Shown here: one piece after another, positions 1 through 64,000 of the stretch
How the letters are laid out: every line of letters starts with the position of its first letter
Position numbering within the stretch: position 1 is the first letter of the stretch
Virus record (IMG/VR): IMGVR_UViG_3300042261_002390
Location: 182,150-246,149 of that record
From: a virus
Direction: 5' to 3' (one strand)
Length of the DNA: 64,000 nt
Made by a program: the position numbers and the translations under genes
Notes under the pieces: model-generated
Told to the model about the DNA's origin: nothing
Databases searched by the model: none
Seen by the model: the letters and a program-made list of their open reading frames with translations, nothing else

Positions 1-220
1 TAATTAATCTAAAAATCAGTCTGATTGGTAACTCAAATGCATTAGCTGTAATATATATGAATTTAACATATTTTGCATCAACATAATTTGGTATTTTTAA
101 GTCTGAAATTATTTCAATTTTGTTTTTGATTTCGTTATAGCTTTCGTCTTCAATTTGATTGTTTGGATATACAGTAATTGCAAACAACAATAAAATCATT
201 AGTACTGTTTTTTTCATCAT
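1..220 (-). CDS. Partial secreted or anchored protein of unknown function (3' end beyond window)
   Basis: Reading leftward from ATG at 220 (a second ATG at 217) gives 73 codons with no stop before the window edge. The N-terminus, MMKKTVLMILLLFAITVYP, is a basic start plus hydrophobic core, a signal peptide or N-terminal anchor. The remainder seen is polar and not recognised. The 3' end is outside the window, so length and function are unknown. Confidence 0.65.
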   Translation of the reverse strand, partial: MMKKTVLMILLLFAITVYPNNQIEDESYNEIKNKIEIISDLKIPNYVDAKYVKFIYITANAFELPIRLIFRLI

Positions 221-249
221 ATTTTTTGATTTAAATTGTGATTATTTTT

Positions 250-320
250 GACTACCAATTAGTTGGGTAGTTTAAAAAGAATAAAATGCCCGGAAAATTG
301 TGATTTCCCGGGTATTTTAT
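250..320. terminator. Two hairpins, probable bidirectional terminator
   Basis: An imperfect stem around 251-271 (ACTACC with GGGTAGT) is followed by a strong stem at 283-319, where AAAATGCCCGG pairs with CCGGGTATTTT through one wobble. A and T runs flank it on both sides. It lies between the leftward genes at 429-1199 and 1-220 and could end transcripts in either direction. Confidence 0.6.
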
Positions 321-428
321 AAAATTTATTTGAAGTATATTGTATATTTGTTAGTTTTCTTATATGATTCATTCTTTTGTCTGTATAAATACTATAAAAT
401 ATGGTTTTCTGTACAATGTACGTTTTTA

Positions 429-1199
429 TTAGTTTTCAATTCTTGGTATCTCATATTTACTTAGCAATCGATTTACTGTTTTAGTTGGGGAGAATTTAAA
501 TATATGTGTATCTCCGATTCTATTAAAACCGCATCTAGTCGCTACCGAAAATAATTTATATTCGTTAATTTCAGTATCGTCTTTTGTTTCAAAATCTTTG
601 AGCGAATAATAATCACTAGCTGTTATATTTTCAAAATTATTCGTATCTTTAACTGCACTTAACAGTTTAAGTAGCTTCTCTTCGTAATATTCTTTATCGT
701 TTCCGTTATTTTGATATGGCTTTACTAATGCTAAAATTGCGACCCCATCATCGTAATAATCCCTATATATCGATTCGATATATTCTTCAGTAACGAACAT
801 TTTACGGTAATCAGCATGAACTACTAAAGAATGTAGTAAAACTATCTTTTTATATTTCATCATGTCGAATAACCCTGAATCAACTATTGATTTCAATTCA
901 TCATAAGTATCTTCACTATGAAATTTTTTCAACAATTTATATAGGTCAAATTTTAACATATTAGCCAATTCGATATTCCAGATTGAAAAAGCATATTCAC
1001 CAATTATAAGCGGATGCTTTTTTTCCTTTAATCTGAGAACCGATATTGTTCCTTCACATTCGGTAATAATATTCTCATCTTGAGTGATGAAATCGTAATT
1101 TTTCCTATATGCTGTTGTTTTAAATGTTAATTTAGATAAAAATCTAATATCATTATACATCGTTTCATTAATTTTTGCAAAATTAGTTATTAATTCCAT
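429..1199 (-). CDS. Unknown protein, possible GNAT-type acetyltransferase
   Basis: 256 residues. The middle segment SLVVHADYRKMFVTEEYIES resembles the GNAT motif A region (a hydrophobic strand, then HpdyRk-like, then a helix). The C-terminal ATRCGFNRIGDTHIFKFSPT resembles the GNAT ending in which a cGF element follows a strand. This suggests an acetyl-CoA dependent N-acetyltransferase fold, but the usual Q/RxxGxG/A pyrophosphate loop is not clear, so the call is tentative. It is the last complete gene of the leftward series, 15 bases after its upstream neighbour. Confidence 0.4.
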   Translation of the reverse strand: MELITNFAKINETMYNDIRFLSKLTFKTTAYRKNYDFITQDENIITECEGTISVLRLKEKKHPLIIGEYAFSIWNIELANMLKFDLYKLLKKFHSEDTYDELKSIVDSGLFDMMKYKKIVLLHSLVVHADYRKMFVTEEYIESIYRDYYDDGVAILALVKPYQNNGNDKEYYEEKLLKLLSAVKDTNNFENITASDYYSLKDFETKDDTEINEYKLFSVATRCGFNRIGDTHIFKFSPTKTVNRLLSKYEIPRIEN

Positions 1200-1214
1200 A
1201 TTAACAAGATAAAA

Positions 1215-1643
1215 TTATAACAATTCATGTGATTTATCCATTTTAGCTAGTAAATCGACGTAATATTGACGAATATTCTCATTGTTGAGGTATTCTTGTG
1301 GTTCAAAATTTTCGTCAATCCAATCGCCCCAATATAACTGAACATTGTACTTACACATGTCATTTATAAATTCATTGAGCGATTTAGGAAATGGTAGTGT
1401 TTGTTTTATCTTATTATATGGAAGTAGTATATTATATTCGTTTGAATAAAACTCCAATACGACATTATCGTCACTGGTATATCTATACCAAGTTCCCATG
1501 TCTTTCCCTCTCCAACCATCAAACAAAACAATAATATTGCTATCTGATTTTTGAAATAACATATTAATGTTAAATGGTTGTGTGAGAAACTTTTTATATT
1601 TCTCACACCCAATTGTTTCAATATATGACGATACCTTAATCAT
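1215..1643 (-). CDS. Conserved-looking hypothetical protein, 142 aa
   Basis: Soluble, acidic and rich in Tyr and Trp (GWRGKDMGTWYRY, VQLYWGDWIDENFEP). No known motif. Its start overlaps the end of the preceding gene by 8 bases, which suggests translational coupling. Function unknown. Confidence 0.75.
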   Translation of the reverse strand: MIKVSSYIETIGCEKYKKFLTQPFNINMLFQKSDSNIIVLFDGWRGKDMGTWYRYTSDDNVVLEFYSNEYNILLPYNKIKQTLPFPKSLNEFINDMCKYNVQLYWGDWIDENFEPQEYLNNENIRQYYVDLLAKMDKSHELL

Positions 1644-1869
1644 CGGTCAAATTAAATTCACCAACAGCAATAACTAGTACTGATTTAGGTAATTCTTTGT
1701 TTTTCAACTCGTTTCGAATTATAGTGTTTGCAACATAATCACTGAAAATTTCTCCGACGTTCATGATGTTTCTATCTTTAATTTCGAACAATGTTTCATC
1801 AGTTTCATTATCGATAAATTTGACAGTGATTCTTGGCGTTTCTTTGATATATCTTTGATTATCGCTCAT
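1636..1869 (-). CDS. Small hypothetical protein, 77 aa
   Basis: I prefer the ATG at 1869 (protein begins MSDNQRYIKETPRITVKF) over an upstream in-frame ATG at 1905. The 1869 codon sits in ATGAGCGATAA, where it overlaps the stop of the gene before it, the usual coupling arrangement here. The product is a small, probably mixed alpha/beta protein with no motif I recognise. Confidence 0.7.
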   Translation of the reverse strand: MSDNQRYIKETPRITVKFIDNETDETLFEIKDRNIMNVGEIFSDYVANTIIRNELKNKELPKSVLVIAVGEFNLTDD

Positions 1870-2104
1870 CGTTATTCGTTTTATTTTTTTCTTTATCTGC
1901 ATCAATCATTGCAGCAAATTTGAATACATCAAAAAAGATAACTTTAATCATCCAAATAATCAGTACCCAATGAATATACAGTATTTCAAAGTTAAATTTG
2001 GGTGCGAAAAAGAACTTCCAAATCAAATTTATTGGAGTTGCTGATATGATTGACTCAATAAAGTAATATAACATTACTGGAATTATATAAAATAATTGCT
2101 TCAT
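1859..2104 (-). CDS. Small membrane protein, 81 aa
   Basis: Two or three hydrophobic segments (residues about 4-25 and 40-65) followed by a short charged tail ending NKTNNDER. Probably an inner-membrane protein. It is coupled to the next gene by an overlapping start. No family recognised. Confidence 0.7.
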   Translation of the reverse strand: MKQLFYIIPVMLYYFIESIISATPINLIWKFFFAPKFNFEILYIHWVLIIWMIKVIFFDVFKFAAMIDADKEKNKTNNDER

Positions 2105-2114
2105 ACGTTTTTAT

Positions 2115-2633
2115 TTATTTCGTGTTAATTTTTAATCCCATTTCTTTCATTCTGAGCAATGCTTCTGCATTGCCTTTAGCGTCATCTATAGGGTGATGAG
2201 TATGTTTTGTCGTTCTAAGATGTTTCCATTTAGCGAAAGTATCTTTAACCATTCCACAATATAGGTCACCAATCCGTCTTGAAGTCCAATTAAAAGGATT
2301 TGAGCCATAATAAACATGGAAATAGTAGTTTATCCATGAAGCATCAAATCCATTATTGTCTGCGAATAAAACAGGTTTTCCTTTAGAGTTTTCAATAACC
2401 CATTTAGCAAAATTAGCCATAACGATTGAAGGTTCATCGAATGTAAGATGCTCTTCCCTACTAATACCACTAATGGCAAGCGTTTCAGGGTCATATTTAT
2501 CTGAAATTGGCTTTATTTTACCGTAGAACATAGTATCGAGTTTTGGCGTTAGTTTTACAACGCCAAAACATACCATACTATTCATCCCAATAATTTGACC
2601 ATCAGTTTCAATATCGATTACAAAGTTACTCAT
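2115..2633 (-). CDS. DEDDh-family 3'-5' exonuclease
   Basis: 172 residues with all three exonuclease motifs of the RNase T/DnaQ superfamily. Exo I is FVIDIETDG (Asp7, Glu9), Exo II is the Asp in NNGFDASWI, and Exo III is HHPIDDAKGN with the His and Asp of the DEDDh type. These residues bind two metal ions for 3'-5' removal of nucleotides from DNA or RNA. No polymerase domain is attached, so it could be a stand-alone proofreading, degradative or RNA-processing enzyme. A second, differently typed DEDD enzyme is at 6651-7226. Confidence 0.8.
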   Translation of the reverse strand: MSNFVIDIETDGQIIGMNSMVCFGVVKLTPKLDTMFYGKIKPISDKYDPETLAISGISREEHLTFDEPSIVMANFAKWVIENSKGKPVLFADNNGFDASWINYYFHVYYGSNPFNWTSRRIGDLYCGMVKDTFAKWKHLRTTKHTHHPIDDAKGNAEALLRMKEMGLKINTK

Positions 2634-2634
2634 C

Positions 2635-2883
2635 CTATACTTTCAGTGCTAATTTCTGTAGATTAGCTTTGAATGTTTTTCTTGCAAAGATAAATAAAAA
2701 TATTTCATACAAGGTATGCATTAAAGCAAAAATATAGTGAAATAATGAAACACATATTGCAACCAATAACCCAAATGTGAATTTATTGAGCCAACCTTCA
2801 AATTTTTCGAACATTGTGCCAATTCGTTTCCAGTGATTTACCTCTTTTTTCCAGAGGATATTTAATAATGTTACTTTTTTCAT
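2635..2883 (-). CDS. Small protein with membrane segment, 82 aa
   Basis: A charged N-terminal third (KKEVNHWKRIGTMFEKFEGW) precedes a hydrophobic stretch, about residues 35-68, long enough for one or two membrane passes, then a basic tail. One base separates it from the exonuclease gene downstream. Function unknown. Confidence 0.6.
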   Translation of the reverse strand: MKKVTLLNILWKKEVNHWKRIGTMFEKFEGWLNKFTFGLLVAICVSLFHYIFALMHTLYEIFLFIFARKTFKANLQKLALKV

Positions 2884-2884
2884 G

Positions 2885-3511
2885 TTAATAAGGTGCTTTA
2901 TGAATTAATGAATCAGGTATAGCTGCATATAGACTAGGTGGGAGATAAATGATGTCAATTGTTGAAATGCTTGGCATACTTAAGTCAAATGTCCATCTAT
3001 TGTCTATCACATAGTCTAATTCCTTTTTACAATAATACGCAACGCTGTCGTTTAAACTGTTCTCAATATAAACATCATTTAAATATGATGTATATCTAGA
3101 ATCATCACTAACAAATCCTAGTTTTAGTTTATTATAATTACTTTTATCAATATAGATTATAAATTTAACTGGAATTTGATGTTTATCTTTTTTATTTAAC
3201 TTGAATTTATCTAATTTCCCATCAGTAAAATCAAAGTTTTTAATAATGTCGATATTTGGAAGTGAATCCGAGCCGTAGACATAATATTTAAGTGAATCTT
3301 GAATATAAAATGTCGAAAACTCAGATTTATCGTAAACAACTGTTTTAGTTAATTGTTTATTGCGTAAGCTGTAGTTAACGGTAAGGGTGGCAATTAATGC
3401 CACACCTGTCCCGGTAACCAATATCATGTAACGATATTCCCAAAATCTTTTTTTTACGAAACACATCCATATGAAAGAAACAAGAAGTATTGAAATTATA
3501 AAAGTATACAT
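2885..3511 (-). CDS. Membrane-anchored protein of unknown function
   Basis: 208 residues. Two hydrophobic segments at about 1-18 and 28-47 form an N-terminal anchor. The rest is soluble, Lys/Asp/Tyr-rich and probably extracytoplasmic. No enzymatic motif. It lies between two other membrane-protein genes in the leftward operon, which hints at an envelope role, but nothing specific can be said. Confidence 0.7.
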   Translation of the reverse strand: MYTFIISILLVSFIWMCFVKKRFWEYRYMILVTGTGVALIATLTVNYSLRNKQLTKTVVYDKSEFSTFYIQDSLKYYVYGSDSLPNIDIIKNFDFTDGKLDKFKLNKKDKHQIPVKFIIYIDKSNYNKLKLGFVSDDSRYTSYLNDVYIENSLNDSVAYYCKKELDYVIDNRWTFDLSMPSISTIDIIYLPPSLYAAIPDSLIHKAPY

Positions 3512-3540
3512 AGTTTTAAAGTCTTAAAAGTTAATAATAA

Positions 3541-4935
3541 TTATTTTTCGTCGTCAGTATCTGCCCATTCAAGACCCGGACAGTAATCGGTGTAACTAGC
3601 ACTAAAATATTCACCAAAAATACCTGTACTACCATAAATTCCACGACCGATTGCACACAATCCACGCCAAACAGCCAATGCCAATGGTACTATAATTTTC
3701 ATAGCAAACCAAATTGCAGGTTTAATCAAGATGTATAGGAAGCTGTATGCAATACCCAATGCAACATATTTTATTGGGTAATATAACCAAATTAATGGCT
3801 CAACATACCAAACCTTTTTACCTGTTTTATACTTATTTACAATTTTTTGCCCGAAACCAATAATAAAGAAACCGATTAGATATGCAATACCAACAATTGA
3901 TAATCCCGCTAAAACATAAACATACAATAACCAATTAGTTGCTGACCAGTCAATAACAATTGTTAATAGGTGTGCAATTAAATTCACTATAAAGAATGAG
4001 GCTGTGAGAAAAAATAACGTAATCAATCCACCAACGAACTGTTTAGTTCTTCTGATGATGTTCTTCCAATCTAAATCAAATGTGAATGCATCAACAAAAA
4101 AATCAATTAGTTTATTCAATGCATTATTAATTGGTTTCATTCTAGCATCCCATTTTTCTTTCTTGATTGCTTCTTTACGTTCAATTTCTCGTTGTTTAAG
4201 AAGACGTTTTTGGTAATCTTCTCGTTTTTTCGCATTAATTTGCGTACTCCATGCGTTCCACTTTAATTCAAGTTCTTTTCTTTTTCCCAAGTATTCTTTT
4301 TGATTAGTACCATATTCTAAGCCATACTTTTCAAGCAGAAAATAATTTAGAATATCGGTGTCTTTGTTTTTTAAATAAAACTTGGCTGTTGTAGGCAATT
4401 TTAAATTACCCCTGTAATAGTACTCGTAGACTTCTTCTTCTTCAATACTTAACAACCAGCTATTAATGAATTTTTCCAGTGACCAGATTAAAATTCTTGG
4501 GAAAAGCATGATTAGCGAATATATAACTTCCCCAATCACTTTAAATGGAACAACTAAAACTGAAAAAATCAGCAACCAAAAGTACGGACAGCCATTTTGC
4601 ATAGTTTTAGGTGTCGGAGCATTTGAGCCAAGCACGTATTTCACCAAACGATAGTGCCATGATTTCATGCTTACACGCATCAATTTAGGCTTTTCTGCCT
4701 GAACAATGTACGCATCATCGCCAGTTTGAAGGTAAATTTTACTGTTTAATGATAACGAACCAACAATAGTTTCAACTACTTTAATATAGTAGCCTTCATA
4801 GTCTTTGTAAAGGAAGCCTTTACAATACAAGATGTTAGGTTTGTTGAATTCAACAACCTTATTCATCAATAACTCTAATTTTTCAAGTTTGTCGGTAATG
4901 TTTCCGACAACAGCTTTTTTAGTTATTTTTCCCAT
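3541..4935 (-). CDS. Large membrane protein with central coiled coil
   Basis: 464 residues. An N-terminal soluble domain (about 1-115) precedes a hydrophobic pair (about 120-165). A highly charged helix follows (about 215-275; repeated KR/KE patterns such as RLLKQREIERKEAIKKEKW). The C-terminal half has several membrane segments (about 300-430). The size and topology suggest an inner-membrane phage protein with cytoplasmic domains. No family is recognised. It overlaps the upstream HAD gene by 17 bases. Confidence 0.75.
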   Translation of the reverse strand: MGKITKKAVVGNITDKLEKLELLMNKVVEFNKPNILYCKGFLYKDYEGYYIKVVETIVGSLSLNSKIYLQTGDDAYIVQAEKPKLMRVSMKSWHYRLVKYVLGSNAPTPKTMQNGCPYFWLLIFSVLVVPFKVIGEVIYSLIMLFPRILIWSLEKFINSWLLSIEEEEVYEYYYRGNLKLPTTAKFYLKNKDTDILNYFLLEKYGLEYGTNQKEYLGKRKELELKWNAWSTQINAKKREDYQKRLLKQREIERKEAIKKEKWDARMKPINNALNKLIDFFVDAFTFDLDWKNIIRRTKQFVGGLITLFFLTASFFIVNLIAHLLTIVIDWSATNWLLYVYVLAGLSIVGIAYLIGFFIIGFGQKIVNKYKTGKKVWYVEPLIWLYYPIKYVALGIAYSFLYILIKPAIWFAMKIIVPLALAVWRGLCAIGRGIYGSTGIFGEYFSASYTDYCPGLEWADTDDEK

Positions 4936-5440
4936 TTTGAAATTGATTTAATTTATTAATAATTTTATCTTTAATTCCTGTTTGTTTAATACCTTCAAGA
5001 GCACGTGGTGTTCTGACAAAATTCTCATCCGGGAGAAAATTCGATAGATTTAAATCATCGACAGCCACATAATGTTGAACATTGTTCGTTTTAACATATT
5101 CAAGTATTTCACTTGCACGACAATTTTCTAATTCACTCAAACTTTTGAACAATGTACCCCAATGATTGGGTGTGATGTCTGATATTGTACAATTAATGTT
5201 ATTAACTGCAAATATCTGATTCAACATGTTCAAATCATATTCATTTTTCCAATCACTACTTAAAACAACAATAGGATTGGTTGCTTCAATAATTTCGTTA
5301 AAAACTTTAACACATTTCGCATCAAACAAGTATGAATTGTACAATGGACACCACTTCTTAGGGTTCACGTTAAATTGAATCAATGTGGCTAAAACACCAT
5401 CGATGTCGAGCATGAGGTATGGTTTATTCATCGAGTTCAT
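4919..5440 (-). CDS. HAD-superfamily phosphatase-like protein
   Basis: 173 residues. Motif I is LMLDIDGVLAT (nucleophile Asp plus DxDG), motif II is VVLSSDWK, and the acidic motif is VAVDDLNL. This pattern matches compact HAD phosphatases found in phages, including those fused to RNA repair enzymes (HAD_SAK type), where the likely reaction is removal of a phosphate from a nucleotide or RNA end. Given the RNA ligases elsewhere in the window, a role in RNA-end healing is an attractive inference. The true start may be ATG 5431, which overlaps the upstream stop. A related HAD protein is encoded at 11080-11694. Confidence 0.75.
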   Translation of the reverse strand: MNSMNKPYLMLDIDGVLATLIQFNVNPKKWCPLYNSYLFDAKCVKVFNEIIEATNPIVVLSSDWKNEYDLNMLNQIFAVNNINCTISDITPNHWGTLFKSLSELENCRASEILEYVKTNNVQHYVAVDDLNLSNFLPDENFVRTPRALEGIKQTGIKDKIINKLNQFQNGKNN

Positions 5441-6215
5441 TTAATAATTTTCTTACATTGTCCAGATGTTTATTATCCATCGGCTTACCGCAAGTGTTCA
5501 ATTTAATGAAGGTTTCGTAAATGTCTTTTTTCGACGGATTTCTTAATGTTCCATATACGATTCCGTGTTCTTCAAATTTATGTCTATCTCTGAAAGATAA
5601 TTCAGAAAACTTATAACCTTTGTATTTGAATCGGTCTTCATAGAACTCACAAATTGCGGTAAGTCGTTGTTTACCGTCGATAATTTCAAATGCTTCGGCA
5701 CGTTTATCGGAATATGGTCGCTCAACGAAAACAAATTTACCAATATCAACATTGTTGAAAATGCTATCGATTAACGCAATCTTATCGCTGAGTTCCCAAA
5801 CATGTTCACGCTGATACTCAACGTCAAAATCAACACCATTAAAATGTACCATGTGAATAAGTGAACGTATGCCTGAATTAGATTGATTGATGCGACAAGT
5901 TTCTTCTTTCCTAAATGTTGTTGGTTTTGCCGTATCATATGGAAACAACTCATACCATTCAACAATTTGTATTGGCTGTGACTGCGATTTAACATTAAAG
6001 TTTTCAACCTTATAGAACAATCCATTTTCATAGATTTCACGAATATAGGTTTCATCATGTGCCCCATAGAATACACGGTCACCTATATTGAAAAATCTTG
6101 TTGGATTTTGTGATAATATTCCGTCTGCGATTTTTTTGCGCAAATCACGAATATCATTCTCCAACAAGATTTTCTGATGTTCTTCAGGTGAAATTGTATT
6201 TTTTTTCTTAGCCAT
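5424..6215 (-). CDS. DUF262 / ParB-like nuclease-fold protein
   Basis: 263 residues. The C-terminal two thirds carry the DUF262 signature: VEYQREHVWELSDK, then IALIDSIFNNVDIGKFVFVE, then EIIDGKQRLTAICEFY, and finally IYETFIKLNTCGKPMDNKHL. In GmrSD type IV restriction enzymes this fold is the NTP-binding/hydrolysing half, but here there is no partner DUF1524 HNH half. The first 110 residues form a separate domain with a GDRVFYG element. A phage role in host-defence interference or nucleotide-dependent regulation is possible but unproven. Confidence 0.75.
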   Translation of the reverse strand: MAKKKNTISPEEHQKILLENDIRDLRKKIADGILSQNPTRFFNIGDRVFYGAHDETYIREIYENGLFYKVENFNVKSQSQPIQIVEWYELFPYDTAKPTTFRKEETCRINQSNSGIRSLIHMVHFNGVDFDVEYQREHVWELSDKIALIDSIFNNVDIGKFVFVERPYSDKRAEAFEIIDGKQRLTAICEFYEDRFKYKGYKFSELSFRDRHKFEEHGIVYGTLRNPSKKDIYETFIKLNTCGKPMDNKHLDNVRKLLNELDE

Positions 6216-6229
6216 AACAAAAGTTTTTG

Positions 6230-6265
6230 CTTATTGTACGTTAAGCCTGAAGAAAATGTTACAAA
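6230..6265 (-). promoter_or_regulatory. Phage promoter motif (minus strand copy)
   Basis: Read on the minus strand this is TTTGTAACA, then ATTTTCTTCAGGCTTAA, then CGTACAATAAG, the same layout as the rightward copies. It lies in the short gap downstream of the thioredoxin start and could serve the DUF262 gene and the genes beyond it. Confidence 0.6.
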
Positions 6266-6267
6266 TA

Positions 6268-6624
6268 TTATTCGTTATTTGCAACAAAAATTTCAGCAAT
6301 TGCTTTTTTTATTTGTTCTTTAGGTAATACACCCACTGCTAATTGTGGTTCAGCACCGATTGGGATGAACAACATTGAGGGAACATTTCTGATTCCGAAT
6401 GTCATAGCTAATTCACTTTCAGCATCGGTATCGATTTTATATACATCGATTTCCGGATGTTCTGCAGCGACTTCTTCCAAAATAGGTGCAAGCACTTTAC
6501 ATGGTTGACACCATTCTGCTTCGAACTTTAATATTGTTGGCTTAGTACCTTTGAATGACCACTCATCGCCATTGGTGTAGTCAAATACTTTTTCTTTAAA
6601 ACTTTCAACAGTTAAATTTTCCAT
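6268..6624 (-). CDS. Thioredoxin-like protein
   Basis: 118 residues, close to the usual ~105-110. It has the active-site motif EAEWCQPCKVLAPIL (Cys39, Cys42), the strand TDAESELAMTFGIRNVPSML with the cis-proline, and a C-terminal helix. It should reduce disulfides in the cytoplasm using host thioredoxin reductase. Phage thioredoxins commonly support ribonucleotide reductase or act as polymerase processivity factors; neither partner is in this window. The CQPC variant differs from the usual CGPC. Confidence 0.9.
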   Translation of the reverse strand: MENLTVESFKEKVFDYTNGDEWSFKGTKPTILKFEAEWCQPCKVLAPILEEVAAEHPEIDVYKIDTDAESELAMTFGIRNVPSMLFIPIGAEPQLAVGVLPKEQIKKAIAEIFVANNE

Positions 6625-6650
6625 TTTCTAATTTTTATTTAAGATTATTA

Positions 6651-7226
6651 TTATTTTAATTCTGGATGTAATTTATTCCAGATTTTTGTACAATAGTTTA
6701 TTTGAAACCTACAATCATCTAAAGGATGGTGTTCAGTACCTATGTTAGGTTCATTAGCTTTAATCTCCGGCGAGAAGAATTCGAATGTTCTGACATCAAG
6801 TTCTTTTCTAAAATCCCAAGGTATTGCTTCATAATTCCATAAAACATATGCATCCTTAAGTATTCCGCAGTCAAATCTAGGACTTCTGCCGTAAACATAT
6901 ATATCCTTACCGCCTATTTCGCCCATGTATGACTTGAATTTTTCCAGAACATTTTTTATGTTATCAGAAGGTTTGCACATTTCTTTACGTGCTTCTTCAT
7001 TTTGTTGAAGCCACCAATAGATTGTACTACCGTTAATTTTCATACCAGAGTTTAAACATGATTGAATATCAATTCTTTCATAGAAAGTTCTACCATATTC
7101 GCCAGTATTTAAATCAAATTCGACAGCACCTATTGATGTAATGACAGAATAGCTATCATTACCCATAGTTTCAAGGTCGAGCATTACGTGACCTAAATTT
7201 TTTTGAGGAAATCTTTTACTTACCAT
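6651..7226 (-). CDS. 3'-5' exoribonuclease, Rv2179c-like DEDDh family
   Basis: 191 residues. Exo I is HVMLDLETMG (Asp17, Glu19). The STIYWWLQQNEEARKEM segment is characteristic of the Rv2179c-like exoribonuclease family. Exo II is VYGRSPRFDCGIL, and Exo III is EHHPLDDCRFQI with His and Asp. Expected to remove 3' nucleotides from RNA or short single-stranded ends with two metal ions. It overlaps the upstream HD gene by 7 bases, so the two are co-translated. Confidence 0.85.
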   Translation of the reverse strand: MVSKRFPQKNLGHVMLDLETMGNDSYSVITSIGAVEFDLNTGEYGRTFYERIDIQSCLNSGMKINGSTIYWWLQQNEEARKEMCKPSDNIKNVLEKFKSYMGEIGGKDIYVYGRSPRFDCGILKDAYVLWNYEAIPWDFRKELDVRTFEFFSPEIKANEPNIGTEHHPLDDCRFQINYCTKIWNKLHPELK

Positions 7227-7795
7227 TTATAATCAGGATTATGAATGTTATCAAGTTCTTCCCACATCGACGCTAATATATTCTGATTGAGTTCAGCAGC
7301 ATATGATTCTAAGGCAATCTGAAATATTGGCTTGCGATATCGATATTCTTTCACATATTTTTTGTACATTGAATCACCGTTAAGCTTCGAGTACAATGCA
7401 TTAGCGTGAATATCGCACATCTTTAGAATAATTGCACGATGGTCTTTAATGGTTTTAGGCATTGTTAATAAATGTCTAAGCAATCTGGTTTCGGCTGGAA
7501 CATCAGTTACTGCTAATATTACATCAGCAATATCTTTATTAGATTTTTCTTTGATGTTGTTGTAGGTTTGCTTAGCATCTTCAATCAAATCATGTCCATT
7601 GGCTGCTGCTTTGGTAGCAAGGAAATCTTCTTGGTATTTAAAAACATTTCTGAACTTATGAACAGTACTAACTACCATCAATACGTGTGTATCGTAATAA
7701 TTTTTACCGTCATATTCACAATTAGCATTGTTATGACTCTCACGAGCGTAACTAGCAAAACTCTCAATATTAATCTTAGTCATAGATTTATGCAT
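7220..7795 (-). CDS. Small alarmone hydrolase-like HD protein (ppGpp hydrolase)
   Basis: 191 residues with the SpoT/MESH1-type HD layout: first His in YYDTHVLMVV, then AAANGHDLIEDAKQTY (the HDxxED motif), then ADVILAVTD, and a late metal-ligand segment LKMCDIHANALYS. The family hydrolyses (p)ppGpp to GDP or GTP with Mn2+. No synthetase domain is present. A phage-encoded copy would be expected to blunt the host stringent response during infection. An alternative start is ATG 7783. It is the first gene of the leftward series, behind a host-type promoter. Confidence 0.7.
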   Translation of the reverse strand: MHKSMTKINIESFASYARESHNNANCEYDGKNYYDTHVLMVVSTVHKFRNVFKYQEDFLATKAAANGHDLIEDAKQTYNNIKEKSNKDIADVILAVTDVPAETRLLRHLLTMPKTIKDHRAIILKMCDIHANALYSKLNGDSMYKKYVKEYRYRKPIFQIALESYAAELNQNILASMWEELDNIHNPDYKW

Positions 7796-7799
7796 TAAA

Positions 7800-7900
7800 A
7801 TTTCGACAAATATAACACTATAAAATTAATATCCAAAAATATTTAAAAATTATTTGCATTGTAATGAATTTTATTTAATTTTGCTGCATATAAAATTCAA
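7800..7900. promoter_or_regulatory. Divergent promoter region with host-type -7 elements
   Basis: This intergenic stretch separates leftward and rightward genes. On the minus strand it has TTATATTTGTC (a TAnnTTTG element) near 7809-7819. On the plus strand it has TAATTTTG near 7875 with a TTTG about 20 bases upstream. Both match the Bacteroidota -7/-33 promoter form, so both operons may be served by the host housekeeping polymerase. Confidence 0.5.
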
Positions 7901-7903
7901 AAT

Positions 7904-8374
7904 ATGAAAACAGGCAAACGAATTCCAATTACTGCAGCTAAACAAATTGCAGATACATATGGATATACACAAGTAATCATTCATGCATATGACGGAGAAC
8001 AATCCGGGGTACAATGTGTTGCAACATACGGCAAAACAGTCGATGATTGTAATAATGCAGCCAATGGTGGTAATCACATCAAGAAATTATTAGGCTGGTC
8101 GCCTCATCTATGCAATACACTTCCACGTAGAAGAAAAAAAGAAGAAGTTGACAATAGCTTAGATAAACCAGAAACATTAATGAAACAAGGGTTTGAAAGT
8201 CTAAGTGCAACTCGTAGCTACTTTAAAAATGCCGTTGTTGAGTATCAAAAAAGAAACTCAAGTGCTAAAGCTGACCCAGAAAATGCTAAGAATGTCCAAG
8301 AAGCAATCAATTTATTAAACAAAGCCTATGATGAAATTTCCGCTATTTGGGAAAATGATATCATGGATTCTTAA
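7904..8374 (+). CDS. Conserved phage hypothetical protein, 156 aa
   Basis: The N-terminal ~75 residues, including VQCVATYGKTVDDCNNAANG followed by a KKLLGW element, match a small domain seen in many phage and prophage proteins of unknown function. The C-terminal half is a charged helical region. It is the first rightward gene, with an A-rich leader and no clear Shine-Dalgarno. Confidence 0.75.
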   Translation: MKTGKRIPITAAKQIADTYGYTQVIIHAYDGEQSGVQCVATYGKTVDDCNNAANGGNHIKKLLGWSPHLCNTLPRRRKKEEVDNSLDKPETLMKQGFESLSATRSYFKNAVVEYQKRNSSAKADPENAKNVQEAINLLNKAYDEISAIWENDIMDS

Positions 8375-8383
8375 TTAAAAAGC

Positions 8384-8644
8384 ATGCCGAAATATTATAT
8401 TACACAAGAACAATTCGAAGAGATTCAACATTATAAAAGAATGTTCGAATATGATGCTGAAGAAATTAAGGATTTATGTGGTTCTGAAAAGGATGACATT
8501 GTTTATGGATTTAGGCTCGGTGAGCTACATACACATTTACGGCAATGTTTTATGGATATGATGGAACTTGAAAGTAGTATCCGGGAGCAAGAAATACATC
8601 AAACTGAAAAAATAGTACATCAGGATGAAAAACAAACTAATTAA
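8384..8644 (+). CDS. Small helical hypothetical protein, 86 aa
   Basis: Acidic and probably all-helical (EQFEEIQHYKRMFEYDAEEI). Nine bases follow the previous stop and its end overlaps the next start by 20 bases. No family recognised. Confidence 0.7.
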   Translation: MPKYYITQEQFEEIQHYKRMFEYDAEEIKDLCGSEKDDIVYGFRLGELHTHLRQCFMDMMELESSIREQEIHQTEKIVHQDEKQTN

Positions 8645-8981
8645 ATCCATATTTAAGTTCTTTAACATTAATCCCGGGAAACTGGAATATGTCGTTACCG
8701 TTGTAAATGTTAGCGGGGAAGTTAAGAAATATACATTTAAAAATATTAAAGACGTTAATGGATTTGTTACCGACGTTAACAGTGAAACGTATTGGAATAT
8801 TCAAAGTATAGAGAAAATTAAACGATATGAGTTTACTTATAATCGTGAAGTAATTCACTCACCATTATTTTTCACAATGGAAAATGTGACTGAGAAACAA
8901 TATGTTGACGACCACGACTATAGCTTTTTAATTAAAAACAGTAGTTTGAAAAATATAAGACGAGTGACGTTGAAAGATTAA
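8625..8981 (+). CDS. Hypothetical protein, 118 aa
   Basis: Basic, mixed alpha/beta composition (VVTVVNVSGEVKKYTFKNIK). No motif recognised. Translationally coupled to the gene before it and followed by a phage promoter motif. Confidence 0.7.
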   Translation: MKNKLIKSIFKFFNINPGKLEYVVTVVNVSGEVKKYTFKNIKDVNGFVTDVNSETYWNIQSIEKIKRYEFTYNREVIHSPLFFTMENVTEKQYVDDHDYSFLIKNSSLKNIRRVTLKD

Positions 8982-8985
8982 TATT

Positions 8986-9020
8986 TTTTGTAACATTTCT
9001 AAATTGTAAACGTATTATTC
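8986..9020 (+). promoter_or_regulatory. Phage promoter motif
   Basis: TTTTGTAACA followed 16-17 bases later by AACGTATTATTC, 18 bases before the gene at 9038. Confidence 0.65.
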
Positions 9021-9037
9021 GCCGAAAAATTAACCGA

Positions 9038-9229
9038 ATGAAAAATAAAATTAATATACTTGAACCACCAAAACCGCCTCTAGGTAGGGCGTTACGAGAA
9101 GGTGTTGGGCATTTTTGTAATAATTGTGGCTCGACTGTATCTAAAAACGGCTTTCTTGGATTATTTGGTGAAATGTTATGCTATAATCAAGAATGCCCGA
9201 ACAGTAAATCAAAAAAATATGGATTATAA
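9038..9229 (+). CDS. Small zinc-ribbon protein, 63 aa
   Basis: Two pairs of metal ligands, HFCNNCGS and LCYNQECPN, spaced as in a treble-clef or zinc-ribbon fold. Basic N-terminus. May bind nucleic acid or a protein partner. A phage promoter motif is directly upstream and its stop overlaps the next start. Confidence 0.7.
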   Translation: MKNKINILEPPKPPLGRALREGVGHFCNNCGSTVSKNGFLGLFGEMLCYNQECPNSKSKKYGL

Positions 9230-9443
9230 AAAGCTAAGTACTGATGAACTTTGTGACATTATTGTAACTAAGATTGGCGTACCGTTACCAACATATAGTT
9301 ATGACTATAGGAAATATGTTTCTGTAGTACCTCAAAATATTAGTTTTGGTGATGGTGTTAAGGGAATTGAAAATGCTGATTTACACAATACATTTAGAGA
9401 GGCATGTATGCGTATAATATTTTGGGATTTGGATAAAACGTAA
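9219..9443 (+). CDS. Hypothetical protein, 74 aa
   Basis: I place the start at ATG 9219, inside ATGGATTATAA overlapping the preceding stop. The protein begins MDYKKLSTDELCDIIVTKIG. A longer in-frame reading from 9102 would run through the zinc-ribbon gene in another frame and is unlikely. No motif recognised. Confidence 0.65.
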   Translation: MDYKKLSTDELCDIIVTKIGVPLPTYSYDYRKYVSVVPQNISFGDGVKGIENADLHNTFREACMRIIFWDLDKT

Positions 9444-9484
9444 ATAGTTAAAATTCTTTACTATTTATATATAAAAAAATTTCT

Positions 9485-10000
9485 ATGAGTAATGAAATAC
9501 GAGAAATGATTGATAGAGTTAAAAATTTTAAACAATTCATAAACGAACAATCAGAACAAAAAAACAATGTGATATATCATTTTGTTGATGAAAAGAAATT
9601 GGTTAATATCTTAATTAAAAATGAATTAAAGCCAAGGTGGAAACATTATATAGAAAGTGAAGATAGAATTGTTGTTGGGACATCTTTTACTTGGGATTTA
9701 AAACATAGCACAATTTCTAATATGGAATATCCAATAAAACTGATATTTAATAGAAATAAATTAGAAACTGATTATAATTCATTTTTAATTAATAGCAATA
9801 GAGTACATCTACAAACAATGGCACAATTGAAGCCTAATTTATATGACCCAACAGCATATAAATATGAAGATGAAACACCAAATGAGTTGTTTGTAGAAGG
9901 AATAATTAAACCATTGAGTACATATATGATAGATATTGAAATATTAAAACCAATTTCAAAAGAAACTGAACAACTCATTCTTAATTTTAAGCGTGGGTAA
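9485..10000 (+). CDS. Hypothetical protein, possible ADP-ribosyltransferase-like fold
   Basis: 171 residues. The N-terminus has the phage-typical FKQFINEQ segment. It is followed by VIYHFVDEKKLVNILIKNEL and GTSFTWDL, which resemble the H-F-T start and S-L-T strand of DarT/DUF4433-like ART folds. The catalytic Glu is not certain. I do not assign a reaction; this may equally be a non-enzymatic phage protein. Confidence 0.45.
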   Translation: MSNEIREMIDRVKNFKQFINEQSEQKNNVIYHFVDEKKLVNILIKNELKPRWKHYIESEDRIVVGTSFTWDLKHSTISNMEYPIKLIFNRNKLETDYNSFLINSNRVHLQTMAQLKPNLYDPTAYKYEDETPNELFVEGIIKPLSTYMIDIEILKPISKETEQLILNFKRG

Positions 10001-10013
10001 ACTTTTTAAAGTT

Positions 10014-10048
10014 TTTGTAACAAAACGTTAATTAGAACGTATAATACA
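10014..10048 (+). promoter_or_regulatory. Phage promoter motif
   Basis: TTTGTAACA, 16 bases, AACGTATAATAC, upstream of the small gene at 10092. Confidence 0.65.
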
Positions 10049-10091
10049 ATATTCTTATTCACTTAATATTTAAAGACATGAAGAAATTATT

Positions 10092-10259
10092 ATGTATAAA
10101 GAAAATGTAAAATATAAGCTAATCGGATACCAACCAGCAGGAATTGACTATAATGTGCCAAGAACAGAAATTGCTGAATGGAAAAATGGTTATTGGTATC
10201 CATATGGATGTGGGAAAAGAATAGTCAATTTCGTAATTGAAGAAGTAGTAGAACTTTAA
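10092..10259 (+). CDS. Small hypothetical protein, 55 aa
   Basis: The reading frame from ATG 10092 to TAA 10257-10259 encodes a Tyr-rich protein beginning MYKENVKYKLIGYQPAGIDY and containing YWYPYGCGKR. It lies behind a phage promoter motif and just before the cassette-like island. No family recognised. Confidence 0.55.
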   Translation: MYKENVKYKLIGYQPAGIDYNVPRTEIAEWKNGYWYPYGCGKRIVNFVIEEVVEL

Positions 10260-10266
10260 ATGTTTT

Positions 10267-10397
10267 ATAACATGATGTAGCTAACCGAAGTTGGCGATTA
10301 CGAAGCACAAACTTTCAAACTAAAAAAATGTTTAATCGAAGCACAACAGTTCATATCAGCACTATACCGCCAATTTTGGTTAGCTGCATCACGTTAT
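10267..10397 (+). repeat. attC-like imperfect inverted repeat 1
   Basis: The left arm at 10267-10296 begins ATAACATGATGTAGCTAACC. The right arm at 10368-10397 ends TTAGCTGCATCACGTTAT. They pair over about 30 bases with four mismatches. The 71-base loop contains the direct repeat CGAAGCACAA twice (near 10301 and 10337). Confidence 0.6.
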
Positions 10398-10420
10398 GTG
10401 CCGTTTTTAAATAAATTATT

Positions 10421-11047
10421 ATGGCTGGAATTGATAAAACTTACACAGACTCTTATAAAGATTATAAAGAGTTTAAAACTTGGGCTGATAACCAAAAATT
10501 AACGTTTTTTGACGGATTAACTGTATGTATTGGTGATTGGGTTTGGCAATATGAAAAGGACGATTTTACAAATGGTGAAATTCCTATTATGAATACTCCA
10601 ACTTGGTTGGATATTTACTTAATTCAAAATTGTAAAACTTGGTTTGTTTTAGATAGAATGAAGTCTGTTTATGGTGAAGAATCATATAAAGAATTTCAAA
10701 ATATTGATTTAACAGCAAAACCACCATCCGACTTTAAGCAGAATAGAAAAATTACAATAAAGCCGAATAAAAATTGCAAGTTTCCATTTAAGAAAAGAAT
10801 GTTTAGCAAGCCAATTGGAGGTAAAACTAAATGGTGGCTGCAATGTGAAAATGATTTTTGGTATAATAATGAAACTAAAAGATGGGTGAGTTATGAAACA
10901 CAATATCCACATAACACTAATACTGCTCATATTACTTCTACTAAAGCATTAGTAAGACATCTACGAAATCAATATTTACCTAAAGGGGTTGTATTTACAA
11001 TTTCGGGTAGATATGTTGGAGAAGAATACATTGCGGTAGTGTCTTAA
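10421..11047 (+). CDS. Cassette-borne hypothetical protein, 208 aa
   Basis: Trp-rich and Lys-rich, with CIGDWVWQYEKDDFTNGEIP and KTKWWLQCENDFWYNNETK. It starts 23 bases after attC-like repeat 1 and ends just before repeat 2, so it fills one cassette. No known domain recognised. Confidence 0.7.
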   Translation: MAGIDKTYTDSYKDYKEFKTWADNQKLTFFDGLTVCIGDWVWQYEKDDFTNGEIPIMNTPTWLDIYLIQNCKTWFVLDRMKSVYGEESYKEFQNIDLTAKPPSDFKQNRKITIKPNKNCKFPFKKRMFSKPIGGKTKWWLQCENDFWYNNETKRWVSYETQYPHNTNTAHITSTKALVRHLRNQYLPKGVVFTISGRYVGEEYIAVVS

Positions 11048-11048
11048 A

Positions 11049-11191
11049 TGGCACATAACGTGTTGCAGCTATGCGCTGAATGGGGATTGTACCCACGAAA
11101 CTTAAAACGAATAACAAAACTATGAATACTAACAATTTATCCAACGAGAGCGAAAACCCCATTTTGCGTATAGGTGCGGTTAGCTGCTGCC
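11049..11191 (+). repeat. attC-like imperfect inverted repeat 2
   Basis: The left arm at 11049-11084 contains GGCACATAACGTGTTGCAGC, then TATGCGCTGAATGGGG. The right arm at 11156-11191 begins CCCCATTTTGCGTATA and ends GGTTAGCTGCTGCCG. The inner 16 bases pair with three mismatches. The right end overlaps the 5' coding region of the HAD gene. Confidence 0.55.
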
Positions 11192-11694
11192 GTTTTATTT
11201 TTCTCGATATTGACGGGGTGATAGCTACACCAAAAACGGTAGAGCATGGAATGTGGGCTTTAACACCTGAAAAACAAGATTTACTTGGAATGATAATAGA
11301 AAAAACAGGTGCAAAGATTGTGCTTAGTAGTAGCTGGCGAAAACATACAATTGAAGATACTATTGAACACATGAAAGAACATGGGTTTAGATTCTGTGAT
11401 GAAATTGTAGGCATAACAATTAGAGCTTATCAATATTTACAAAAAGGCGTTCATTTATCAATTCCGAGAGGTGTAGAGATTAAGCAATGGATTGATACGA
11501 ATATTCATTCAAATAATGGTAAAGATTGGAACAGAAAGGAATTAGGCAAAGATTGGAATTATGTGATTTTGGATGATGATTCCGATATGCTTTTAGAACA
11601 CAAAGATAATTTTATATGTTGCGATTCAATGGAAGGTTTAACTCTCGAACAAGCAAACAAAGCTATCGAGGTGCTTTCTTACGGTTGCAGCTAA
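11080..11694 (+). CDS. Cassette-borne HAD-superfamily phosphatase-like protein
   Basis: The HAD core starts at FIFLDIDGVIAT (Asp nucleophile), has motif II in IVLSSSWRKHTIED, and an acidic pair in VILDDDSDMLLEHKDNF. This matches compact HAD proteins of the Swiss-Army-knife RNA repair type. The region before the HAD core is odd: it is translated from the attC-like palindrome and is not protein-like. The real start may be ATG 11122 or a later unusual codon. It is distantly related to the HAD protein at 4919-5440 but was probably acquired separately. Confidence 0.7.
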   Translation: MGIVPTKLKTNNKTMNTNNLSNESENPILRIGAVSCCRFIFLDIDGVIATPKTVEHGMWALTPEKQDLLGMIIEKTGAKIVLSSSWRKHTIEDTIEHMKEHGFRFCDEIVGITIRAYQYLQKGVHLSIPRGVEIKQWIDTNIHSNNGKDWNRKELGKDWNYVILDDDSDMLLEHKDNFICCDSMEGLTLEQANKAIEVLSYGCS

Positions 11695-11714
11695 CGGTTG
11701 GCGGTATGGCATAG
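11682..11714 (+). repeat. attC-like half-site 3 (left arm)
   Basis: GGTTGCAGCTAACGGTTGGC followed by GGTATGGCATAG, closely related to the arms of repeats 1 and 2. Its inner part GCGGTATGGCATAG is complementary to TTGCTATACCGC at 11955-11967, beyond the next gene. Confidence 0.4.
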
Positions 11715-11748
11715 TTATTTTTTCTATCACAAAACTAAATTAAAAGAT

Positions 11749-12066
11749 ATGGCTTATGATATTTATGGACAAAACTTAGCGAGCGGACACTGTGAGGTGC
11801 ATCCGTGGGTGGGAGAAAGTTACCCTTGCTCTTTGTGTTACGCAGAAAGCAAGCCTAAGCACGACCCAAGACAAAAAGAGTATGAACGTGCGGAGGCAGA
11901 ATACTACGCTGAAATGGAGCGAGCGCACTACGAAGAACTGGCAAGAAAAAATAATTTGCTATACCGCATGTTATGCTATGTGGCACTTGCAGTAAGCAAA
12001 TTAAATGAGCGAGTTCAGAAATACAAGGAAAAAATGTTAAGCAGAGTGGTGCAAAAGCGCCATTGA
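11749..12066 (+). CDS. Cassette-borne small zinc-binding-like protein, 105 aa
   Basis: I prefer ATG 11749 over 11698, because the first 17 codons of the longer frame translate the attC-like arm. The protein begins MAYDIYGQNLASGHCEVHPW and contains the Cys/His set HCEVHPWVGESYPCSLC, a probable zinc site. A long charged helix follows. Its last ~35 residues run into the next palindrome, so the 3' end may be a cassette-junction extension. Confidence 0.6.
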   Translation: MAYDIYGQNLASGHCEVHPWVGESYPCSLCYAESKPKHDPRQKEYERAEAEYYAEMERAHYEELARKNNLLYRMLCYVALAVSKLNERVQKYKEKMLSRVVQKRH

Positions 12067-12075
12067 GCATAACTC
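11955..12075 (+). repeat. attC-like imperfect inverted repeat 4
   Basis: The left arm near 11967-11985 contains CATGTTATGCTATGTGGC and the right arm near 12057-12075 contains GCGCCATTGAGCATAAC. GTTATGCT pairs exactly with AGCATAAC. This marks the downstream edge of the island, after which base composition returns to A+T-rich. Confidence 0.4.
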
Positions 12076-12110
12076 CCAAATATACGCAATATTACCAAAG
12101 ATTAATTATC

Positions 12111-12335
12111 ATGAAATCAATTACATATACCATTGAAATTAAATGGATAATTATTGGATATGATAATTATGGATTTGGTAGTGATAAGATTCTTTATAAT
12201 TTGAAAACTAATAGAAGATTAAAACAATCATATAATTCAGGAAGTATTGGTTATTGGTTTGGGAAACGATTTATTCCATTATCGAAACTAAGAAATTTAT
12301 TAAAAAAACCAACAATAGAATTTTGTCCTTTTTAA
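12111..12335 (+). CDS. Small conserved phage protein, 74 aa
   Basis: The start at ATG 12111 gives MKSITYTIEIKWIIIGYDNY. The later part, NLKTNRRLKQSYNSGSIGYW, then FGKRFIPLSKLRNLL, follows a pattern common in Bacteroidota phage proteins and NUMOD-type modules (a phrase like GYWxxGKFxxLxxLR). Those modules bind DNA in homing enzymes, but here no nuclease is attached. Confidence 0.6.
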   Translation: MKSITYTIEIKWIIIGYDNYGFGSDKILYNLKTNRRLKQSYNSGSIGYWFGKRFIPLSKLRNLLKKPTIEFCPF

Positions 12336-12386
12336 TTGTAACCTTTTTGATTGTGATTCGTATAAGTAGGAAACCATTAAAAATAA

Positions 12387-12728
12387 ATGATGAAAAAGAT
12401 TTTATTATCGATACTAATTGTGGTGGCATTTACTTCATGTGAAGAAATGAAAAAGACCAAAGAATTTTATGCCGACGAGCAAAAAAAATTAAGTCCTGCA
12501 AGTACTGAATATACTAAAATCAGGCTCGTAGAATTAAAAGACTTCGAAGGTTATAATCAAAATGTTGGTGGCTTTGATTTTGTGAGAGATAGTTGTGAAT
12601 ATACCTATCTTTGGACAGGTGCTGGAAATGGTGGCGGTACAATTTTCCATAAAGGCAATTGTAAGTATTGTCAAGAACGCAATAAAAAAATGATTGAAAA
12701 CCTTTTAAAGAAATATTACCATGAATAA
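12387..12728 (+). CDS. Predicted lipoprotein, 113 aa
   Basis: The N-terminus MMKKILLSILIVVAFTSCEE is a lipoprotein signal with lipobox FTSC, so the mature protein starts at Cys18 and is lipid-anchored. The rest contains three further Cys (RDSCEYTY, GNCKYCQER), possibly a metal site. It overlaps the next gene by 8 bases. A surface role such as superinfection exclusion is possible but not shown. Confidence 0.7.
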   Translation: MMKKILLSILIVVAFTSCEEMKKTKEFYADEQKKLSPASTEYTKIRLVELKDFEGYNQNVGGFDFVRDSCEYTYLWTGAGNGGGTIFHKGNCKYCQERNKKMIENLLKKYYHE

Positions 12729-12987
12729 TTTATCATATCCGAAAGATTTCGGAAAAACCGTTGAGAGTGTTGAAATAATCAGTAATGAAGTTAACGATGA
12801 TAGAGTTATCATTAGCATTGAAAATGATGGCAATTTTGGTCACTTCTTAGCGTCAGAAGGTAAACCATTTGTATTTGCCAATGAAGAAGCTGCTGAAGAA
12901 TTTGCTAAAGAACACGCACTTGAAAACTACAATATTGAACCATTTGTTGATTATGATTTTTCCGGCATAGAACTAATCGAACTATAA
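12721..12987 (+). CDS. Acidic hypothetical protein, 88 aa
   Basis: Strongly acidic, Phe-rich small protein (ANEEAAEEFAKEHALENYNI). No motif recognised. Translationally coupled to the lipoprotein gene. Confidence 0.7.
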   Translation: MNNLSYPKDFGKTVESVEIISNEVNDDRVIISIENDGNFGHFLASEGKPFVFANEEAAEEFAKEHALENYNIEPFVDYDFSGIELIEL

Positions 12988-13001
12988 TCTCATGAAAGAA
13001 T

Positions 13002-13310
13002 ATGAAGTTAAGTGCAAATGCAAAATTTTGGTCGAGTATTGGTGCAATAATGGTTATACTCATCATATTGCTATTTCTACTGAAAAAAGGAATTGATAGC
13101 CAATTAGACAAGGAAGCTAAGGAAAGTTATCAAGCAATCGAAGCAGCATCTGCTGAATCATATGAACGTGGATTGTGGGATGGTTTTAATCTCACCGTTA
13201 AGTATCTAAACGATAAAAAGTATCTGAAAGACAACGATACTATAAAAATCGAGATTACTGAATTAATTGATGTATTACACTCAAAAAATAATCAAAATGC
13301 CAAGAATTAA
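13002..13310 (+). CDS. Membrane-anchored small protein, 102 aa
   Basis: One clear membrane segment at about residues 9-29 (IGAIMVILIILLFLLKKG). A soluble domain rich in Glu, Ala and Ser follows, with YERGLWDGFNLTVKYLN. Bitopic membrane protein of unknown role. Confidence 0.7.
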   Translation: MKLSANAKFWSSIGAIMVILIILLFLLKKGIDSQLDKEAKESYQAIEAASAESYERGLWDGFNLTVKYLNDKKYLKDNDTIKIEITELIDVLHSKNNQNAKN

Positions 13311-13485
13311 AAGTGTTGTTAAGAATGAAGAGGTTTATGTACGTCTAAGTGATATAATGTTATCACTACGAGAAGATTTAGATAATGTTAAGTCTGATGA
13401 GGTGAAAGAATATATCCGGGATGACATTAAAGTGTGGAAAAAATATGAAAAAGATATTTTAGAACAAGCAGGTATAAAATTTTAA
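13297..13485 (+). CDS. Small hypothetical protein, 62 aa
   Basis: The start at ATG 13297 overlaps the end of the preceding gene by 14 bases. Begins MPRIKSVVKNEEVYVRLSDI; helical and charged. No family recognised. Confidence 0.65.
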   Translation: MPRIKSVVKNEEVYVRLSDIMLSLREDLDNVKSDEVKEYIRDDIKVWKKYEKDILEQAGIKF

Positions 13486-13494
13486 TTAAAAACT

Positions 13495-14382
13495 ATGACA
13501 GATATTGAATTAATCGAAAAAATATTGGCATCTAAAAAGCCATCAGATATCTTTCCGGATGATTGGAAAAAAGACTATCTTCGCTACAGTAAAATGATTT
13601 ATCCTGATTTTTGTAAGCATCCTAAAGCGAGTGATGCTATGGCAAAAATTAATCATTATAAAGATTTGATTGAGAACGGTACAATATATACTGATGAAGC
13701 CGGAGAATTTCGAGTCTTTGAGAAGAAAATTGAATATCAAATAACTGATACTAATCGTACTATTCTAAGATGGTCATACGAAAATTATCGTAAACTCAAA
13801 TCTAAAACTGATGAAGCATCGTTGAAATTTCATCGATATTTGCCGGAAGATATGATTATGAATAACGATAAGTTAACTATTGTATTAAAAGACCGGGCAG
13901 TTCCATTATCAAATAATCAGCTTGAACAAATTCATGTAAATTGGATATTTAGCCGAATGTTTGAGTTTAGTATGTGGATGCAACAGATTGGTATGGTTCA
14001 TATGGGTTTAAACCCTACGACTGTATTTGTTGTTCCTGAAACACATGGAATTATTGTCGTTTCTTTTTATCATATGTGCCCGATTGGGAAGAAAGCTGAA
14101 ACTATTTCAGCTAAGTACAAAACATGGTATCCAACAACGTTGTTTAGTAAAAAGATTGCAACATCTGATATTGATTTAGAATTGTGTAAGAAAATTGCCA
14201 TATATTTATTGGGCGATAGGTCAGCAGCAGGTACTAAATTAAAAATGGATAAAAAAAATATAAATCAGGATGTTTTGACATTCTTGTTAACTAAACATGA
14301 AAATAGTATTGAGATATATAAAAAATATCGTGATTTGTTGGCAAAACACTTTGAAAGAAAATTTTATCCATTTTCTTTGTAG
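13495..14382 (+). CDS. J-domain-like N-terminus fused to a protein-kinase-like (pseudokinase) domain
   Basis: 295 residues. Residues about 23-60 (DYLRYSKMIYPDFCKHPKAS, then AMAKINHYKDLIE) follow the J-domain pattern, with the HPD motif changed to YPD. Residues about 75-290 resemble a kinase fold. IGMVHMGLNPTTVFVV at 165-180 matches the catalytic loop (HxDLxPxN) with Gly in place of Asp. HGIIVVSFYH matches the DFG strand without DFG. YPTTLFSKK then SDIDLELCKKIAIYLLGD matches the P-E loop and helix F. Catalysis is therefore unlikely. It sits next to a von Willebrand A protein. Confidence 0.6.
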   Translation: MTDIELIEKILASKKPSDIFPDDWKKDYLRYSKMIYPDFCKHPKASDAMAKINHYKDLIENGTIYTDEAGEFRVFEKKIEYQITDTNRTILRWSYENYRKLKSKTDEASLKFHRYLPEDMIMNNDKLTIVLKDRAVPLSNNQLEQIHVNWIFSRMFEFSMWMQQIGMVHMGLNPTTVFVVPETHGIIVVSFYHMCPIGKKAETISAKYKTWYPTTLFSKKIATSDIDLELCKKIAIYLLGDRSAAGTKLKMDKKNINQDVLTFLLTKHENSIEIYKKYRDLLAKHFERKFYPFSL

Positions 14383-14385
14383 AAA

Positions 14386-14418
14386 ATGTAACCTTTTTAA
14401 GTTCTAAACGTATAAGAG
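14386..14418 (+). promoter_or_regulatory. Phage promoter motif
   Basis: ATGTAACC, then TTTTTAAGTTCTAAA, then CGTATAAGAGG, about 50 bases before the small gene at 14469. Confidence 0.65.
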
Positions 14419-14468
14419 GTATTGGATTTAAAAATCATATTAGTATTAACAATTAAAAATTAAAAAAC

Positions 14469-14594
14469 ATGGGATTTCCAAATCATTCAAACGATGTAAA
14501 CACTGCAAAGTCATTCGAAGAAATGGCTGCAATGGAAGAAGCTGCTGAAGCAGAAGTAAATAACGCTCCGGAAACCGAGGCTAAACCTGAGTAA
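14469..14594 (+). CDS. Very small acidic Ala/Glu-rich protein, 41 aa
   Basis: ATG 14469 to TAA 14592-14594, beginning MGFPNHSNDVNTAKSFEEMA. The C-terminal half is almost entirely Ala, Glu, Asn and Pro. It lies behind a phage promoter and two bases before the VWA gene, so it is probably expressed with it. Confidence 0.55.
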   Translation: MGFPNHSNDVNTAKSFEEMAAMEEAAEAEVNNAPETEAKPE

Positions 14595-14596
14595 TC

Positions 14597-15514
14597 ATGG
14601 GGTATAGTAATTGGTCGGATGATGCATATACTAATATTAGCAATAGTAAAAGTTATGCATCAAAATCTGCTGACGATATTTTCAGTAGCACACCTAAAAG
14701 CGATATGCTTCCGAACAAAATTGTTGTTCGTGAATCTCGTGATAGTGTTGCACACCCAAATTCGTTAGCAGTTATGTTCTTTCTTGATGATACCGGAAGT
14801 ATGGGAAGAATCCCGGAAGATATCATCAAAAATGAACTTCCTACTTTGATGAACACCATCATCGACAATGGTATCCAAGACCCTCAGATTCTTTTTGGTA
14901 CGATTAACGACCATAAGTGTATCGATACACCGATTCAGGTTGGTCAGTTTGAATCTGGAACTGAAGAACTTGATAAATGGTTGTCCGGAATGGCAATTCA
15001 AAGTGGTGGCGGCGGTCAAGATAGAGAAAGTTATCTTTTGGCTTGGTATGTTGCAGGTCGTCACACTTCAATTGATTGCTTCGAAAAACGAAATCAAAAA
15101 GGATTTTTGATTACTGTTGGCGATGAAGCTAGTTGGGATACTCTTAGCGGTGATACTTTGAAAAAAGTATTTGGTGCTAATAGCGATGAAAGTGTTACCG
15201 ATAAACAGCTTCTTGAAGAAGCACAAAGACTTTATCACGTATATCACATTCACGTCAATGAAGCAAGCTATAAAGACGACCCTGATGTATTAGGGTATTG
15301 GGAAAAAATGCTTGGTGAAAGACTTATTGTGTTGAATGATTATCATGCAATTTGTGCAACAGTTGCAACATTGATTGCAGTACAACATGGCGTTGACATG
15401 GCGAAAGTCGTGAGCAGATTCGATGCAAGAACAGCAGGTATGGTTACAACTGCACTTGCAAAAGTCACAACCACATTGGTTGTAACACCGGACGAAGGCA
15501 TCATGAAGCTTTAA
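14597..15514 (+). CDS. von Willebrand factor A domain protein
   Basis: 305 residues. The MIDAS metal site is in VMFFLDDTGSMGRIPEDI (DxTxS at 64-68). SGGGGQDRESYLLAWYVAGR supplies the second loop, and FLITVGDEASWD the third (an Asp after a strand). VWA domains bind partner proteins through a divalent metal ion; they are not enzymes. Neighbouring a pseudokinase, this recalls bacterial VWA-kinase modules of the TerY type. A strong terminator follows at 15535-15568. Confidence 0.85.
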   Translation: MGYSNWSDDAYTNISNSKSYASKSADDIFSSTPKSDMLPNKIVVRESRDSVAHPNSLAVMFFLDDTGSMGRIPEDIIKNELPTLMNTIIDNGIQDPQILFGTINDHKCIDTPIQVGQFESGTEELDKWLSGMAIQSGGGGQDRESYLLAWYVAGRHTSIDCFEKRNQKGFLITVGDEASWDTLSGDTLKKVFGANSDESVTDKQLLEEAQRLYHVYHIHVNEASYKDDPDVLGYWEKMLGERLIVLNDYHAICATVATLIAVQHGVDMAKVVSRFDARTAGMVTTALAKVTTTLVVTPDEGIMKL

Positions 15515-15534
15515 ACGCTACTACGAGACTATTA

Positions 15535-15568
15535 AAAGGGGATATATGTAAATATATCCCTTTTTTTT
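15535..15568 (+). terminator. Rho-independent terminator
   Basis: The hairpin GGGATATATG/AATATATCCC followed by eight T residues, directly after the VWA gene. The T run leads straight into the next promoter motif. Confidence 0.85.
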
Positions 15569-15602
15569 GTAACATTTTATTAGAATATAACGTATAATAA
15601 TG
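15567..15602 (+). promoter_or_regulatory. Phage promoter motif
   Basis: TTTGTAACA, 16 bases, AACGTATAATAATG, between the terminator and the GIY-YIG gene. Confidence 0.65.
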
Positions 15603-15666
15603 AAAAATCAATATCTTTTGTGTTAGGTTTTAATTTTCGTGGTATTTATATTAAAATACAAATATT

Positions 15667-16407
15667 ATGGAAATTTATAAAATTACGAACACGATAACAA
15701 ACGATTTTTATATTGGTTCTGCTGTGAACTTTAAAAATAGAAGGTGGGGTCACATTAGTTCTTTGAGAAAAAATAAGCATAAGAATCGATTTATTCAAAA
15801 TTCTTGGAATAAATATGGTGAAAATGCATTTATTTTTGAAATTATTGAAATTGTTGATGCTAAAGAAAATTTGATTGATAGAGAGCAATATTGGATTGAT
15901 ATCTTATCACCAACATTTAATTTGGCTAAGAAGGCAGGTAGTCCTTTAGGTGTTAAACATTCTGAAAAATCAAGAAAGAATATGTCATTAGCACATAAAG
16001 GATTGTCTAAAGAACAACGAGGACATAAAGAAAATTGTAATTGTTGTATTTGTAATCGTAAAAATGGTAATAATAGTCCACGATATATACAACGTGAAGA
16101 AAGAACATGCATTTGTGGATGTGGTACTAAATTTACTTGTAGAATTAATAGTAATAGAAAATTTATTTCAGGTCACAATAAATCACAATTAGGTAAGAAA
16201 AAAAGTTATGAAGCTATCGAAAAACAAAGAAACAAAATATTAACCCCAATATTACAATTTGATATTAATGGCAATTTAATTAAGGAATGGAAGGGCGTTA
16301 TTATTGCAGCAAATGAATTAAATATTGATAATACTGCAATTTCTGCCTGTTTAAGGGGAAAATCAAAAACATCTGGTGGATATATTTGGAAATATAAATT
16401 TAAATAA
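15667..16407 (+). CDS. GIY-YIG homing endonuclease
   Basis: 246 residues. The N-terminal GIY-YIG nuclease is visible as MEIYKITNTITNDFYIGSA, the Arg in NFKNRRWGH, and the metal-binding Glu in LIDREQYWIDIL (about residues 1-95). DNA-binding NUMOD3-like motifs follow (GVKHSEKSRKNMS, LSKEQRG). A Cys-rich stretch comes next (NCNCCICNRK, CICGCGTKF), then a C-terminal NUMOD1/IENR1-like helix-turn-helix (ILQFDINGNLIKEWKGV, AISACLRGKSKTSGGYIW). It cleaves a specific DNA site to spread itself. It stands between genes rather than in a visible intron. Confidence 0.9.
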   Translation: MEIYKITNTITNDFYIGSAVNFKNRRWGHISSLRKNKHKNRFIQNSWNKYGENAFIFEIIEIVDAKENLIDREQYWIDILSPTFNLAKKAGSPLGVKHSEKSRKNMSLAHKGLSKEQRGHKENCNCCICNRKNGNNSPRYIQREERTCICGCGTKFTCRINSNRKFISGHNKSQLGKKKSYEAIEKQRNKILTPILQFDINGNLIKEWKGVIIAANELNIDNTAISACLRGKSKTSGGYIWKYKFK

Positions 16408-16414
16408 TTTAATT

Positions 16415-17566
16415 ATGAAGATAAGTATAATTCTTGGCGCATGTTTCGGAGACGAGGGTAAAGGTGCTTTCGTCAATTATCTGTGTAATAAAACAGACAA
16501 ACCATTGGTTGTTAGGTTTAACGGTGGTCAGCAATGTGGACATACTGTAGTATATAATGGAAACAGACACGTATTTTCAAATTTCGGTTCTGGAAGCCTT
16601 CGAGGTGTTCCGACATATTGGTCAGAGTATTGTACCTTAGACCCGATTGGTTTTAAAAATGAATTAGCATCGTTGAACCAAATTGGTATTATGCCAAAAA
16701 TAGTTTATAATGCTAATGCAATGGTGACTACACCTTTTGATAAATATCAGAACCATAAGCTCAATGCAATAAACAAACACGGTAGTGTTGGAGTTGGTTT
16801 TGGAACAACTATTCAACGAAACGAAGACCATTATCACTTATATGTGAGGGACTTACTGTATCCTAAAATCAGGGATGCTAAACTCGAAAATATTTGGAAG
16901 CAGTATTATAAGATATCTGAAATGTCAGGGGATTGGGAAGTTATAATGAATAAGTTTATCGAAGCATGTGATGTTTTTATTAACTATGCGCATTGCGGTA
17001 TAGTAAATTCAATTGATGAGATTTTATACTACGACCATTTAATTTTCGAAGGTGGTCAGGGCATATTACTTGACCAAAATTATGGATTCTTCCCAAATGT
17101 CACACGTAGCAATACAACATCAAAAAATGCAATTGAAATCATCAATAAATTGCCATTGTTTGAAGGCGATAAAGTAATTGATACATATTATATCACCAGA
17201 GCATATCAAACAAGGCATGGCAATGGTTATATGACGAATCAAGATTTAGATATCTCATATATTAAAGAAAATCCTAATGAAACCAATGTGATGGGTTTTC
17301 AGGGTGAATTCAGGAAATCTGTTCTTGATTTAGATTTGTTGAAATATGCTGTTCAATGTGACAAATATCACAATCCTAAGTCAAGGAAGAATCTCGTAAT
17401 TACGTGCCTAGACCAAATTCCAAGTAAGAATGCCGTACCACTTACTTTTGAAGGTAAATTAACACACATGAAACCTAAACAAATAAGTGAATTCTTGCTT
17501 GGAAACAGTATGGAAAGATGTTATCCAACATATTCAGATACCGGATATTCGGATGTACTTCCATAA
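16415..17566 (+). CDS. purA: Adenylosuccinate synthetase (PurA family)
   Basis: 383 residues, shorter than the usual ~430. The GTP-binding and catalytic start is IILGACFGDEGKGAF, with catalytic Asp13 kept. NGGQQCGHT supplies the catalytic His. VGVGFGTTIQRNEDH matches the IMP region, and LIFEGGQGILLD plus FFPNVTRSNTT are family signatures. It converts IMP, aspartate and GTP to adenylosuccinate, the step before AMP. Phage PurA relatives called PurZ make 2-aminoadenine nucleotides and replace Asp13, so the retained Asp argues for classical or PurZ0-like chemistry. A longer start at 16376 exists but lacks homologous character. Confidence 0.85.
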   Translation: MKISIILGACFGDEGKGAFVNYLCNKTDKPLVVRFNGGQQCGHTVVYNGNRHVFSNFGSGSLRGVPTYWSEYCTLDPIGFKNELASLNQIGIMPKIVYNANAMVTTPFDKYQNHKLNAINKHGSVGVGFGTTIQRNEDHYHLYVRDLLYPKIRDAKLENIWKQYYKISEMSGDWEVIMNKFIEACDVFINYAHCGIVNSIDEILYYDHLIFEGGQGILLDQNYGFFPNVTRSNTTSKNAIEIINKLPLFEGDKVIDTYYITRAYQTRHGNGYMTNQDLDISYIKENPNETNVMGFQGEFRKSVLDLDLLKYAVQCDKYHNPKSRKNLVITCLDQIPSKNAVPLTFEGKLTHMKPKQISEFLLGNSMERCYPTYSDTGYSDVLP

Positions 17567-17596
17567 TATTTTACTATATTTGCAAAAAAGATTGAT

Positions 17597-18358
17597 ATGA
17601 AATTCTTAATACAAAAAATAAACGGTCAGATTAAACATGATTTTGCATTCACGTTATTACAGTCAATTGATTTTAAAAATTGGTTGAATCGTGGTAATTC
17701 AAAAGATAAGATTATTGTGAAATATGCTAATACTGAAGAAGGTAAGCCAATTGGAATGAATTTTAAATTGATTCATGCCGATTATGTACCTGTCGGAAGT
17801 GTTGAATTTGTATCATCGTTTTGTGATATTTATCATCATGTTATTCCAAAACCAATTAACGTGCCAGAAGATTTATTCGTTGGCACATTTCAACATACTC
17901 GCCGGGAAATCTTTAACGGTACTGAGAAAGACTTGAAAAGATTGGACTCAGGTAAATGGTTTGTGAAAAGTAACGACAAGATTAAGGGGTTTAGTGACAT
18001 TTTTAAAATTGATAATAACCATGTTTGGGATATACCAAAGGGTAATTATCAGTTTTCGAGATTTATCAGCATTGATAGTGAATGGCGTGCTTTTGTTTAT
18101 AAAGGAAAATTGGTCGGTTTACAAAACTACGCAGGTGAATTCACCAAATTTCCAAAGGTCGATAGAATTGAATCAATGATTCTCGCATATAAATCAGCAC
18201 CAGTTGCATATACACTTGATGTTGGTGTGAATGATTACGATACATTTGTTATTGAATGTCATGACATGTTCTCCTGCGGATTATATGGTTTTGCTGACCA
18301 CTCAATATATCCGAATATGCTTAATGGTTGGTTTAGAGAATATTTAAGAAAGCAATAA
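17597..18358 (+). CDS. ATP-grasp domain protein (R2K-like)
   Basis: 253 residues. The ATP-grasp pattern includes SGKWFVKSNDKIKGF (nucleotide-binding Lys strand), SEWRAFVYKGKLVGLQNYAG (the R2K Arg and Lys strand) and TLDVGVNDYDTFVIECHDMF (acidic metal residues). Such enzymes join a carboxylate to an amine using ATP. In phages they are thought to modify a peptide or protein, but the substrate is unknown. A TATATTTGC host-type promoter element lies just upstream at 17573-17581. Confidence 0.75.
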   Translation: MKFLIQKINGQIKHDFAFTLLQSIDFKNWLNRGNSKDKIIVKYANTEEGKPIGMNFKLIHADYVPVGSVEFVSSFCDIYHHVIPKPINVPEDLFVGTFQHTRREIFNGTEKDLKRLDSGKWFVKSNDKIKGFSDIFKIDNNHVWDIPKGNYQFSRFISIDSEWRAFVYKGKLVGLQNYAGEFTKFPKVDRIESMILAYKSAPVAYTLDVGVNDYDTFVIECHDMFSCGLYGFADHSIYPNMLNGWFREYLRKQ

Positions 18359-18359
18359 G

Positions 18360-18734
18360 ATGAGTTGGAAATGTATTAACGATATCTACAACGAAAAAGA
18401 TGTAATATTATTTTTTGAGAATGTGTCCTATGAAGAACAGGATGATAGGGGCGAGTCTGATGATATTGCGATTTGCCTTTGTGATGAGCTTGGCATTAAA
18501 CAGTATTTGGTTGACCAATTTGTTAGGAATAATTTTATCGAAGAACTGGATGAAGAACCAGATGTGGTTGAATTACTGAAGAAAAACATTCATGATGTAA
18601 TGATTGCAAACGGACGAAGTGAAAAATACTTTAGTATTTATTGGGCAATCTGGTGGTCAAAGGTGAGCATCGAATGTAAAATTGGTTTGTTTAAAACATT
18701 TGAACAAATAAAAAATAAAAACGATGACAATTAA
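18360..18734 (+). CDS. Acidic hypothetical protein, 124 aa
   Basis: Acidic and mainly helical, with ENVSYEEQDDRGESDDIAIC and IYWAIWWSKVSIECK. It starts one base after the ATP-grasp stop and its end overlaps the DNA ligase start by 11 bases, so the three are probably co-expressed. No known fold recognised. Confidence 0.7.
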   Translation: MSWKCINDIYNEKDVILFFENVSYEEQDDRGESDDIAICLCDELGIKQYLVDQFVRNNFIEELDEEPDVVELLKKNIHDVMIANGRSEKYFSIYWAIWWSKVSIECKIGLFKTFEQIKNKNDDN

Positions 18735-20100
18735 ACGAATATTAGACGAAATTGCTAACGAATCCAGTACTTTAAAGAAAACGGAAATCGTTACTAAGTA
18801 TAAGGACAACGAATTGTTTAAACGTGTATTGTACTTGGCTAACTCGAAAAGGGTTAAGTTCTATATCAAACAAATCCCTGAGTATGATAAAACAAAGGGT
18901 AAATCTGATAATTTGTTGATTGGTTTAGAACAATTATTGGTGCTGAGTAACAGGGAGCTAACAGGTGCAAATGCAATTCATCATCTAAAACAGATATTGG
19001 AATTTCTTACACCTGATAATGCATACGTTATCGAACGTGTCATTGAAAAAGATTGTAAGATTAATTTCGGTACTCGAATGATTAACAAAGTCTTCCCGGA
19101 TTTGATTGAACGTACTGGTTATATGGGATGCAAACCATATTCTAAAGATTTGGTGTTAAAGCTATTGGCAAAGGGTAGCGTTTACAGTCAGGAAAAAATG
19201 GATGGTAGATATATGAATTCTATTATTCAAGGTGGCGAAATTTTAAACGAATCACGTCAAGGTGAGCCGACAATACTTGAAAATCCGTATTTTTTCACTG
19301 AATTATCACAATTAAAAGATTGTGTATTAAATGGTGAGTTGACGATGAATGGCGTAAATCGCTACGAATCAAATGGTATTATTTCATCGTTAATAACCAT
19401 TGCAACCAAAAAGAGCGAAGGAAAAGACGCATCTAAAGACATTGCAAAACTTGAAAAAAAACATATGCCTTATCAACAGGCACTGGATTTGGTTCGATTC
19501 ACAGCATGGGATATCTTGACAATTGATGAATATTTTACACGAAAATGTAAAAGACCATACAGTGAAAGGCTTGAAGATTTGAATGAAACATTAAAGGATT
19601 GTAAAATGCTTTCAGTTGTTGAAACACGTGAAGTATCAACCATTGAAGAAGTAATGCAACATTTCAATGAAATTCTTGAACAGGGTGGTGAAGGTACTGT
19701 TGTTAAATCAAAAGATGGTGTTTGGGCAGATTCAAAACCAGCCTATCAAATTAAGGTAAAAAAAGAAATGAATCTGGACTTACGTATTATCGGTTTTAAT
19801 TACGGCACTAAGGGCACTAAAAACGAAAACGTGATTTCTTCACTGGTTTGCCAATCTGAAGATGGATTATTAGTAACGTCTCCCGGTGGTATGGATGAAG
19901 ATACAATGGATTACGTCACTGAAAATATGGATAAACTATTTGGAACAATAGAAGAAATGAAATGTTCAGGTCTATCCAAAGACAATGAAGGTAATTATTC
20001 AACATTACATCCTAGACATTCTAAGTTTAGAGATGATAAGAATATTGCAAATACTTTGGCTGAATGTATTGAAATTGATAAATCTTGTTCATTGTTATAG
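18724..20100 (+). CDS. ATP-dependent DNA ligase
   Basis: 458 residues, close to T4 DNA ligase (487). Motif I is SQEKMDGRYMN, with the AMP-accepting Lys158, nearly the same position as T4 Lys159. Motif III lies in CVLNGELTMNGV, motif IV in GGEGTVVKSKDGVW, and motif V in AYQIKVKKEMNLDLRI. A helical N-terminal region and a C-terminal OB-type domain complete the T4-like layout. It seals nicks in duplex DNA during phage replication and repair. Confidence 0.92.
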   Translation: MTIKRILDEIANESSTLKKTEIVTKYKDNELFKRVLYLANSKRVKFYIKQIPEYDKTKGKSDNLLIGLEQLLVLSNRELTGANAIHHLKQILEFLTPDNAYVIERVIEKDCKINFGTRMINKVFPDLIERTGYMGCKPYSKDLVLKLLAKGSVYSQEKMDGRYMNSIIQGGEILNESRQGEPTILENPYFFTELSQLKDCVLNGELTMNGVNRYESNGIISSLITIATKKSEGKDASKDIAKLEKKHMPYQQALDLVRFTAWDILTIDEYFTRKCKRPYSERLEDLNETLKDCKMLSVVETREVSTIEEVMQHFNEILEQGGEGTVVKSKDGVWADSKPAYQIKVKKEMNLDLRIIGFNYGTKGTKNENVISSLVCQSEDGLLVTSPGGMDEDTMDYVTENMDKLFGTIEEMKCSGLSKDNEGNYSTLHPRHSKFRDDKNIANTLAECIEIDKSCSLL

Positions 20101-20101
20101 C

Positions 20102-20485
20102 ATGAAATTCAAAGCATTAAGACGAAAAGACACCAAAGAATTTGTTATATTTCGAAGATACAACAATGTCGATATGTTGTTCACAGCAGAATTTCCAACA
20201 TTGTTGGCTGAGACTGCCGATATTGAATATTTAAAGAAGAAAAATGAATTTATTGATTTCGAACAATTTGAATTGGTTGAAATTGATGTGTTTGTAAAAG
20301 GTGACGATGACTCAATCGGTGCAGATATCAGGAATAAACTAACACCGATTAAGAATTTATTAGCATTACTTACGGCATATGATAAAGAACCAACTGAAAG
20401 TAAAAAATATCTACTTAAAATATACATATATTCTGAAATGAAAAATTGTAAAAATTCATTAAAATATTTGCAGGACTTATTGTAA
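20102..20485 (+). CDS. Hypothetical protein, 127 aa
   Basis: I start at ATG 20102, directly after the ligase stop, because the longer in-frame reading from 19985 lies inside the ligase gene. Begins MKFKALRRKDTKEFVIFRRY. No motif recognised. Confidence 0.65.
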   Translation: MKFKALRRKDTKEFVIFRRYNNVDMLFTAEFPTLLAETADIEYLKKKNEFIDFEQFELVEIDVFVKGDDDSIGADIRNKLTPIKNLLALLTAYDKEPTESKKYLLKIYIYSEMKNCKNSLKYLQDLL

Positions 20486-20514
20486 TATTTTATATATTTG
20501 CAACGTAATATAAA
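20479..20514 (+). promoter_or_regulatory. Composite promoter region
   Basis: It contains a weak phage motif (TTGTAATA and AACGTAATATAA) overlapping a host-type TATATTTG element, upstream of the gene at 20525. Confidence 0.45.
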
Positions 20515-20524
20515 TAAATGTATT

Positions 20525-20812
20525 ATGAAAAGCTTATTTTTATCTTACTGTACAGAATATGAAGCAGGTTGGGGTTCAAAACCTGATGGATTTATTCTTG
20601 CCGATAATCTTGAAGCCTGTGAAGCTGAGATTAAACGTGTTGAAGATATCGGTTCACATGAAATGTATTGGCGTTATAGTAAACCAGAAGAAGTGTTTTG
20701 TGAAGATGAAACATATGCCAAATATGAATCATTAAAACCTGAAGGAAATCAATATGTTGGTTTCAACAGTAACAAAAGTATAAAAGATTTTGTGTTGTAT
20801 AGGAGAATATGA
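20525..20812 (+). CDS. Hypothetical protein, 95 aa
   Basis: Begins MKSLFLSYCTEYEAGWGSKP; acidic and aromatic. The TGA stop at 20810-20812 directly abuts the tRNA-like gene. No family recognised. Confidence 0.65.
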   Translation: MKSLFLSYCTEYEAGWGSKPDGFILADNLEACEAEIKRVEDIGSHEMYWRYSKPEEVFCEDETYAKYESLKPEGNQYVGFNSNKSIKDFVLYRRI

Positions 20813-20969
20813 GCGTAGATGACGGAATTGGTAGACGTAAGATGGCGTGGCACAAAAGTGTACATCTAGTATTAAATAGGACACGAGGGAAAGTTGGTAG
20901 TGTAATCTATGACGATAGATAAGAGAATCCAATCGTTTAATACTGCAGGTTCGAGTCCTGCTCTACGCA
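20813..20969 (+). tRNA. tRNA-Leu-like molecule with an enlarged anticodon/variable region
   Basis: Acceptor stem GCGTAGA (20813-20819) pairs perfectly with TCTACGC (20962-20968). The T arm GCAGG-TTCGAGT-CCTGC (20945-20961) is perfect. The D arm ACGGAATTGGTAGACGT is of the class II (Leu) type. Between D and T arms are ~106 bases instead of ~40: a stem AGATG/CATCT with an 18-base loop, then AGTATTAAA pairing with TTTAATACT around a further ~57 structured bases (including ATCTAT-GACG-ATAGAT). No normal 7-base anticodon loop is visible and CCA is not encoded. Confidence 0.6.
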
Positions 20970-21139
20970 CGATTACTAACATTGGTGGCTGCATGTTGAA
21001 ATTGTCGGATAACGTGCCATGATAGTTTAAAGACTGTAAAAAAGGAAGCACCGACTGAAAGGAAAGTTCACAACTAAACCTAAGTTTTAGTTGGGTTTGA
21101 TAAATTAAACCTGACAAATTTTAATTAAAAACAGATTGT
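20970..21139 (+). ncRNA. Non-coding stretch with hairpins after the tRNA-like gene
   Basis: No convincing gene. The segment has AACTAAA-CCTAAGT-TTTAGTT (around 21071-21092) and GGTTT...AAACC (around 21094-21111) hairpins, and a GGTGGCTGCATG segment similar to the tRNA-like sequence near 61058. It may be processed with the tRNA-like molecule or act as the leader of the RNA ligase gene. Confidence 0.3.
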
Positions 21140-22012
21140 ATGGCTTATCTAAACATTGACAATTTATATTTAGCACAGGAAATTCTTTTATTTAAGGAAG
21201 CTTATGCGTTGGAAAAAATTCATGGAACATGCACACACATTGGATGGAATGCTGAAAATAAGCAAGTTCATTACTTTAGTGGTGGTGAAGAACACACAGC
21301 ATTTGTCGAATTATTTGATACAGTAAATATAAGGGCAAAATTCGAAGAATTGTTTCCGGATAAGAAAGTTGTAATCTATGGCGAATGCTATGGTGGAAAG
21401 CAGCAGGGCATGTCACATGTCTATGGAAAACAATTAAAGTTCATTGCTTTTGATGTGAAGGTTGATGGCGTGTGGTTAAACGTACCAAATGCTGAAGACG
21501 TTGCAAGTAAATTCGGACTTGAATTTGTTCATTATGACCGGATTGATGTTACATTAGAAAACCTTAAAGCTTATATGGAAGCACCTTCTGTTCAAGCTAT
21601 TCGTAATGGTATGGGTGACAATAAGCCACGTGAGGGTGTTGTATTGCGACCATTGATTGAATTGAAAATGAACAATGGCGAAAGGGTTATTGCTAAATAT
21701 AAGCCTGAAAAGAACATGGAAACAAAAACCAAGCGTGAAGTCAGTCCGGAACAATTAAAGATATTAACTGATGCTAAGGATATTGCAGAGGAATGGGTTG
21801 TTCCAAACAGGTTAGACCATGTATTGCAAAAATTTCCTGTCGATGTTAGCATGGAATCAATGGGCGATATTGTTAAAGCAATGATTGCCGACGTTTATCG
21901 TGAAGGTAGAAACGAGATTGTTGAATCTCAAGCTGTTTCCAAAGCGATTGGCAAAGAAACTGTTATATTGTTTAAACGAAGGCTTGAAGCAAAATTGAAA
22001 AACAATTTTTAA
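21140..22012 (+). CDS. RNA ligase, Rnl2 family
   Basis: 290 residues. Motif I ALEKIHGTCTHIGW has the nucleotidyl-accepting Lys26 in the KxHG form typical of T4 Rnl2 relatives. Motif III is VVIYGECYGG, motif IV is REGVVLRPL, and motif V is VIAKYKPE. A helical C-terminal domain (about 195-290) follows, as in Rnl2. It joins 3'-OH and 5'-phosphate ends of RNA, best in nicked duplex RNA, and may repair tRNAs or mRNAs cut by host anticodon nucleases. Confidence 0.9.
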   Translation: MAYLNIDNLYLAQEILLFKEAYALEKIHGTCTHIGWNAENKQVHYFSGGEEHTAFVELFDTVNIRAKFEELFPDKKVVIYGECYGGKQQGMSHVYGKQLKFIAFDVKVDGVWLNVPNAEDVASKFGLEFVHYDRIDVTLENLKAYMEAPSVQAIRNGMGDNKPREGVVLRPLIELKMNNGERVIAKYKPEKNMETKTKREVSPEQLKILTDAKDIAEEWVVPNRLDHVLQKFPVDVSMESMGDIVKAMIADVYREGRNEIVESQAVSKAIGKETVILFKRRLEAKLKNNF

Positions 22013-22033
22013 TTAAAAATGTAAACGAATATT

Positions 22034-22141
22034 ATGAAAATAACTATCATGTATCATGATTCAACAACATATTTAGATAGAAAATATTGTAAATATTGTG
22101 ATATTGTAAAAACAAATAAATCATGGAACAAGAATTATTAA
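22034..22141 (+). CDS. Possible very small Cys-containing peptide, 35 aa
   Basis: The frame from ATG 22034 to TAA 22139-22141, beginning MKITIMYHDSTTYLDRKYCK, ends inside the next gene. A CKYC pair is the only feature. It could be a leader peptide or chance. Confidence 0.3.
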   Translation: MKITIMYHDSTTYLDRKYCKYCDIVKTNKSWNKNY

Positions 22142-22371
22142 AATACATTAAGCTTGGAATAAGCATATCAGGAAATCCTGTTGATGGTTATGAAGTGTTT
22201 ACAGTGCCAACACAACATTTTAAAGTTGCATCGTTGGATGATTTGACCCCGGAAAGGTTCGAACAAGAAACTCAAAGACAAAAAGACTTAAGTGATTTTG
22301 AAATAATTTCGGCAATTATTCCTGTTGAAAATAAAACTATTCCTTATCCGATTTTCAGAGAATTTCATTGA
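22123..22371 (+). CDS. Hypothetical protein, 82 aa
   Basis: Begins MEQELLKYIKLGISISGNPV; mixed alpha/beta with a Glu/Gln-rich helix. A terminator follows immediately. No family recognised. Confidence 0.7.
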   Translation: MEQELLKYIKLGISISGNPVDGYEVFTVPTQHFKVASLDDLTPERFEQETQRQKDLSDFEIISAIIPVENKTIPYPIFREFH

Positions 22372-22373
22372 AA

Positions 22374-22428
22374 TATAAGGTTGTAGCCTAATAAACAACA
22401 ATTATTAGGTTATAGCCTTATTTTTTTG
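22374..22428 (+). terminator. Rho-independent terminator
   Basis: ATAAGGTTGTAGCCTAATAA pairs with TTATTAGGTTATAGCCTTAT around a short loop and is followed by seven T residues. Confidence 0.85.
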
Positions 22429-22435
22429 TAAAAAT

Positions 22436-22470
22436 ATGTAACAAATTCAATTTAATTACGTAATATTGTA
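22436..22470 (+). promoter_or_regulatory. Variant phage promoter motif
   Basis: ATGTAACA, 16-17 bases, ACGTAATATTG, between the terminator and the gene at 22482; degenerate in the downstream box. Confidence 0.45.
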
Positions 22471-22481
22471 AAAACATTCAC

Positions 22482-22916
22482 ATGGAATTATATTTAGTTA
22501 GAAATAAAGAAGGCAAGTACTTAAGAGCCAAAGGTTATAATGGTTATGGTGATTCTTGGGTTGAAGATATCAATAAGGCAAAAATATATCCCCGAAAAGG
22601 CACAGCATTATCACAAATTACTTGGTGGGGTAGAAAATATCCTGAATATGGTGTTCCTGACTTAATTCCACTTATTTGCACAGCAGGTGAACCTATTGAC
22701 CAGACTAAAAGGGTTAGTGATTCCATTAGAAAGAAAGCAATCAATGAAGCTAAACGTAAATTGAAATGGGCAAAGTATCAATTAGATTTAGCTGCTATTG
22801 ATTTAAAGCATAAAGGTGCTAATTATTACCAAAGCAAATATGATACTGCAAATGCAACATATAATAATGCAGTTAAAGTATTAGAAAATCTAGATGTTAA
22901 ACATAAAAATATTTAA
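22482..22916 (+). CDS. Conserved phage hypothetical protein, 144 aa
   Basis: The N-terminal domain, MELYLVRNKEGKYLRAKGYN then DSWVEDINKAKIYPRKGTAL, is a pattern found in many phage proteins of unknown function that read like small beta-rich modules. A Lys/Ala-rich helical tail follows (KLKWAKYQLDLAAIDLKHKG). Confidence 0.7.
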   Translation: MELYLVRNKEGKYLRAKGYNGYGDSWVEDINKAKIYPRKGTALSQITWWGRKYPEYGVPDLIPLICTAGEPIDQTKRVSDSIRKKAINEAKRKLKWAKYQLDLAAIDLKHKGANYYQSKYDTANATYNNAVKVLENLDVKHKNI

Positions 22917-22917
22917 A

Positions 22918-23853
22918 ATGAGAAGAGCGTATAATGATTTCGGATTAATTGAAGTTGAAGATAAATTCATTGGTGTTTCATTGGGTTATGACCATTGTGC
23001 TGAACACGAATGGGGCGTTCGTGAACTTAAAGATATGTTTGGCGTTCCCGAAGCAAATAAGGAAAATATGGGCGTAAAATCACGTACTATAACAAAATGC
23101 CCCACACTTGTTTTCAGAACTGGTAAGCATAAAGGCGTTAATCACGCACTATTGTATACTGGCGTAAGTTGGCGTAGTGATGAAGAAAATGCTAAATATA
23201 CTCCACGTGATTTCGAAAAATATCCAGAACAAATATTGGATAACATCAAATGGGTGGTTGAAGACAATAAAAAGCCACGCAATGCAGGTTGTCAAAGAGA
23301 AATGCCAGAACCTGTGATTACTGCATGGTCTAGTAGTGATTTTGGTGTTGCGGTTTACGGAGATAAGGAAACTGAACAGCTTAAAGAACTATATGAAGCA
23401 TTTAGGGCAAATAATGTGACTATTGCCGTATCAAATTTAAAAGCAAAAAATCCATTTGCTGGTTCATCATTGTGCTTGTTGATTACTGATAGAATCCCGA
23501 AAGAAACTCTTGACCTAATGTATGCAGGCGATAAAGAATATTTCGACCGTGAAGATTATGAGGAAGAAATTGGCATGAAGAAAATCATCGAAAAGTACGG
23601 AAATAAAAACGGTTATCATGGTTTGCATTATTTTATGGCATGTTCACCTAAATGGATTAGTTATAGTGATACTGAAGCACGTGAAGTACAAAGAGCTAAA
23701 TATGGTACTCAATATGATATTATGTATTGGGTTAACTACAGCGATGATGAACATAATTATGGTTGGTTTACTGTTGAGGAAATCCGTGAATGGTTAACTG
23801 GCACGAAAAAATTAAGTAAAATTAAAGAAGAACGTAAGTCAAAAAAAAACTAG
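22918..23853 (+). CDS. Hypothetical protein, 311 aa
   Basis: The start at ATG 22918 gives MRRAYNDFGLIEVEDKFIGV. The protein is largely soluble, acidic and Trp/Tyr-rich, with IAVSNLKAKNPFAGSSLCLL in the middle and a basic tail. No catalytic motif recognised. Being followed closely by three small genes, it probably heads an operon. Confidence 0.7.
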   Translation: MRRAYNDFGLIEVEDKFIGVSLGYDHCAEHEWGVRELKDMFGVPEANKENMGVKSRTITKCPTLVFRTGKHKGVNHALLYTGVSWRSDEENAKYTPRDFEKYPEQILDNIKWVVEDNKKPRNAGCQREMPEPVITAWSSSDFGVAVYGDKETEQLKELYEAFRANNVTIAVSNLKAKNPFAGSSLCLLITDRIPKETLDLMYAGDKEYFDREDYEEEIGMKKIIEKYGNKNGYHGLHYFMACSPKWISYSDTEAREVQRAKYGTQYDIMYWVNYSDDEHNYGWFTVEEIREWLTGTKKLSKIKEERKSKKN

Positions 23854-23855
23854 CA

Positions 23856-24050
23856 ATGAAAAATAGGAGAAAAACTTGTTGGTATGAAATGTGCCCGGGA
23901 TATGTTTTTAAAGCAGTATCACTAGGTATTGTGAGAAAAAGATGGTTTAGCCGTCCAGAACACTTAGTACTTTATCGTGCTAAATTCGGCAAAAATCACT
24001 ATTGTGTGATTGATTGGGTTAACGAAAAATATTTGGTAGAAAGGAGTTAA
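23856..24050 (+). CDS. Small basic hypothetical protein, 64 aa
   Basis: Very basic and Trp-rich (MKNRRKTCWYEMCPGYVFKA), with two Cys. Separated by one base from the next gene. May bind nucleic acid; no family recognised. Confidence 0.6.
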   Translation: MKNRRKTCWYEMCPGYVFKAVSLGIVRKRWFSRPEHLVLYRAKFGKNHYCVIDWVNEKYLVERS

Positions 24051-24051
24051 G

Positions 24052-24603
24052 ATGGAAGAAAAAGAATTAAAATTAAGAATGTATTTTTTCACAGTATCGT
24101 CACTTCAAGGCATATCTCAAGGTATAATGTGTGGTCATGCAGCTTTAAGATACGCAAGATTATTTTCTGAAAAAGACCCACAAGTGTGGCAATTCGTGGA
24201 CAACCATGAAACTTGGGTGATTTTAAACGGTGGGACAACAAATTCTGAATATGATTTTGATGGTACGCCTAAAGGTAGCCTCAATCAAATCGCTGAGTCA
24301 CTGCATGAAAACGACATACAGTTCTCATATTTCGTTGAACCTGACTTAAACAATGCATTAAGTGCAGTTTGTTTTATTACGGACGAGCGAGTATTTAATA
24401 GGAAAGATTATCCCGAATTTCAGGATTATTTGGTCGATGTTAAGAACCTCTATGATGCCGAACAGAAATTTCGCATATATAGAACACCAATTGATGTTTT
24501 AAAAGAAAAGCATCCTGATGAATATAAGGAATGGGTACGTCTTATTGGTGGTGTGAAGAATGTTTTTCTTCGTGAATTATTAAGAGATAAGAAAAAAGCA
24601 TAA
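24052..24603 (+). CDS. PTH2-like (peptidyl-tRNA hydrolase II fold) protein
   Basis: 183 residues. RMYFFTVSSLQGISQGIMCGHAALRYARLF is similar in order to PTH2 (start strand, then GxxxxQxxHA with helix); a second strand follows in TWVILNGGTT and the conserved FSYFVEPDLNNALSAVCFI matches the PTH2 segment with Glu-Pro-Asp. The usual product is release of tRNA from stalled peptidyl-tRNA, but phage relatives are diverged and catalysis is uncertain. Confidence 0.5.
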   Translation: MEEKELKLRMYFFTVSSLQGISQGIMCGHAALRYARLFSEKDPQVWQFVDNHETWVILNGGTTNSEYDFDGTPKGSLNQIAESLHENDIQFSYFVEPDLNNALSAVCFITDERVFNRKDYPEFQDYLVDVKNLYDAEQKFRIYRTPIDVLKEKHPDEYKEWVRLIGGVKNVFLRELLRDKKKA

Positions 24604-24612
24604 AAAAATAAA

Positions 24613-25191
24613 ATGAACTTACGTAAATTTTTCAATTATCCTGATACTAAACAAAAATCATTAATTTCTAATGATATTAATACTATCATGAAGAAATGTG
24701 GCGATATTGCATATGCCGAGCAACGTGAACAACGTGACTTAAAGATAAGACACGATAGTAAATGCCAAAACGGAAAATGTAAGAGCAATGATATTGTTAA
24801 TAAAATAAGGGATGTACAGGGTAGGGGAAATGTTTCCGGTACATTTTATTTAGGCTTTGGTGATGTTTCTGGTAATTTAATGGTTGATACGTTAGAAGTA
24901 AATCATTGTAACGTGTGCGGTCATGAATGGAGAAAATTTAAAGAAAAATCAATTAGCAGTGAGCAGATTTTGGTTGTAGCGTTAAATTATTTGGCTGATA
25001 TTTTAACTAAGCCAATTGAAAAGGAAGATTTTCCTTGGAAAGCTGATGCTATAAAAGTGTTTGATGATTGTTGTGCAGAATCAATATATAGCTTAGTGAT
25101 AAAAAACAAATCTAATATTTTTATCAATACTGCATCTAAATTGAATCGTAATCAGTTGAGAAAGCACTATAAATCTGTTTTTGATAATTAG
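24613..25191 (+). CDS. Zinc-binding hypothetical protein, 192 aa
   Basis: Two Cys pairs are visible: SKCQNGKCKS and NHCNVCGHEWRKF, spaced ~55 residues apart, a probable zinc-ribbon-like site. The C-terminal half is helical. Function unknown, possibly nucleic-acid binding. Confidence 0.65.
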   Translation: MNLRKFFNYPDTKQKSLISNDINTIMKKCGDIAYAEQREQRDLKIRHDSKCQNGKCKSNDIVNKIRDVQGRGNVSGTFYLGFGDVSGNLMVDTLEVNHCNVCGHEWRKFKEKSISSEQILVVALNYLADILTKPIEKEDFPWKADAIKVFDDCCAESIYSLVIKNKSNIFINTASKLNRNQLRKHYKSVFDN

Positions 25192-25237
25192 TATAAAGAA
25201 TCTATTATTATTTTATTAACTTCACAGTTTTAATCAA

Positions 25238-25756
25238 ATGAAAAATTTTAAAATTATTGCCATAGCTGCAGTTAGTGTAGATGGCGTTATTGGTATTGGT
25301 GATAAAATACCTTGGCATATCTCTGAAGACTTCAAACATTTTAGAGATACCACAATGGGAAGTACGTTGATTATCGGGTATAATACGTATTTAACACTTC
25401 CTGAAAAAGCGTTTGAAGGCAGAAATTATTTTGTGTTGAATGGCGGTGTGAAATTTGAACATAATCGCAGAAATGTATTCCAATTTGATTCGTTAGATTC
25501 ATTGATAGCTGCACTTCCGGATAATGCCGATTTGTTTAAAAATAACGTCTATGTTGCGGGTGGCGCAATGGTTTATGAGTCTGCAATTGATTATTGCGAT
25601 GAAGCAATAATTACTTGGGTTAATAAAATCTATCCGGATGGGACTAAGTACTTTCCTATCGAAAAATTATTCAATAATTTTGAAATTTACGATGACCAAG
25701 ACTGGCAAAAAAGTCAATCTGGACTATCATACAAAATAACTAAATATAAAAAATAG
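25238..25756 (+). CDS. folA: Dihydrofolate reductase
   Basis: 172 residues, usual length. Clear DHFR features: IAIAAVSVDGVIGIGDKIPW, HISEDFKHFRDTTMG (the acidic active-site residue), the NADPH-binding strand STLIIGYNTY, and VYVAGGAMVYESAIDYCDEA (the GG loop). It reduces dihydrofolate to tetrahydrofolate with NADPH, supporting dTMP and purine synthesis during infection. No thymidylate synthase is in the window. Confidence 0.92.
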   Translation: MKNFKIIAIAAVSVDGVIGIGDKIPWHISEDFKHFRDTTMGSTLIIGYNTYLTLPEKAFEGRNYFVLNGGVKFEHNRRNVFQFDSLDSLIAALPDNADLFKNNVYVAGGAMVYESAIDYCDEAIITWVNKIYPDGTKYFPIEKLFNNFEIYDDQDWQKSQSGLSYKITKYKK

Positions 25757-25760
25757 TATT

Positions 25761-26042
25761 ATGAGCAAAGAATTGTCAGTTATTATTTTAGGCGGTGCAA
25801 ATTCTGGAAAGTCTGCGATGATGCTGCAGATTGAAAAACTGCTTAAAGAAAATGGTTTCAATGTTGAATTGTCATTCGAAGGTCATCCCGACTATTCTGG
25901 AAATAACACCGTTCATTTTCACGAAAGAGAAGGTAAAAATTTTGAGAATAAAATTGAGGCAATCAAGAAAAAAACAAAAATTATTTTAAAAGAAGCACAA
26001 TTAAAACATGTCCCCGTCTACCATCTCCAACCAGAAGACTAA
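25761..26042 (+). CDS. Small P-loop NTP-binding protein, 93 aa
   Basis: Walker A is VIILGGANSGKSAMMLQI near the N-terminus. No clear Walker B follows in this short protein, so it may be a minimal or truncated P-loop kinase-like protein that binds ATP or GTP. Its last 35 bases overlap the next gene. Confidence 0.65.
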   Translation: MSKELSVIILGGANSGKSAMMLQIEKLLKENGFNVELSFEGHPDYSGNNTVHFHEREGKNFENKIEAIKKKTKIILKEAQLKHVPVYHLQPED

Positions 26043-26523
26043 ACCAATTAGTACTCAAGAAATGGAAGTAGCGATAGCTACGATGTTTGGCATTAGAACA
26101 CACGTTATAGTGCCAAACATCTCTTGGGGATTGCCGGGAATGCATGAATGTGATTTATTTGTGATTCCTAAGTCTGGTTGTGCTAAAGAAGTTGAAATTA
26201 AAAGAAGCAAGTCAGATTTTTTAGCTGATTTTAAAAAGGGGCATAATCATGTGGATAGACAAAAAAGGATAAGTGAGTTCTATTATGCCTTTCCTGCTGA
26301 TTTAGTTGATAAATGCATTGATTTAGTTCCTGAAAACGCAGGTATTATTGTATGTGAACGTTATAAAAATTATCGTGGTATCGAATCAGTTAGAGCTAGT
26401 ATTAAACGTAAAGCGAAATGGATTAAAGATTCGAGAAAGCTAACACTTGAAGAACAATTTAAAATCGCACGCTTAGGTTGCATGAGGATTTGGGGTCTTA
26501 AACAAAAATTAAATAAAAAATGA
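26008..26523 (+). CDS. PD-(D/E)XK nuclease-fold protein (MmcB-like)
   Basis: 171 residues. The core is MHECDLFVIPKSGCAKEVEI followed by KRSKSDFLADFKKG: Asp49 and the E-x-K pair (EIK) give the D-ExK active site, and the later DFxxDxKK helix matches MmcB-like DNA repair proteins. Expected to be a metal-dependent DNA-processing or repair nuclease. The exact start is uncertain (an internal ATG at 26065). Confidence 0.7.
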   Translation: MSPSTISNQKTKPISTQEMEVAIATMFGIRTHVIVPNISWGLPGMHECDLFVIPKSGCAKEVEIKRSKSDFLADFKKGHNHVDRQKRISEFYYAFPADLVDKCIDLVPENAGIIVCERYKNYRGIESVRASIKRKAKWIKDSRKLTLEEQFKIARLGCMRIWGLKQKLNKK

Positions 26524-26807
26524 GAAAGATTTTAGCCGTAATATGTTTGTTGGTTTTGGCTTCTTGCATGGGTAAACCAAAAGATAAATCCACACCTACT
26601 ACAGATTTTTGGGAAATGAAGAAAGACAGTAAATATGAAATTTTCATTTCTGGTGGGGAAGATATAATATATGTTAAGTCATATGAGTTTATGGATAATG
26701 GTTGCTGTAAAGCAGAATATTTAAGGAAAAAAGGTTCTGGTGGAGCAAGATGGGACACCACAATTATTTGCGGTTCGTTTGCAATAAGAACATATGAAAA
26801 ACGATAA
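26520..26807 (+). CDS. Predicted lipoprotein, 95 aa
   Basis: MRKILAVICLLVLASCMGKP is a lipoprotein signal with lipobox LASC; mature Cys16. The short polar remainder has a CC pair. Start overlaps the previous stop (ATGA-type). Probably anchored in the host envelope. Confidence 0.7.
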   Translation: MRKILAVICLLVLASCMGKPKDKSTPTTDFWEMKKDSKYEIFISGGEDIIYVKSYEFMDNGCCKAEYLRKKGSGGARWDTTIICGSFAIRTYEKR

Positions 26808-26829
26808 GAAACTTTTAAATAAAAAACAA

Positions 26830-27426
26830 ATGACAATTCCAAAATTCAATAACGTTCCTAACGAACGAATTCAATTAAGATACACCACTAATTCAGGTAA
26901 ACAAGTTGATTTAGATTATTTTATTTCAAGGTCGGTTGCAGTCGTTGGTGTTGTGATTGCCAGTACATTAAATGGTATGTATGTGCTGATAGCACAAAGG
27001 TCAAAAAATATGCGTGATGAAGCACTTAAGTTTGGTGTGCCTTGTGGTTACCTTGACTGGAATGAAAATGCACATGAAGCAATGGTTAGGGAAATTTGTG
27101 AAGAAACTTCATTACATTTGCCGGATTTCGAAAAATATATTATCTTTGACAACAATAAGCAGCCATACTGTGTAAAGTCGAGTCCTAGTGAGAATCATCA
27201 AAATGTATCGTTGTTATTTGTGACTGTTGTGGATTTATATGCCGAAATGCAATTATTTCCATACGATATTGAGAAATTTACTTGTCATGAAACCTCTATG
27301 GTTAAATGGATGCCTTTTGTTGAATTCATAACCAATCGTAAAAACATTGAATGGGCGTTTAATCATGATGAAACAATTATGGGTGCGTTAAAACATTTCA
27401 ACGAGAATTATAAAGCAAATGGATGA
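26830..27426 (+). CDS. Nudix hydrolase
   Basis: The Nudix box is GYLDWNENAHEAMVREICEE followed by TSL, matching Gx5Ex7REUxEExxU with Ser in place of the usual Gly near the end. It cleaves nucleoside diphosphates linked to another group, releasing e.g. a phosphate or nucleotide; the substrate cannot be predicted. I use ATG 26830 (MTIPKFNNVPNERIQLRYTT), not 26794, because the latter overlaps the upstream lipoprotein. Confidence 0.8.
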   Translation: MTIPKFNNVPNERIQLRYTTNSGKQVDLDYFISRSVAVVGVVIASTLNGMYVLIAQRSKNMRDEALKFGVPCGYLDWNENAHEAMVREICEETSLHLPDFEKYIIFDNNKQPYCVKSSPSENHQNVSLLFVTVVDLYAEMQLFPYDIEKFTCHETSMVKWMPFVEFITNRKNIEWAFNHDETIMGALKHFNENYKANG

Positions 27427-28837
27427 TAATAAACTATTACTTCCATCTGGAAAACTCATTACATTTAATGATGAGCAATATGATGGGATTAATAACATAC
27501 GGAATTGGTTAAAAATAAGGAAGAATAATAATTATTTCACTCTTGCAGGTTATGCAGGTACAGGTAAATCAACGATAATCAAGAAGATTCTTGACCAGTT
27601 TCGTGGTGGAGTTGTTGTATCAGCACCAACACATAAAGCTAAAAAGGTTGTTATGAATACAACCAATAGAGATGGTCAGACCTTACATGGATTGTTGGGT
27701 TTAAGACCTGATTTGGATTTAGATAATTTTAATCCAAATGACCCTAAATTTAATCCGATTGCTTTACCAAAAATTAATGATTATAATCTTGTGATTATTG
27801 ATGAAGCATCTATGATTAATAAAGAGTTATATGATTTAATTTTAGAACAAACTGAAGATGGTTGGACAAAAATATTGTTTGTTGGTGACCCGGCGCAAAT
27901 TCCACCTGTTGGTGAAAAAGAAAGTGCTGTTTTTAGTGCAAAAACCAATTTATTTCATCAATTAACTAAAATCGAAAGGCAGAATGATACCAATCCTCTG
28001 GCATATATTTATGATGCATTGAGAAACAATTTAACCACCGTTGATGGCGGTTTTAAGCGCATTAGTAACATTAATGAACATGGTGAAGGAATTCGGTTCA
28101 CTTTGAAAAAACGTGAGTTTAGAACGGCTGTTCTCGATAAGTTTTCATCTGAAGAATTTAAAAAGGATACTGACTATGCAAAAGTAATTGCATGGAAAAA
28201 TGATACTGTTATTAGCTCAAATCATGTGATTCGAAATGCGTTGTTAAATAACACATCTGAAATGATTGAAGTCAATGACATATTAATGGGATATCGTAGC
28301 GTTAGCGATGATAAGGGAAGATACAATATTATCGAAAATTCTGCTGATTATCGTGTTGTTGATAAATTGAAGAGAGAAACTAATGCTTATGGCATTCAAG
28401 GCTATCAAGTTAAATTGAGAGAAGATTTAGCTAAGGGCGAGTTTAAATTTATTGATGTTTTTATCATCGACACTAATGATAATGATAACTTACATTTATA
28501 TGCTGAAATGCACGATTTTTTGCGTGACATGGGTAAGGCAAATAAAGGTATGTGGAAAAAGTATTATGAGTTTAGACGTTGTAATTTATTGATGAAAACA
28601 ATCAATGTATATAGAAACGGATTGCTTCGTAGTTCTGGCGATATTATTGTTAAGGATTTGGACTATGGTTATGCAATCACCGGGCATAAATCACAGGGTA
28701 GTACATACAGTCATGTATTTGTGATGGAGAATGATATTAATAATAATTGGGTGCTTAAAGAAAGAAATCAAATAAAATATGTTGCATTAACCAGACCTAG
28801 TTTAACTGCAACAGTGTTAACAACTAAATTAGATTAA
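27419..28837 (+). CDS. dda: Dda-like SF1B DNA helicase
   Basis: 472 residues, similar in length to T4 Dda (439). Walker A is LAGYAGTGKSTIIKK, motif Ia is VVSAPTHKAKKV, Walker B is LVIIDEASM, motif III is ILFVGDPAQIPPVG, motif V/VI is YAITGHKSQGSTYSHVFVME and YVALTRPS. These define a RecD/Dda-type 5'-3' helicase that uses ATP to unwind DNA at replication starts and recombination intermediates. It overlaps the Nudix gene by 8 bases. Confidence 0.9.
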   Translation: MDDNKLLLPSGKLITFNDEQYDGINNIRNWLKIRKNNNYFTLAGYAGTGKSTIIKKILDQFRGGVVVSAPTHKAKKVVMNTTNRDGQTLHGLLGLRPDLDLDNFNPNDPKFNPIALPKINDYNLVIIDEASMINKELYDLILEQTEDGWTKILFVGDPAQIPPVGEKESAVFSAKTNLFHQLTKIERQNDTNPLAYIYDALRNNLTTVDGGFKRISNINEHGEGIRFTLKKREFRTAVLDKFSSEEFKKDTDYAKVIAWKNDTVISSNHVIRNALLNNTSEMIEVNDILMGYRSVSDDKGRYNIIENSADYRVVDKLKRETNAYGIQGYQVKLREDLAKGEFKFIDVFIIDTNDNDNLHLYAEMHDFLRDMGKANKGMWKKYYEFRRCNLLMKTINVYRNGLLRSSGDIIVKDLDYGYAITGHKSQGSTYSHVFVMENDINNNWVLKERNQIKYVALTRPSLTATVLTTKLD

Positions 28838-29094
28838 TGATGGAAAAATTTACACACGGAATTATGGTAGTTAATCCTAAAATAACGGATGAGAATGGTG
28901 ATGTTAATGTTCTTCATTTTGCTGGATATTGGGAACAACCTACATCAGAAGATGTACTCTCGTTAATGGATGAACTTGAAACCGATGAAACTTTTGGCTT
29001 AACAGAAATGGCACAAGCAGGTGAACTTGAATACTACCCGGCAAGTCCTGAAATTCTTGACCACTTCAATGGTTTAAACTTTGAAGAAGAATAG
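28837..29094 (+). CDS. Acidic hypothetical protein, 85 aa
   Basis: The start ATG shares its A with the helicase stop TAA (TAATG), so it is coupled. Strongly acidic (SEDVLSLMDELETDETFGLT). A DNA-mimic or helicase partner is possible from position and charge, but this is only inference. Confidence 0.7.
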   Translation: MMEKFTHGIMVVNPKITDENGDVNVLHFAGYWEQPTSEDVLSLMDELETDETFGLTEMAQAGELEYYPASPEILDHFNGLNFEEE

Positions 29095-29096
29095 CC

Positions 29097-29354
29097 GTGA
29101 AAGACTTTCTTAAATCAATTAATTGGAGATATCTGATTAAATATGAGCTAATTGTAATAGTGACAATTGGCTCATTGTATACTGTATCGAAGAATAAGTT
29201 TCCTGAAAAGATTGGATATGCCTTATTGTTGTTTGTATTGTGGACGCTATTGGTGTTTATTTCAGCATTTTCCAATTATATTCTGAAGAAAAATGTAACA
29301 AATCGGAAAGATTCAACGTATAAGAGCAAAAAAGAAAATAATGAACATCGATAA
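29097..29354 (+). CDS. Small membrane protein, 85 aa, GTG start
   Basis: The best start is GTG 29097, two bases after the previous stop. Two membrane segments at about 18-33 and 41-65, then a Lys-rich tail. The next gene's promoter motif lies inside its 3' end (29293-29326). Confidence 0.6.
   Translation: MKDFLKSINWRYLIKYELIVIVTIGSLYTVSKNKFPEKIGYALLLFVLWTLLVFISAFSNYILKKNVTNRKDSTYKSKKENNEHR
29293..29328 (+). promoter_or_regulatory. Phage promoter motif inside a coding region
   Basis: AATGTAACA, 16-17 bases, AACGTATAAGAG, within the 3' end of the membrane-protein gene and just before ATG 29341. Confidence 0.6.
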
Positions 29355-29589
29355 TAATATATTAGGTTTTAAGAAAGCATATGGTGAAGAAATTTACCGT
29401 GAAAAAGAACAACTGTCTTTCTGTACATCTAATGTTCAGTTAAAATCAAATTCTGAGTTTATTGGTGTCGTTAAATGTTTATGGCTGCCATCCAATGAGA
29501 ACCGTAACAGAAAAAATGATTTATGGTGGGTTGAATGGAATAATGGTAAGTTTGGGATTGTTGAAGAAAAAGACGTTATTATAATATAA
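29341..29589 (+). CDS. Hypothetical protein, 82 aa
   Basis: Begins MNIDNNILGFKKAYGEEIYR, ends with a small beta-rich segment WWVEWNNGKFGIVEEKDVII. No family recognised. Confidence 0.65.
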   Translation: MNIDNNILGFKKAYGEEIYREKEQLSFCTSNVQLKSNSEFIGVVKCLWLPSNENRNRKNDLWWVEWNNGKFGIVEEKDVIII

Positions 29590-29598
29590 ATAAACATC

Positions 29599-29952
29599 AT
29601 GGAAAATGCAGACAATATAAAAGTATTGGATAAAATTGATGAATTACTTTCTTTGAGAGAATCTAAGAAATTATCATTACTTCATTTGAATAGGGTAATA
29701 CGTGAAGGTATTGCCACTTCCAGAAGACTGCCTAGACGTTGGTATGTTAAGAATCCCAATGATGATATTATTGAATATCTCGGCAAAAAATATAACCGAG
29801 ATTTAAGTCAATACTCGAACTATATGCTTCCTATCGGATTAGGTGAAATTCATGGCGAATTTGCGTTAATTCCTCATGATATCGATTATTCGTGGGAAAT
29901 CACTCATGAAGAATTTGATTTAGCAATTAAATTACAGAACAATGGAGAATAA
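29599..29952 (+). CDS. Hypothetical protein, 117 aa
   Basis: Charged and mainly helical, with VIREGIATSRRLPRRWYVKN. Coupled to the next gene by an 11-base overlap. Not recognised. Confidence 0.7.
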   Translation: MENADNIKVLDKIDELLSLRESKKLSLLHLNRVIREGIATSRRLPRRWYVKNPNDDIIEYLGKKYNRDLSQYSNYMLPIGLGEIHGEFALIPHDIDYSWEITHEEFDLAIKLQNNGE

Positions 29953-30631
29953 ATTAGATAATCTGATTAAGGATATTGCCCGGGTTAATCAAATAGATAA
30001 TAAATCTATTCCGGAAAGAGTTATGAAATTCAACGAAGAGTTTGGTGAATACATAACTGAAACTATTAAGCTAATGGGTTTTACATATAAACCTTTTGAC
30101 CGTGAGCATTTTATTGAAGAAGGTGCTGATTCACTTCAAACATTATTGTCGATTCAACTAGCTGCATGTGAAAAAGCAGGTGTTGATTTTCAGGAAGTGC
30201 TTGATAGAATGCCGGAGAAGAATCGTAAATGGGAAGATAAATCAAGGCAATATACTAGGAATGCTAATGAACCTAAAATTATTCGTATTGCATTCTATAA
30301 ACAATATTCTGCAGATGGAAAATTATTTAGCTGGTATGTTGATTTGCCAGATTATCCCGGAAATCAAGGCGATTTGCAAATGGTAATGGGTGCTGATACA
30401 TTATTAACTATGCTATCAGATGGTAAGCCATTCGTTTTGTTAAATGTTTCCTTAGACTATTTCGAAGGAAGTAATTGTCTTGAATTTATGGCTGACGATA
30501 TGATTTCGGGTGCTGATTATTTTATTCATCAATTGAATGGCATTCAAATCAGTTTAAACGTTTGGCTTTGTGAGGTTGTTAAAAAAGTATTTACTGACTA
30601 TCCAAAACTGATTTATTTTAAGAAAGCATAA
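29942..30631 (+). CDS. MazG-like NTP pyrophosphohydrolase domain protein
   Basis: 229 residues. The first ~110 residues show the MazG-type all-alpha pattern: VMKFNEEFGEYITETIKLM (the ExxE pair at Glu32-33/Glu36) and HFIEEGADSLQTLLSIQLAA (Glu59-60 and Asp63). This binds Mg2+ and cleaves NTPs or dNTPs to NMP and PPi. The C-terminal ~110 residues form a separate unrecognised domain. It overlaps an HD hydrolase gene by one base, suggesting a nucleotide-pool role for the pair. Confidence 0.75.
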   Translation: MENKLDNLIKDIARVNQIDNKSIPERVMKFNEEFGEYITETIKLMGFTYKPFDREHFIEEGADSLQTLLSIQLAACEKAGVDFQEVLDRMPEKNRKWEDKSRQYTRNANEPKIIRIAFYKQYSADGKLFSWYVDLPDYPGNQGDLQMVMGADTLLTMLSDGKPFVLLNVSLDYFEGSNCLEFMADDMISGADYFIHQLNGIQISLNVWLCEVVKKVFTDYPKLIYFKKA

Positions 30632-31179
30632 TGAGCAAATTAATTGAAGATATTGTTAAACCAATTTCAGACCTTGAGCGAAGAATAATAGCTGACCCTG
30701 ATTTTATCGAGGGTGCTCAATATGGACGACCAAGGCGTGGACACCCTGAAGGTGAAGTCATCTATCACATCAAGGAAGTTCTTGAAAATATTGATAAGTA
30801 TTATGGAGATGATACTTACTATGATGAATTACGCATAATAGCATTGGTTCATGATACGTTTAAGCATAAGGTTGACAGGAACTTGCCAAAAGCTGGTGAA
30901 AATCATCATGGGATGATTGCCAGACGATTTGCTGAAAAGTTTCAAATGTATGGCTCTGTCTATACTGTTATCGAAATGCATGATGATGCATATAATGCAT
31001 GGTCTAAGGGCAATAGAAACAATGATTGGTATGGTGCTAAGAAAAAGGCAACCAATTTAATTAACGGATTATTAATTGAAAATGCATTGGATTTGTTTGT
31101 TAAGTTCTACAAATGTGATAACTTTACAGGCGATAAATCTAATGATGATTATTTTTGGTTTACTAAATTAATAAAATAA
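30631..31179 (+). CDS. HD-domain phosphohydrolase
   Basis: 182 residues. Metal ligands typical of HD proteins: first His in VIYHIKEVLEN, HD in IIALVHDTFKHK (74-75), then ENHHGMIARRF (92-93) and VIEMHDDAYNAW (117-118). It is expected to release phosphate or pyrophosphate from a nucleotide. The direct neighbour is MazG-like, as in some phage nucleotide-sanitising pairs. Its substrate is not predictable. Confidence 0.75.
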   Translation: MSKLIEDIVKPISDLERRIIADPDFIEGAQYGRPRRGHPEGEVIYHIKEVLENIDKYYGDDTYYDELRIIALVHDTFKHKVDRNLPKAGENHHGMIARRFAEKFQMYGSVYTVIEMHDDAYNAWSKGNRNNDWYGAKKKATNLINGLLIENALDLFVKFYKCDNFTGDKSNDDYFWFTKLIK

Positions 31180-31665
31180 ATGTTTGGATTAGAATTTACA
31201 TCGAAATTTCCTTTTATTCGTATAACAGGTATTGTTAAATACGTTAATCAGCATGCAAATGCTGAAATTAATTCGTATCAGAAGAATCTAATTAATCTTA
31301 ACAGAAATTTACTGTTATTTAATCAAGTGCCGATAAATAAGATTCGTTTTGTTTTTCAACCAACATTCATTTATGAAGTCGATGCAGACAGGGTGAATCC
31401 AGAATATGATGTTTTGACCCCGACAAATAGAATTACCGGGAATGTTATAAGTAGTTTGCCTAAAATCGAAATGAATAAGCCGTTGAATATAATTTATATC
31501 ACCGTTAACACATATCGTACTATCAATAATTATGACTTGTTGAAACAATTATTGAAAAAGAGTAAAAGAGGGGTGGTAATATATATCTCTGATGTTGAGA
31601 GTGTTAATAATGATATGATTAGATTCATCAATTTAGATGAAGAAATAATTAACCGTAATATTTAA
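31180..31665 (+). CDS. Hypothetical protein, 161 aa
   Basis: Begins MFGLEFTSKFPFIRITGIVK, ILE/ASN-rich alpha/beta composition with strands such as LNIIYITVNTYRTINNYDLL and RGVVIYISDVES, which could be a Rossmann-like fold. Not recognised. Confidence 0.65.
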   Translation: MFGLEFTSKFPFIRITGIVKYVNQHANAEINSYQKNLINLNRNLLLFNQVPINKIRFVFQPTFIYEVDADRVNPEYDVLTPTNRITGNVISSLPKIEMNKPLNIIYITVNTYRTINNYDLLKQLLKKSKRGVVIYISDVESVNNDMIRFINLDEEIINRNI

Positions 31666-31670
31666 AAAAT

Positions 31671-32003
31671 ATGGCACAGAAATTTATAATTAATGACGGT
31701 GTTTTAATTTTGGGTAACGTAGAATTGCATGAGCAATTATTACGAGGTGGTCTTGAACGCAATAAAACAGTTGGTGGTGGCTATTGGTTAAAAGACCATA
31801 GAACAAACACACTATATTTTTACAGCAAATCACATGACTTTGGGCGTGTAACTGAAGAACAGTTTAATAATGCTATAAAATCGCCATTTGTACAAGCAGC
31901 TTCGAAAATTGTCTTTAGTTTAGAAGATAGTTTAGATGCGGTATTATCTGCAGAATCAGCAAAAGAAGAACAACTTTTAAATAAAAAAGATGGGAACGAT
32001 TAA
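31671..32003 (+). CDS. Hypothetical protein, 110 aa
   Basis: Begins MAQKFIINDGVLILGNVELH; contains GGGYWLKDHRTNTLYFYSKS, a pattern seen in small phage proteins. Overlaps the next gene by 14 bases. Function unknown. Confidence 0.65.
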   Translation: MAQKFIINDGVLILGNVELHEQLLRGGLERNKTVGGGYWLKDHRTNTLYFYSKSHDFGRVTEEQFNNAIKSPFVQAASKIVFSLEDSLDAVLSAESAKEEQLLNKKDGND

Positions 32004-32472
32004 TAAAAAAGCGTATTGTGATTTAATTGAACAGGATTTAGCTGCATTGAAGAAATATATGCCGGAATGCTCTCTTGAAAGACAGCACATATCAAATATT
32101 TTGGAGTGGAGCATTAAACAACTATTTCCCGAATCAGAAAAACCTATTGTAGGTATTTTTCTGCTTGGTGAAAAATATTCGCTTGATTTAGGTTCGTCTG
32201 CACCTGTTGAAGTTAAACCTCTCAGATATACTGAAAAAGGTGTGGTTTGTAGATATTTATGTTCGTCTGCGGGTAGGGTTGAAACAATCTCATATGGTTT
32301 ATTAAAATCCAATGGTTTTGGAAAAACAAAAGTTAGAGTTGAATGGTTTACTGGCGATGTTACAATTGAACATCTTTTTGGTGAATTTGGTGATAACTAT
32401 TACTTCAATCCTAGCGAGAATCAAAGCTTTATTGCCCCTAAAGAATGGTGTGAAATAATTGATGGTGAGTAA
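31990..32472 (+). CDS. Hypothetical protein, 160 aa
   Basis: A helical N-terminus (LIEQDLAALKKYMPECSLER) precedes a beta-rich C-terminal half ending SFIAPKEWCEIIDGE. Not recognised. Confidence 0.65.
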   Translation: MGTINKKAYCDLIEQDLAALKKYMPECSLERQHISNILEWSIKQLFPESEKPIVGIFLLGEKYSLDLGSSAPVEVKPLRYTEKGVVCRYLCSSAGRVETISYGLLKSNGFGKTKVRVEWFTGDVTIEHLFGEFGDNYYFNPSENQSFIAPKEWCEIIDGE

Positions 32473-32475
32473 GAT

Positions 32476-32673
32476 ATGCAAAAATTTCAAGGCAATATCA
32501 AAACTAAATTTATTTGGATTATTCCGTTATTGATTGGCGTAAGCAAAAACAATATAGATAATAAGGCAAATGTATATGCAGTTCACATTACACCTTTTTT
32601 AGAAATTGGTTTTAATTGGAAAGGTACTAGGAATGGATATGAAAAAATCAAACAGAGTGATAATCACGAATAG
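32476..32673 (+). CDS. Small hypothetical protein, 65 aa
   Basis: Begins MQKFQGNIKTKFIWIIPLLI, a short hydrophobic N-terminal stretch. Overlaps the next reading frame by about 40 bases. Weaker than its neighbours. Confidence 0.45.
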   Translation: MQKFQGNIKTKFIWIIPLLIGVSKNNIDNKANVYAVHITPFLEIGFNWKGTRNGYEKIKQSDNHE

Positions 32674-32815
32674 AAAAGTAATTTTTGATGATTTTGAAAC
32701 CAGACTCGATAAAATATTTGAAGAAGGTAATCCAACAAAGGCACAGATTTTTGATGCATTGCATAAGTCATTGAATGTGTATGAAACCACCCAAACCGTC
32801 AAAAAAAGAAGTTGA
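32633..32815 (+). CDS. Small hypothetical protein, 60 aa
   Basis: From ATG 32633: MDMKKSNRVIITNRKVIFDD. Basic start, acidic middle, basic tail ending TVKKRS. No family recognised. Confidence 0.5.
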   Translation: MDMKKSNRVIITNRKVIFDDFETRLDKIFEEGNPTKAQIFDALHKSLNVYETTQTVKKRS

Positions 32816-32827
32816 TTTAACGGTAAA

Positions 32828-32862
32828 TTGTAACCTTTTTATTAGTTGTAACGTATAATCAA
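32828..32862 (+). promoter_or_regulatory. Phage promoter motif
   Basis: ATTGTAACC, 16-17 bases, AACGTATAATCA, 18 bases before ATG 32880. Confidence 0.7.
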
Positions 32863-32879
32863 TAGTAAAAATAATAATC

Positions 32880-33383
32880 ATGAATAGAATTGACGAAATT
32901 TTCAAAAAGCATACTCCATCAACTGAGATGGATGCTGATGAGGCTAAGGTATTTATGAACATTTTATTCTCAAAAGACCCAGTAATGGAGACCGATATAG
33001 ATGATTTAGATAAAGAATCTGAATTATATAAACATTTCAAACCATTATTTGAAGCACCACAAATTAAAGTATTTTTAATTAAAATCAAATATCTGACAAG
33101 CTTAAAAATTAGCATGGGTGCATTTATGATATTCTCAATGTGCATTGAGAATTTCGGTCAAGCTACCATGCATGCATATTATTTACACTCTAAGCTTCCA
33201 GCAAATACTTTAGTCACACTTAAACATATTGGTGAGTCATTATTCCCAATGGGATTCTTTTCAGAATCACAGTTGAAGCAAATTTGGGATGAACAAAAAA
33301 CCAACAGGAAAGAAGCTGCGGGTTTAACATGCATTGGTGCATTTGATAATTTATTGGACTATAAAGAAATGTGGGAGAAATAA
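32880..33383 (+). CDS. Hypothetical protein, 167 aa
   Basis: Begins MNRIDEIFKKHTPSTEMDAD. Helical and acidic with an amphipathic middle (ISMGAFMIFSMCIENFGQAT). Seems a soluble helical protein. Heads a four-gene group behind a phage promoter. Confidence 0.7.
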   Translation: MNRIDEIFKKHTPSTEMDADEAKVFMNILFSKDPVMETDIDDLDKESELYKHFKPLFEAPQIKVFLIKIKYLTSLKISMGAFMIFSMCIENFGQATMHAYYLHSKLPANTLVTLKHIGESLFPMGFFSESQLKQIWDEQKTNRKEAAGLTCIGAFDNLLDYKEMWEK

Positions 33384-33385
33384 TC

Positions 33386-33796
33386 ATGGGACGTATTAGC
33401 ATAAATTACGACGAAGGTAATAAGGAAAACTTAGGATATGAATCGGTCGAAATTAAGTTTAGGAATGAGAAATACAACAAAAGCTTTTCATCAGGTGATT
33501 TTATTAAAGACTGGTATGATATGCGTAAATACATGATTAATGATGTTGATATGTCTGATGATGAACCTTATTTTATACATTCATCATCAGTTGACCATTT
33601 CATCATGGATGGTGCTCCATATGATAGTGCATATCTGCATATTGTTGATGATAAGCCAGTTTTGAAATATTTCGACAGAACTGACCCTAATTGGTTTTTA
33701 CAAGGTGTTGATGAAGGTGGTATTGAATTTTTCGTGCCGGAAAATACCCAACCAACATGGGAAGAATTTCGTGATAAATATAAAGACGAAGAGTAA
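33386..33796 (+). CDS. Acidic hypothetical protein, 136 aa
   Basis: The start at ATG 33386 (MGRISINYDEGNKENLGYES) is preferred over 33371. Acidic and beta-rich, pI clearly low, with YFIHSSSVDHFIMDGAPYDS. Not recognised. Confidence 0.65.
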   Translation: MGRISINYDEGNKENLGYESVEIKFRNEKYNKSFSSGDFIKDWYDMRKYMINDVDMSDDEPYFIHSSSVDHFIMDGAPYDSAYLHIVDDKPVLKYFDRTDPNWFLQGVDEGGIEFFVPENTQPTWEEFRDKYKDEE

Positions 33797-33797
33797 T

Positions 33798-34094
33798 ATG
33801 AGCAAAAAATATTTCATGTATGGAACTAAGCTTCCGGTAAGTTTATTGGAAAACGAAGCATTTGTGAATAAGATTAAAGAATTAAAGTATGGGATAACCA
33901 ATAAAATTCGTAATAATTTAGAAGGTTCATTCATAATTGTTGGAAGGAAAATGTATTGTTCTGAGGATATGGTTGTTCCTGAAATACATGGCTCAATTAA
34001 AATCCTCACTGAATTTCAAATCGATACTATATTGGCTGAGTTTAATATCGAAAAAACTGATAGGTATAATTACTATTTCATAATCGAAGAATAA
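33798..34094 (+). CDS. Hypothetical protein, 98 aa
   Basis: ATG 33798 gives MSKKYFMYGTKLPVSLLENE. One base is shared with the next gene start. Not recognised. Confidence 0.65.
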   Translation: MSKKYFMYGTKLPVSLLENEAFVNKIKELKYGITNKIRNNLEGSFIIVGRKMYCSEDMVVPEIHGSIKILTEFQIDTILAEFNIEKTDRYNYYFIIEE

Positions 34095-34390
34095 TGTCAG
34101 TAGCTAAAACAAAAATAGGTAAACTTGAGTTTACATTCGTATATCGTTATCGTTACGAAAAATATAAAGACAATAGTGAAAGATTATTCAAACATCACAC
34201 TATGTGGCGTGAATGGCAGCTTGGTTTATTCTTTAGACGCAATAAAATTGTTGGAAAAAAGAATTTCAATAAGCCTAAAGAATGGGGAAATAACCTAGTG
34301 ACACAATATATGGTAGGTATTGACCTGCTTATTTGGAAATTGTGGTTCACCGTACATAAAGGTGGAATGAGTTTCAAATTAAATGAATAA
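34094..34390 (+). CDS. Basic hypothetical protein, 98 aa
   Basis: Strongly basic and Trp/Phe-rich (WREWQLGLFFRRNKIVGKKN). Start overlaps the previous stop. A nucleic-acid-binding role is plausible from charge only. Confidence 0.65.
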   Translation: MSVAKTKIGKLEFTFVYRYRYEKYKDNSERLFKHHTMWREWQLGLFFRRNKIVGKKNFNKPKEWGNNLVTQYMVGIDLLIWKLWFTVHKGGMSFKLNE

Positions 34391-34426
34391 TTTGTAACAT
34401 TTTAAATTCACCAACGTATAAGCAAG
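34391..34426 (+). promoter_or_regulatory. Phage promoter motif
   Basis: TTTGTAACA, 16 bases, AACGTATAAGCA, 15 bases before ATG 34441. Confidence 0.7.
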
Positions 34427-34440
34427 AAAAATTACTTATT

Positions 34441-34791
34441 ATGAGAATGTGGTGTATTAATCCAGAGTTATTGTGCAAGAATCACTTACTTGGTGAGCAT
34501 GGAGAAATTCATAAACACAGACACAATTTTGTGAAGAAGCATAAAATAACTAATCGTATCACGCCAGTGGTTCAAATTGAACCGGAAAGCATGGAAAAAA
34601 GACATGACGAATTGGTAGCTGAAATGATTAAACGTGGATATAATCACGCATCCCCATATGAACAGCCTGACATTTCTTATTTAAAAAAAGAAGAAAGATA
34701 TGCTAAGGTTGATTTAAGTATTTCTTTAAGCGATTTAATATGTCGCTGTCCTGAGTGTGCTGAAAAAATTAATAACATTAAAACCTTTTAA
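34441..34791 (+). CDS. Small Cys/His-rich hypothetical protein, 116 aa
   Basis: N-terminal CINPELLCKNHLLGEHGEIH, the KHRHNFVKKHKI segment and C-terminal DLICRCPECAEKI supply many possible metal ligands. The N-terminal part resembles pyrimidine-dimer DNA glycosylase-like (DenV) family members by the order RMWCINPELLCKNHLLGEHG, a starting pattern that family shares. The catalytic Thr2 of DenV is not present, so I leave the function open. Confidence 0.55.
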   Translation: MRMWCINPELLCKNHLLGEHGEIHKHRHNFVKKHKITNRITPVVQIEPESMEKRHDELVAEMIKRGYNHASPYEQPDISYLKKEERYAKVDLSISLSDLICRCPECAEKINNIKTF

Positions 34792-34793
34792 AA

Positions 34794-35363
34794 ATGGATA
34801 CTTCAAAATTTCTTTCAGTTGGTGATGTAATCGTATTAAACGATGGAATGAAAGTTTATGGCAAAATACCTGAAAAATTTGTTCATGTTAATTGCGCATT
34901 AAACAATAAAATGGTTGGTGCTGAAATTACTGTTGGGAGACGGTATCGTTCATTAAATTCGTCTGAAATTTTAAATGACAAACAGCAACTTGCACTCGAA
35001 ATTGCAAATAAATTTGAAAGTCATTTAGGCATCAGACCGAAATTGAACGATGCATTGAAATATGTTGAGTCTGTCATTGCTAATGTTTATGGTGATGTTA
35101 AAGAAGAAACATTTGTGTTTAATTCCGGTGATGAGTTTGTTGTAGTGAAAACTGCAATTGAGGGTGGTAGTACCGGATATGATGCTTATCCTGATGGTTA
35201 CAATGTTTATTGCAAAAAATTGAATGCTGACGGTACTTACAATCCGGATGGTGCTGAGATTCAATTTTATCAATCTGGTTGCTTTACAATTGTGATTACT
35301 CCCGATAAAATCAAACCAGTGAGAAAAATGAAAATGGTTATGACACCACCAACATTTGTATAA
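34794..35363 (+). CDS. Hypothetical protein, 189 aa
   Basis: Begins MDTSKFLSVGDVIVLNDGMK, which reads like a beta-barrel leading segment (GDVIVLNDGMKVYGKIPEKF). The C-terminal half also appears beta-rich and ends KMKMVMTPPTFV. Not recognised. Confidence 0.65.
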   Translation: MDTSKFLSVGDVIVLNDGMKVYGKIPEKFVHVNCALNNKMVGAEITVGRRYRSLNSSEILNDKQQLALEIANKFESHLGIRPKLNDALKYVESVIANVYGDVKEETFVFNSGDEFVVVKTAIEGGSTGYDAYPDGYNVYCKKLNADGTYNPDGAEIQFYQSGCFTIVITPDKIKPVRKMKMVMTPPTFV

Positions 35364-35364
35364 G

Positions 35365-35670
35365 ATGAAAAATAGAATCAAAACAATTCTTATTCTTAGT
35401 GCTGTGTTTGTATATGTGTGGGCAATTACACATGTATTAACGGATTTCGAAACCAAAAAAAAGACAGAAAATCTGGGAAAATTTTCCACATCAATTAAGG
35501 TCTTGATGGAAACAGCATATGCCGAAGGACAAAAGGATGCACTTAAAGGTAATATTAAAATTAAAAGCATCAATTTTGGTAGATATGTTTGGACTAAATC
35601 ACCTTGGGTAGATGGTAGCAAAACAATTACTGACACATTAAAAGTTAACGAAGATGGGCATTTTAGATAA
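35365..35670 (+). CDS. Membrane-anchored small protein, 101 aa
   Basis: A single N-terminal membrane segment (ILILSAVFVYVWAITHVL). The soluble part contains AYAEGQKDALKGNIKI, similar to the YxxGxxD segment of the protein at 13002-13310, so these two may be distant relatives. Confidence 0.65.
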   Translation: MKNRIKTILILSAVFVYVWAITHVLTDFETKKKTENLGKFSTSIKVLMETAYAEGQKDALKGNIKIKSINFGRYVWTKSPWVDGSKTITDTLKVNEDGHFR

Positions 35671-35899
35671 GTTATTAAATAAAAATCACAGTAACATGGA
35701 ATTAGTAAAAATTTATTCTCCGGTGGAAGATAAAAACATTCGTGAAAACCTTAATGATTCACCAATTTGGAAAAAGGCATATCACGAAGAAGATTTGCCG
35801 AAATTAAAAGCAAGTCATCAGGTGATATTTGAATATGGTATTAAGTTCGATGGACTTAAACCAGTTCAGGTAACTGGTGTAAAAAAGATTAAGAATTAA
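35654..35899 (+). CDS. Hypothetical protein, 81 aa
   Basis: Begins MGILDKLLNKNHSNMELVKI; the second ATG (35696) is an alternative start. Charged with a short beta C-terminus. A weak terminator follows. Confidence 0.6.
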   Translation: MGILDKLLNKNHSNMELVKIYSPVEDKNIRENLNDSPIWKKAYHEEDLPKLKASHQVIFEYGIKFDGLKPVQVTGVKKIKN

Positions 35900-35901
35900 T
35901 T

Positions 35902-35938
35902 ATTGTGACAGTGGGGATTGCTCATTGTCACATTTTTA
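35902..35938 (+). terminator. Possible terminator
   Basis: TGTGACA (35904-35910) pairs with TGTCACA (35926-35932), followed by TTTTTATT. Confidence 0.55.
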
Positions 35939-35948
35939 TTTAAAATTT

Positions 35949-36332
35949 ATGAAGTTAAGGGAAGGTGATGAAATATTCCTTGAAGGAGGCATTGGTGTCG
36001 TTTGTTTAGATTGTAACGACCGGGTATATTTTAGATGGGAAAATGGTGACTTATGTTGGGTATATCGTAGAAATATATTACGGCACAGACGAAAATTCTC
36101 TATTAACAAAAAAGATGTGTCTGAAATACAACTTGATATAACTGAATGGGCAAAAGAAATTCGTAAACAGAAAATTCTTGAACTTAAAGCACTCATAGCT
36201 GAAAAGCAAGCGGAATACGATAATTTATCGTTAGCCAAATTATTAAACGAAAATAAGATAGTTGAAAAATGCGTATTAGCGATTAAGCTTATTAATTTAA
36301 AGGAAAAGTTAAATTTCTTATTAAATTTGTAA
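35949..36332 (+). CDS. Hypothetical protein, 127 aa
   Basis: ATG 35949 gives MKLREGDEIFLEGGIGVVCL, a small beta-barrel start. A coiled-coil C-terminus (about 75-127; EIRKQKILELKALIAEKQAE) follows. The stop overlaps the next promoter motif. Confidence 0.65.
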   Translation: MKLREGDEIFLEGGIGVVCLDCNDRVYFRWENGDLCWVYRRNILRHRRKFSINKKDVSEIQLDITEWAKEIRKQKILELKALIAEKQAEYDNLSLAKLLNENKIVEKCVLAIKLINLKEKLNFLLNL

Positions 36333-36360
36333 CCTTATTAATGCTATAACGTATAAGAAG
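36326..36360 (+). promoter_or_regulatory. Phage promoter motif
   Basis: TTTGTAACC, 16 bases, AACGTATAAGAA, overlapping the stop of the upstream gene, 25 bases before ATG 36384. Confidence 0.7.
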
Positions 36361-36383
36361 TACAAACCTTAAAATTTACGACT

Positions 36384-36863
36384 ATGTTTGCTGAAATTGA
36401 AAAATTTAAAGATGTAATGAAAGAAGGCATGATTAAGAACTTCGAAGCCGATGGTTGTTTAATGCCTGTCTTATTTTTCATTGACAATGGCGAATTAGTA
36501 ATATCGCAAATTCCTAATTTTATTTTTATGACAGAAGCAGGAAAAGATAGCCTTGCAAATCTAATTAAAGATAAATGTGTTAACCCAAGTATACAGGCTG
36601 CAGGTATGGTTATTGAAGCATGGGGTGCTAAAATCGATGCCAAAAGTGATGCAGCTAAAGCATTACTAAATAACGAAATTTCTGTTAGCGAGTTAGATGA
36701 AAAACAAGATATCATTATGTTGATTTTCAGTACCCCGACAAAATCAGAAACCATCGCATATGTTGTTGATGCCGACAATAAAAAAATAATCAAAGAATTT
36801 GGTGAAGGAATCGACCTCATTAGCGGTAGATTCGCAAACTTTTTTCAATGGTCACAAAATTAA
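36384..36863 (+). CDS. Hypothetical protein, 159 aa
   Basis: Alpha/beta, Ala- and Asp-rich (MFAEIEKFKDVMKEGMIKNF; MVIEAWGAKIDAKSDAAKAL). Resembles small phage proteins with an MDxxx... helix-strand order, none functionally known. First gene of a two-gene unit. Confidence 0.7.
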   Translation: MFAEIEKFKDVMKEGMIKNFEADGCLMPVLFFIDNGELVISQIPNFIFMTEAGKDSLANLIKDKCVNPSIQAAGMVIEAWGAKIDAKSDAAKALLNNEISVSELDEKQDIIMLIFSTPTKSETIAYVVDADNKKIIKEFGEGIDLISGRFANFFQWSQN

Positions 36864-36867
36864 AAAT

Positions 36868-37206
36868 ATGGAAAAAATTCAGCCAATAAAACCGAGTGAA
36901 ATTGTTGAGAAAAAAATCAAAACAATTCCAAATGATATGATTAAAGCAGTTAATGATTTGATTGTTAAAAATTGGAATGGTAAGTCTTCGACAGTAAAAC
37001 AAGATGCTATTATTAATGCGTATTTGGATAATTTAACACTGTCTGAACACCCGAATGAAATAAATCAAAGTGCTGAACGTGATAAAATATTTGAAAATCA
37101 TTTTCTTGATTTCGAAGACATTTATCGTAAAGCCGGATGGAAAGTCGAATACGATAAACCCGGGTTTAATGAATCCTATGAACCATTTTTTGTTTTCAAA
37201 AAATAA
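36868..37206 (+). CDS. Hypothetical protein, 112 aa
   Basis: ATG 36868 gives MEKIQPIKPSEIVEKKIKTI. The helical middle, NDLIVKNWNGKSSTVKQDAI, and the C-terminal FEDIYRKAGWKVEYDKPG match a small domain common in Bacteroidota phages, of unknown function. Confidence 0.65.
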   Translation: MEKIQPIKPSEIVEKKIKTIPNDMIKAVNDLIVKNWNGKSSTVKQDAIINAYLDNLTLSEHPNEINQSAERDKIFENHFLDFEDIYRKAGWKVEYDKPGFNESYEPFFVFKK

Positions 37207-37240
37207 AAAAAGTATTGCAGATTAAAAAAATTCATCTATT

Positions 37241-37274
37241 TTTGTAACAAATTCAAATCATAAACGTATAACAA
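37241..37274 (+). promoter_or_regulatory. Phage promoter motif
   Basis: TTTGTAACA, 16 bases, AACGTATAACAA, 18 bases before ATG 37292. Confidence 0.7.
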
Positions 37275-37291
37275 ATAAAAACATTATAACT

Positions 37292-38227
37292 ATGAGAAAA
37301 AACGCATTAACCGTCAACGATGGTTTAAGTCTGTCACAGGCACAATCAATTTCAAACCTTTGTAACCAAAGAGCAAGAGAAATTGACACAACACTTGAAG
37401 GTATTAATAACTGTTCAAAATCAGTTGCAGTCGATGGAAATTCGCTGAATATTATGGTGGGTAAAAAAATTCCATCAAATGTATTGGAACTTCTTCTTGA
37501 AAAGTCCGAGTTGCATGGATGTCAGGCATTTTTGATGGAAAACATTAAGGCTAAAGACCTTATGATTAAGGAAATGCAAAAATCGAAAGCTGACATTTCT
37601 TCTGTTGAAATTCCTGAAAAACCTGTTGTGTTAAATGCAGCACCAGTTCTTCTTCGTGAAGTTAGTGAAGAATGGGGTTGGGAACAACTCACATCTGCAG
37701 ACCTTGCTAAGTATTACGAAGCAGAAGCATATGCTGCCCATATTGGTCAGTTTATTCATGCGGGGTCAACTTTGGATAATTTGAGAAAAGAATTACCACG
37801 TATTGTTCCTGTTGAGTGGATGACTATTGTGGAAGGAAAGAAAAGTCCTGTTAAAGTAACAGTACACCACACTTCAGCAGAATTGCTTGAAATTCACGAA
37901 AAACTCGCTGCCGAACACCGTAAATACGAACAGGTAGTGAATTACTACAAGGCAAAGGTTAAAAACCTTGTTACCGAAGAAAATGCACGTATTGCCAAAT
38001 TGAATGCCGATGTTCAGCATAACATTCAAAAGCAAAACAATGACAATCAGCTTGTCTACGAAACCGGAGTAAAAGCTGCTAACGAAAAAATCAGAACCAT
38101 TCAGTTGGATTACGAAAAACTCCGTCAGGATGAAATCAAAAAGATTGCTTCAATGCGTATATCGGTTGACGCTAGGTTTCAAAAGGTTGTTGATATTTTT
38201 CTCGAAAAATTAGAGCCTGAGAAATAA
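37292..38227 (+). CDS. Coiled-coil protein of unknown function, 311 aa
   Basis: Residues ~200-300 form a long charged helix (IHEKLAAEHRKYEQVVNYYK; IRTIQLDYEKLRQDEIKKIA). The N-terminal 190 residues are mainly helical too. No domain recognised. It is followed by an unusual 380-base stretch without a convincing gene that has stable RNA stems. Confidence 0.7.
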   Translation: MRKNALTVNDGLSLSQAQSISNLCNQRAREIDTTLEGINNCSKSVAVDGNSLNIMVGKKIPSNVLELLLEKSELHGCQAFLMENIKAKDLMIKEMQKSKADISSVEIPEKPVVLNAAPVLLREVSEEWGWEQLTSADLAKYYEAEAYAAHIGQFIHAGSTLDNLRKELPRIVPVEWMTIVEGKKSPVKVTVHHTSAELLEIHEKLAAEHRKYEQVVNYYKAKVKNLVTEENARIAKLNADVQHNIQKQNNDNQLVYETGVKAANEKIRTIQLDYEKLRQDEIKKIASMRISVDARFQKVVDIFLEKLEPEK

Positions 38228-38240
38228 GATATTAAGGTGG

Positions 38241-38363
38241 TAGGTAAATAGAGCACAAGCCGAGTTTACCTATCTTTATGTCTGGTGATGGGTTTATAAC
38301 TTTTCTATTCATGACCCGAAAGGACATGAACAGAAGTCGTTATGGAAAAGATTAAGTTATAAA
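38241..38363 (+). ncRNA. Structured RNA candidate A
   Basis: TAGGTAAA (38241) pairs with TTTACCTA (38265). A second domain has TTTATAACTT (38293-38302) with AAGTTATAAA (38354-38363), enclosing the hairpin TTCTATTCATGACC-CGAA-AGGACATGAACAGAA. This is the 3' part of the coiled-coil gene's transcript or an independent small RNA. Confidence 0.45.
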
Positions 38364-38383
38364 TTTAATTAATTTAAAAATCG

Positions 38384-38544
38384 CCTTTCTGCAAAAAACC
38401 AATGTTTTATGGCGTTCATAAAAAACGACCAGTGAGTATAACAGGTTACCGCACCTCGGTTTAGTAGGTCGGATAATTGGTATACAAAACAGACTTGGTA
38501 TTTGTCTTTGTCCTTGATGCAGAAAGGGTCTGTGACATTGATTT
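38384..38544 (+). ncRNA. Structured RNA candidate B (possible pseudoknot, tRNA-like internal segment)
   Basis: CCTTTCTGCA (38384-38393) pairs perfectly with TGCAGAAAGG (38518-38527). Just inside it, AAACCAATGT (about 38397-38406) pairs with ACATTGATTT (about 38535-38544) with one mismatch, giving a crossed, pseudoknot arrangement. The loop contains GGATAATTGGTATAC, which looks like a tRNA D arm, and ACAGA-CTTGGTA-TTTGT, which could be an anticodon arm with UGG. No open reading frame is convincing here. Confidence 0.45.
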
Positions 38545-38610
38545 TGATTTTGACATTATCTATACAACCCATTCATCAGGCAACTTTTTTTATTTAAAAA
38601 CCAATTAGTC

Positions 38611-38799
38611 ATGACAGAACAAGAAGAACTAAACATGTACTTGGATGAAATGATGATTCAAGAACTACGTGAAGAAAAACGAAGGGAAGAAGAACTGGCA
38701 CAAATTGAGTACTTGGAAGAAATGAAAAAGGGTTTTGAATTATTATCAACTGATATGGAAAATCACATATACGATATTACCGAAAACTATGAATATTAA
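38611..38799 (+). CDS. Small acidic coiled-coil protein, 62 aa
   Basis: Glu-rich helix throughout (MTEQEELNMYLDEMMIQELR). Overlaps the next start by 11 bases. Possibly a regulatory partner of the S24-like protein. Confidence 0.6.
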   Translation: MTEQEELNMYLDEMMIQELREEKRREEELAQIEYLEEMKKGFELLSTDMENHIYDITENYEY

Positions 38800-39079
38800 T
38801 TGGAAGCTTGATAAGCTTCAAAAGGGTGAATCGTTTACGACCAGTGAAAAAGGTAATTCGATGATTCCGTTAATAAAATCCGGACAAGAACATGTTTTAG
38901 CACCAGTTAAGCTTGAAGATGTCAAATGTGATGATATTGTTTACTGCAAAGTTAAGGGCAAATTTTATACACATTTGGTGAAAGCAGTTGGCGAACGTGG
39001 TGTTCTTATTGGGAACAATCGTGGCGGTATTAATGGATGGACTAAACAAGTTTACGGCAAAGTAATACAAATACTATAA
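38789..39079 (+). CDS. S24/LexA-like protease-domain protein, 96 aa
   Basis: Matches the C-terminal LexA/S24 fold common in phages: GNSMIPLIKSGQEHVLAPV with Ser nucleophile position, DIVYCKVKGKFYTHLVKAVG, and GVLIGNNRGGINGWTKQVYG. There is no DNA-binding N-terminal domain, so this is the S24 fold alone. The general-base Lys is not clear, so it may not cut. Possibly a regulator or partner rather than a repressor. Confidence 0.7.
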   Translation: MNINWKLDKLQKGESFTTSEKGNSMIPLIKSGQEHVLAPVKLEDVKCDDIVYCKVKGKFYTHLVKAVGERGVLIGNNRGGINGWTKQVYGKVIQIL

Positions 39080-39083
39080 GATT

Positions 39084-39266
39084 ATGAATATTGATTTAAC
39101 AGAAAAGGAACGTGAAGCCTTCGATAAATTTATCGAAAACTTACCTCAGAAATATAAATATGAGAAGGTTAAATTAATTTTTACTTATAGTAGCGGTATT
39201 GGTCGTGGAGTTAGTGTCAAAGTGAAGAAATTGAAAAAAGATATTACCGATTACGATTCGTGGTAA
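39084..39266 (+). CDS. Small hypothetical protein, 60 aa
   Basis: Begins MNIDLTEKEREAFDKFIENL; helix then beta with YSSGIGRGVSVKVKKLKKDI. Not recognised. Confidence 0.6.
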   Translation: MNIDLTEKEREAFDKFIENLPQKYKYEKVKLIFTYSSGIGRGVSVKVKKLKKDITDYDSW

Positions 39267-39279
39267 TCTAAAAATATAT

Positions 39280-39460
39280 AACAAATCCGCAGCAGTAGTT
39301 TATTTGTTCTATGAAATGTTCGTGATGGATGTTAGGTGAAAGCTGACTGAGACATTCGGATAAAAAGTCAGAAATGATGAAGCAACCGACAGTAGCATTG
39401 AAGCGCAAAATGTGTGTAGTAAAGTAAGAGAGCATTTAAATTATCCCAAACGGATTTGTT
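39280..39460 (+). ncRNA. Structured RNA candidate C
   Basis: AACAAATCCG (39280-39289) pairs perfectly with CGGATTTGTT (39451-39460), closing a ~160-base domain that contains CTGACT/AGTCAG and other short stems. The internal segment GGATGTTAGGTGAAA recurs almost unchanged (GGATGTTAGATGAAA) in candidate H at 62789-62894. It ends just before a phage promoter motif. Confidence 0.5.
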
Positions 39461-39473
39461 ATTTTTTATGAAA

Positions 39474-39510
39474 TTTGTAACCTTTTTATAACTGAAACGT
39501 ATAAGAGAAA
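39474..39510 (+). promoter_or_regulatory. Phage promoter motif
   Basis: TTTGTAACC, 16 bases, AACGTATAAGAG, before ATG 39537. Confidence 0.7.
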
Positions 39511-39536
39511 AAATATAACAATTAAAACTTTTTGAA

Positions 39537-40115
39537 ATGAAAAAATTACTGATTTTACTTTTGACTTTAATGGTAACATTTATCACAGTAAATGCTCAAA
39601 CAACAGCAGCACAGCCTGTTGAGCAAATTTTAGTTAATGCTACCGACCTCACTCCTGCACAATTACAGAAAATTAAAACAGATGCCGAACTTTCCGATTT
39701 GAAAAAGAAAGTTGAAACCTATGGAAATTGGGTTGGCGTTGGTAAAGAAGTTGGCATTGCTATCAAAGAAGGTTTGCTTGCCGTAGTTGACGTATCCGAA
39801 AAATTTGGAAACACTAAGGTTGGCACATTTACAATGGTAATGGTCGCATATAAAATCATTGGTCGTGATATGATTCGAATTGCTATTGGAATATTGTTCT
39901 TATTAGTTTTTATTCCTTTCCTGTGGCGATATTACAGAACTACATTTATGACTCACCGGGTTAAACAATCTGATAATGGGTGGAAATTCTGGCTTCCTAA
40001 TAAATATACTTTAGTCGAACCTGATACATATGATGGCTACGAGTTTGTGAAATTCTTAACTGTTGTAGCATTAGCGGGTGGATTCGGTATTGCTTATATG
40101 ATTATGTTCGCATAA
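39537..40115 (+). CDS. Secreted or membrane protein with signal peptide and three membrane segments
   Basis: MKKLLILLLTLMVTFITVNA is a signal peptide or anchor. A soluble region (about 25-85) follows, then membrane segments at about 95-125 and 170-192, around a cytoplasmic loop with basic residues. It opens a three-gene membrane operon with the SPFH lipoprotein. A holin-like or host-envelope role is possible; nothing is specific enough to assign. Confidence 0.7.
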   Translation: MKKLLILLLTLMVTFITVNAQTTAAQPVEQILVNATDLTPAQLQKIKTDAELSDLKKKVETYGNWVGVGKEVGIAIKEGLLAVVDVSEKFGNTKVGTFTMVMVAYKIIGRDMIRIAIGILFLLVFIPFLWRYYRTTFMTHRVKQSDNGWKFWLPNKYTLVEPDTYDGYEFVKFLTVVALAGGFGIAYMIMFA

Positions 40116-40136
40116 AACATTAAAAATCAAAAAATT

Positions 40137-40331
40137 ATGAAATACTTTTTAATAGTTCTTGCATTCATTTTAGGCTTATTTGCTTCACATTACATTTTCA
40201 ACGATGTAAATGTATGGTTGGGATGGATTGCTTACATCGCAACAATCGGATTAACATTACGGTACGTCATTAAGAAGCTAATATCCTTAGCTAAGGGCGA
40301 CCAAACCAAAGTTGACTCAAAAAAGAATTAA
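40137..40331 (+). CDS. Small membrane protein, 64 aa
   Basis: Two membrane segments (YFLIVLAFILGLFASHYIF and WLGWIAYIATIGLTLRYVI), then a charged tail. In one operon with flanking membrane proteins. Confidence 0.7.
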   Translation: MKYFLIVLAFILGLFASHYIFNDVNVWLGWIAYIATIGLTLRYVIKKLISLAKGDQTKVDSKKN

Positions 40332-40364
40332 TTAATATTATTAACATTTAAAAAATCAATTAAA

Positions 40365-41174
40365 ATGAGAAATTTGTTTATTTTACTTACAGTATTTGCT
40401 CTTGCAGTATTAACCTCTTGTGAGAGGGTTGCTCCTAACTATCAGGGTGTCTTGATGGAAAATTACGGAAAAAACGGTAAATCCGACTTTAAATTAGAAA
40501 AGGGACGTGTTAACACAATGATGCCGGGAACAGAATTGTTTCAAGTACCTCTATGGGAACAGCGTGGTGTATTTCAAAACGAAGATGGTAGCGACCGGGT
40601 TTTACATTTGAAAGCAGCCGATAATACCGATTTTACTTCTCGCCCGATGTACAGCTATAAAGTAATTGAAAGTTCTGCCGTTGATGTAGTTTTCGATAAT
40701 AAACAGCTTGGTGCAGGTGAGGATTTCATGGCATCGTTGGAGAATAACGTGTTAGAGCCACATATCTATGATTTAATGAAAGAAGAAAGCCGGAAATTTA
40801 AGACCGATGAACTTATGGCTGATGGCGGGTCATTAAAATTTGAAACTGCATTGCAGGAAGTAGTTCAAAATGATTTCAAAAAACGTGGATTGGAATTGTT
40901 GACATTCTCGGCACAGCTTGAATTTACCGATAAGGTTAAAGAGCGTATTGATACCCGAAATGAAGTAAATACCAATATTAGCGTAATTGACCAACAGATT
41001 GAAGAACAGAAGAAAAAGAATGAACTTGCTGCATTGAAAGCACAAGAAAATCTTATCCTGTCAAAAGGTCTTACCCAAGAAATTCTGTTACAGCAGTTTA
41101 TCGCTAAGTGGGATGGTGCAACACCGATTTACACCAATACACCAATAAGTGCTTTGGTTAGCGGAAAGAAATAA
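40365..41174 (+). CDS. SPFH/prohibitin-like lipoprotein
   Basis: 269 residues. The lipoprotein signal MRNLFILLTVFALAVLTSCE has lipobox LTSC (mature Cys19). The following ~170 residues follow the SPFH (stomatin/prohibitin/flotillin) pattern: YQGVLMENYGKNGKSDFKLE, PGTELFQVPLWEQRGVF, and a helix-rich C-terminal part (IEEQKKKNELAALKAQENLI). Cellular SPFH proteins form ring or cage assemblies at membranes. A phage lipid-anchored version might protect the phage or alter the envelope, but this is inference. Confidence 0.75.
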   Translation: MRNLFILLTVFALAVLTSCERVAPNYQGVLMENYGKNGKSDFKLEKGRVNTMMPGTELFQVPLWEQRGVFQNEDGSDRVLHLKAADNTDFTSRPMYSYKVIESSAVDVVFDNKQLGAGEDFMASLENNVLEPHIYDLMKEESRKFKTDELMADGGSLKFETALQEVVQNDFKKRGLELLTFSAQLEFTDKVKERIDTRNEVNTNISVIDQQIEEQKKKNELAALKAQENLILSKGLTQEILLQQFIAKWDGATPIYTNTPISALVSGKK

Positions 41175-41197
41175 GAAAAGAAAAAGATTAGATTATG

Positions 41198-41230
41198 AAA
41201 CCACACTAGTGAAAATTAGTGTGGTTTTTT
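41198..41230 (+). terminator. Rho-independent terminator
   Basis: AAACCACACTAGTG pairs with TTAGTGTGGTTTTTTT around a 4-6 base loop; it ends the SPFH operon and its T run overlaps the next promoter motif. Confidence 0.85.
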
Positions 41231-41266
41231 TGTAACATTTATTATCTTTGTGACGTATAAGTAGCA
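41229..41266 (+). promoter_or_regulatory. Phage promoter motif
   Basis: TTTGTAACA, 17 bases, GACGTATAAGTA, 14 bases before ATG 41279. A host-like TATCTTTG overlaps. Confidence 0.65.
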
Positions 41267-41278
41267 AATAATTAAATC

Positions 41279-42094
41279 ATGATTAAGAGCATTACAATTA
41301 AAAGAACTGGCGCACATAATTTTACAAATAAGTTATATCATAATAAAAATAAGGATGTTACTTATGAGTTTACTGATGGCGTTAATATAGTTACCGGAAG
41401 AAATGGTAGTGGTAAATCAGTTTTATTAAACCTGATTAAGACTAGTTGCGGAGGAACTAAAGACGTTTCTTACCCAACTATGCCTAATCCATTTGATGCA
41501 CACCCAATTGGTAGTAATATTTGGCATACCATGCCTGAAATCATAAAAAAAAGGTTGAAAAATCGAGATTATCCCAATACTGACATTAGTTGGGATGGAA
41601 CTATGTTTCATCATTTAACTGCTGATTTTTTCAATCCAAAAGCAGCATGGGATAGATTAGATAACCCGATGCAGGTAATTAAAAATGAACTTTTTAGTGG
41701 TGGTGAGTCTTTATCGTTAATGATGAGTAATAATTCAAAAGGTGAATCTGCAATTGGATTATTGATTAAATTATATGATTTGGGTAGCGATTTTGAACGC
41801 AGACTGACTAAACGTGATGCCAATGATGTATGGGTTAAATCTAGCGATGTTTTTCACGATTGGCTTGAATCATTCACAAGTGAGAAAGGCAAACCTACAC
41901 TATTGATTGATGAACTTGATACTCATTTGGATTTAGATAATCAAAAAGTTTATTGGGATTACATTAATCATTTGACAAAAAAATGGCAAGTAATTGTCGT
42001 TAGTCATTCAATATTTGCATTTCATGTTAAAGATGCAAATTACATCAACTTGAATCCGGAATACTACAACAAAGTAAAAAAAATCATATTATGA
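41279..42094 (+). CDS. ABC-type AAA ATPase (AAA_21/SMC-like head)
   Basis: 271 residues. Walker A is NIVTGRNGSGKSVLL (40-47), the ABC signature is ELFSGGESLSLMM, Walker B is PTLLIDELDTHLD, and the switch His is IVVSHSIFAF. All the parts of an ABC ATPase head are present but no coiled-coil arms or TOPRIM nuclease are fused. It probably acts with a partner; the next gene overlaps by four bases (ATGA), making 42091-43035 a possible partner by context. Confidence 0.8.
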   Translation: MIKSITIKRTGAHNFTNKLYHNKNKDVTYEFTDGVNIVTGRNGSGKSVLLNLIKTSCGGTKDVSYPTMPNPFDAHPIGSNIWHTMPEIIKKRLKNRDYPNTDISWDGTMFHHLTADFFNPKAAWDRLDNPMQVIKNELFSGGESLSLMMSNNSKGESAIGLLIKLYDLGSDFERRLTKRDANDVWVKSSDVFHDWLESFTSEKGKPTLLIDELDTHLDLDNQKVYWDYINHLTKKWQVIVVSHSIFAFHVKDANYINLNPEYYNKVKKIIL

Positions 42095-43035
42095 GTTGGA
42101 AAACATTGAATATTGAATTAGCACCGTTAAAATATAAGCCTGAGATTGGGGATTTTATTTTATCAAAAATAGTTGAGCCTATTGAGTTTGGCGATTATTA
42201 TAGTGCAGGAATTAAGATTTGCGAACCATATAATTGTAAAACAATAAACTATGGTGTATATATTTTGTCTGATGAGCCATATAAAAAAGGTGAACCTATT
42301 TTCTCATATATTCATAATGAAGCATCGTATGCATTTAGTGCTTCATCAGGTAACTCAACAGTAAATAAGAAGATTATTGCTACTAACGATAAATCGTTAA
42401 AAGTAATAAGAGGTTATGAAGATATTTCTCACATGCCGATATATTCAGCGTTACCTAAAATACATGCCAATTGGTTCGAAGTATATGTTTCGAGATTGAA
42501 TTTTGACGAAAAAATCACTAAGGTTAATGTTGAATATGTTGAGAAACATTCATATCGTAAAAGTGGTAAATTTGATATTAATGGTGTTGAAATTATCGAA
42601 GGAAGTATAATCAATGGCGATGGTTATAAATCAGACTTGAATGAGCACTATTTTCATTGCGTTGAATATTGTGATGGTATATTCGGAAGCGATATTTATT
42701 CGGATTTCGAAGCCTTGTCAACATATAAAAAGATTGAAGTTATTGGTCATATAAGCGATTATCCCGAAATTGTTAATAATTATGTTCCCGAAGATTGGTC
42801 TGGAAACTTAGGTGCATGTTTATATGGTAGTGATGTGAGCGACGTACTAGCATTAGATTCAAATAATTGCGTTAAATTAATGATTCCTTCGGACTCAAAT
42901 GCATTACCAATAGATGCTATCAAAAATATTATTGGGTATGTTGACACACCCATTGGGAGAAGAAAATATCCTCAAGAAGTTGTCGAATCAGTACAAGAGT
43001 TGAAGAAATGGATTGAAAACAATAAATTAAATTAA
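42091..43035 (+). CDS. Bacteroidota-phage family protein, 314 aa
   Basis: It contains GVYILSDEPYKKGEPIFSYI, NKKIIATNDKSLKVIRGYED, LPKIHANWFEVYVSR and the VNVEY strand. This order (an ISDE segment, KIIATTD, a helix with a Trp, then a VxVEY strand) also occurs in the protein at 58279-58920, so both belong to one family that is common in Bacteroidota phages and of unknown function. It is translationally coupled to the ATPase. Confidence 0.65.
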   Translation: MSWKTLNIELAPLKYKPEIGDFILSKIVEPIEFGDYYSAGIKICEPYNCKTINYGVYILSDEPYKKGEPIFSYIHNEASYAFSASSGNSTVNKKIIATNDKSLKVIRGYEDISHMPIYSALPKIHANWFEVYVSRLNFDEKITKVNVEYVEKHSYRKSGKFDINGVEIIEGSIINGDGYKSDLNEHYFHCVEYCDGIFGSDIYSDFEALSTYKKIEVIGHISDYPEIVNNYVPEDWSGNLGACLYGSDVSDVLALDSNNCVKLMIPSDSNALPIDAIKNIIGYVDTPIGRRKYPQEVVESVQELKKWIENNKLN

Positions 43036-43037
43036 TC

Positions 43038-43220
43038 ATGATTACAAAAATTTTATTTGCTGCAGCATGTGTGCTTGCATTTTTAGGGAATTTCGATTTT
43101 ATCACCTACACATTAAAGAGTGCACCAAAAATTTCAATATTTCCGAGATGGTTTTGGTTTTTGAGTTTTGTTTCTGATGCGGTTTTGGCGTATTGGTATC
43201 TTAACGGAATGAAGTTTTAA
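43038..43220 (+). CDS. Small membrane protein, 60 aa
   Basis: Two membrane segments (ILFAAACVLAFLGNFDFITY and WFWFLSFVSDAVLAYWYL). Not recognised. Confidence 0.6.
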   Translation: MITKILFAAACVLAFLGNFDFITYTLKSAPKISIFPRWFWFLSFVSDAVLAYWYLNGMKF

Positions 43221-43230
43221 ATTAAAAACA

Positions 43231-44253
43231 ATGCAGCCGATATTATTAACACGTGATGATTTCCGGAATGGCGTTTTTGAGCGTGATTCTCATAAATGCG
43301 TTATCTGCAAGAAACCTGCAGTTGACGCACATCACATTATTGAGCGCAGACTATTTTCAAATGGTGGATACTACATCGAGAATGGCGCATCGCTTTGCGC
43401 TGAACACCATGTTGAAGCAGAGCAAACCACATTATCTTGTGATGTGATTCGTGAAAAATGTGGCATTGAAACTATCGTATTGCCTGACCATTTTTATGAT
43501 GATAATGAATACGATAAGTGGGGAAATATCATATTGCCGAATGGTAACAGGGTTAAAGGCGAATTATTCTATGATGAAAGCGTTCAGAAGATACTGAAAC
43601 AAGGTGGCGTGTTGGATTTATTTGTTAAGTATGTAAAGTACCAAAGAACTTTCCATTTACCGTGGAGTAATCTGTTGAAAGACGATAGAATTCTTGAAAA
43701 CGATAATCATTTTCACGGTAAACGTGTCGTCGTGACACTTAAAATGGATGGTGAAAATACTACTATGTATAACGACCATATTCATGCACGTTCATTAGAA
43801 TCAGCTAGTCATGAAACACGTAATTGGGCTAAGGGTTTATGGTCTAGGATTTCATATTTACTTGATGATAACATGCGCATTTGTGGTGAAAACCTATATG
43901 CAGTTCATTCTGTTAAGTATGAGGAATTACCAACGTATTTTATGATGTTTTCAATCTGGATTGATAACAAATGCTTGTCTTGGGATGAAACCCAAGAATA
44001 TGCCAAAATTCTTGGATTAGAGACAGTCCCGGTCTTCTATGATGGAATTTACGATAAAGACAAAATAATCGCCGAATTCGAGAAATACAGGCTTAAAAAC
44101 GAAGGATATGTTATTCGTTTAGCTGATGAATTTTATTATCAGGATTTCCGCAAATCTATTGCAAAATACGTGCGTCCAGAGTTTAGACAAATCGTCAATA
44201 ACTCACATGGACACTGGATTTCGAAAAAAGTTGAACCAAATAAATTAAAATAA
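43231..44253 (+). CDS. HNH endonuclease fused to RNA ligase
   Basis: 340 residues, two enzymes in one chain. Residues about 1-75 form an HNH/zinc finger: FERDSHKCVICKKPAVDAHH (Cys23, Cys26, His34-35), then ENGASLCAEHHVEAEQ (Cys56, His59-60). Residues about 140-340 form a nucleotidyltransferase: motif I VTLKMDGENTTMY (Lys171), motif III CGENLYAVHSVKY, motif IV NEGYVIRLADEF, motif V SIAKYVRPEF. A cutting and joining pair suggests RNA repair or programmed RNA processing. There is one base of overlap with the next gene. Which end chemistry it uses is unknown. Confidence 0.85.
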   Translation: MQPILLTRDDFRNGVFERDSHKCVICKKPAVDAHHIIERRLFSNGGYYIENGASLCAEHHVEAEQTTLSCDVIREKCGIETIVLPDHFYDDNEYDKWGNIILPNGNRVKGELFYDESVQKILKQGGVLDLFVKYVKYQRTFHLPWSNLLKDDRILENDNHFHGKRVVVTLKMDGENTTMYNDHIHARSLESASHETRNWAKGLWSRISYLLDDNMRICGENLYAVHSVKYEELPTYFMMFSIWIDNKCLSWDETQEYAKILGLETVPVFYDGIYDKDKIIAEFEKYRLKNEGYVIRLADEFYYQDFRKSIAKYVRPEFRQIVNNSHGHWISKKVEPNKLK

Positions 44254-44801
44254 TGAAGGAGCAGAAATATAAATTAGTTGAAAAAGCATATTGTATTGAT
44301 TTAATTCGTATTAAACATGGATATGAATATTCTCTAGTAGTTTGTCACGCAAAAAACCTGAACGCAGCTAAATCGATTATCTATAAATTGATTAAAAACG
44401 AGGGAATGGAAAACTGCTATGATGAACCAATATCACTCGCAAATATTCCGGTTATTAGATATGAAAATTCAGACCACTATTTTTTCGAAAATAAGATTAT
44501 GACTCTTAGGGAAATTAATGGTACTGTTAAAGAAAGACTAAGGATAGCTAAACTCGAACGATTGTTGAATGATGAATCAATTAAATTCTGCCACATTTGT
44601 AAACATGGTTCGTATTATCGCCCAAATTCTGCCGGATATACCGATTATCTTTCTCGTGCAGGTGTATATGAAAAAAAGGAAGCGATTGAGCATGCCAGAC
44701 GTTGCGATGAACTATCGCTAATCCCTATCAATATTGAAACCCACAACAAATTAATATACGATGAAATTAAAGATTTGCAGTTATTATTAATTTCTGAATA
44801 A
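44253..44801 (+). CDS. Hypothetical protein, 182 aa
   Basis: Begins MKEQKYKLVEKAYCIDLIRI, with CHICKHGSYYRPN, a small Cys/His group perhaps binding zinc. It is coupled to the HNH-ligase gene, so an RNA-related partner is plausible but unproven. Confidence 0.65.
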   Translation: MKEQKYKLVEKAYCIDLIRIKHGYEYSLVVCHAKNLNAAKSIIYKLIKNEGMENCYDEPISLANIPVIRYENSDHYFFENKIMTLREINGTVKERLRIAKLERLLNDESIKFCHICKHGSYYRPNSAGYTDYLSRAGVYEKKEAIEHARRCDELSLIPINIETHNKLIYDEIKDLQLLLISE

Positions 44802-44803
44802 TA

Positions 44804-44838
44804 ATTGTAACATTTAATACATTTCATACGTAGAAGAG
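44804..44838 (+). promoter_or_regulatory. Phage promoter motif (variant)
   Basis: ATTGTAACA, 16 bases, ATACGTAGAAGAG, 20 bases before ATG 44858. Confidence 0.55.
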
Positions 44839-44857
44839 AAAAACAAATTAAAATTAT

Positions 44858-45292
44858 ATGTCATTCAATCCAGAAGAAATTAAACAAGGTAATGAAATCA
44901 TCGCCAAAGCATTGGGGTGGTTTCAGGAAGAAGGTCAGGATGGTACGTGGTTTAAAATATTCGGAAATCGCATAGTAGTCGCATACTCAATTCATAACAA
45001 TTATCCGCATAAAGACCTTCCATTTCATCGTGATTGGAATGCATTGTATGAAATAATCGAAGTCATTGAGTCATTAGACCAAGGTGAGGCATATGATTGC
45101 GGATTATCACATATGTACACTATTGAAACTACTCGTAATGGCAGCACAGCATACAGAAACTATAGAACTCGTGAACATAACGGCATTATCTGCCGGAGAA
45201 ACACCAGAGATAATCGTATTGAAAACACATGGTACGTTGTAGTTGAGTTTATTAAATGGTATCAGAAAGAAAATAATATAAGCAATGGATAG
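44858..45292 (+). CDS. Hypothetical protein, 144 aa
   Basis: Begins MSFNPEEIKQGNEIIAKALG; includes WFQEEGQDGTWFKIFGNRIV and CRRNTRDNRIENTWYVVVEF. It reads like a family of small phage proteins (FPFHRDWNALYEIIE element) of unknown function. Overlaps the next gene by 8 bases. Confidence 0.65.
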   Translation: MSFNPEEIKQGNEIIAKALGWFQEEGQDGTWFKIFGNRIVVAYSIHNNYPHKDLPFHRDWNALYEIIEVIESLDQGEAYDCGLSHMYTIETTRNGSTAYRNYRTREHNGIICRRNTRDNRIENTWYVVVEFIKWYQKENNISNG

Positions 45293-45521
45293 TCTATTAA
45301 GCGGTTATTTATCATTTGGCTTGACGATGTTGAGCGATATGAAAAGACAAAACAAAGCGTGGAAAGATAGGATTCGTAAACAGTGGAAAGAATCTCAAAA
45401 TCTTCCTAGAAAGAAGAAGAAAAGTGTCCGTAAAAATCTGCTGCTTGAATGGCAAATTGCTAATTATGACCCAATGGGGTTGTATGACAATGATTTTGAT
45501 GAAATTCTTACCTTTTTGTAA
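45285..45521 (+). CDS. Basic small protein, 78 aa
   Basis: Highly basic middle (MKRQNKAWKDRIRKQWKESQ, RKKKKSVRKNLLLEW). The stop TAA lies within the TTTGTAACA box of the next promoter motif. Confidence 0.65.
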   Translation: MDSLLSGYLSFGLTMLSDMKRQNKAWKDRIRKQWKESQNLPRKKKKSVRKNLLLEWQIANYDPMGLYDNDFDEILTFL

Positions 45522-45549
45522 CAAAATTTAATTCAAAACGTATAGGTTA
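45516..45549 (+). promoter_or_regulatory. Phage promoter motif
   Basis: TTTGTAACA, 16 bases, AACGTATAGGTT, right before ATG 45552; overlaps the stop of the upstream gene. Confidence 0.65.
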
Positions 45550-45551
45550 TT

Positions 45552-45845
45552 ATGGATAAATGGATTACATATGACGGAAGAGTTGTTGATATGAATGAAA
45601 TGTCGCATCAGCACATGAGTAACATTTATTGGTTCATAAATGTATTATTTCCCGAATCATATAATGTTTATATTCGGCATAATATCAGAACTTGGTTGAA
45701 TCTAAGATTTAAGGGTGAAGTATTACCTTACTCTCCCAAACCTGAATTTGTTGCAGAATTAAATTACTTGCGAATGAAAGGTTATCTTAAAGAAAATAAT
45801 AAAATTGTAATTGACGGTCAAGAAATTGGCAAATATAAACTTTAA
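45552..45845 (+). CDS. Hypothetical protein, 97 aa
   Basis: Begins MDKWITYDGRVVDMNEMSHQ, with HQHMSNIYWFINVLFPES; similar to small phage proteins with an HxHLSNIYW element. Function unknown. Confidence 0.65.
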   Translation: MDKWITYDGRVVDMNEMSHQHMSNIYWFINVLFPESYNVYIRHNIRTWLNLRFKGEVLPYSPKPEFVAELNYLRMKGYLKENNKIVIDGQEIGKYKL

Positions 45846-45859
45846 AAAATTTAAGTGTT

Positions 45860-46225
45860 ATGAGAAACGGTATTAAAACATTTTTTGTATTAATCATTGC
45901 GTTGGTTATTGTTGGTTCAGTATCTAAACTTTATTTTACAACAATGACTGAAGTGGTTAATAATTGCAAAGTAGAACGTTTAGTTCAGCAGCAAATTATC
46001 TCCAATGGCGATAATGGCAGTATTTCAACAGGTTACAGATATTTGGTAATAACCAATAAAGAAACCTTCATTTGTGAGAGTTCGCTATTGAATGGCAAAT
46101 TCAACAATTCAGACATTTTTTTCAGATTGAAAGAAGGCGAGACTTATAACTTTAAGGTTGCGGGTTACGGCAAAACGTTTTTCACAGACTATCGTAATCT
46201 ACTTGACATAGAACCGAAACAGTAA
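45860..46225 (+). CDS. Small membrane-anchored protein, 121 aa
   Basis: One N-terminal membrane segment (GIKTFFVLIIALVIVGSVSK). The rest, beta-rich with TGYRYLVITNKETFICESSL, is probably extracytoplasmic. The pattern (TxxxCxVxRxxxxQ...YlVxTdxEtF) occurs in phage proteins whose function is unknown. Start shares bases with the neighbours. Confidence 0.65.
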   Translation: MRNGIKTFFVLIIALVIVGSVSKLYFTTMTEVVNNCKVERLVQQQIISNGDNGSISTGYRYLVITNKETFICESSLLNGKFNNSDIFFRLKEGETYNFKVAGYGKTFFTDYRNLLDIEPKQ

Positions 46226-46605
46226 TGAACTACTACAAAGAAATATTATCGATTATTGAAGTATTCAGTAAAAATACTACCTTAGTTAAATCATCAGAAT
46301 ACTCAATGCTCACGCATCTGATTAAGTTATTGGGTGAGGACAGATTCAATATGATATTCAAAAGAGATTTTATTGAATCTGAAGATGATTTCGGAACTAA
46401 ATTCTGTAAATTTCATAAATCAATGCGTCAGGTTGATTTCTATAATATTTCTGATTTTGAGGGTAATGGACACTTAGATATGTTATTTTGGAATTTTATA
46501 TACATATCCAACATTCCGGAAATTATATTCAAAGCATTGTTGGAGTATATTAGCGATTGGGAATATGAACACCCGGATAATGTTGTAAGGGATTTTGCCA
46601 AATAA
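46225..46605 (+). CDS. Hypothetical protein, 126 aa
   Basis: Helical, acidic (MNYYKEILSIIEVFSKNTTL; ISNIPEIIFKALLEYISDWE). Not recognised. Confidence 0.65.
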   Translation: MNYYKEILSIIEVFSKNTTLVKSSEYSMLTHLIKLLGEDRFNMIFKRDFIESEDDFGTKFCKFHKSMRQVDFYNISDFEGNGHLDMLFWNFIYISNIPEIIFKALLEYISDWEYEHPDNVVRDFAK

Positions 46606-46640
46606 TTTGTAACTTTTTTTAATTAATTTCGTATAACAAG
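46606..46640 (+). promoter_or_regulatory. Phage promoter motif
   Basis: TTTGTAACT, 16 bases, TTCGTATAACAA, 15 bases before ATG 46655. Confidence 0.6.
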
Positions 46641-46654
46641 AAAAAAAGATTAGT

Positions 46655-47095
46655 ATGGCGTTAAGTTATAAATTTGCTAAAATTGCTGCTAGAATTCGTA
46701 GACGTTTCAGAACGAAAACGAAACGTAGCAGAGAAAAGGTAGCATTCAAATCATTATCTGCTGAACAGCTTAAAGTTTTTAATATTGTTAAAGATTTAGC
46801 TATGCAGAATAATGATGCAATTAAGTTCGACCCTAAATCAAGCGAGTCGTTAATTGTTATTCCCGATAAATTATTGGTGACTATGAAGAACGAACAGGTG
46901 CGTATTGATAATTCTAGAGGGTTTATGTCAATTCAAATGCCTAGTGAAGCATTTGATATGTTGATTGAAATTGTTGAAGCAGAAGCACATAAAGACCGGA
47001 GAAAAATAAAACAAGATGTGAAGCTTAGACTCCATTCTTTCTTGGACGATATTATTGAAAACGAAATAAAAAACACCGAAAATGAGCATAGGTAA
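46655..47095 (+). CDS. Basic hypothetical protein, 146 aa
   Basis: A highly basic N-terminus (FAKIAARIRRRFRTKTKRSR) and a beta/alpha C-terminal domain. May bind nucleic acid by charge. Overlaps the next gene by 14 bases. Confidence 0.65.
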   Translation: MALSYKFAKIAARIRRRFRTKTKRSREKVAFKSLSAEQLKVFNIVKDLAMQNNDAIKFDPKSSESLIVIPDKLLVTMKNEQVRIDNSRGFMSIQMPSEAFDMLIEIVEAEAHKDRRKIKQDVKLRLHSFLDDIIENEIKNTENEHR

Positions 47096-47498
47096 TACTG
47101 AAATGTACCGCAAGGTAAGTGAATTTTATCGTGAGTTAAAAGAAGATGGTGCGTATTATTCTTCTTTCGAAGCACTTGAATATATGTATCAAGCTGCTCT
47201 CGAAAAAATGGAAAATCAATCAAAAGTTATTGGCGAAATTGATAACGATTACGTTGCTGATATACTTACTAAAAGTTTTAGCAATTATGGTATTAAGTTC
47301 GTTAAACCCGAAGACAATAGGGTATTACCAACCATTAGAATTATTGTTACCGGAAACAAGTATCTTAAAGAAGATTCGTCAATAAGCCTTAGCGACGATT
47401 TTTATCGTGAACTGAGAACCATATTGGTAAGATTGAAAATAAATGATATTCAGTGGAACAACAACAGAACATCGTTTTGGTGGAATCCAAAAAAATAA
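47082..47498 (+). CDS. Hypothetical protein, 138 aa
   Basis: Begins MSIGNTEMYRKVSEFYRELK; helical start and mixed C-terminus (YRELRTILVRLKINDIQWNN). Not recognised. Confidence 0.65.
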   Translation: MSIGNTEMYRKVSEFYRELKEDGAYYSSFEALEYMYQAALEKMENQSKVIGEIDNDYVADILTKSFSNYGIKFVKPEDNRVLPTIRIIVTGNKYLKEDSSISLSDDFYRELRTILVRLKINDIQWNNNRTSFWWNPKK

Positions 47499-47500
47499 TT

Positions 47501-47764
47501 ATGAAACACGTAGCAGTTATATGTAGTTCGGTTGAAGACTTTAATAATTGGAAGAAAGAACAAAAACATACTTCTTTAATTAGTTCAGCCTTAAAATATG
47601 TGTTTGATGGGACGATGTATATCCGTATATCGAAAAAATATCAAATGTGTGGATATAGTTTTGATGAAATTGTTGAAACCCGGGATGCTGCAAATAATCC
47701 TGAATACCATCAGATTATGGATAACATTAAGACATGCATTAAATCAAAGGCTGATGTAAAATAG
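47501..47764 (+). CDS. Hypothetical protein, 87 aa
   Basis: ATG 47501 gives MKHVAVICSSVEDFNNWKKE. The order (VAVICxSxxDFxxW, then a YIRISxxYxxxGYxFDEIVET segment) is a recurrent small phage-protein pattern. It is the last gene before the CRISPR locus. Confidence 0.65.
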   Translation: MKHVAVICSSVEDFNNWKKEQKHTSLISSALKYVFDGTMYIRISKKYQMCGYSFDEIVETRDAANNPEYHQIMDNIKTCIKSKADVK

Positions 47765-47773
47765 TTGCAAATA

Positions 47774-47808
47774 ATTGTAACCTTTTCATTAATACAAACG
47801 TATAAGAA
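47774..47808 (+). promoter_or_regulatory. Phage promoter motif driving the CRISPR locus
   Basis: ATTGTAACC, 16-17 bases, AACGTATAAGAAA, ending 5 bases before the first CRISPR leader RNA. The CRISPR system thus sits under the same promoter type as the phage's own operons. Confidence 0.7.
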
Positions 47809-47812
47809 AAAA

Positions 47813-47982
47813 GTTCATTGAAAATATTAAGTATTTGCATATTTTATTATGCAAAGTGCGTGTTGTGACGCACATAGTGATTCTCGAAGAGACGAGAATG
47901 AGTTTAAACTCAGGGAAATTTCCACTCACTAACAACCAACAAATTTGTATGTTGTTATTTGTCAACACGTTATAGATAATAT
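47813..47982 (+). ncRNA. Structured CRISPR leader RNA, copy 1 (tracrRNA candidate)
   Basis: A ~170-base element nearly repeated at 49604-49776. Conserved parts: hairpin TTTGCAT (47834) with ATGCAAA (47849); hairpin GTGCGT (47856) - GTTGTG - ACGCAC (47868); AACAAC (47931) with GTTGTT (47951); then TGTCAAC (47960-47966). Between are three variable hairpins (e.g. TTCTCG/CGAGAA at 47881/47893). The GTTGTG loop and TGTCAAC are complementary to the CACAAC and GTTGACA parts of the CRISPR repeat 3' end. Confidence 0.7.
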
Positions 47983-48243
47983 GGTGTAACTAATCACAAT
48001 TTGAGAGGTTGACACAACGCTAGTCCGTAAACCCACCCCCCCAAAGGCGGTGTAACTAATCACAATTTGAGAGGTTGACACAACGCAAGCTATCAACACT
48101 AAAAAAATAATATGGTGTAACTAATCACAATTTGAGAGGTTGACACAACCAGACAGAATTACTTAAAGGTGTAACTAATCACAATTTGAGAGGTTGACAC
48201 AACTTCGGATGACCTTTAGGTGGTGTAACTAATCACAATTTGA
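47983..48243 (+). CRISPR. CRISPR array 1 (four 36-base repeats plus a partial fifth)
   Basis: Repeats at 47983-48018, 48049-48084, 48114-48149 and 48168-48203 are identical, each beginning GGTGTAACTAATCACAATTT and ending GAGGTTGACACAAC. A partial copy at 48222-48243 keeps only the first 22 bases. Spacers are 30, 29, 18 and 18 bases. The array lies between the leader and the nuclease gene, on the same strand; it ends 18 bases before the ATG. Confidence 0.92.
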
Positions 48244-48261
48244 TTAAAAACAAAAAAAAAA

Positions 48262-49602
48262 ATGGAAAATTATTGTATTAAAACAAGAAAGATTACGATA
48301 ATTCCTTCAGGGGATAATCGGAATGATGTTTATTCGTATATTCGAAAAATGGCATCAGATTTAGCAAGAATTGGTAATGGCGTGATTAGGCTTCACTTTA
48401 ACAATCAATACGATATTGATGAAATATCGAAGTCACGTAATATTACTAAGTCGGATGCAAAGAAATTTGTTGAAGAAAAGCTTGGTACGTCAATTCGTAA
48501 TTCTGGTTATCAATCATTGACTGAGTTGATTGACATATCTTCAAATATTCGCACATCGTTTAATTCATTGATTTTTAAAACAACACAAAATAATTTCTTT
48601 GATGTTTTAACGGGGAAAATGAGTATTCCTTCATTCAGGAAGACCAACATCAATATTCCGTTTCAATTTAAGGGAGATGCTCCGTTTAGTCTGGATGAAA
48701 AAGAATACTATTATTTCAATTTACCCTCAACCAAACACACTAAAGAAACAATCGGTGAACTGAAATTATCGTTGTTCTTTGGAAAAGATAGAAGCAATAA
48801 TCGTATTATTGTCGAACGCATTCTTAGTGGCGAATATGAAATATGCGATAGCTCAATTCAAGTAAAGGATAAAGATTTGTTTTTGTTGCTAACATATAAA
48901 CAGCCAATAAGCGAAAAGCTATTAAAACCTGAAAAAGTAATGGGTATTGATATCGGCATTAATCGTCCGGTAAGTTTTTACATCAGTGATGAAAAACATC
49001 AGCCAAGACAGTTTAATCTTAACGAGCATATACAGCATGAGAGGCTTAAATTGTTGAAACAAAGAAAATCGCTTCAACAATCATTAAAATTTTCTGTTGG
49101 TGGTCATGGTAGAAATCGAAAATTAGTGGCACTGAATGTATTAAAAGAAAAAGAATTACGTTGGGCAAAAAATAAGAATCATCAAATCACTAAAGCAATT
49201 ATTGATATTGCGCTACAGTATGGTGTTGGGGTGATTAAAATGGAAGATTTGACTGGTATTACTCAAGATACTAAAAATTATTTCTTGAAGTCTTGGGCAT
49301 ATTATCAACTGCAAAGCTTCTTGGAATATAAAGCCAAATCCTATGGTATTAAAATCTTATGGGTTGACCCAAAAAATACGTCTAGAACATGTCCTGTTTG
49401 TGGTAATGTCGATAAAGAAAACAGACATAGCACAGTCTTTAAATGTGTAAATGAATCATGTCCAGACCACGATGTTGAAAAAGATGCCGATATTGTCGCA
49501 GCTTTGAATATATCAAAATCAATTGGTTCTGATGTGAAACCTAAATCGAAAAAGGGAATTATCAGTGCTAAGACAAAACAAAAAGATATTGTTGAAGCAT
49601 AA
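48262..49602 (+). CDS. Miniature Cas12/TnpB-like RuvC nuclease (type V CRISPR effector)
   Basis: 446 residues. RuvC-I is VMGIDIGINRPVSFYI (Asp230), RuvC-II is GVGVIKMEDLTGI (Glu328), and RuvC-III is EKDADIVAALNIS (Asp410). A zinc finger lies between II and III: SRTCPVCGNVD and KCVNESC (Cys377, 380, 395, 400). Residues ~1-220 form the recognition part, with GKMSIPSFRKTNINIPF as in TnpB-like proteins. The usual DxNAA is DIVAA here. It should cut DNA (or RNA) guided by crRNAs from the two arrays. It is smaller than CasPhi or CasLambda (about 700-800) and no Cas1/2 or TnpA is nearby. No IS ends are visible. Confidence 0.88.
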   Translation: MENYCIKTRKITIIPSGDNRNDVYSYIRKMASDLARIGNGVIRLHFNNQYDIDEISKSRNITKSDAKKFVEEKLGTSIRNSGYQSLTELIDISSNIRTSFNSLIFKTTQNNFFDVLTGKMSIPSFRKTNINIPFQFKGDAPFSLDEKEYYYFNLPSTKHTKETIGELKLSLFFGKDRSNNRIIVERILSGEYEICDSSIQVKDKDLFLLLTYKQPISEKLLKPEKVMGIDIGINRPVSFYISDEKHQPRQFNLNEHIQHERLKLLKQRKSLQQSLKFSVGGHGRNRKLVALNVLKEKELRWAKNKNHQITKAIIDIALQYGVGVIKMEDLTGITQDTKNYFLKSWAYYQLQSFLEYKAKSYGIKILWVDPKNTSRTCPVCGNVDKENRHSTVFKCVNESCPDHDVEKDADIVAALNISKSIGSDVKPKSKKGIISAKTKQKDIVEA

Positions 49603-49603
49603 C

Positions 49604-49776
49604 GTTCATTGAAAATATTAAGTATTTGCATATTAATTATGCAAAGTGCGTGTTGTGACGCACATAGTGACTTGTGAATAAACACAAGGGTTAATAAATA
49701 ACCGGAAGCTATGCTTCACTCACTAACAACCAACAAAATTGTATGTTGTTTTATGTCAACACGTTATTGGTAATAG
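49604..49776 (+). ncRNA. Structured CRISPR leader RNA, copy 2 (tracrRNA candidate)
   Basis: It starts two bases after the nuclease stop. It has the same conserved ends as copy 1 (GTTCATTGAAAATATTAAG start; GTGCGT-GTTGTG-ACGCAC; AACAAC/GTTGTT; TGTCAAC). The three middle hairpins have different sequences but the same pairing: CTTGTG/CACAAG (49671/49683), GGTTA/TAACC (49689/49699), GAAGC/GCTTC (49705/49713). Such covariation between two copies is good evidence for a selected RNA structure. Confidence 0.7.
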
Positions 49777-50242
49777 GTTGTGACAAGACACAATTTTTGG
49801 GGTTGACACAACACTACCGAGTTTGAGCAACGATGTGAAGAAGTTGTGACAAGACACAATTTTTGGGGTTGACACAACAACTGTTCAGTAGCTATTGTAG
49901 ATGAACTAGTTGTGACAAGACACAATTTTTGGGGTTGACACAACTAGTGCTTTATAGCTGCCGAAGTGATTTCAGTTGTGACAAGACACAATTTTTGGGG
50001 TTGACACAACACAAGGATGACTGGTTTTTTCTTTGCTGGTTGTGACAAGACACAATTTTTGGGGTTGACACAACAGCATGATGACAGGCAAAACAGTCGA
50101 TTTTGTTGTGACAAGACACAATTTTTGGGGTTGACACAACAGATTAACAACGAAGAATGGATTACGAGCAGTTGTGACAAGACACAATTTTTGGGGTTGA
50201 CACAACTATAAGGGCAATATCGTTCTGATAAGACACAATTTC
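49777..50242 (+). CRISPR. CRISPR array 2 (seven 36-base repeats plus a degenerate end)
   Basis: Identical repeats start at 49777, 49843, 49909, 49975, 50039, 50105 and 50171. Each begins GTTGTGACAAGACACAATTT and ends GGGGTTGACACAAC. Six spacers are 28-30 bases. After the last repeat a degenerate copy (GTTCTGATAAGACACAATTT, two mismatches in 20) begins at 50222. Compared with array 1 the repeat is identical at 28 of 36 positions, including the last 12 bases. Confidence 0.95.
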
Positions 50243-50299
50243 GAATATGTTTTGTATTTATAAACAACACAGTTTGAATAGTTGATACAACATACAATC

Positions 50300-50461
50300 A
50301 TGAAAAAGAACATGCTCGATATTATTAATGAAGAGATTGAGGCAGATAGTAATCAAGATGTCTTGAATGAAATCCTTGATAATCTTGAAGGTCTTGATGA
50401 TTCAAGTCCAAATCTTCCTTTATATGGTGACCATTTAAAAAGTATTAGCGAAGCTGATTAA
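50300..50461 (+). CDS. Small acidic protein, 53 aa
   Basis: ATG 50300 to TAA 50459-50461, beginning MKKNMLDIINEEIEADSNQD; very acidic and helical. It is the first gene after array 2, with its stop just before the next promoter. It may be co-transcribed with the CRISPR locus; a regulator or anti-nuclease role would be speculation. Confidence 0.55.
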   Translation: MKKNMLDIINEEIEADSNQDVLNEILDNLEGLDDSSPNLPLYGDHLKSISEAD

Positions 50462-50462
50462 T

Positions 50463-50498
50463 TTTGTAACCTTTCTTTATTGTCTAACGTATAATTTA
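50463..50498 (+). promoter_or_regulatory. Phage promoter motif
   Basis: TTTGTAACC, 17 bases, AACGTATAATTT, 15 bases before ATG 50511. Confidence 0.7.
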
Positions 50499-50510
50499 GA
50501 AAAAATTATC

Positions 50511-50813
50511 ATGAAAAAGACAGGCATAACATTAAATTTAATTATTCGTAAAGAATATCCGGTTATTGTCAAGGAGATAAGAGTTGATGAGTTGGATAGA
50601 GCTAAATGCAGCAATAAATTTTTGAAACACATCGACAATATGCTTCAAAGCAATCCCGAAGTAAAGGTTTATGTTAAAGTATCGAACAACGGTGATGTTG
50701 ATTATCGTAAAAAAAGTGGCGATAAATTAGAGTATCGTATTTTCGATATTAGTAAGCATGAAGCTATCAGTCATTCGTTTTTCCTGCCGGAAGGTAAAAA
50801 AATTATATTCTAA
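50511..50813 (+). CDS. Hypothetical protein, 100 aa
   Basis: Begins MKKTGITLNLIIRKEYPVIV; basic, beta/alpha composition. The last base is shared with the next start. Not recognised. Confidence 0.65.
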   Translation: MKKTGITLNLIIRKEYPVIVKEIRVDELDRAKCSNKFLKHIDNMLQSNPEVKVYVKVSNNGDVDYRKKSGDKLEYRIFDISKHEAISHSFFLPEGKKIIF

Positions 50814-51055
50814 TGAAAAAAATCACACACACTACACAGTATTGGTTATTCAAAGAAATACCAAGTGAGTATGAAAAAAAATATTACTACGTAAGATGTA
50901 TGGTACGTGGTTTAACTGCTGTTTGGTTCATGGGATATGAAAACCACATGAATCTAGTATCAAGAATTGGGGGTGATTTAAGCGAAGAACTTGCCAATAA
51001 ACTTGAAGCAGAATTTCAGGAGTACATCAAAAATAATCCCGAAGAACAAGTTTAA
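50813..51055 (+). CDS. Hypothetical protein, 80 aa
   Basis: Begins MKKITHTTQYWLFKEIPSEY; aromatic and acidic. Not recognised. Confidence 0.6.
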   Translation: MKKITHTTQYWLFKEIPSEYEKKYYYVRCMVRGLTAVWFMGYENHMNLVSRIGGDLSEELANKLEAEFQEYIKNNPEEQV

Positions 51056-51062
51056 TTAAAAG

Positions 51063-51098
51063 TTTGTAACCTTTTATCAACACTAAACGTACAAGTAG
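51063..51098 (+). promoter_or_regulatory. Phage promoter motif
   Basis: TTTGTAACC, 16-17 bases, AACGTACAAGTA, before ATG 51134. Confidence 0.6.
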
Positions 51099-51133
51099 TT
51101 GATAAAAATATTGTAGAACTAAAAATTATTGCC

Positions 51134-51694
51134 ATGTTTTATAAATTTGACAAGAATGAATTGAAATACATTAAGGTAAAGTGGACGACAATTGGATTGA
51201 ATACCTTAGCTGTATTATCAATCATTGTTTTTATTTTTGGTTGGACGTTTAAGCGTGAAAACAAACAGTCATACAATGAAGAAGAAGTATTGATATTCAC
51301 TGCAAAGCAAAATGCCTTTACCAACGAAAAATTTATTGACGAAATCAAGCACATGAATTTTAAATTTCCACACATCGTTTATGCACAAGCATTACTTGAG
51401 ACCGGACGATTTAAAAAGCCAATTTTCGTCGAAAATAACAATCTCTTCGGAATGAAAGAAGCTATAATTAGAGTTAATACTTCTTTAGGTACTGAGAACG
51501 GTCATGCTACATATAAAAATTGGAGAGAGTCATTAATCGATTATGCACTATACTATGCAACGTATTTGAGCCGGATTGATAATGAAGATGATTATATTTC
51601 GTATCTCTCTCAAAAATATGCTGAAGACCCTAATTATGCAAATAAATTACGTGAGTTAATTAAAACCGAAAATCTTAAACAAAAATTAAATTAG
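51134..51694 (+). CDS. Glucosaminidase-fold cell-wall hydrolase, membrane-anchored
   Basis: 186 residues. One membrane segment at about 16-35 (TIGLNTLAVLSIIVFIFGW) is followed by a Glucosaminidase-family domain. FPHIVYAQALLETGRFKKPI carries the catalytic Glu, VENNNLFGMKEA the substrate loop, and HATYKNWRESLIDYALYYA the following helix. It probably cuts peptidoglycan glycan strands and is a candidate signal-anchor endolysin or virion lysin. No holin is recognised beside it. Confidence 0.75.
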   Translation: MFYKFDKNELKYIKVKWTTIGLNTLAVLSIIVFIFGWTFKRENKQSYNEEEVLIFTAKQNAFTNEKFIDEIKHMNFKFPHIVYAQALLETGRFKKPIFVENNNLFGMKEAIIRVNTSLGTENGHATYKNWRESLIDYALYYATYLSRIDNEDDYISYLSQKYAEDPNYANKLRELIKTENLKQKLN

Positions 51695-51696
51695 TC

Positions 51697-52005
51697 ATGG
51701 GAGAAAATAACAATAAGCCAATTATTCATGTTAAGACATTTACAAATGAAGAACTTGACTCAATGTATGGTAAGAGAAAAATTGAAGTTGGTAAATGTTT
51801 TAAATCAGAATCCGGTCATTTATATAAGCAATTATCAAACAGTGTGTTGCATTTGAATATTCAGTCTGAAACCGAATTTTTAGCCAATACGCTACATGTT
51901 GGGTTTTTAAATGATAGGAGTTATTATCACTTTATCGAAATCGATGGGAATGAGTTTAATAATAAATTGGTTGATATTATTTTAAAATTATCATCGATGG
52001 CGTAA
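51697..52005 (+). CDS. Hypothetical protein, 102 aa
   Basis: Begins MGENNNKPIIHVKTFTNEEL; soluble, mixed composition. Two bases after the lysin gene, so co-transcribed; a lysis accessory role is possible only by position. Confidence 0.6.
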   Translation: MGENNNKPIIHVKTFTNEELDSMYGKRKIEVGKCFKSESGHLYKQLSNSVLHLNIQSETEFLANTLHVGFLNDRSYYHFIEIDGNEFNNKLVDIILKLSSMA

Positions 52006-52017
52006 ATAACATCAATA

Positions 52018-52052
52018 TTTTGTAACATTTCAATAGGTTTATTCGTATTATA
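52018..52052 (+). promoter_or_regulatory. Phage promoter motif overlapping a dyad
   Basis: TTTGTAACA, 16 bases, TTCGTATTATA. The downstream box is part of the left arm and loop of the hairpin at 52035-52075. Confidence 0.5.
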
Positions 52053-52075
52053 TAAAAACGAATAAACCTTTTTAA
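52035..52075 (+). terminator. Hairpin with T run inside a promoter region
   Basis: AGGTTTATTCGT (52035-52046) pairs perfectly with ACGAATAAACCT (52058-52069), followed by TTTTAAC. It could end the lysin transcript or act as an attenuator for the next gene. Confidence 0.6.
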
Positions 52076-52086
52076 CATTTTTGACT

Positions 52087-52647
52087 ATGAAAAACTTTAT
52101 AAAAAAAATCAGTGTTTTGATTGCTGTTATGATGATTCCTATTGCTTATTTAACAGGTGTGCTTATTCTATATTGGAATTATGGGTATACTAATAGACCA
52201 TTCGTGGAATATTTATTGAATACCAATATCGTTATAATATTAAGTTATTTTTGTGTTGGTATTTTAGCTTGGGCATTTATCTTATATTTTGCTTACATGA
52301 TTAATTTCTTCATCAACGAGTTATTAGGCAAACCGACAAAACCTGCGCCTAAGTTTGATGTCACCAAGCATGGAGATTTTCGTAGGTATTACGATAGGAC
52401 TAGAAAAAGAAACTATTGGGTTTTAGGCTATTTTGGTGGTGGTAGTGTCAATGTTGTTGACGCATATGAAGTAGCTAAACAATTTAGCATCGCTGTTAAT
52501 GTACCGATTAATACAGTACATATTGATGAGATATTTAAATCTAGAAGATTTAAAGGTTTCAAATACGTATATTCAAATGTTGAAAATCAAATACCTGAAA
52601 AAAATTCTGATGTCATGAATGATGTTTGGAATTGGTTAGGTGATTAA
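52087..52647 (+). CDS. Membrane protein with N-terminal membrane segments, 186 aa
   Basis: ATG 52087 gives MKNFIKKISVLIAVMMIPIA. Membrane segments at about 9-30 and 45-75, then a soluble C-terminal half with a GGGSVNVVDAYEVAKQF element. A TTG start at 52081 is less likely. Unknown. Confidence 0.65.
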   Translation: MKNFIKKISVLIAVMMIPIAYLTGVLILYWNYGYTNRPFVEYLLNTNIVIILSYFCVGILAWAFILYFAYMINFFINELLGKPTKPAPKFDVTKHGDFRRYYDRTRKRNYWVLGYFGGGSVNVVDAYEVAKQFSIAVNVPINTVHIDEIFKSRRFKGFKYVYSNVENQIPEKNSDVMNDVWNWLGD

Positions 52648-52680
52648 AAATAATGTTAAGATTTTAAAACTATATTCACT

Positions 52681-52980
52681 ATGGAATTAAATTTAATTAT
52701 TTATCTGTTGGGAGTAATGTTTATGTTCTCATTCCTATTGATTGGTTGGGGATTAAATGTTGCAAACATACAACAATTTCTATCGGTTGAAAAGTTTAGT
52801 ATTATAGGCGTTGTTGGTTCATTATTTTTATGTGCATTAGTATTTCCATTCACAATTGCCATATCAGTTGTTTTTTTACTGTTCATGCTTTGTTGTGGGA
52901 AATCTATAAAAAAACAAGAGAATATAAAAAATACTCATCACAAGAAAAATATTAAGCATGAAACAAGAAAAAAAACTTAG
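52681..52980 (+). CDS. Small membrane protein, 99 aa
   Basis: Three hydrophobic segments (about 4-25, 35-60, 58-75) and a basic tail. The 3' end overlaps the next gene by 23 bases. Confidence 0.6.
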   Translation: MELNLIIYLLGVMFMFSFLLIGWGLNVANIQQFLSVEKFSIIGVVGSLFLCALVFPFTIAISVVFLLFMLCCGKSIKKQENIKNTHHKKNIKHETRKKT

Positions 52981-53407
52981 AAGACTTAAGCATCTTGTTC
53001 ACAAATATGATATGATGCTTGCCATATATTTTCGTTCGTATGAGAAAGGTAAGCTAAACTATGACCTTATTGCATATTTTGACGAAAGAATAGAATCGTA
53101 TTCTGATTTTGGTGACTCTCGTTCAGTAGAATGGTTTAAGGCATTTAGTGAGATTAAAGCATTGGTTCTGGACTTATCACTAACCAAAGAAGAGTATTTT
53201 AAAATATGTACTGAGGAAAGAAAAAAAATAAACGATGCCCAAGACTTACTGCGTGTAAATAATCTCAAGGAAACACGTGATAATAAGGGTGTTTATGTAG
53301 GAAGTGGTGGGTCTAATAAGAACAGAATTCGATATCCGAAGAAAGCAAGGTCTAAACGAGTTTGGAGAATATTTTATGAAATGTTCCCTAATTTAGTGAA
53401 AAAATAA
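52958..53407 (+). CDS. Basic hypothetical protein, 149 aa
   Basis: Begins MKQEKKLRRLKHLVHKYDMM; basic at both ends, helical in the middle. A C-terminal basic stretch (KNRIRYPKKARSKRVWRIF) could bind nucleic acids. Confidence 0.65.
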   Translation: MKQEKKLRRLKHLVHKYDMMLAIYFRSYEKGKLNYDLIAYFDERIESYSDFGDSRSVEWFKAFSEIKALVLDLSLTKEEYFKICTEERKKINDAQDLLRVNNLKETRDNKGVYVGSGGSNKNRIRYPKKARSKRVWRIFYEMFPNLVKK

Positions 53408-53422
53408 TCAAATCGTAAATAA

Positions 53423-53791
53423 ATGGAAAGAATATATAAAGCAGTTGATGGAACTGAATTTAAGTCGAAACTTGATTGTAAAAATCATGAGGCTAAACTC
53501 AACGAATTAAAAAACGTAGTGTTAAATGCTTTAAATTCGGGAGTATTTGGCGTTATGAAAAGTCCGGAACGTAAAGATGTGCCCTTGCTGGATTCACGCA
53601 ATAAGCCTAGTGATTATAGATATAATTGTGGCGATGGATTCTCCGGTTTTAAAATCTATGACAGATATGGTTATAAAATCCATATTGTTTTTAAACTAAG
53701 AGGTAGAAGATTAAAAATTCTTAGGTATGCTTATGATGAATGTGAAACATGGGTTAAATATTGTGGTAGTGTATATCTTAAAAAGCTATAA
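53423..53791 (+). CDS. Hypothetical protein, 122 aa
   Basis: MERIYKAVDGTEFKSKLDCK then NHEAKL is the start pattern of a small phage family (YxAxDGTEFxxxxxCxxHE). C-terminal basic region. Unknown function. Confidence 0.65.
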   Translation: MERIYKAVDGTEFKSKLDCKNHEAKLNELKNVVLNALNSGVFGVMKSPERKDVPLLDSRNKPSDYRYNCGDGFSGFKIYDRYGYKIHIVFKLRGRRLKILRYAYDECETWVKYCGSVYLKKL

Positions 53792-53793
53792 TT

Positions 53794-54186
53794 ATGTGGG
53801 ATGATATTATAATTGGAAGCGGGACTAAGTATTGTAGTTCATTTATTTTTTATCGGAGCGTAAAAACTGACATCAGTATTTCACAAAATAAATCATCATA
53901 TTGGGTTAGTCATTGTATCTTCGATAAGGGCATTACCATCTATAAAGACTGTAGGGAAGGGGAAAAGCTCACTAAATTGCTTGAACTTCCTGAAGACAAA
54001 GACCAAACTGTTTTTACGCCAAAAAAATCGAAAGACAGCCAGATTGTTGAGTTTTTAAATAAGCTCGTCATAAAACATTTGTCTTACGAAGCAATGATTA
54101 CTTCAATCGAAGAAATTCGAAAAAAAGCTTTTGATGAAGGTCAAAATGCTAAAGCTGAGGAAATTCGTAATGCATTATTTCTTTAA
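53794..54186 (+). CDS. Hypothetical protein, 130 aa
   Basis: Begins MWDDIIIGSGTKYCSSFIFY; mixed fold. Helical C-terminus with KAFDEGQNAKAEEIRNALF. Not recognised. Confidence 0.65.
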   Translation: MWDDIIIGSGTKYCSSFIFYRSVKTDISISQNKSSYWVSHCIFDKGITIYKDCREGEKLTKLLELPEDKDQTVFTPKKSKDSQIVEFLNKLVIKHLSYEAMITSIEEIRKKAFDEGQNAKAEEIRNALFL

Positions 54187-54228
54187 AAAACAATTTATTT
54201 ATTTATATACTTTATTTTTTTTATTATT

Positions 54229-55029
54229 ATGGAAAAAGAATCGTTAGATTATGTTAATGTTTTAAATGATTTTCCTAAATTATCTAAAACATTGGATGTT
54301 ACTTCTCTTGGCACGAAATATAATTTTCATGCTGCTACTGTTAAGAATCATGAAAGAGCTTTCGGTGAGCTTGAATTTAAGTTGAAAGGCAACAAAACAG
54401 CCTTCAAGAATATTCTAAAATGTTTAGATTACAATGGAAAGCAAACACGTATTGCAACAAAACATCACATCAGTACTTCTATGTCGGGTGATTTTTTAGA
54501 ATATTTAGGTATTATTAAGAAAATCGAAAATTCCGATGACTATACATGGAATGATTGCAATAGGAGTCCCGAAGAAATCACCTTGTATTACCTTACTGCA
54601 TTGAAAAATGTAAGTGAATTCCAAAAAGCAAGAAAAGCCGTCGATAAAAGTAGTGAAACTACTGTAATAATGCGGAACGGGTCAATATCTGAATCGGTTC
54701 AGTCTGAAATTAATTTTCCTGAGCAAGCTGATAATCAAGTGGAAACAATTGACACTTTCACTATTGATGATGAAGTGATTGAAAACCAGAGTGACGAATC
54801 AGTATCAGAACTTGAAATGATGGATATGATAATCAGTGCATTAACTAGTCAGTCAAAAGAGAATAGTGTGTTGATTGCAAATGCCATTAGTAATTTAGCA
54901 TCAGCGATTAATGGTAATACTGAGGCTATTAAAAAATATGGCGAAAAAATTGAAGGAAACACTGTCGCTACATATAAATTAGCTAAAACCATTAAGGAGA
55001 TTAAAGAATTAGCAGAAACAGGTAAATAA
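54229..55029 (+). CDS. Hypothetical protein with helical C-terminus and possible winged helix, 266 aa
   Basis: The segment TRIATKHHISTSMSGDFLEY, LGIIKKIENSDDYTW, looks like a winged-helix turn and wing (about 75-110). The C-terminal ~80 residues are a long helix rich in Asn, Ile, Ala and Glu (NAISNLASAINGNTEAIKKY). This could be a DNA-binding protein that oligomerises, but the match is weak. An A/T-rich leader and a terminator flank it. Confidence 0.55.
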   Translation: MEKESLDYVNVLNDFPKLSKTLDVTSLGTKYNFHAATVKNHERAFGELEFKLKGNKTAFKNILKCLDYNGKQTRIATKHHISTSMSGDFLEYLGIIKKIENSDDYTWNDCNRSPEEITLYYLTALKNVSEFQKARKAVDKSSETTVIMRNGSISESVQSEINFPEQADNQVETIDTFTIDDEVIENQSDESVSELEMMDMIISALTSQSKENSVLIANAISNLASAINGNTEAIKKYGEKIEGNTVATYKLAKTIKEIKELAETGK

Positions 55030-55047
55030 TATTTTATTGCTCAACTA

Positions 55048-55079
55048 AAAACCCTTGCAATATTGTAAGGGTTTTTTTA
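55048..55079 (+). terminator. Rho-independent terminator
   Basis: AAACCCTTGCAATA and TTGTAAGGGTTT pair and run into seven T residues. Confidence 0.85.
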
Positions 55080-55112
55080 TATTTGTGCTATAAATTTAAA
55101 ACATAAAATATT
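55075..55112 (+). promoter_or_regulatory. Host-type promoter element
   Basis: TTATATTTGTGC (TAnnTTTG) directly after the terminator, about 25-30 bases before ATG 55113. Confidence 0.45.
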
Positions 55113-55529
55113 ATGAGTAGAAATCATGAAGCAACAAGTGAAAGAAATGATGTTGGTGGCGAAAGAGATGAAAGAATAACAAGAAATTTGGTTGAAGCTG
55201 AAGCCGAAGATGGCAACGGCAGAATGATTGTGAATGGTCATATCACCAATGCTGGTGAATGTGACAATAGTGGCAATGTTTTTATCGGCGGTAGTGAGCC
55301 TGCACCAGTTATTACGTCTGGAAGACCGGAAAAAATAAGGAATATCAGTATTAGTGGTCTTAATTTCGGTTATGTAGTTGAAATTGGTTGTCAGAGTTTT
55401 GCTGTTGAAACACCCGAAAAACTTTGTGCTAAGTTACTTGAATACATGAAAAATCCTCAAACCGTTGAAAGAGAATGGTTTAATGGGGGATTTAAATTGA
55501 ACGATGAAGCCAAAACTAGCGAACAGTAA
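55113..55529 (+). CDS. Hypothetical protein, 138 aa
   Basis: A polar, Gly/Asn-rich N-terminus of about 75 residues looks unstructured (GHITNAGECDNSGNVFIGGS). A C-terminal domain follows (ISGLNFGYVVEIGCQSFAVE) with a helical LCAKLLEYMKNPQTVEREWF segment. Overlaps the next small gene by 26 bases. Confidence 0.65.
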   Translation: MSRNHEATSERNDVGGERDERITRNLVEAEAEDGNGRMIVNGHITNAGECDNSGNVFIGGSEPAPVITSGRPEKIRNISISGLNFGYVVEIGCQSFAVETPEKLCAKLLEYMKNPQTVEREWFNGGFKLNDEAKTSEQ

Positions 55530-55674
55530 ATATTGGTATTATTCTGAGGTATCTTATTGTGTATTGTGCGGGAGAGAAGATAAACATCGAACTCGCCAAT
55601 ACACAAAAAAACCAATAAATCCTTCCGAAAGAACTACGTGGAGGGAAACTGCATGTCATAGTCATTTTTTTTAA
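55504..55674 (+). CDS. Small zinc-finger-like protein, 56 aa
   Basis: ATG 55504 to TAA 55672-55674. YCVLCGREDKHRTRQYTKKP then TACHSHFF has a Cys-Cys pair and a C-terminal Cys-His-His group, the usual spacing of a small phage zinc-finger family. Its start overlaps the end of the previous gene, as in other coupled pairs here. Confidence 0.6.
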   Translation: MKPKLANSKYWYYSEVSYCVLCGREDKHRTRQYTKKPINPSERTTWRETACHSHFF

Positions 55675-55700
55675 CCTTATCGTCGAAATATTATCGAAAA

Positions 55701-55737
55701 TTTGTAACCTTTAGATATATTCAACGTATAAGTAAGA
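55701..55737 (+). promoter_or_regulatory. Phage promoter motif
   Basis: TTTGTAACC, 16 bases, AACGTATAAGTA, 14 bases before ATG 55749. Confidence 0.7.
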
Positions 55738-55748
55738 AACGTCATTTT

Positions 55749-56162
55749 ATGAAAAAGTTACTTGATGATTTATTTGTGCCACTTGATATCTCTATAAAGT
55801 TAAGTGAAATTGGATTCAATGAACCTTGTATGGCACATAGAATTAAGGAAAATGGAATATTATTAGACTTATTTCCCGGCAGTTTATACTACAAACAATC
55901 GCCAAGCAGTGAAAATGTTGACCCTGAATATTCTATAAACACACCAACATTTCAACAAGTGAGTGAATGGTTTTTAACTAAAAACATACATGTCACATAT
56001 ACTCCAATTTTTGTCAATATGGCATTTGGATTTACTACAATAGATTCATACGTTCCTCATTGTAACACTGATAATTATTTTGTTGAATATAAAACTCCAA
56101 GAGAAGCATATATTGCAGCGATTAATGAAGCAATTGATAGTATCAAATCAACAAACACATAA
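55749..56162 (+). CDS. Bacteroidota-phage small-protein family member, 137 aa
   Basis: The order (LDISIKLSEIGFNEPCMAHR, then TPTFQQVSEWFLTKNIHVTY, then a YKTPREAYIAAINEAIDSI helix) is shared with the proteins at 57953-58294 and 58902-59318. These three are paralogues of a family common in Bacteroidota phages and prophages. The function is unknown. Confidence 0.7.
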   Translation: MKKLLDDLFVPLDISIKLSEIGFNEPCMAHRIKENGILLDLFPGSLYYKQSPSSENVDPEYSINTPTFQQVSEWFLTKNIHVTYTPIFVNMAFGFTTIDSYVPHCNTDNYFVEYKTPREAYIAAINEAIDSIKSTNT

Positions 56163-56177
56163 AAAATATAGAACATC

Positions 56178-56310
56178 ATGAAATATGTAATGATACCCAT
56201 ACTAGAATTATTTCGTCGATAAGGCAAATGACGAAAGCTTTGAAATAAACAAAGAAGTTGAAGTCTTAATTAAAACAAAGACCCCAAGTAAAAATCAATC
56301 ATTAATTTAG
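56178..56310 (+). pseudogene. Small reading frame broken by a +1 shift
   Basis: ATG 56178 reads MKYVMIPILE, then stops at a TAA. If one base is skipped near 56207, the frame continues YFVDKANDESFEINKEVEVL and ends at TAG 56308-56310. The joined product of ~43 residues looks protein-like. This is a mutated gene, a sequencing error, or a programmed frameshift. Confidence 0.4.
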
Positions 56311-56314
56311 AAAT

Positions 56315-57532
56315 ATGAAAAGATATAAACACATCAGAACAGATATGGTTGTTATTCTTGATGAAAGGGAAGATATATATCGTATTGTCGATAAAACATA
56401 TTCTTTCCTCACCATACCTGTATGTCTTGTTGAAAATTCTAATGACTGGAAACTAATACCTGAAAGAGAATGGGAAGTAATTGCATTTAAATCTAGTAAA
56501 CCTGAATTTAAAGTTGATTACTCACCAGAATATCTTCAAAGCATTGGTGCTAGTATTACAAAATTGAAACGAATTTCAGATGGAATGGAATTTGGTATTG
56601 GCGATTTAATTAGTTGGGATGATATAAATGGTACTACTTATCATGACTCATGCACTGGATTGAAATATATTTGTATTGATAAATTCGTATATGAAAATTC
56701 GACTGAAGATATGATTATTAACTACAAATATTCTCTTAATAGTATATTAGCCAGAAATCCTAAACGTTTTGATGAAACACCTGATTTTGAGATATTGAAA
56801 TTTAAGGATATTCATAATGAATATTTTAAGAAAGAAAACGGTAAATTTACAATTAATCTTCAATATGAATATACTGTTGAGAACTTATTGGGAATAGCTA
56901 AAATTAGTTCAGTTAAACGCATTAGAGATAATGAAGTCTTTTCTATTGGTGACATAACCAATTTTGGTACTATTACCGGATTCTCCTTTGATAATAAAAT
57001 ACCAGAGCCTGTAAGAATGGAGGTTAAATTTAAAGGGTTTAGACCTCAACCAGATAAAAATATTGAAATAACAACTGTTCAATATTTGACAAATGTGACA
57101 AAACTCAAACCAATTTTCACCACCGAAGATGATGTCGATATATATCAAGGCGACGAATGTTGGTACGCATTACCTAGAAATAGTTTTGAAGGTAAATATA
57201 CGCTGAAAAGAAGAAAATGTAATGGTAAGGCAGTCAATGGCAAATACTTCTATCATAAAGAAAATGCTGAAAAATACATCTTTACCAATACAGATGCTTT
57301 TTATGTTGTCGATAGAATTAATTGGGTTGCATTGAAAAGTACTGATTTGGAGGATTTTAAAAATGTGGCTACTATGCCTAAGTTTAATACCAAAGAAGAA
57401 GCAGAAAAATATATTGCTGAAAATGAGCCTAAGTACAGTGCAAACGATATTAAGAAGTTCATCAACACTCATGTTAGTGAGGTTTTTGCCGATGTATTGT
57501 ATGCTAAATTTTTAGAAACAACAAAGAAATGA
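56315..57532 (+). CDS. Repeat-containing protein of a Bacteroidota phage family, 405 aa
   Basis: It contains at least three copies of a beta module: ASITKLKRISDGMEFGIGD, AKISSVKRIRDNEVFSIGD, and a shorter one near the N-terminus (YKHIRTDMVVILDEREDIYR). Each module is a small beta unit of the kind VKRxxDxxxFxIGD, found in structural or surface proteins. The C-terminal helix contains KEEAEKYIAENEPKYSANDI. A structural role is possible but not proven. Confidence 0.7.
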   Translation: MKRYKHIRTDMVVILDEREDIYRIVDKTYSFLTIPVCLVENSNDWKLIPEREWEVIAFKSSKPEFKVDYSPEYLQSIGASITKLKRISDGMEFGIGDLISWDDINGTTYHDSCTGLKYICIDKFVYENSTEDMIINYKYSLNSILARNPKRFDETPDFEILKFKDIHNEYFKKENGKFTINLQYEYTVENLLGIAKISSVKRIRDNEVFSIGDITNFGTITGFSFDNKIPEPVRMEVKFKGFRPQPDKNIEITTVQYLTNVTKLKPIFTTEDDVDIYQGDECWYALPRNSFEGKYTLKRRKCNGKAVNGKYFYHKENAEKYIFTNTDAFYVVDRINWVALKSTDLEDFKNVATMPKFNTKEEAEKYIAENEPKYSANDIKKFINTHVSEVFADVLYAKFLETTKK

Positions 57533-57948
57533 AAATAATAACACTAGGTAATATTAAATTTAGAGTCATCCCAATCATAATTAACGACGGCATATACATC
57601 ATTAACGAAAACGATGATTTGACTAATGAAGAGATGTCGTCAGATACTGTTTATTTGTTTAACGACATGACCGATGAAGAAGCTAAATTGTTTGTTGAGA
57701 AGGTTGAAGTATCTTTAGATAACACAGCATTTAAAAGCTATGGAGTAAATACTTCATTATATTTTATGAATGCAAAAGAAAGCCTGAAATCGTTGTTAAT
57801 CGACAACAGCATTAATATTAAAGCTTGGATTAAGGATAAATATTATCCTTCGCAACAAGAATCTGAACAGACACACGGACATGCTGATGAATCATATGCT
57901 GATATGTTACAGAAAGCATCTGATGATTTATTGTTAATTAAATATTGA
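57529..57948 (+). CDS. Acidic hypothetical protein, 139 aa
   Basis: Four-base ATGA overlap with the previous gene. Begins MKIITLGNIKFRVIPIIIND; acidic with a helical C-terminus (ESYADMLQKASDDLLLIK). Not recognised. Confidence 0.65.
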   Translation: MKIITLGNIKFRVIPIIINDGIYIINENDDLTNEEMSSDTVYLFNDMTDEEAKLFVEKVEVSLDNTAFKSYGVNTSLYFMNAKESLKSLLIDNSINIKAWIKDKYYPSQQESEQTHGHADESYADMLQKASDDLLLIKY

Positions 57949-57952
57949 TAAT

Positions 57953-58294
57953 ATGAAAGAGCAGTTTGTTACATACGATATTAGCTTGAAGCTCAAAGAG
58001 TTAGGTTTTGATGAGCCATGTTTTGGATATTTTAACATATCAACAAAATCTTTTTATTTTGCAGATAATGGTGAATATATGCTATCAAAAAATCTGCCGT
58101 CAATAATTGTCTCTGCTCCGTTGTGGCAGCAAGTAATCGACTGGCTTAAAAGAGAATATAGTATTTGTGTAACTCAAACACCCTCAATTGTTGTAGATAG
58201 TTGGATTGTTGTTACATCAGATTCTAAAACTATTTTTAGTGGTTCAAAAGAACAAGCAATTTTAAATGCAATCGGATTATGCAAGAAGAATTAA
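57953..58294 (+). CDS. Bacteroidota-phage small-protein family member, 113 aa
   Basis: Paralogue of 55749-56162 and 58902-59318: TYDISLKLKELGFDEPCFGY, then SAPLWQQVIDWLKREYSICV, and a C-terminal SKEQAILNAIGL helix. Overlaps the next gene by 16 bases. Confidence 0.7.
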   Translation: MKEQFVTYDISLKLKELGFDEPCFGYFNISTKSFYFADNGEYMLSKNLPSIIVSAPLWQQVIDWLKREYSICVTQTPSIVVDSWIVVTSDSKTIFSGSKEQAILNAIGLCKKN

Positions 58295-58920
58295 AAGTGG
58301 TAATTCTATCATCCGATAATAAAAGCGACATTATTACTTGGGGAAAACATTTAAAAAAATCATCAGGGAAAATTAAAGATGATTATGATATTGCTTTTGC
58401 TATATGTGCAAAATACCAACAGCTTTATTTTATATCTGATGAAGAAATAAAAAAAGGTGATTGGGCAGTCATATTAACAGATGAAAAACCTATAATTGTA
58501 AATGTTAAAACAATAGGAAAAGAAGTTACTGCCCAAAAACAAGAGGGAGGATATATTGTTACCCATACTAATTTCCTTAAGAAAATCATTGCTACTACAG
58601 ATACTTCACTTAAAAGAATCTGTCCATCTTGTAATGGTAGAGGGCAATTTGATAATGATGGATATAATCAATGTAAAAGATGTAAAACATCTGGTGAAAT
58701 TAATCTTCCTCGACCATCTGAAAAGTGGATTGAGTATTTCATTACTGAATGGAACAAGAGCAATCAAATTGAAAAAGTAATGGTTGAATATCATGGAACA
58801 CATATTTCAGGTGCATATGATATTGAAGATATGTTTGAATTTGGTGGATATGATATTGAGAAACTAATAATAAATTCAGATAATACAATTAATATTGAAT
58901 TATGCAAGAAGAAAGAATAA
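58279..58920 (+). CDS. Bacteroidota-phage family protein with CxxC zinc insert, 213 aa
   Basis: It has the same order as the protein at 42091-43035 (LYFISDEEIKKGDWAVILTD, LKKIIATTDTSLKRICPSCN, RPSEKWIEYFITEWN, IEKVMVEY). The Cys motifs CPSCNGRGQF and CKRCKTSGEI form a DnaJ-like zinc insert between strands that is absent from the 42 kb relative. Overlaps the next gene by 19 bases. Confidence 0.7.
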   Translation: MQEELKVVILSSDNKSDIITWGKHLKKSSGKIKDDYDIAFAICAKYQQLYFISDEEIKKGDWAVILTDEKPIIVNVKTIGKEVTAQKQEGGYIVTHTNFLKKIIATTDTSLKRICPSCNGRGQFDNDGYNQCKRCKTSGEINLPRPSEKWIEYFITEWNKSNQIEKVMVEYHGTHISGAYDIEDMFEFGGYDIEKLIINSDNTINIELCKKKE

Positions 58921-59318
58921 CGTTTGAAACAGCTAAAATTGCTAAAGAAAAGGGTTTTGATATCGATACAAATGGATTCTTCTATCCATTGAGGGAAGAA
59001 ACAAAAAATATCGACGGATTAGCTAAGGTCGGTAAATTAAGATACTCGTTAGTTGATTCTGCAGGTGTCGAATTCAAAAAAGATAATAATTACGCATTAG
59101 CACCAACTCAAAGTGAATTGCAGAAATGGCTCAGGGAAGTACATGGTGAAGATGTGTTTGTTATTAAGAGTGTTGATAGATATTACCCGGTAAATAATAG
59201 TGCGGGATTAAGCATTAATGATATTGCTCATTTAATGAAGGCATTAAATTGGAAATCTTATTCAACATACGAAGAAGCTTTGGAAAAAGTTTTATTCGAA
59301 ACTTTGAAACAAATTTAG
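58902..59318 (+). CDS. Bacteroidota-phage small-protein family member, 138 aa
   Basis: Third paralogue: ITFETAKIAKEKGFDIDTNG, ALAPTQSELQKWLREVHGED and the YEEALEKVLFETLKQI tail. The last ~20 bases of the previous gene contain its start, so translation is coupled. Function unknown. Confidence 0.7.
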   Translation: MQEERITFETAKIAKEKGFDIDTNGFFYPLREETKNIDGLAKVGKLRYSLVDSAGVEFKKDNNYALAPTQSELQKWLREVHGEDVFVIKSVDRYYPVNNSAGLSINDIAHLMKALNWKSYSTYEEALEKVLFETLKQI

Positions 59319-59336
59319 TTGAAAAACGTATAAGAA
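59303..59336 (+). promoter_or_regulatory. Phage promoter motif (variant)
   Basis: TTTGAAACA (one change from TTTGTAACA), 16 bases, AACGTATAAGAA, overlapping the 3' end of the upstream gene and 9 bases before ATG 59345. Confidence 0.5.
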
Positions 59337-59344
59337 CTAAAAAC

Positions 59345-59773
59345 ATGAATATGTCATTCGAAATTAATGAAAAAGAAAAAACAGTTATAGTTAAAAAAGA
59401 CTGTAAACGATGTTCACATCTTAAAGTTTGTAAGTTTCATTCTAAAATGTCTGAACTCTGTAAATCAAACGAATTTTACGGGATGAACGAATATCTTGAA
59501 TCGAATAATACTCTGGAAGTGTTTGAATTACATGCCAGATGCGGTCAGTATAAAGTTAAATTTAACACCGCAAAGAATTCACCTGTTGGACTCGATACCG
59601 AGCGCAATATTTTGGAAAAGATTGCGTATGCTGAGTTTAAAGCTAGGATTAAAGATGGAGTTTCTTCATACAGCATTGACGAAAAAAACGACACTTGTTT
59701 TTGTAATCCAAGAAACGGTGAAAAACAAACATTTAAACTATCGGAATTAATTTCTGAGTATAAATTTGGCTAA
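59345..59773 (+). CDS. Cys-rich hypothetical protein, 142 aa
   Basis: ATG 59345 gives MNMSFEINEKEKTVIVKKDC. KRCSHLKVCKFHSKM supplies a Cys/His cluster (Cys-x2-Cys-x5-Cys-x2-His) and further Cys at CGQYKVKF, a likely zinc site or nucleic-acid binding module. Not otherwise recognised. Confidence 0.65.
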   Translation: MNMSFEINEKEKTVIVKKDCKRCSHLKVCKFHSKMSELCKSNEFYGMNEYLESNNTLEVFELHARCGQYKVKFNTAKNSPVGLDTERNILEKIAYAEFKARIKDGVSSYSIDEKNDTCFCNPRNGEKQTFKLSELISEYKFG

Positions 59774-59774
59774 A

Positions 59775-60017
59775 ATGAGAATTGACGAATTAGAAGAATA
59801 TGCTAAAGAACATGGTTTCGACTCGTTAGAGTTCGAGTTTACAAACCTTAAAGGCGAAGTAAAGAAATGTAAATGGTTGGATGCCTACATGGGTTTGTTT
59901 GTAATTGAAGGTAGCGGTGGCTTTATTAAAACTAGCGACTGGAAACAATATACCGGGGATGTGTTTGAATTTCGAATTTGTGACGAGCAAAACACTTTTG
60001 ATTTCAATAAAGTGTAA
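59775..60017 (+). CDS. Hypothetical protein, 80 aa
   Basis: ATG 59775 (MRIDELEEYAKEHGFDSLEF), one base after the previous stop TAA, is preferred over a TTG at 59766. Acidic alpha/beta. Not recognised; it resembles small phage proteins with a GFDSLEFE start. Its stop TAA lies within the next promoter's GTAACC. Confidence 0.6.
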   Translation: MRIDELEEYAKEHGFDSLEFEFTNLKGEVKKCKWLDAYMGLFVIEGSGGFIKTSDWKQYTGDVFEFRICDEQNTFDFNKV

Positions 60018-60045
60018 CCTTTTAGAAAAGTAAACGTATAATATA
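60011..60045 (+). promoter_or_regulatory. Phage promoter motif
   Basis: GTGTAACC, 16 bases, AACGTATAATATA, 17 bases before ATG 60062; overlaps the stop of the upstream gene. Confidence 0.65.
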
Positions 60046-60061
60046 TTAAAACTACAATATC

Positions 60062-60562
60062 ATGAAAAAATTATTCTTTTTGTTAATTATTTTGTTGTCA
60101 ATTATTTTGTTGTCAATGGATTGTTTTTCACAAACAACCAAAGCACAACGTTACGAAATCTATAAAGCAAAGTGCAACATTATCGATACGTTGACAATTG
60201 AAAACTCGGGGTATCTCAAAATCGATACACTGATACTATCAACACTTCCAACGAAAGATACTTATTATGGAAAGGTCATTATAAGTTCAATAAAAGTATC
60301 ATCAACAAAATCATTAATTGTTGTAGTTGATACTGTTTGGACTGTATCGCCTAAGCCACTGTCATATATGTTTGGAAATGTGCCGAAAACCGTAACATCA
60401 AACTATGATACAGATTATAGACGTTGGGTTTATAAGAATGTGAAGGTGGCAGTTAAACGTTGTAAACCAGTCACATATACTGTTTGGACGAAAAATGAAA
60501 ATTATTATGTGACGCTATTAGACAGTATTGAAAAATATATTAACGATTATTATAAAAAGTAG
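60062..60562 (+). CDS. Secreted protein of unknown function, 166 aa
   Basis: MKKLFFLLIILLSIILLSMD then CFSQT is a signal peptide; cleavage is likely near CFSQ-T, possibly by lipoprotein processing at Cys. A direct repeat in the DNA (TTGTTGTCAATTATT twice near 60090-60113) lengthens the hydrophobic core. The rest is beta-rich and Lys-rich, perhaps envelope-facing. Unknown function. Confidence 0.65.
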   Translation: MKKLFFLLIILLSIILLSMDCFSQTTKAQRYEIYKAKCNIIDTLTIENSGYLKIDTLILSTLPTKDTYYGKVIISSIKVSSTKSLIVVVDTVWTVSPKPLSYMFGNVPKTVTSNYDTDYRRWVYKNVKVAVKRCKPVTYTVWTKNENYYVTLLDSIEKYINDYYKK

Positions 60563-60673
60563 TATCTATACACACCCAATTCATAACTGAACAAATGGTA
60601 AATACATAAACCCTATGTTAGAGTGTATGGGTTCTAACTATCATTAGTCCTCAGTCAAAGGTTGTTTGGTTTG

Positions 60674-60739
60674 AATAATATGAAAAGCAAGGATGTGGAA
60701 ACACATTGCGATAACTTCAGAGGATATGCTTGGATTATT
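60674..60739 (+). ncRNA. Structured RNA candidate D
   Basis: AATAAT (60674-60679) pairs with ATTATT (60734-60739), AGCA with TGCT inside it, and the core is ATGTG-GAAA-CACAT (60693-60706), a GNRA-tetraloop hairpin. The surrounding 60563-60795 contains no gene and further short stems. Confidence 0.35.
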
Positions 60740-60795
60740 CCACGATGACAAGTGGTGGGTTTGTTTTTAATTAAAACAGTTAATGAAATAAATAC

Positions 60796-61005
60796 ATGTG
60801 CGATTTAAGTGCTGATGATTATAGAGAAAAATTAGACCTCCCATTCATATATCGTGATGAATATGAGAAGCTAAGTAATTCTAAAAGAAATCGGCTTGAA
60901 TACTCCAATCCTTGTTCAACAAACGACCCAAATGTTTTAAGGGTTGGTCAGGTGTTTGATGGTGATTTAGGACGTTGGAGAGGTGCTTATAAATCTGATT
61001 TTTAA
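60796..61005 (+). CDS. Small hypothetical protein, 69 aa
   Basis: Begins MCDLSADDYREKLDLPFIYR; polar. It is the only convincing gene in a 1.2 kb stretch of RNA-like sequence. Not recognised. Confidence 0.5.
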   Translation: MCDLSADDYREKLDLPFIYRDEYEKLSNSKRNRLEYSNPCSTNDPNVLRVGQVFDGDLGRWRGAYKSDF

Positions 61006-61045
61006 AGATATTGACATAAACAAATTGCTGTAATCAAGTTTTCTA

Positions 61046-61100
61046 ATACAAGTAAGTGGTAGCTGCATGGTAGGTGTGGAGTTCGAATCTCCATTTGTAT
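61046..61100 (+). tRNA. Truncated tRNA-like sequence
   Basis: The acceptor ATACAAG (61046-61052) pairs with TTTGTAT (61094-61100) through one wobble. The T arm GGAG-TTCGAAT-CTCC (about 61078-61092) is normal and a D-arm-like AGTGGTAGCT is present. Only ~12 bases remain where an anticodon arm and variable loop should be, so the molecule is a ~55-base remnant or a minimal tRNA-like element. No CCA. Confidence 0.4.
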
Positions 61101-61224
61101 ATATTCCAATTTGATTGAGGAATAAGAAAATATTGGTTGGTATTGACAAGAAATAAAAATAAGCATAGCAGACGCATTCTGCCGTTGTAATATCTATCAA
61201 ACAGTAATTTGTTTTTAAAAATAT

Positions 61225-61330
61225 TTGAGTTGTATTGCTGTAAAGCGGGTGCTACCCCGGTGTAGAGAGTATAAACAAGTAGTATTTAAGTGCACGCATA
61301 CTCTAAAATATCACAGCAATTACAACTCAA
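61225..61330 (+). ncRNA. Structured RNA candidate E
   Basis: TTGAGTTGTATTGCTGT (61225-61241) pairs with ACAGCAATTACAACTCAA (61313-61330) with one bulge. Inside are AGAGTAT (61266-61272) with ATACTCT (61298-61304) and GGGT-GCT-ACCC. A strong, long closing stem. Confidence 0.55.
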
Positions 61331-61335
61331 TGTTT

Positions 61336-61470
61336 GAAACAGGGTTTATTAAAAATTGCGGGTAGTAGTCGAAGGTCGTGCTGCAGTCCAAATGCTAATA
61401 GACCCCTCTTCAGGATAGGAATATACCTCAGAGCAATATGAAGTATCGATTATAAAACAAATCTTGTTTC
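61336..61470 (+). ncRNA. Structured RNA candidate F
   Basis: GAAACAGGGTTT (61336-61347) pairs with AAATCTTGTTTC (61459-61470) over 12 bases with two wobbles. The loop has a short stem-rich core. It ends two bases before the next promoter motif. Confidence 0.45.
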
Positions 61471-61471
61471 T

Positions 61472-61508
61472 TTTGTAACCTTTTTAAACTTGAAACGTAT
61501 AGTAAGTA
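61472..61508 (+). promoter_or_regulatory. Phage promoter motif
   Basis: TTTGTAACC, 16 bases, AACGTATAGTAAG. It faces no protein gene for 280 bases, only RNA candidate G, so it may be an RNA promoter. Confidence 0.65.
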
Positions 61509-61563
61509 AATAAAACATACTACTTATGAAACAGTGGAAAAGATTATAATTAAAAATGATATT

Positions 61564-61736
61564 GAGTTTGTTTGTTTTGTGACTGAAATATAGTAACTAT
61601 GTATTGCATTATTTAGCTCAGAGCAGAGCGATATCTTTATGGGGTATAGGTCGATGATGCGAACATCAATAATGAAACATAGTGTGGAAGAAGTACAATT
61701 CTTACAGGTAATCAATCCTGTCAAAACAACAAACTC
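61564..61736 (+). ncRNA. Structured RNA candidate G enclosing a tRNA-like fold
   Basis: GAGTTTGTTTGTTTTGTGAC (61564-61583) pairs, with bulges, with GTCAAAACAACAAACTC (61720-61736). Inside are the tRNA-like cloverleaf at 61607-61674 and a hairpin ACAGG/CCTGT. It is transcribed from its own promoter motif and lies before another. Confidence 0.5.
61607..61674 (+). tRNA. tRNA-like cloverleaf, possible UAU anticodon
   Basis: Acceptor CATTATT (61607-61613) pairs perfectly with AATAATG (61668-61674). The D arm is GCTC-AGAGCA-GAGC and the anticodon arm ATATC-TTTATGG-GGTAT. The variable region is AGGTC; the T arm GATG-ATGCGAA-CATC is short. The 68-base fold is complete, with candidate anticodon UAU (AUA, Ile). 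The degenerate D and T loops (no GG, T loop not TTCRA) make function uncertain, so it may be decayed or a tRNA mimic. Confidence 0.5.
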
Positions 61737-61741
61737 ATTTT

Positions 61742-61778
61742 TTTGTAACCTTTTTAAGCTTGAAACGTATAGTAAGTA
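61742..61778 (+). promoter_or_regulatory. Phage promoter motif
   Basis: TTTGTAACC, 16 bases, AACGTATAGTAAG, 13 bases before ATG 61791; nearly identical over 35 bases to the copy at 61472. Confidence 0.7.
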
Positions 61779-61790
61779 AATAAATATATC

Positions 61791-62750
61791 ATGGGAAGTT
61801 GGAACGGTACATGTATGATTAGTAACTTACCTATTTTATCAGGTGAAGAAGTCAAATTAGTGTTTTTACACAGACCATATAGCAGTGGGCAATTACATAA
61901 ACCTGCCTATTGTTATCCGAATGGAATTTTTCACCCGGCAGCATTTGCATTAAATGGCAAATATGATGATTATGGTAGCGTGGAAGATATTGAAGAAGAC
62001 TTTAATTATAATCTAGTTAATCTGTTTTTCAAACTCACATTTAAAGCAATTGAAGTCGAGGGTAAAATACTTGAAGATTTTAATTTATATAATATCTTGG
62101 AGGGTATTGAAAGAGGTTCATTAAAAGTTCTTGCTGAAGGTGATGCTGAAAGGAAAAAAATTGCGGAAGGAGCAATTGAAGCATATTCAAAACACGGTTT
62201 TTCATCAAAGAAAGTCGAAGAAGAATGGAGAAAATTAGCTGATGAAGATGTTAGTGAAATTTGGCGTGAATCGACACTGAATTTCGTTATGATTAGGAAA
62301 GATGTTTGGGATGGCATTATCGCTGGACATAAAACCGAATATTGGATTGAAGACGAAAAAGATAGAAAAGAGCCGAACGTTTGCTATCAGACCGCACAGG
62401 AATGGGTTGAAAAAAGATTTAAAAAATTTAAGAATATTGAGAATTCTTTATTTAAGAGATTTTTAAATCCAATATCGACTGCAGGATATGCGGGTGGCAC
62501 TAAAATGCTACTCGATAATTATTATCAAGAAGCACTTCTTCATGGAACTGATGAACAAATTGATATCTTTCAGAAATTATTTACTGAAATGACAATCATT
62601 GAGTCATTTCTATCTGCAACAAGAAAAGGATGGATGATTACTTGTGGTAGCGGTTCACAATCCAATGAATGGAGCGAATATCAGTTGTTAAATAAAATCG
62701 TTAACGATATTTGTGTTAAAGAATTACAGGAATATGATGAAGAATCGTAA
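61791..62750 (+). CDS. Conserved phage hypothetical protein, 319 aa
   Basis: Begins MGSWNGTCMISNLPILSGEE, which reads like the start of a conserved family seen in many phages of different hosts. It is mainly helical and acidic further on (RKKIAEGAIEAYSKHGFSSK). Its function is unknown. The stop TAA falls inside the next promoter motif. Confidence 0.7.
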   Translation: MGSWNGTCMISNLPILSGEEVKLVFLHRPYSSGQLHKPAYCYPNGIFHPAAFALNGKYDDYGSVEDIEEDFNYNLVNLFFKLTFKAIEVEGKILEDFNLYNILEGIERGSLKVLAEGDAERKKIAEGAIEAYSKHGFSSKKVEEEWRKLADEDVSEIWRESTLNFVMIRKDVWDGIIAGHKTEYWIEDEKDRKEPNVCYQTAQEWVEKRFKKFKNIENSLFKRFLNPISTAGYAGGTKMLLDNYYQEALLHGTDEQIDIFQKLFTEMTIIESFLSATRKGWMITCGSGSQSNEWSEYQLLNKIVNDICVKELQEYDEES

Positions 62751-62779
62751 CCTTTTTAAATTACAAACGTATAAGACAT
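62745..62779 (+). promoter_or_regulatory. Phage promoter motif
   Basis: TCGTAACC, 16 bases, AACGTATAAGAC, overlapping the upstream stop and just before RNA candidate H. Confidence 0.65.
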
Positions 62780-62788
62780 TGAAGCAAA

Positions 62789-62894
62789 TGTTTCGATAAT
62801 GTGAATTAAAAGGATGTTAGATGAAATAAGAAAGTAGTGCCAAGCAGTGAATAAGACTCACCTACATCGAAACAGATTGGCGTTAATTCACATT
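62789..62894 (+). ncRNA. Structured RNA candidate H (pseudoknot)
   Basis: TGTTTCGAT (62789-62797) pairs with ATCGAAACA (62866-62874). AATGTGAATTAA (62798-62809) pairs perfectly with TTAATTCACATT (62883-62894). The two stems are crossed (A, B, A', B'), which is a pseudoknot. The middle has GTGA-ATAAGAC-TCAC and the GGATGTTAGATGAAA segment shared with candidate C. It begins 10 bases after a phage promoter. Confidence 0.6.
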
Positions 62895-62943
62895 TATTGA
62901 TAAACGATAAATTTTTATTATTAAACAATAAAATTAAAACAAA

Positions 62944-63690
62944 ATGGTTGAAGTATTAATTCATTATTCAGTCAACAATTCACAGCTAACAATTGATGTG
63001 AATAAACAATCGTTCAAAAATTCAACGAACGAAAATGTTGCCAAATATTTAAAGGGTGTGTATCGTAACGATGATGAGTTTAAAACCTTCATCGAAAAGG
63101 TAAGTAAAATTCGTGAAGAACACAAAGAATTTGACGTGAGGGACTTCGTAAAGGAATTTGAAACACTTTACAATGAAGCTAAACCCTTCACATATAAAGA
63201 AGCTTTTGCTATCGAAGATAATGCGTTCAAAGCATTGGTATTTGGTAGTATCGATGTTGGTGAAATGATTCAAAATTTAGGTGCTACTCGTCTCAAAACC
63301 GATGGTAAAGAATCTGTTCAGAAATTATTCGATAAACAAGGTAATTTCTTGGGTACAACAAACATTACCAACGTCTATGAAGTCTACGAAGTCAATGGCG
63401 AACAACTTGGCGTTACCGAAAAGCTTTATGCTTTAAAATGTTGGTGTACTTCAACAAGCAACGAACACTGGTTGTGGATTGAAGAAAATTACAAAGACCA
63501 ACCATTGGAAGCCGTAGCATCTACCTTCCGTATTCATTCCGACTTGATTGATAAAATCAAAGAAATTAAACGTCAGGGTGATGTTTTATTGGTCGAAATC
63601 AAAGAAGAATTCAAGGATTATGAACCTACTGGCGAAATCGTGCCGTTAACTGCTGACCAATACTTTGGATTGCTTACTACTCAAGCATAA
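62944..63690 (+). CDS. Hypothetical protein, 248 aa
   Basis: Begins MVEVLIHYSVNNSQLTIDVN; Lys/Glu-rich and soluble. The middle contains GESVQKLFDKQGNFLGTTNI-type strands and later LKCWCTSTSNEHWLWIEE, also seen as a small domain in phage proteins (a CWC segment followed by a Trp-rich helix). Codon use is more GC-ending than its neighbours. Function unknown. Confidence 0.65.
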   Translation: MVEVLIHYSVNNSQLTIDVNKQSFKNSTNENVAKYLKGVYRNDDEFKTFIEKVSKIREEHKEFDVRDFVKEFETLYNEAKPFTYKEAFAIEDNAFKALVFGSIDVGEMIQNLGATRLKTDGKESVQKLFDKQGNFLGTTNITNVYEVYEVNGEQLGVTEKLYALKCWCTSTSNEHWLWIEENYKDQPLEAVASTFRIHSDLIDKIKEIKRQGDVLLVEIKEEFKDYEPTGEIVPLTADQYFGLLTTQA

Positions 63691-63699
63691 TAGTGAAAA

Positions 63700-63769
63700 C
63701 AAAAATATTTTATTTTTGTAGGTATTATAAAAACATTTATTATATTTGTAGCAAATTAATTTCATAACT
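63700..63769 (+). promoter_or_regulatory. Host-type promoter
   Basis: TTTTTGTAGG near 63713 and TTATATTTGTAGC near 63741-63753 fit the -33 TTTG and -7 TAnnTTTG arrangement, ending ~17 bases before ATG 63770. Confidence 0.55.
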
Positions 63770-64000
63770 ATGGAAAAAGTTATCTTAGAAAAATCGACCA
63801 ACACACATGTTCTCGAATCTGAAACAAGTGTAGATGTAAAAAATCTTGACGAATCAACACTCTTGTTAAAAGTTAAAGGTAAAGGTGTCGTTACTCATGG
63901 TCAACATGGTACAGTTGTTACTGAATCTCCTACTGTTATCAAATACGTACAGAAGGAATTGAATCCGGTGACAAGGATGATGCAAAATGCATACGACTAA
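63770..64000 (+). CDS. Small hypothetical protein, 76 aa
   Basis: Begins MEKVILEKSTNTHVLESETS and has a Gly/Val-rich strand segment VKGKGVVTHGQHGTVVTESP; the TAA stop is the last codon of the window. Could be a small beta-rich structural or binding protein. Not recognised. Confidence 0.6.
   Translation: MEKVILEKSTNTHVLESETSVDVKNLDESTLLLKVKGKGVVTHGQHGTVVTESPTVIKYVQKELNPVTRMMQNAYD

Follow-up and report, generated by a model that had tools for sequence, protein, structure and literature searches.

A three-cassette array in a giant T4-like phage and a candidate class of integron-like elements in Bacteroidota and their phages

Small genes lying between long imperfect palindromes in the genome of a giant T4-like phage of 246 kb raise the question of whether they are cassettes of an integron-like system and, if so, of what kind. 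The window analysed here is a stretch of 64,000 nucleotides (bases 182150-246149) at the end of a 246149-base virus record, in which T4-like replication genes and a terminase are found. A preliminary description of the sequence had pointed to three small genes separated by palindromes with ATAAC...GTTAT ends and a GCAGCTAACC core, in DNA richer in G+C than its flanks. All of these features are present, the G+C content being 35.3% in 10272-12073 compared with 28.6% and 30.2% in the 2-kb flanks. The genes do correspond to three cassettes, although the extent of the array is corrected to 10272-12073. It was also held that such arrays are seldom reported in phages; this is so, but they are common in IMG/VR. 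As judged from sequence comparisons, the stretch is probably (at about 0.82) an array of three cassettes belonging to an integron-like system distinct from the known attC/IntI pair.

Anatomy of the array and its genes

The sites follow a plan of AACG, a 5-nt spacer, a 19-bp covarying stem, a loop of about 70 nt, 1-2 nt and GTTR. The three cassettes were delimited from the sequence, covariance-model matches and cassette ends (Table 1), and the left boundary was set by the AAC/G rule derived from the sister-phage and repeat comparisons described below.

Table 1. Coordinates of the array features within the window
Feature	Position	Strand	Details
Left array end	10263..10271	+	phage flank ends TTTTATAAC; insertion boundary after AAC at 10269-10271
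Recombination site 1	10269..10395	+	AAC - spacer - stem ATGTAGCTAACCGAAGTTGGCG / CGCCAATTTTGGTTAGCTGCAT - GTT
Cassette 1	10272..11059	+	site 1 and 208-aa gene; complementary ends GTTATGTGCC...GGCACATAAC
208-aa protein, function unassigned	10421..11047	+	own ATG downstream of R'
Recombination site 2	11057..11181	+	loop contains ATG (11122) of HAD frame
Cassette 2	11060..11695	+	site 2 and HAD gene; complementary ends GTTAGCTGC...GCAGCTAAC
HAD phosphatase-like protein	11080..11694	+	HAD_SAK_2, phrog_1818; frame enters via site 2
Recombination site 3	11693..11972	+	AAC GGTTG GCGGTATGGCA ... TGCTATACCGC AT GTTATGC; ~250-nt loop
Cassette 3	11696..12073	+	complementary ends GTTATGCT...AGCATAAC
105-aa protein, function unassigned	11749..12066	+	begins in site 3 loop, reads across R' box
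Right array end	12071..12073	+	AAC; then phage flank TCCCAAATATACGC

A scan with covariance models had been proposed at the outset, and a model built from related loci matches two of the sites. Site 1, which is absent from the training set, is matched at 10263-10401 (90.7 bits, E 2e-16) and its single-strand fold has a z of -3.4; the first box of the array is AACA, not AACG. Site 2 is matched at 11051-11187 (83.6 bits, E 7e-15), a copy of it from contig L024 being part of the training set, and its site strand folds at -15.8 kcal/mol versus -9.5 kcal/mol for the complement. Site 3 exceeds the length that the model can take. Its left arm starts at 11701 and its right arm, at 11957-11969, ends in GCTATACCGC with R' following at 11970; the stem is present in the minimum-energy fold. 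The idea that this site is a truncated remnant was rejected once the right arm had been recognised.

The R' boxes of the three sites read GTTATGT, GTTAGCT and GTTATGC. Allowing one mismatch, GCAGCTAACS occurs nine times in the window against 1.75 expected, with four of the nine inside the array stretch. Elsewhere in the 246-kb record no match of the model reaches 20 bits except the one to the reverse strand of site 1, which argues against taking the palindromes for common intergenic repeats of the phage. An Rfam search of the window gave no match, and no tandem repeats were found. A search of the phage for an IntI-type recombinase had been proposed; the whole 246-kb record encodes no tyrosine recombinase of the PF00589 family. 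With three sites in 1.8 kb, two of them full and one with a long loop, the locus thus has the make-up of a CALIN, built however from sites that are not canonical attC; since the phage encodes no recombinase, the array would have to be worked in trans. No empty site was found in relatives, and a search with a flanking gene for sister phages yielded only an identical 10.8-kb contig. The empty site of the phage would be AAATGTTTTATAAC joined to TCCCAAATATACGC.

Homologues of the 208-aa protein, 65-72% identical, occur in four phage contigs, three of which lack recognisable flanking sites at the model threshold. One phage with this gene (L042) also has a 69-bp piece left over from the end of the HAD cassette (91% identity), located at 9383-9451 where an array begins. 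The HAD unit itself (11179-11695) recurs at 86-88% identity in three IMG/VR contigs (L045, L046 and L047), where the similarity ends at the boxes, the DNA outside differs and palindromes of the same kind lie between every pair of small genes. Phage HAD homologues outside cassettes begin MKKYIFLDIDG; each of the four in cassette form lacks its own start and is read as ...VSCCRFIFLDIDG out of a different loop. As the gene is joined to four different sites in four contigs, site and gene do not always form one unit. The stop codon TAA of the HAD gene in the window lies within the R'' box GCTAAC, and 24 of 115 viral cassettes likewise end their gene with the TAA of the TAAC box. For the 105-aa protein no family was found, PADLOC gave no match for the three cassette proteins, and a blastn search of the locus against INPHARED phages returned only 59-nt matches, in the HAD gene.

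Elsewhere in the window, 48262-49602 encodes a TnpB-like protein (Cas12f1-like TNB domain, OrfB_IS605), and 43231-44253 an RNA ligase that matches HNH endonuclease families in its N-terminal part. By eye, an ORF at 15667-16407, beginning MEIYKITNTITNDFYIGSA, resembles a GIY-YIG homing endonuclease, and the protein of 16415-17566 an adenylosuccinate synthetase of the PurA/PurZ type, which could bear on modified bases of the phage.

The site family and its mobile unit

A first collection of 139 sites came from a pair of pattern scans together with a scanner for AAC-stem-loop-stem-GTT. The narrow pattern found only eight stretches from species genomes, one of them from Flavobacterium noncentrifugens. 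In this genome there are at least four arrays, 12-25 sites long, one of which is headed by a recombinase. Several of its contigs (L105, L106, L107 and L108) end within arrays, and on the gene strand the loops may resemble a Bacteroidota promoter (TTTG ... TAnnTTG). When 41 sites are aligned, AACG and GTT are invariant, both-sided changes are seen in 18 of 19 stem pairs, and one G.T pair is almost fixed (38 of 41). Across 298 sites, GTTR is the only conserved part of R', the following bases being variable.

The covariance model made from this alignment matches 151 of 297 evenly drawn Bacteroidota species genomes at E<=1e-3, where the E-values are rough and the control, consisting of the 146 Bacteroidota genomes without a match and E. 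coli plasmid stretches, is a weaker one. Scoring was limited to 11 candidates per genome, which makes the site counts per genome lower bounds. Four sites are found in the Polaribacter phage P12002S. The model does not match the aadA1 attC of plasmid NR1, nor stretches of phages P12002L and MW202573, for which canonical attC sites are reported, and a Flavobacterium site searched against plasmids gave no match.

The two ends of a cassette vary together. In viruses 6.5 of 9 positions match between the start and the end of the same cassette (null 3.7, n=75 cassettes) and in hosts 7.1 of 9 (null 3.5, n=115 cassettes), with z values of 19 and 29 for end complementarity over the 190 cassettes. Such covariation would be the sequence footprint of an excised circle. 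Among the genes carried by phage arrays are several for DNA methyltransferases, one for an RNA ligase and one for a GIY-YIG protein; one phage array (L219, 1328-7020) has among its cassettes four N6/N4 DNA methylases and a Dam methylase.

Comparison of near-identical copies defines the unit that moves. In F. noncentrifugens and in phages, copies at different places begin and end at AAC; in the former, a 569-bp unit occurs three times with 100% identity from AAC to AAC. The sister phages L020 and L083 share an identical 433-bp unit, again from AAC to AAC. Their backbones are 91% identical, and L020 carries one extra cassette exactly at ATAAC/G: L083 has TTATATTATAAC followed by GGTTTGCAGC of a common, 100% identical cassette, and L020 has TTATATTATAAC, the extra cassette, then ATAAC-GGTTTGCAGC. 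A crossover at R' (GTT), as in attC, was considered and dropped, as the unit boundaries fall at AAC/G. The Polaribacter sister phages P12002S (L140) and P12002L (L141) differ by a block of three cassettes, present in the former and missing in the latter; the flanks are 99.7 and 97.6% identical, and the junction falls 9-14 nt into the site rather than precisely at AAC. In place of the new site class of P12002S, P12002L has small attC sites of canonical appearance. Comparison of sister phages for single cassettes had been suggested as a check on the proposal of integron-like cassettes in a phage, and these differences between close relatives, together with the model matches, support it.

Recombinases, polarity and start codons

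An IntI-like tyrosine recombinase adjoins arrays in many model-positive Bacteroidota genomes and also in IMG/VR contigs. Homologues of the F. noncentrifugens enzyme adjoin arrays in about 15 of 35 genomes searched, by comparison of coordinates, fewer than half of the loci having been inspected singly. Scanned with TIGR02249, all nine array recombinases that were tested fall below the cut-off (190-221 versus 265; IntI1, as a control, scores 509), and the 43-residue insertion of IntI is missing in the eight that were aligned. In a tree of 17 array enzymes, IntI1 and seven Xer proteins, array enzymes and IntI1 split from XerC/D with a support of 100/100, IntI1 sitting on a long branch of unsure exact placement. 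The best structure match of an array recombinase is to XerA/XerC/XerD (NF040815, PDB 5hxy), with the catalytic residues kept; unlike XerC/D, however, the array enzymes form a separate group with an SPFD/SPLD-type tail, as in IntI1. Terminase_6N is present in 5 of 18 virus records checked, including G000, and three of these five also carry an array and the recombinase; at least those are therefore phages.

The strand of a site is fixed by two agreeing asymmetries, the G.T pair and the unequal spacers of 5 nt and 1 nt. Gene and site share a strand in virus contigs, at ratios of about 60:1 in the first set and 144:0 among the contigs reached via the recombinase, whereas in hosts the gene is opposite to the site strand, at 55:2 in F. 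noncentrifugens and about 50:5 over 17 further genomes; this rule rests on the assembly labels viral and cellular. One MAG contig (L059/L064) shows the viral polarity and could be of phage origin. The mobile unit runs site-gene in phages and gene-site in hosts. The recombinase is antisense to the site strand in bacteria and sense in phages. Host arrays lie on the downstream side of the recombinase gene. Among the IMG/VR contigs detected via the recombinase, all 215 model matches are on the recombinase strand and nearly all upstream of it. Of 324 viral sites, 282 have a more stable fold on the site strand than on its complement, as do 86 of 140 host sites; the strand so favoured is the coding one in phages and the non-coding one in hosts.

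In the viral orientation the site often carries a start codon. An ATG in the loop opens a frame extending at least 50 codons beyond R' in 31 of 83 sites of the first viral set, compared with 0 of 79 on the viral reverse strand and 5 of 151 in hosts (p about 1e-11 for the first viral set versus hosts, the host and virus sets having been chosen by different routes). In the second set 70 of 133 viral sites have a loop start codon reading through the site, giving 37-53% of full-length phage sites; the first set came from the site pattern and the second from the recombinase search, so that lineages may overlap and the counts are not independent events. In the window, the HAD and 105-aa frames both start in site loops, the latter reading across R'. 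The preliminary description had seen these frames running through the palindromes and had taken them as a sign of recent joining. The frames stand, but recent joining is not the best explanation, as the phage site moves with the gene that follows it and read-through of this kind is regular.

A mechanism consistent with these observations can be outlined. Each cassette would consist of a hairpin site with a gene behind it. The IntI-like recombinase, which is found in many Bacteroidota and some IMG/VR phage contigs and is absent from the window phage, would most likely fold a single strand of this site. The enzyme would most likely cut beside the AAC/G box, with the cassette moving as a circle, and the circle would insert at another such box, either joining an array or entering a TATAAC-like spot in a phage. 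With the site 5' of the gene on the coding strand of phage cassettes and the loop often bearing the start codon, a captured gene could arrive with its own translation start.

Relation to known integrons and alternative explanations

Integrons are held to be rare in Bacteroidota, and IntegronFinder 2 recorded one complete integron in Bacteroidetes, in Salinibacter (PMC9024848). Canonical attC clusters are known in phages, and five of six canonical phage attC sites work with IntI1 (PMC9892861). The arrays described here resemble canonical integrons and CALINs in being runs of small genes between imperfect palindromes with AAC...GTT ends, in lying beside a tyrosine recombinase of the IntI/Xer branch, with some clusters lacking one, and in the complementarity of cassette start and end. 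The window array might accordingly be read as a CALIN of ordinary cassettes whose divergent attC sites are mobilised by a normal IntI, for which the common topology, the GTT/AAC core, the IntI-like recombinases and the activity of canonical phage attC sites with IntI1 could be cited. We consider this unlikely in view of the site sequence and spacing. The R boxes are extended and covarying, R' being GTTR plus variable bases and not the GTTRRRY that canonical attC combines with an R'' of RYYYAAC, and the spacers of 5 and 1-2 nt do not form a symmetric pair. Neither aadA1 attC nor the P12002L sites are recognised by the model, and a phage-integron survey in which P12002L was tested mentions P12002S nowhere but among its references, though P12002S holds four sites. 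The additional domain of IntI, around patch III, has been described as necessary (PMC9668308; PMC8138268); the array recombinases tested lack this insertion and score below the TIGR02249 cut-off. Phage units, moreover, run from site to gene with a loop start codon, in place of the canonical gene-then-attC order.

In the 'reverse' chromosomal integrons of Treponema, recombinase and cassettes are transcribed in the same direction. The host arrays share this arrangement and differ from the Treponema elements, as these are described, in taxon, site class and recombinase class. Within the open-access literature, which leaves subscription papers and preprints outside its scope, no description of this class of site and recombinase was found. 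On the sequence evidence, sites and recombinase are a separate class centred on Bacteroidota, not a canonical attC/IntI pair, and the integron-like system looks widespread yet unrecognised in Bacteroidota and their phages.

A second alternative, that small insertions or homing elements (GIY-YIG, TnpB, IS) arrived independently and have terminator-like palindromes by chance, is very improbable. A TnpB and a GIY-YIG-like gene do occur elsewhere in the phage and some cassettes encode a GIY-YIG domain, but against this stand a common site family whose stems change in a compensatory way, cassette ends that are complementary on either side of every gene, sharp AAC/G boundaries and adjacency to a recombinase, and the array has no transposase. 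It is rather less easy to dismiss the view that the window array is a dead relic, acquired once and now inherited only vertically, which we regard as possible without favouring it: the recombinase is absent from the record, there are only three cassettes, site 3 is oddly long and the first box is AACA instead of AACG. Against a relic, all three cassettes still have complementary ends, as canonical cassettes do, and two sites score like those of active-looking arrays.

Taken beyond the window, the reading of a separate integron-like system leads to a broader proposal, towards which we lean with some reserve: that about half of Bacteroidota species possess an integron class with hairpin sites and its own recombinase, that the phage form is complete with recombinase, has inverted cassettes and uses the site to provide the start codon, and that polarity keeps the phage and host pools apart. 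Testable predictions about the strand used and the expression of captured genes follow from the inverted phage polarity and from the presence of a start codon within the site. The methyltransferase, RNA ligase and GIY-YIG cargo fits a role in the arms race between phage and host. If the class is real, a major gene-capture system of Bacteroidota would have been overlooked, and their phages would own and exchange such cassettes.

Follow-up and report, generated by a model that had tools for sequence, protein, structure and literature searches.

What kind of system is formed by one small nuclease gene placed between two CRISPR arrays on a phage genome, and to which family does its nuclease belong? 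The locus lies in a stretch of DNA of 64 kb (the window), which is the last part of a linear IMG/VR virus record of 246,149 bp that may be incomplete. An earlier note on the window had described a phage-borne miniature type V system with two arrays and no adaptation genes, and had seen in it a possible new subtype or a link between TnpB and Cas12. The description is confirmed and the system falls in type V-F1: the locus consists of two tracrRNA-array cassettes around a single effector gene, cas12f. The tracrRNA gene belonging to each array was absent from the earlier note. PHROGs matches for the large terminase, portal, major head protein, tail sheath and a UvsX-like protein identify a T4-like contractile-tailed phage. 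The best INPHARED match of the terminase is a Flavobacterium phage at only 27% identity, so that a Bacteroidota host is a guess. Three other genes of the same phage were also observed: a clear IS200-type TnpB at positions 129283-130542 of the record (L010:9283-10542; NCBIfam 5.9e-109), which lies 100 kb away from the Cas12f locus; an adenylosuccinate synthetase at 16415-17566 of the window (PurA-like, Pfam 1.8e-43), which matches the PurZ model of 2-aminoadenine phages only weakly; and an RNA ligase at 43231-44253 (Pfam 1.4e-31, PHROG 3e-122) whose N-terminal part is HNH-endonuclease-like.

The gene cas12f occupies positions 48262..49602 of the + strand and encodes 446 residues, and both arrays are present on its two sides, on the same strand, as had been described. 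Array 1 (47983..48243) contains four exact copies of the 36-nt repeat GGTGTAACTAATCACAATTTGAGAGGTTGACACAAC, starting at 47983, 48049, 48114 and 48168, and ends in a truncated fifth repeat (48222-48243); its spacers measure 30, 29, 18 and 18 nt. Array 2 (49777..50206) contains seven exact copies of the 36-nt repeat GTTGTGACAAGACACAATTTTTGGGGTTGACACAAC, with starts from 49777 to 50171, separated by spacers of 30, 30, 30, 28, 30 and 30 nt. It is prolonged on the + strand (50207..50291) by a spacer of ~15 nt, a degenerate eighth repeat (50222-50241) and a possible ninth, a weak match ending at 50291. The counts of four and seven full repeats thus stand, with truncated or degenerate ends to be added, and the statement that spacers are mostly 28-30 bases holds for 8 of the 11, the remaining three being far shorter. 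The last 12 nt (GGTTGACACAAC), hereafter the handle, are common to both repeats, which differ upstream. A scan of IMG/VR with the repeat pattern gave a single match, which we attribute to chance.

The whole unit is preceded by a promoter-like motif of the phage, TTGTAACCTTT..AACGTATAA, at 47775..47805 on the + strand. The motif, written TTGTAACCTTT-N10-20-AACGTATAA, occurs 21 times in the record; the window contains 20 of these copies, between 8988 and 62745 on the + strand and at 6234 on the - strand. The next copy after 47775 is at 50464, beyond array 2, so it seems that a single promoter precedes the whole unit, in agreement with the earlier reading. No Cas1 was detected with PF01867 in the 246-kb record or in the records of six relatives described below, while control genomes gave a positive signal in the same search; no Cas2 was detected in these same records with the one model tried. 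The claim that both genes are missing therefore holds for Cas1 and, within the reach of that single model, for Cas2. No transposase gene was present among the flanking ORFs checked beside cas12f.

Profiles, phylogeny and predicted fold clearly place the window protein in Cas12f, type V-F1 (formerly V-U3). The PADLOC profiles Cas12u3 (3.4e-91, residues 6-424) and Cas12f (8.5e-87) both match over nearly the full length, a Cas12f/V-U3 profile match is seen in all six family members, and the Pfam model Cas12f1-like_TNB matches at 1e-18. Of the NCBIfam models, only that of guided TnpB in general exceeds its curated cut-off (182 bits vs 100); the Cas12f2 model stays below its own. PHROGs names the family transposase. 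The predicted catalytic residues of RuvC (D230, E328, D410) and the zinc ribbon (C377, C380, C395, C400), already pointed out in the earlier note, are invariant in the six closest proteins; across 24 homologues D230, E328 and the four cysteines are invariant and D410 is at least 90% conserved. The best solved structures are all Cas12f, whether ranked by sequence or by fold: with an AF2 model of mean pLDDT 84.9, Foldseek gives AsCas12f and Al3Cas12f first (E ~6e-27, TM 0.71-0.77), and TnpB folds come well below. In a tree of 47 sequences, whose only reference rows are two PDB fragments and which barely samples cellular Cas12f, the window protein groups with four phage proteins (100/99), then with those of loci L021 and L065 (99/97), then with Al3Cas12f (96/91). 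We also considered CasPhi (Cas12j) and CasLambda (Cas12l) and rejected them: the Cas12j profile gives an E-value of 0.007, CasLambda structures rank low in the fold search with a TM of ~0.36-0.49, and these proteins have 700-800 residues vs 446.

The size argument of the earlier note, which set the protein nearer to TnpB, had overlooked Cas12f, whose members measure 422-603 aa (PMC7229846). Since Cas12f proteins are normally of 400-600 aa and V-F systems of huge phages have been published, the locus is neither a new subtype nor, by itself, a link between TnpB and Cas12, although the fused guides of its relatives touch that question.

A nearly duplicated block of ~165 nt precedes each array and corresponds to a tracrRNA gene: T1 at 47816..47981 (core 47853-47937) and T2 at 49606..49774 (core 49643-49731), both on the + strand. 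Each contains, in the same order, a hairpin with the loop GUUGUG, a three-hairpin junction closed by AGUGA:UCACU, and the antirepeat CAACC (47933-47937 in T1, 49727-49731 in T2). The ends of T1 and T2 are nearly identical, whereas the middle hairpins diverge in sequence and keep their fold; the cores fold better than shuffled sequences (z of -4.0 for T1 and -5.5 for T2). The antirepeat CAACC pairs with GGUUG of the crRNA, and the loop GUUGUG with its 3' end CACAAC, forming a pseudoknot. This is the layout to be expected of a Cas12f tracrRNA, a comparison made with published descriptions, that of PMC13186708 among them, rather than through an alignment.

These structures are supported by covariation over related phage loci. 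In ten cassettes from seven loci, window included, and with antirepeat and pseudoknot counted in the structure, 91.2% of the cells are paired, compared with 36-50% when the structure is slid, a contrast that is partly built in because the structure was drawn from the same sequences. Stronger evidence is given by the double-sided changes: 22 pairs are changed on both sides. None of 500 shuffles attains these values. The antirepeat covaries with the handle, CAACC:GGUUG in the window vs AUACC:GGUAU/GGUGU in relatives, and the pseudoknot loop varies between G:C and A:U across loci. The pairing of each handle with its tracrRNA is an assumption of the alignment, because the split forms were joined by hand (antirepeat, GAAA linker, handle) and one handle was chosen from the eroded array of locus L019. 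A covariance model built from the cassettes finds eleven places with E below 1e-12, the ten cassettes and a duplicate in locus L020. As these are mostly its training set, what is informative is that no further places appear: nothing else falls below an E of 0.4 in 0.7 Mb, the rest of the phage included. Rfam gave no match. Duplex energies do not separate the pairings of T1 with array 1 from those of T2 with array 2, and we therefore claim no specificity of each tracrRNA for its array.

Is this organization peculiar to the window? A contig scan with the window protein alone matched only a cyanobacterial TnpB. Family alignments run against IMG/VR brought up L017 and its near duplicate L020, together with L018, L019 and L022, at 53-57% identity, and L065 and L021 at about 40-44%. 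All share with the window the make-up of gene, tracrRNA and array and the fold of the tracrRNA. L018 and L022 also have, like the window, a second tracrRNA downstream of cas12f. In the tracrRNA tree T1 pairs with T2 of the window (98/98) and L018d pairs, weakly, with L022d (83/65), so that cassettes were duplicated, or later homogenised, on more than one occasion. Outside the window clade, a phage locus of the AsCas12f branch (L028:4150-6320) has two tracrRNA-array cassettes with different repeats around its gene, and its sisters L027 and L067 have one tracrRNA motif near the gene; the dual layout is thus recurrent in phage Cas12f loci. About 19 other distinct IMG/VR loci combine a Cas12f-like gene with a nearby array.

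In four relatives the tracrRNA appears to be fused to a guide. At L018:6362-6465 (L018d), L022:6359-6461 (L022d), L021:6374-6493 and L065:6352-6478, the antirepeat leads into the 3' handle and a guide, either directly or through a linker shorter than a whole repeat; the linker is longest in L065, whose handle is also the least certain. Judged by their sequences, these are apparent natural single-guide RNAs. Over the 100 nt that end with the handle, L018d and L022d have 88% identity; in the next 20 positions they coincide at 3, which is what a guide should show. Their predicted fused RNAs overlap the 3' end of cas12f (ORF ends at 6425 in L018 and 6422 in L022), in the manner of an omegaRNA and tnpB. 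When IMG/VR was scanned for the pattern of the fused form, it came up in L018, L021 and L022 only; L065 has another handle and lies outside the pattern. At L017:4823-4960 and L019:4500-4990, arrays are worn to the 3' 12-nt handle with short irregular spacers. The handle retains 0.90-0.92 identity vs 0.31-0.49 for the 5' 21 nt, a contrast biased by the picking of sites by their handle. This bias does not affect the excess of handles in L019, where nine are found in 491 nt vs 0.7 in shuffles (maximum 3).

The window lineage branches early in its clade and is split, and the outgroups L021 and L065 are fused. The lineage might conceivably preserve steps from an omegaRNA-like to a split guide, the fused form being ancestral here and still active, an idea that we put forward with considerable reserve. 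The steps would be a fused guide followed by an array (L021, L065), a fused RNA that overlaps the gene, with a split cassette upstream (L018, L022), then the two cassettes of the window, both of them fully split, and worn arrays of handle plus guide (L017, L019).

How would the window locus work? We consider it probable that it is a phage type V-F1 system without adaptation genes, in which two cassettes serve one Cas12f for guided DNA cutting of competitors. The single phage promoter would yield one transcript containing the tracrRNAs and pre-crRNAs of the two cassettes as well as the cas12f message. Each pre-crRNA would pair with a tracrRNA through the antirepeat and the pseudoknot and be processed. 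Because the 12-nt handle, the antirepeat and the loop are common to both cassettes, one Cas12f could use every guide. The complex, in Cas12f an asymmetric dimer of the protein on one guide RNA, would then cut double-stranded DNA matching the spacer beside a 5' PAM, the target most likely being competing phages or plasmids and less likely the host chromosome. Since Cas1 was not found, the guide set would be inherited and would change by mutation, recombination and cassette duplication.

Rival phages and host genes are precedents for targets of phage CRISPR systems (PMC7162821, PMC11656645). For the window, spacers had no target in their own genome or in the related loci when as many as 3 mismatches were allowed within their first 20 nt, and the comparison with phage and plasmid databases envisaged in the earlier note gave no convincing target in INPHARED phages, PLSDB plasmids and seven phage records, nor did exact seeds of three spacers in IMG/VR. 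Only an 18-nt spacer matched exactly, in two nearly identical cyanophage-like contigs and in the same gene of both; roughly this much is to be expected by chance in so large a collection.

An alternative is that the system mainly binds and silences host or rival genes, through short guides or a weak nuclease. Three spacers of 15-18 nt, the existence of a nuclease-dead Cas12f among the structural relatives (9n9c), the silencing mode of Cas12m (PMC11013384) and the proposal that a phage Cas14 without a catalytic residue represses a host gene (PMC7162821) would all fit. Yet the RuvC triad is intact and, unlike in Cas12m, conserved in all close relatives, most spacers are of 28-30 nt, and 19-nt spacers are enough for good editing by Al3Cas12f (PMC13186708), so that 18 nt may suffice to cut; we hold a mainly silencing role to be improbable. 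That the locus is decaying and has lost its function, as the truncated distal repeats of both arrays, the heavily eroded arrays of L017 and L019 and the lack of spacer targets could suggest, is very unlikely: the ORF is intact, its catalytic residues are conserved in relatives of 53-57% identity, the diverged hairpins of T1 and T2 keep their fold, and the eroded arrays retain their handles, in L019 at a number not explained by picking bias. A TnpB-type transposon nuclease set by chance beside CRISPR-like repeats, to which the NCBIfam TnpB model and the PHROGs name might point, is hardly credible against the full-length Cas12u3/Cas12f match, Cas12f structures outranking every TnpB, the covariation of both cassettes' RNAs with the repeats, the absence of a transposase gene from the flanking ORFs checked, and the far higher score to IS200 TnpB of the real TnpB of this phage.

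The closest solved relative of the window protein is Al3Cas12f of Alistipes sp. (PDB 9nzo/9nzr; PMC13186708), which has 37% identity over the compared fragment (phmmer 3.5e-55), the same fold and the same use of tracrRNA and crRNA; it differs in its origin, being mined from microbial metagenomes and named after a bacterium, and in its chain of 506 aa. AsCas12f1 and other V-U3 Cas12f1 (PMC7229846) resemble the window system in size, RuvC and zinc ribbon, tracrRNA with array and lack of adaptation genes, at about 25-28% identity in the aligned core, but their loci are bacterial and those tested had one tracrRNA region instead of two cassettes. TnpB belongs to the same superfamily, but its single guide-carrying omegaRNA (IS200/IS605) differs from the window, where tracrRNAs are separate from the crRNA handle; an omegaRNA-like fused form is found in the relatives only. 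In Cas9 systems, the tracrRNA called tracr-L is a natural single-guide RNA that carries a guide itself and regulates cas genes. The fused RNAs of the relatives likewise place a guide on the tracrRNA but, unlike tracr-L, show no sign of autoregulation, no seed match of at least 9 nt being present within 5 kb of their loci. The RNA tracr-L is treated in PMC11417352.

Miniature type V effectors with short arrays and no acquisition genes are already known from phages. Al-Shayeb et al. 2020 (PMC7162821) report type V-F systems in huge phages, with almost all of the phage CRISPR systems described there lacking acquisition genes, and a landfill study (PMC12607003) describes similar V-F/V-U systems and one jumbo phage with up to six arrays. 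In the sections consulted, these studies mention neither a tracrRNA-array cassette duplicated on either side of one effector nor fused guides, and we found no description of the duplicated layout in the few papers compared. What is new is this duplicated layout and the fused guides of the relatives. Duplicated cassettes around one effector, with tracrRNAs that have diverged and yet preserve their structure, offer guide scaffolds that co-evolve in nature with a compact nuclease akin to Al3Cas12f. The apparent single-guide RNAs of the relatives make the passage from omegaRNA to tracrRNA and crRNA testable within one recent family. They suggest in addition that phages without Cas1 alter their guide sets by duplicating and trimming cassettes, and such ready-fused guides may help to show how CRISPR guides arose from the guides of transposon nucleases.
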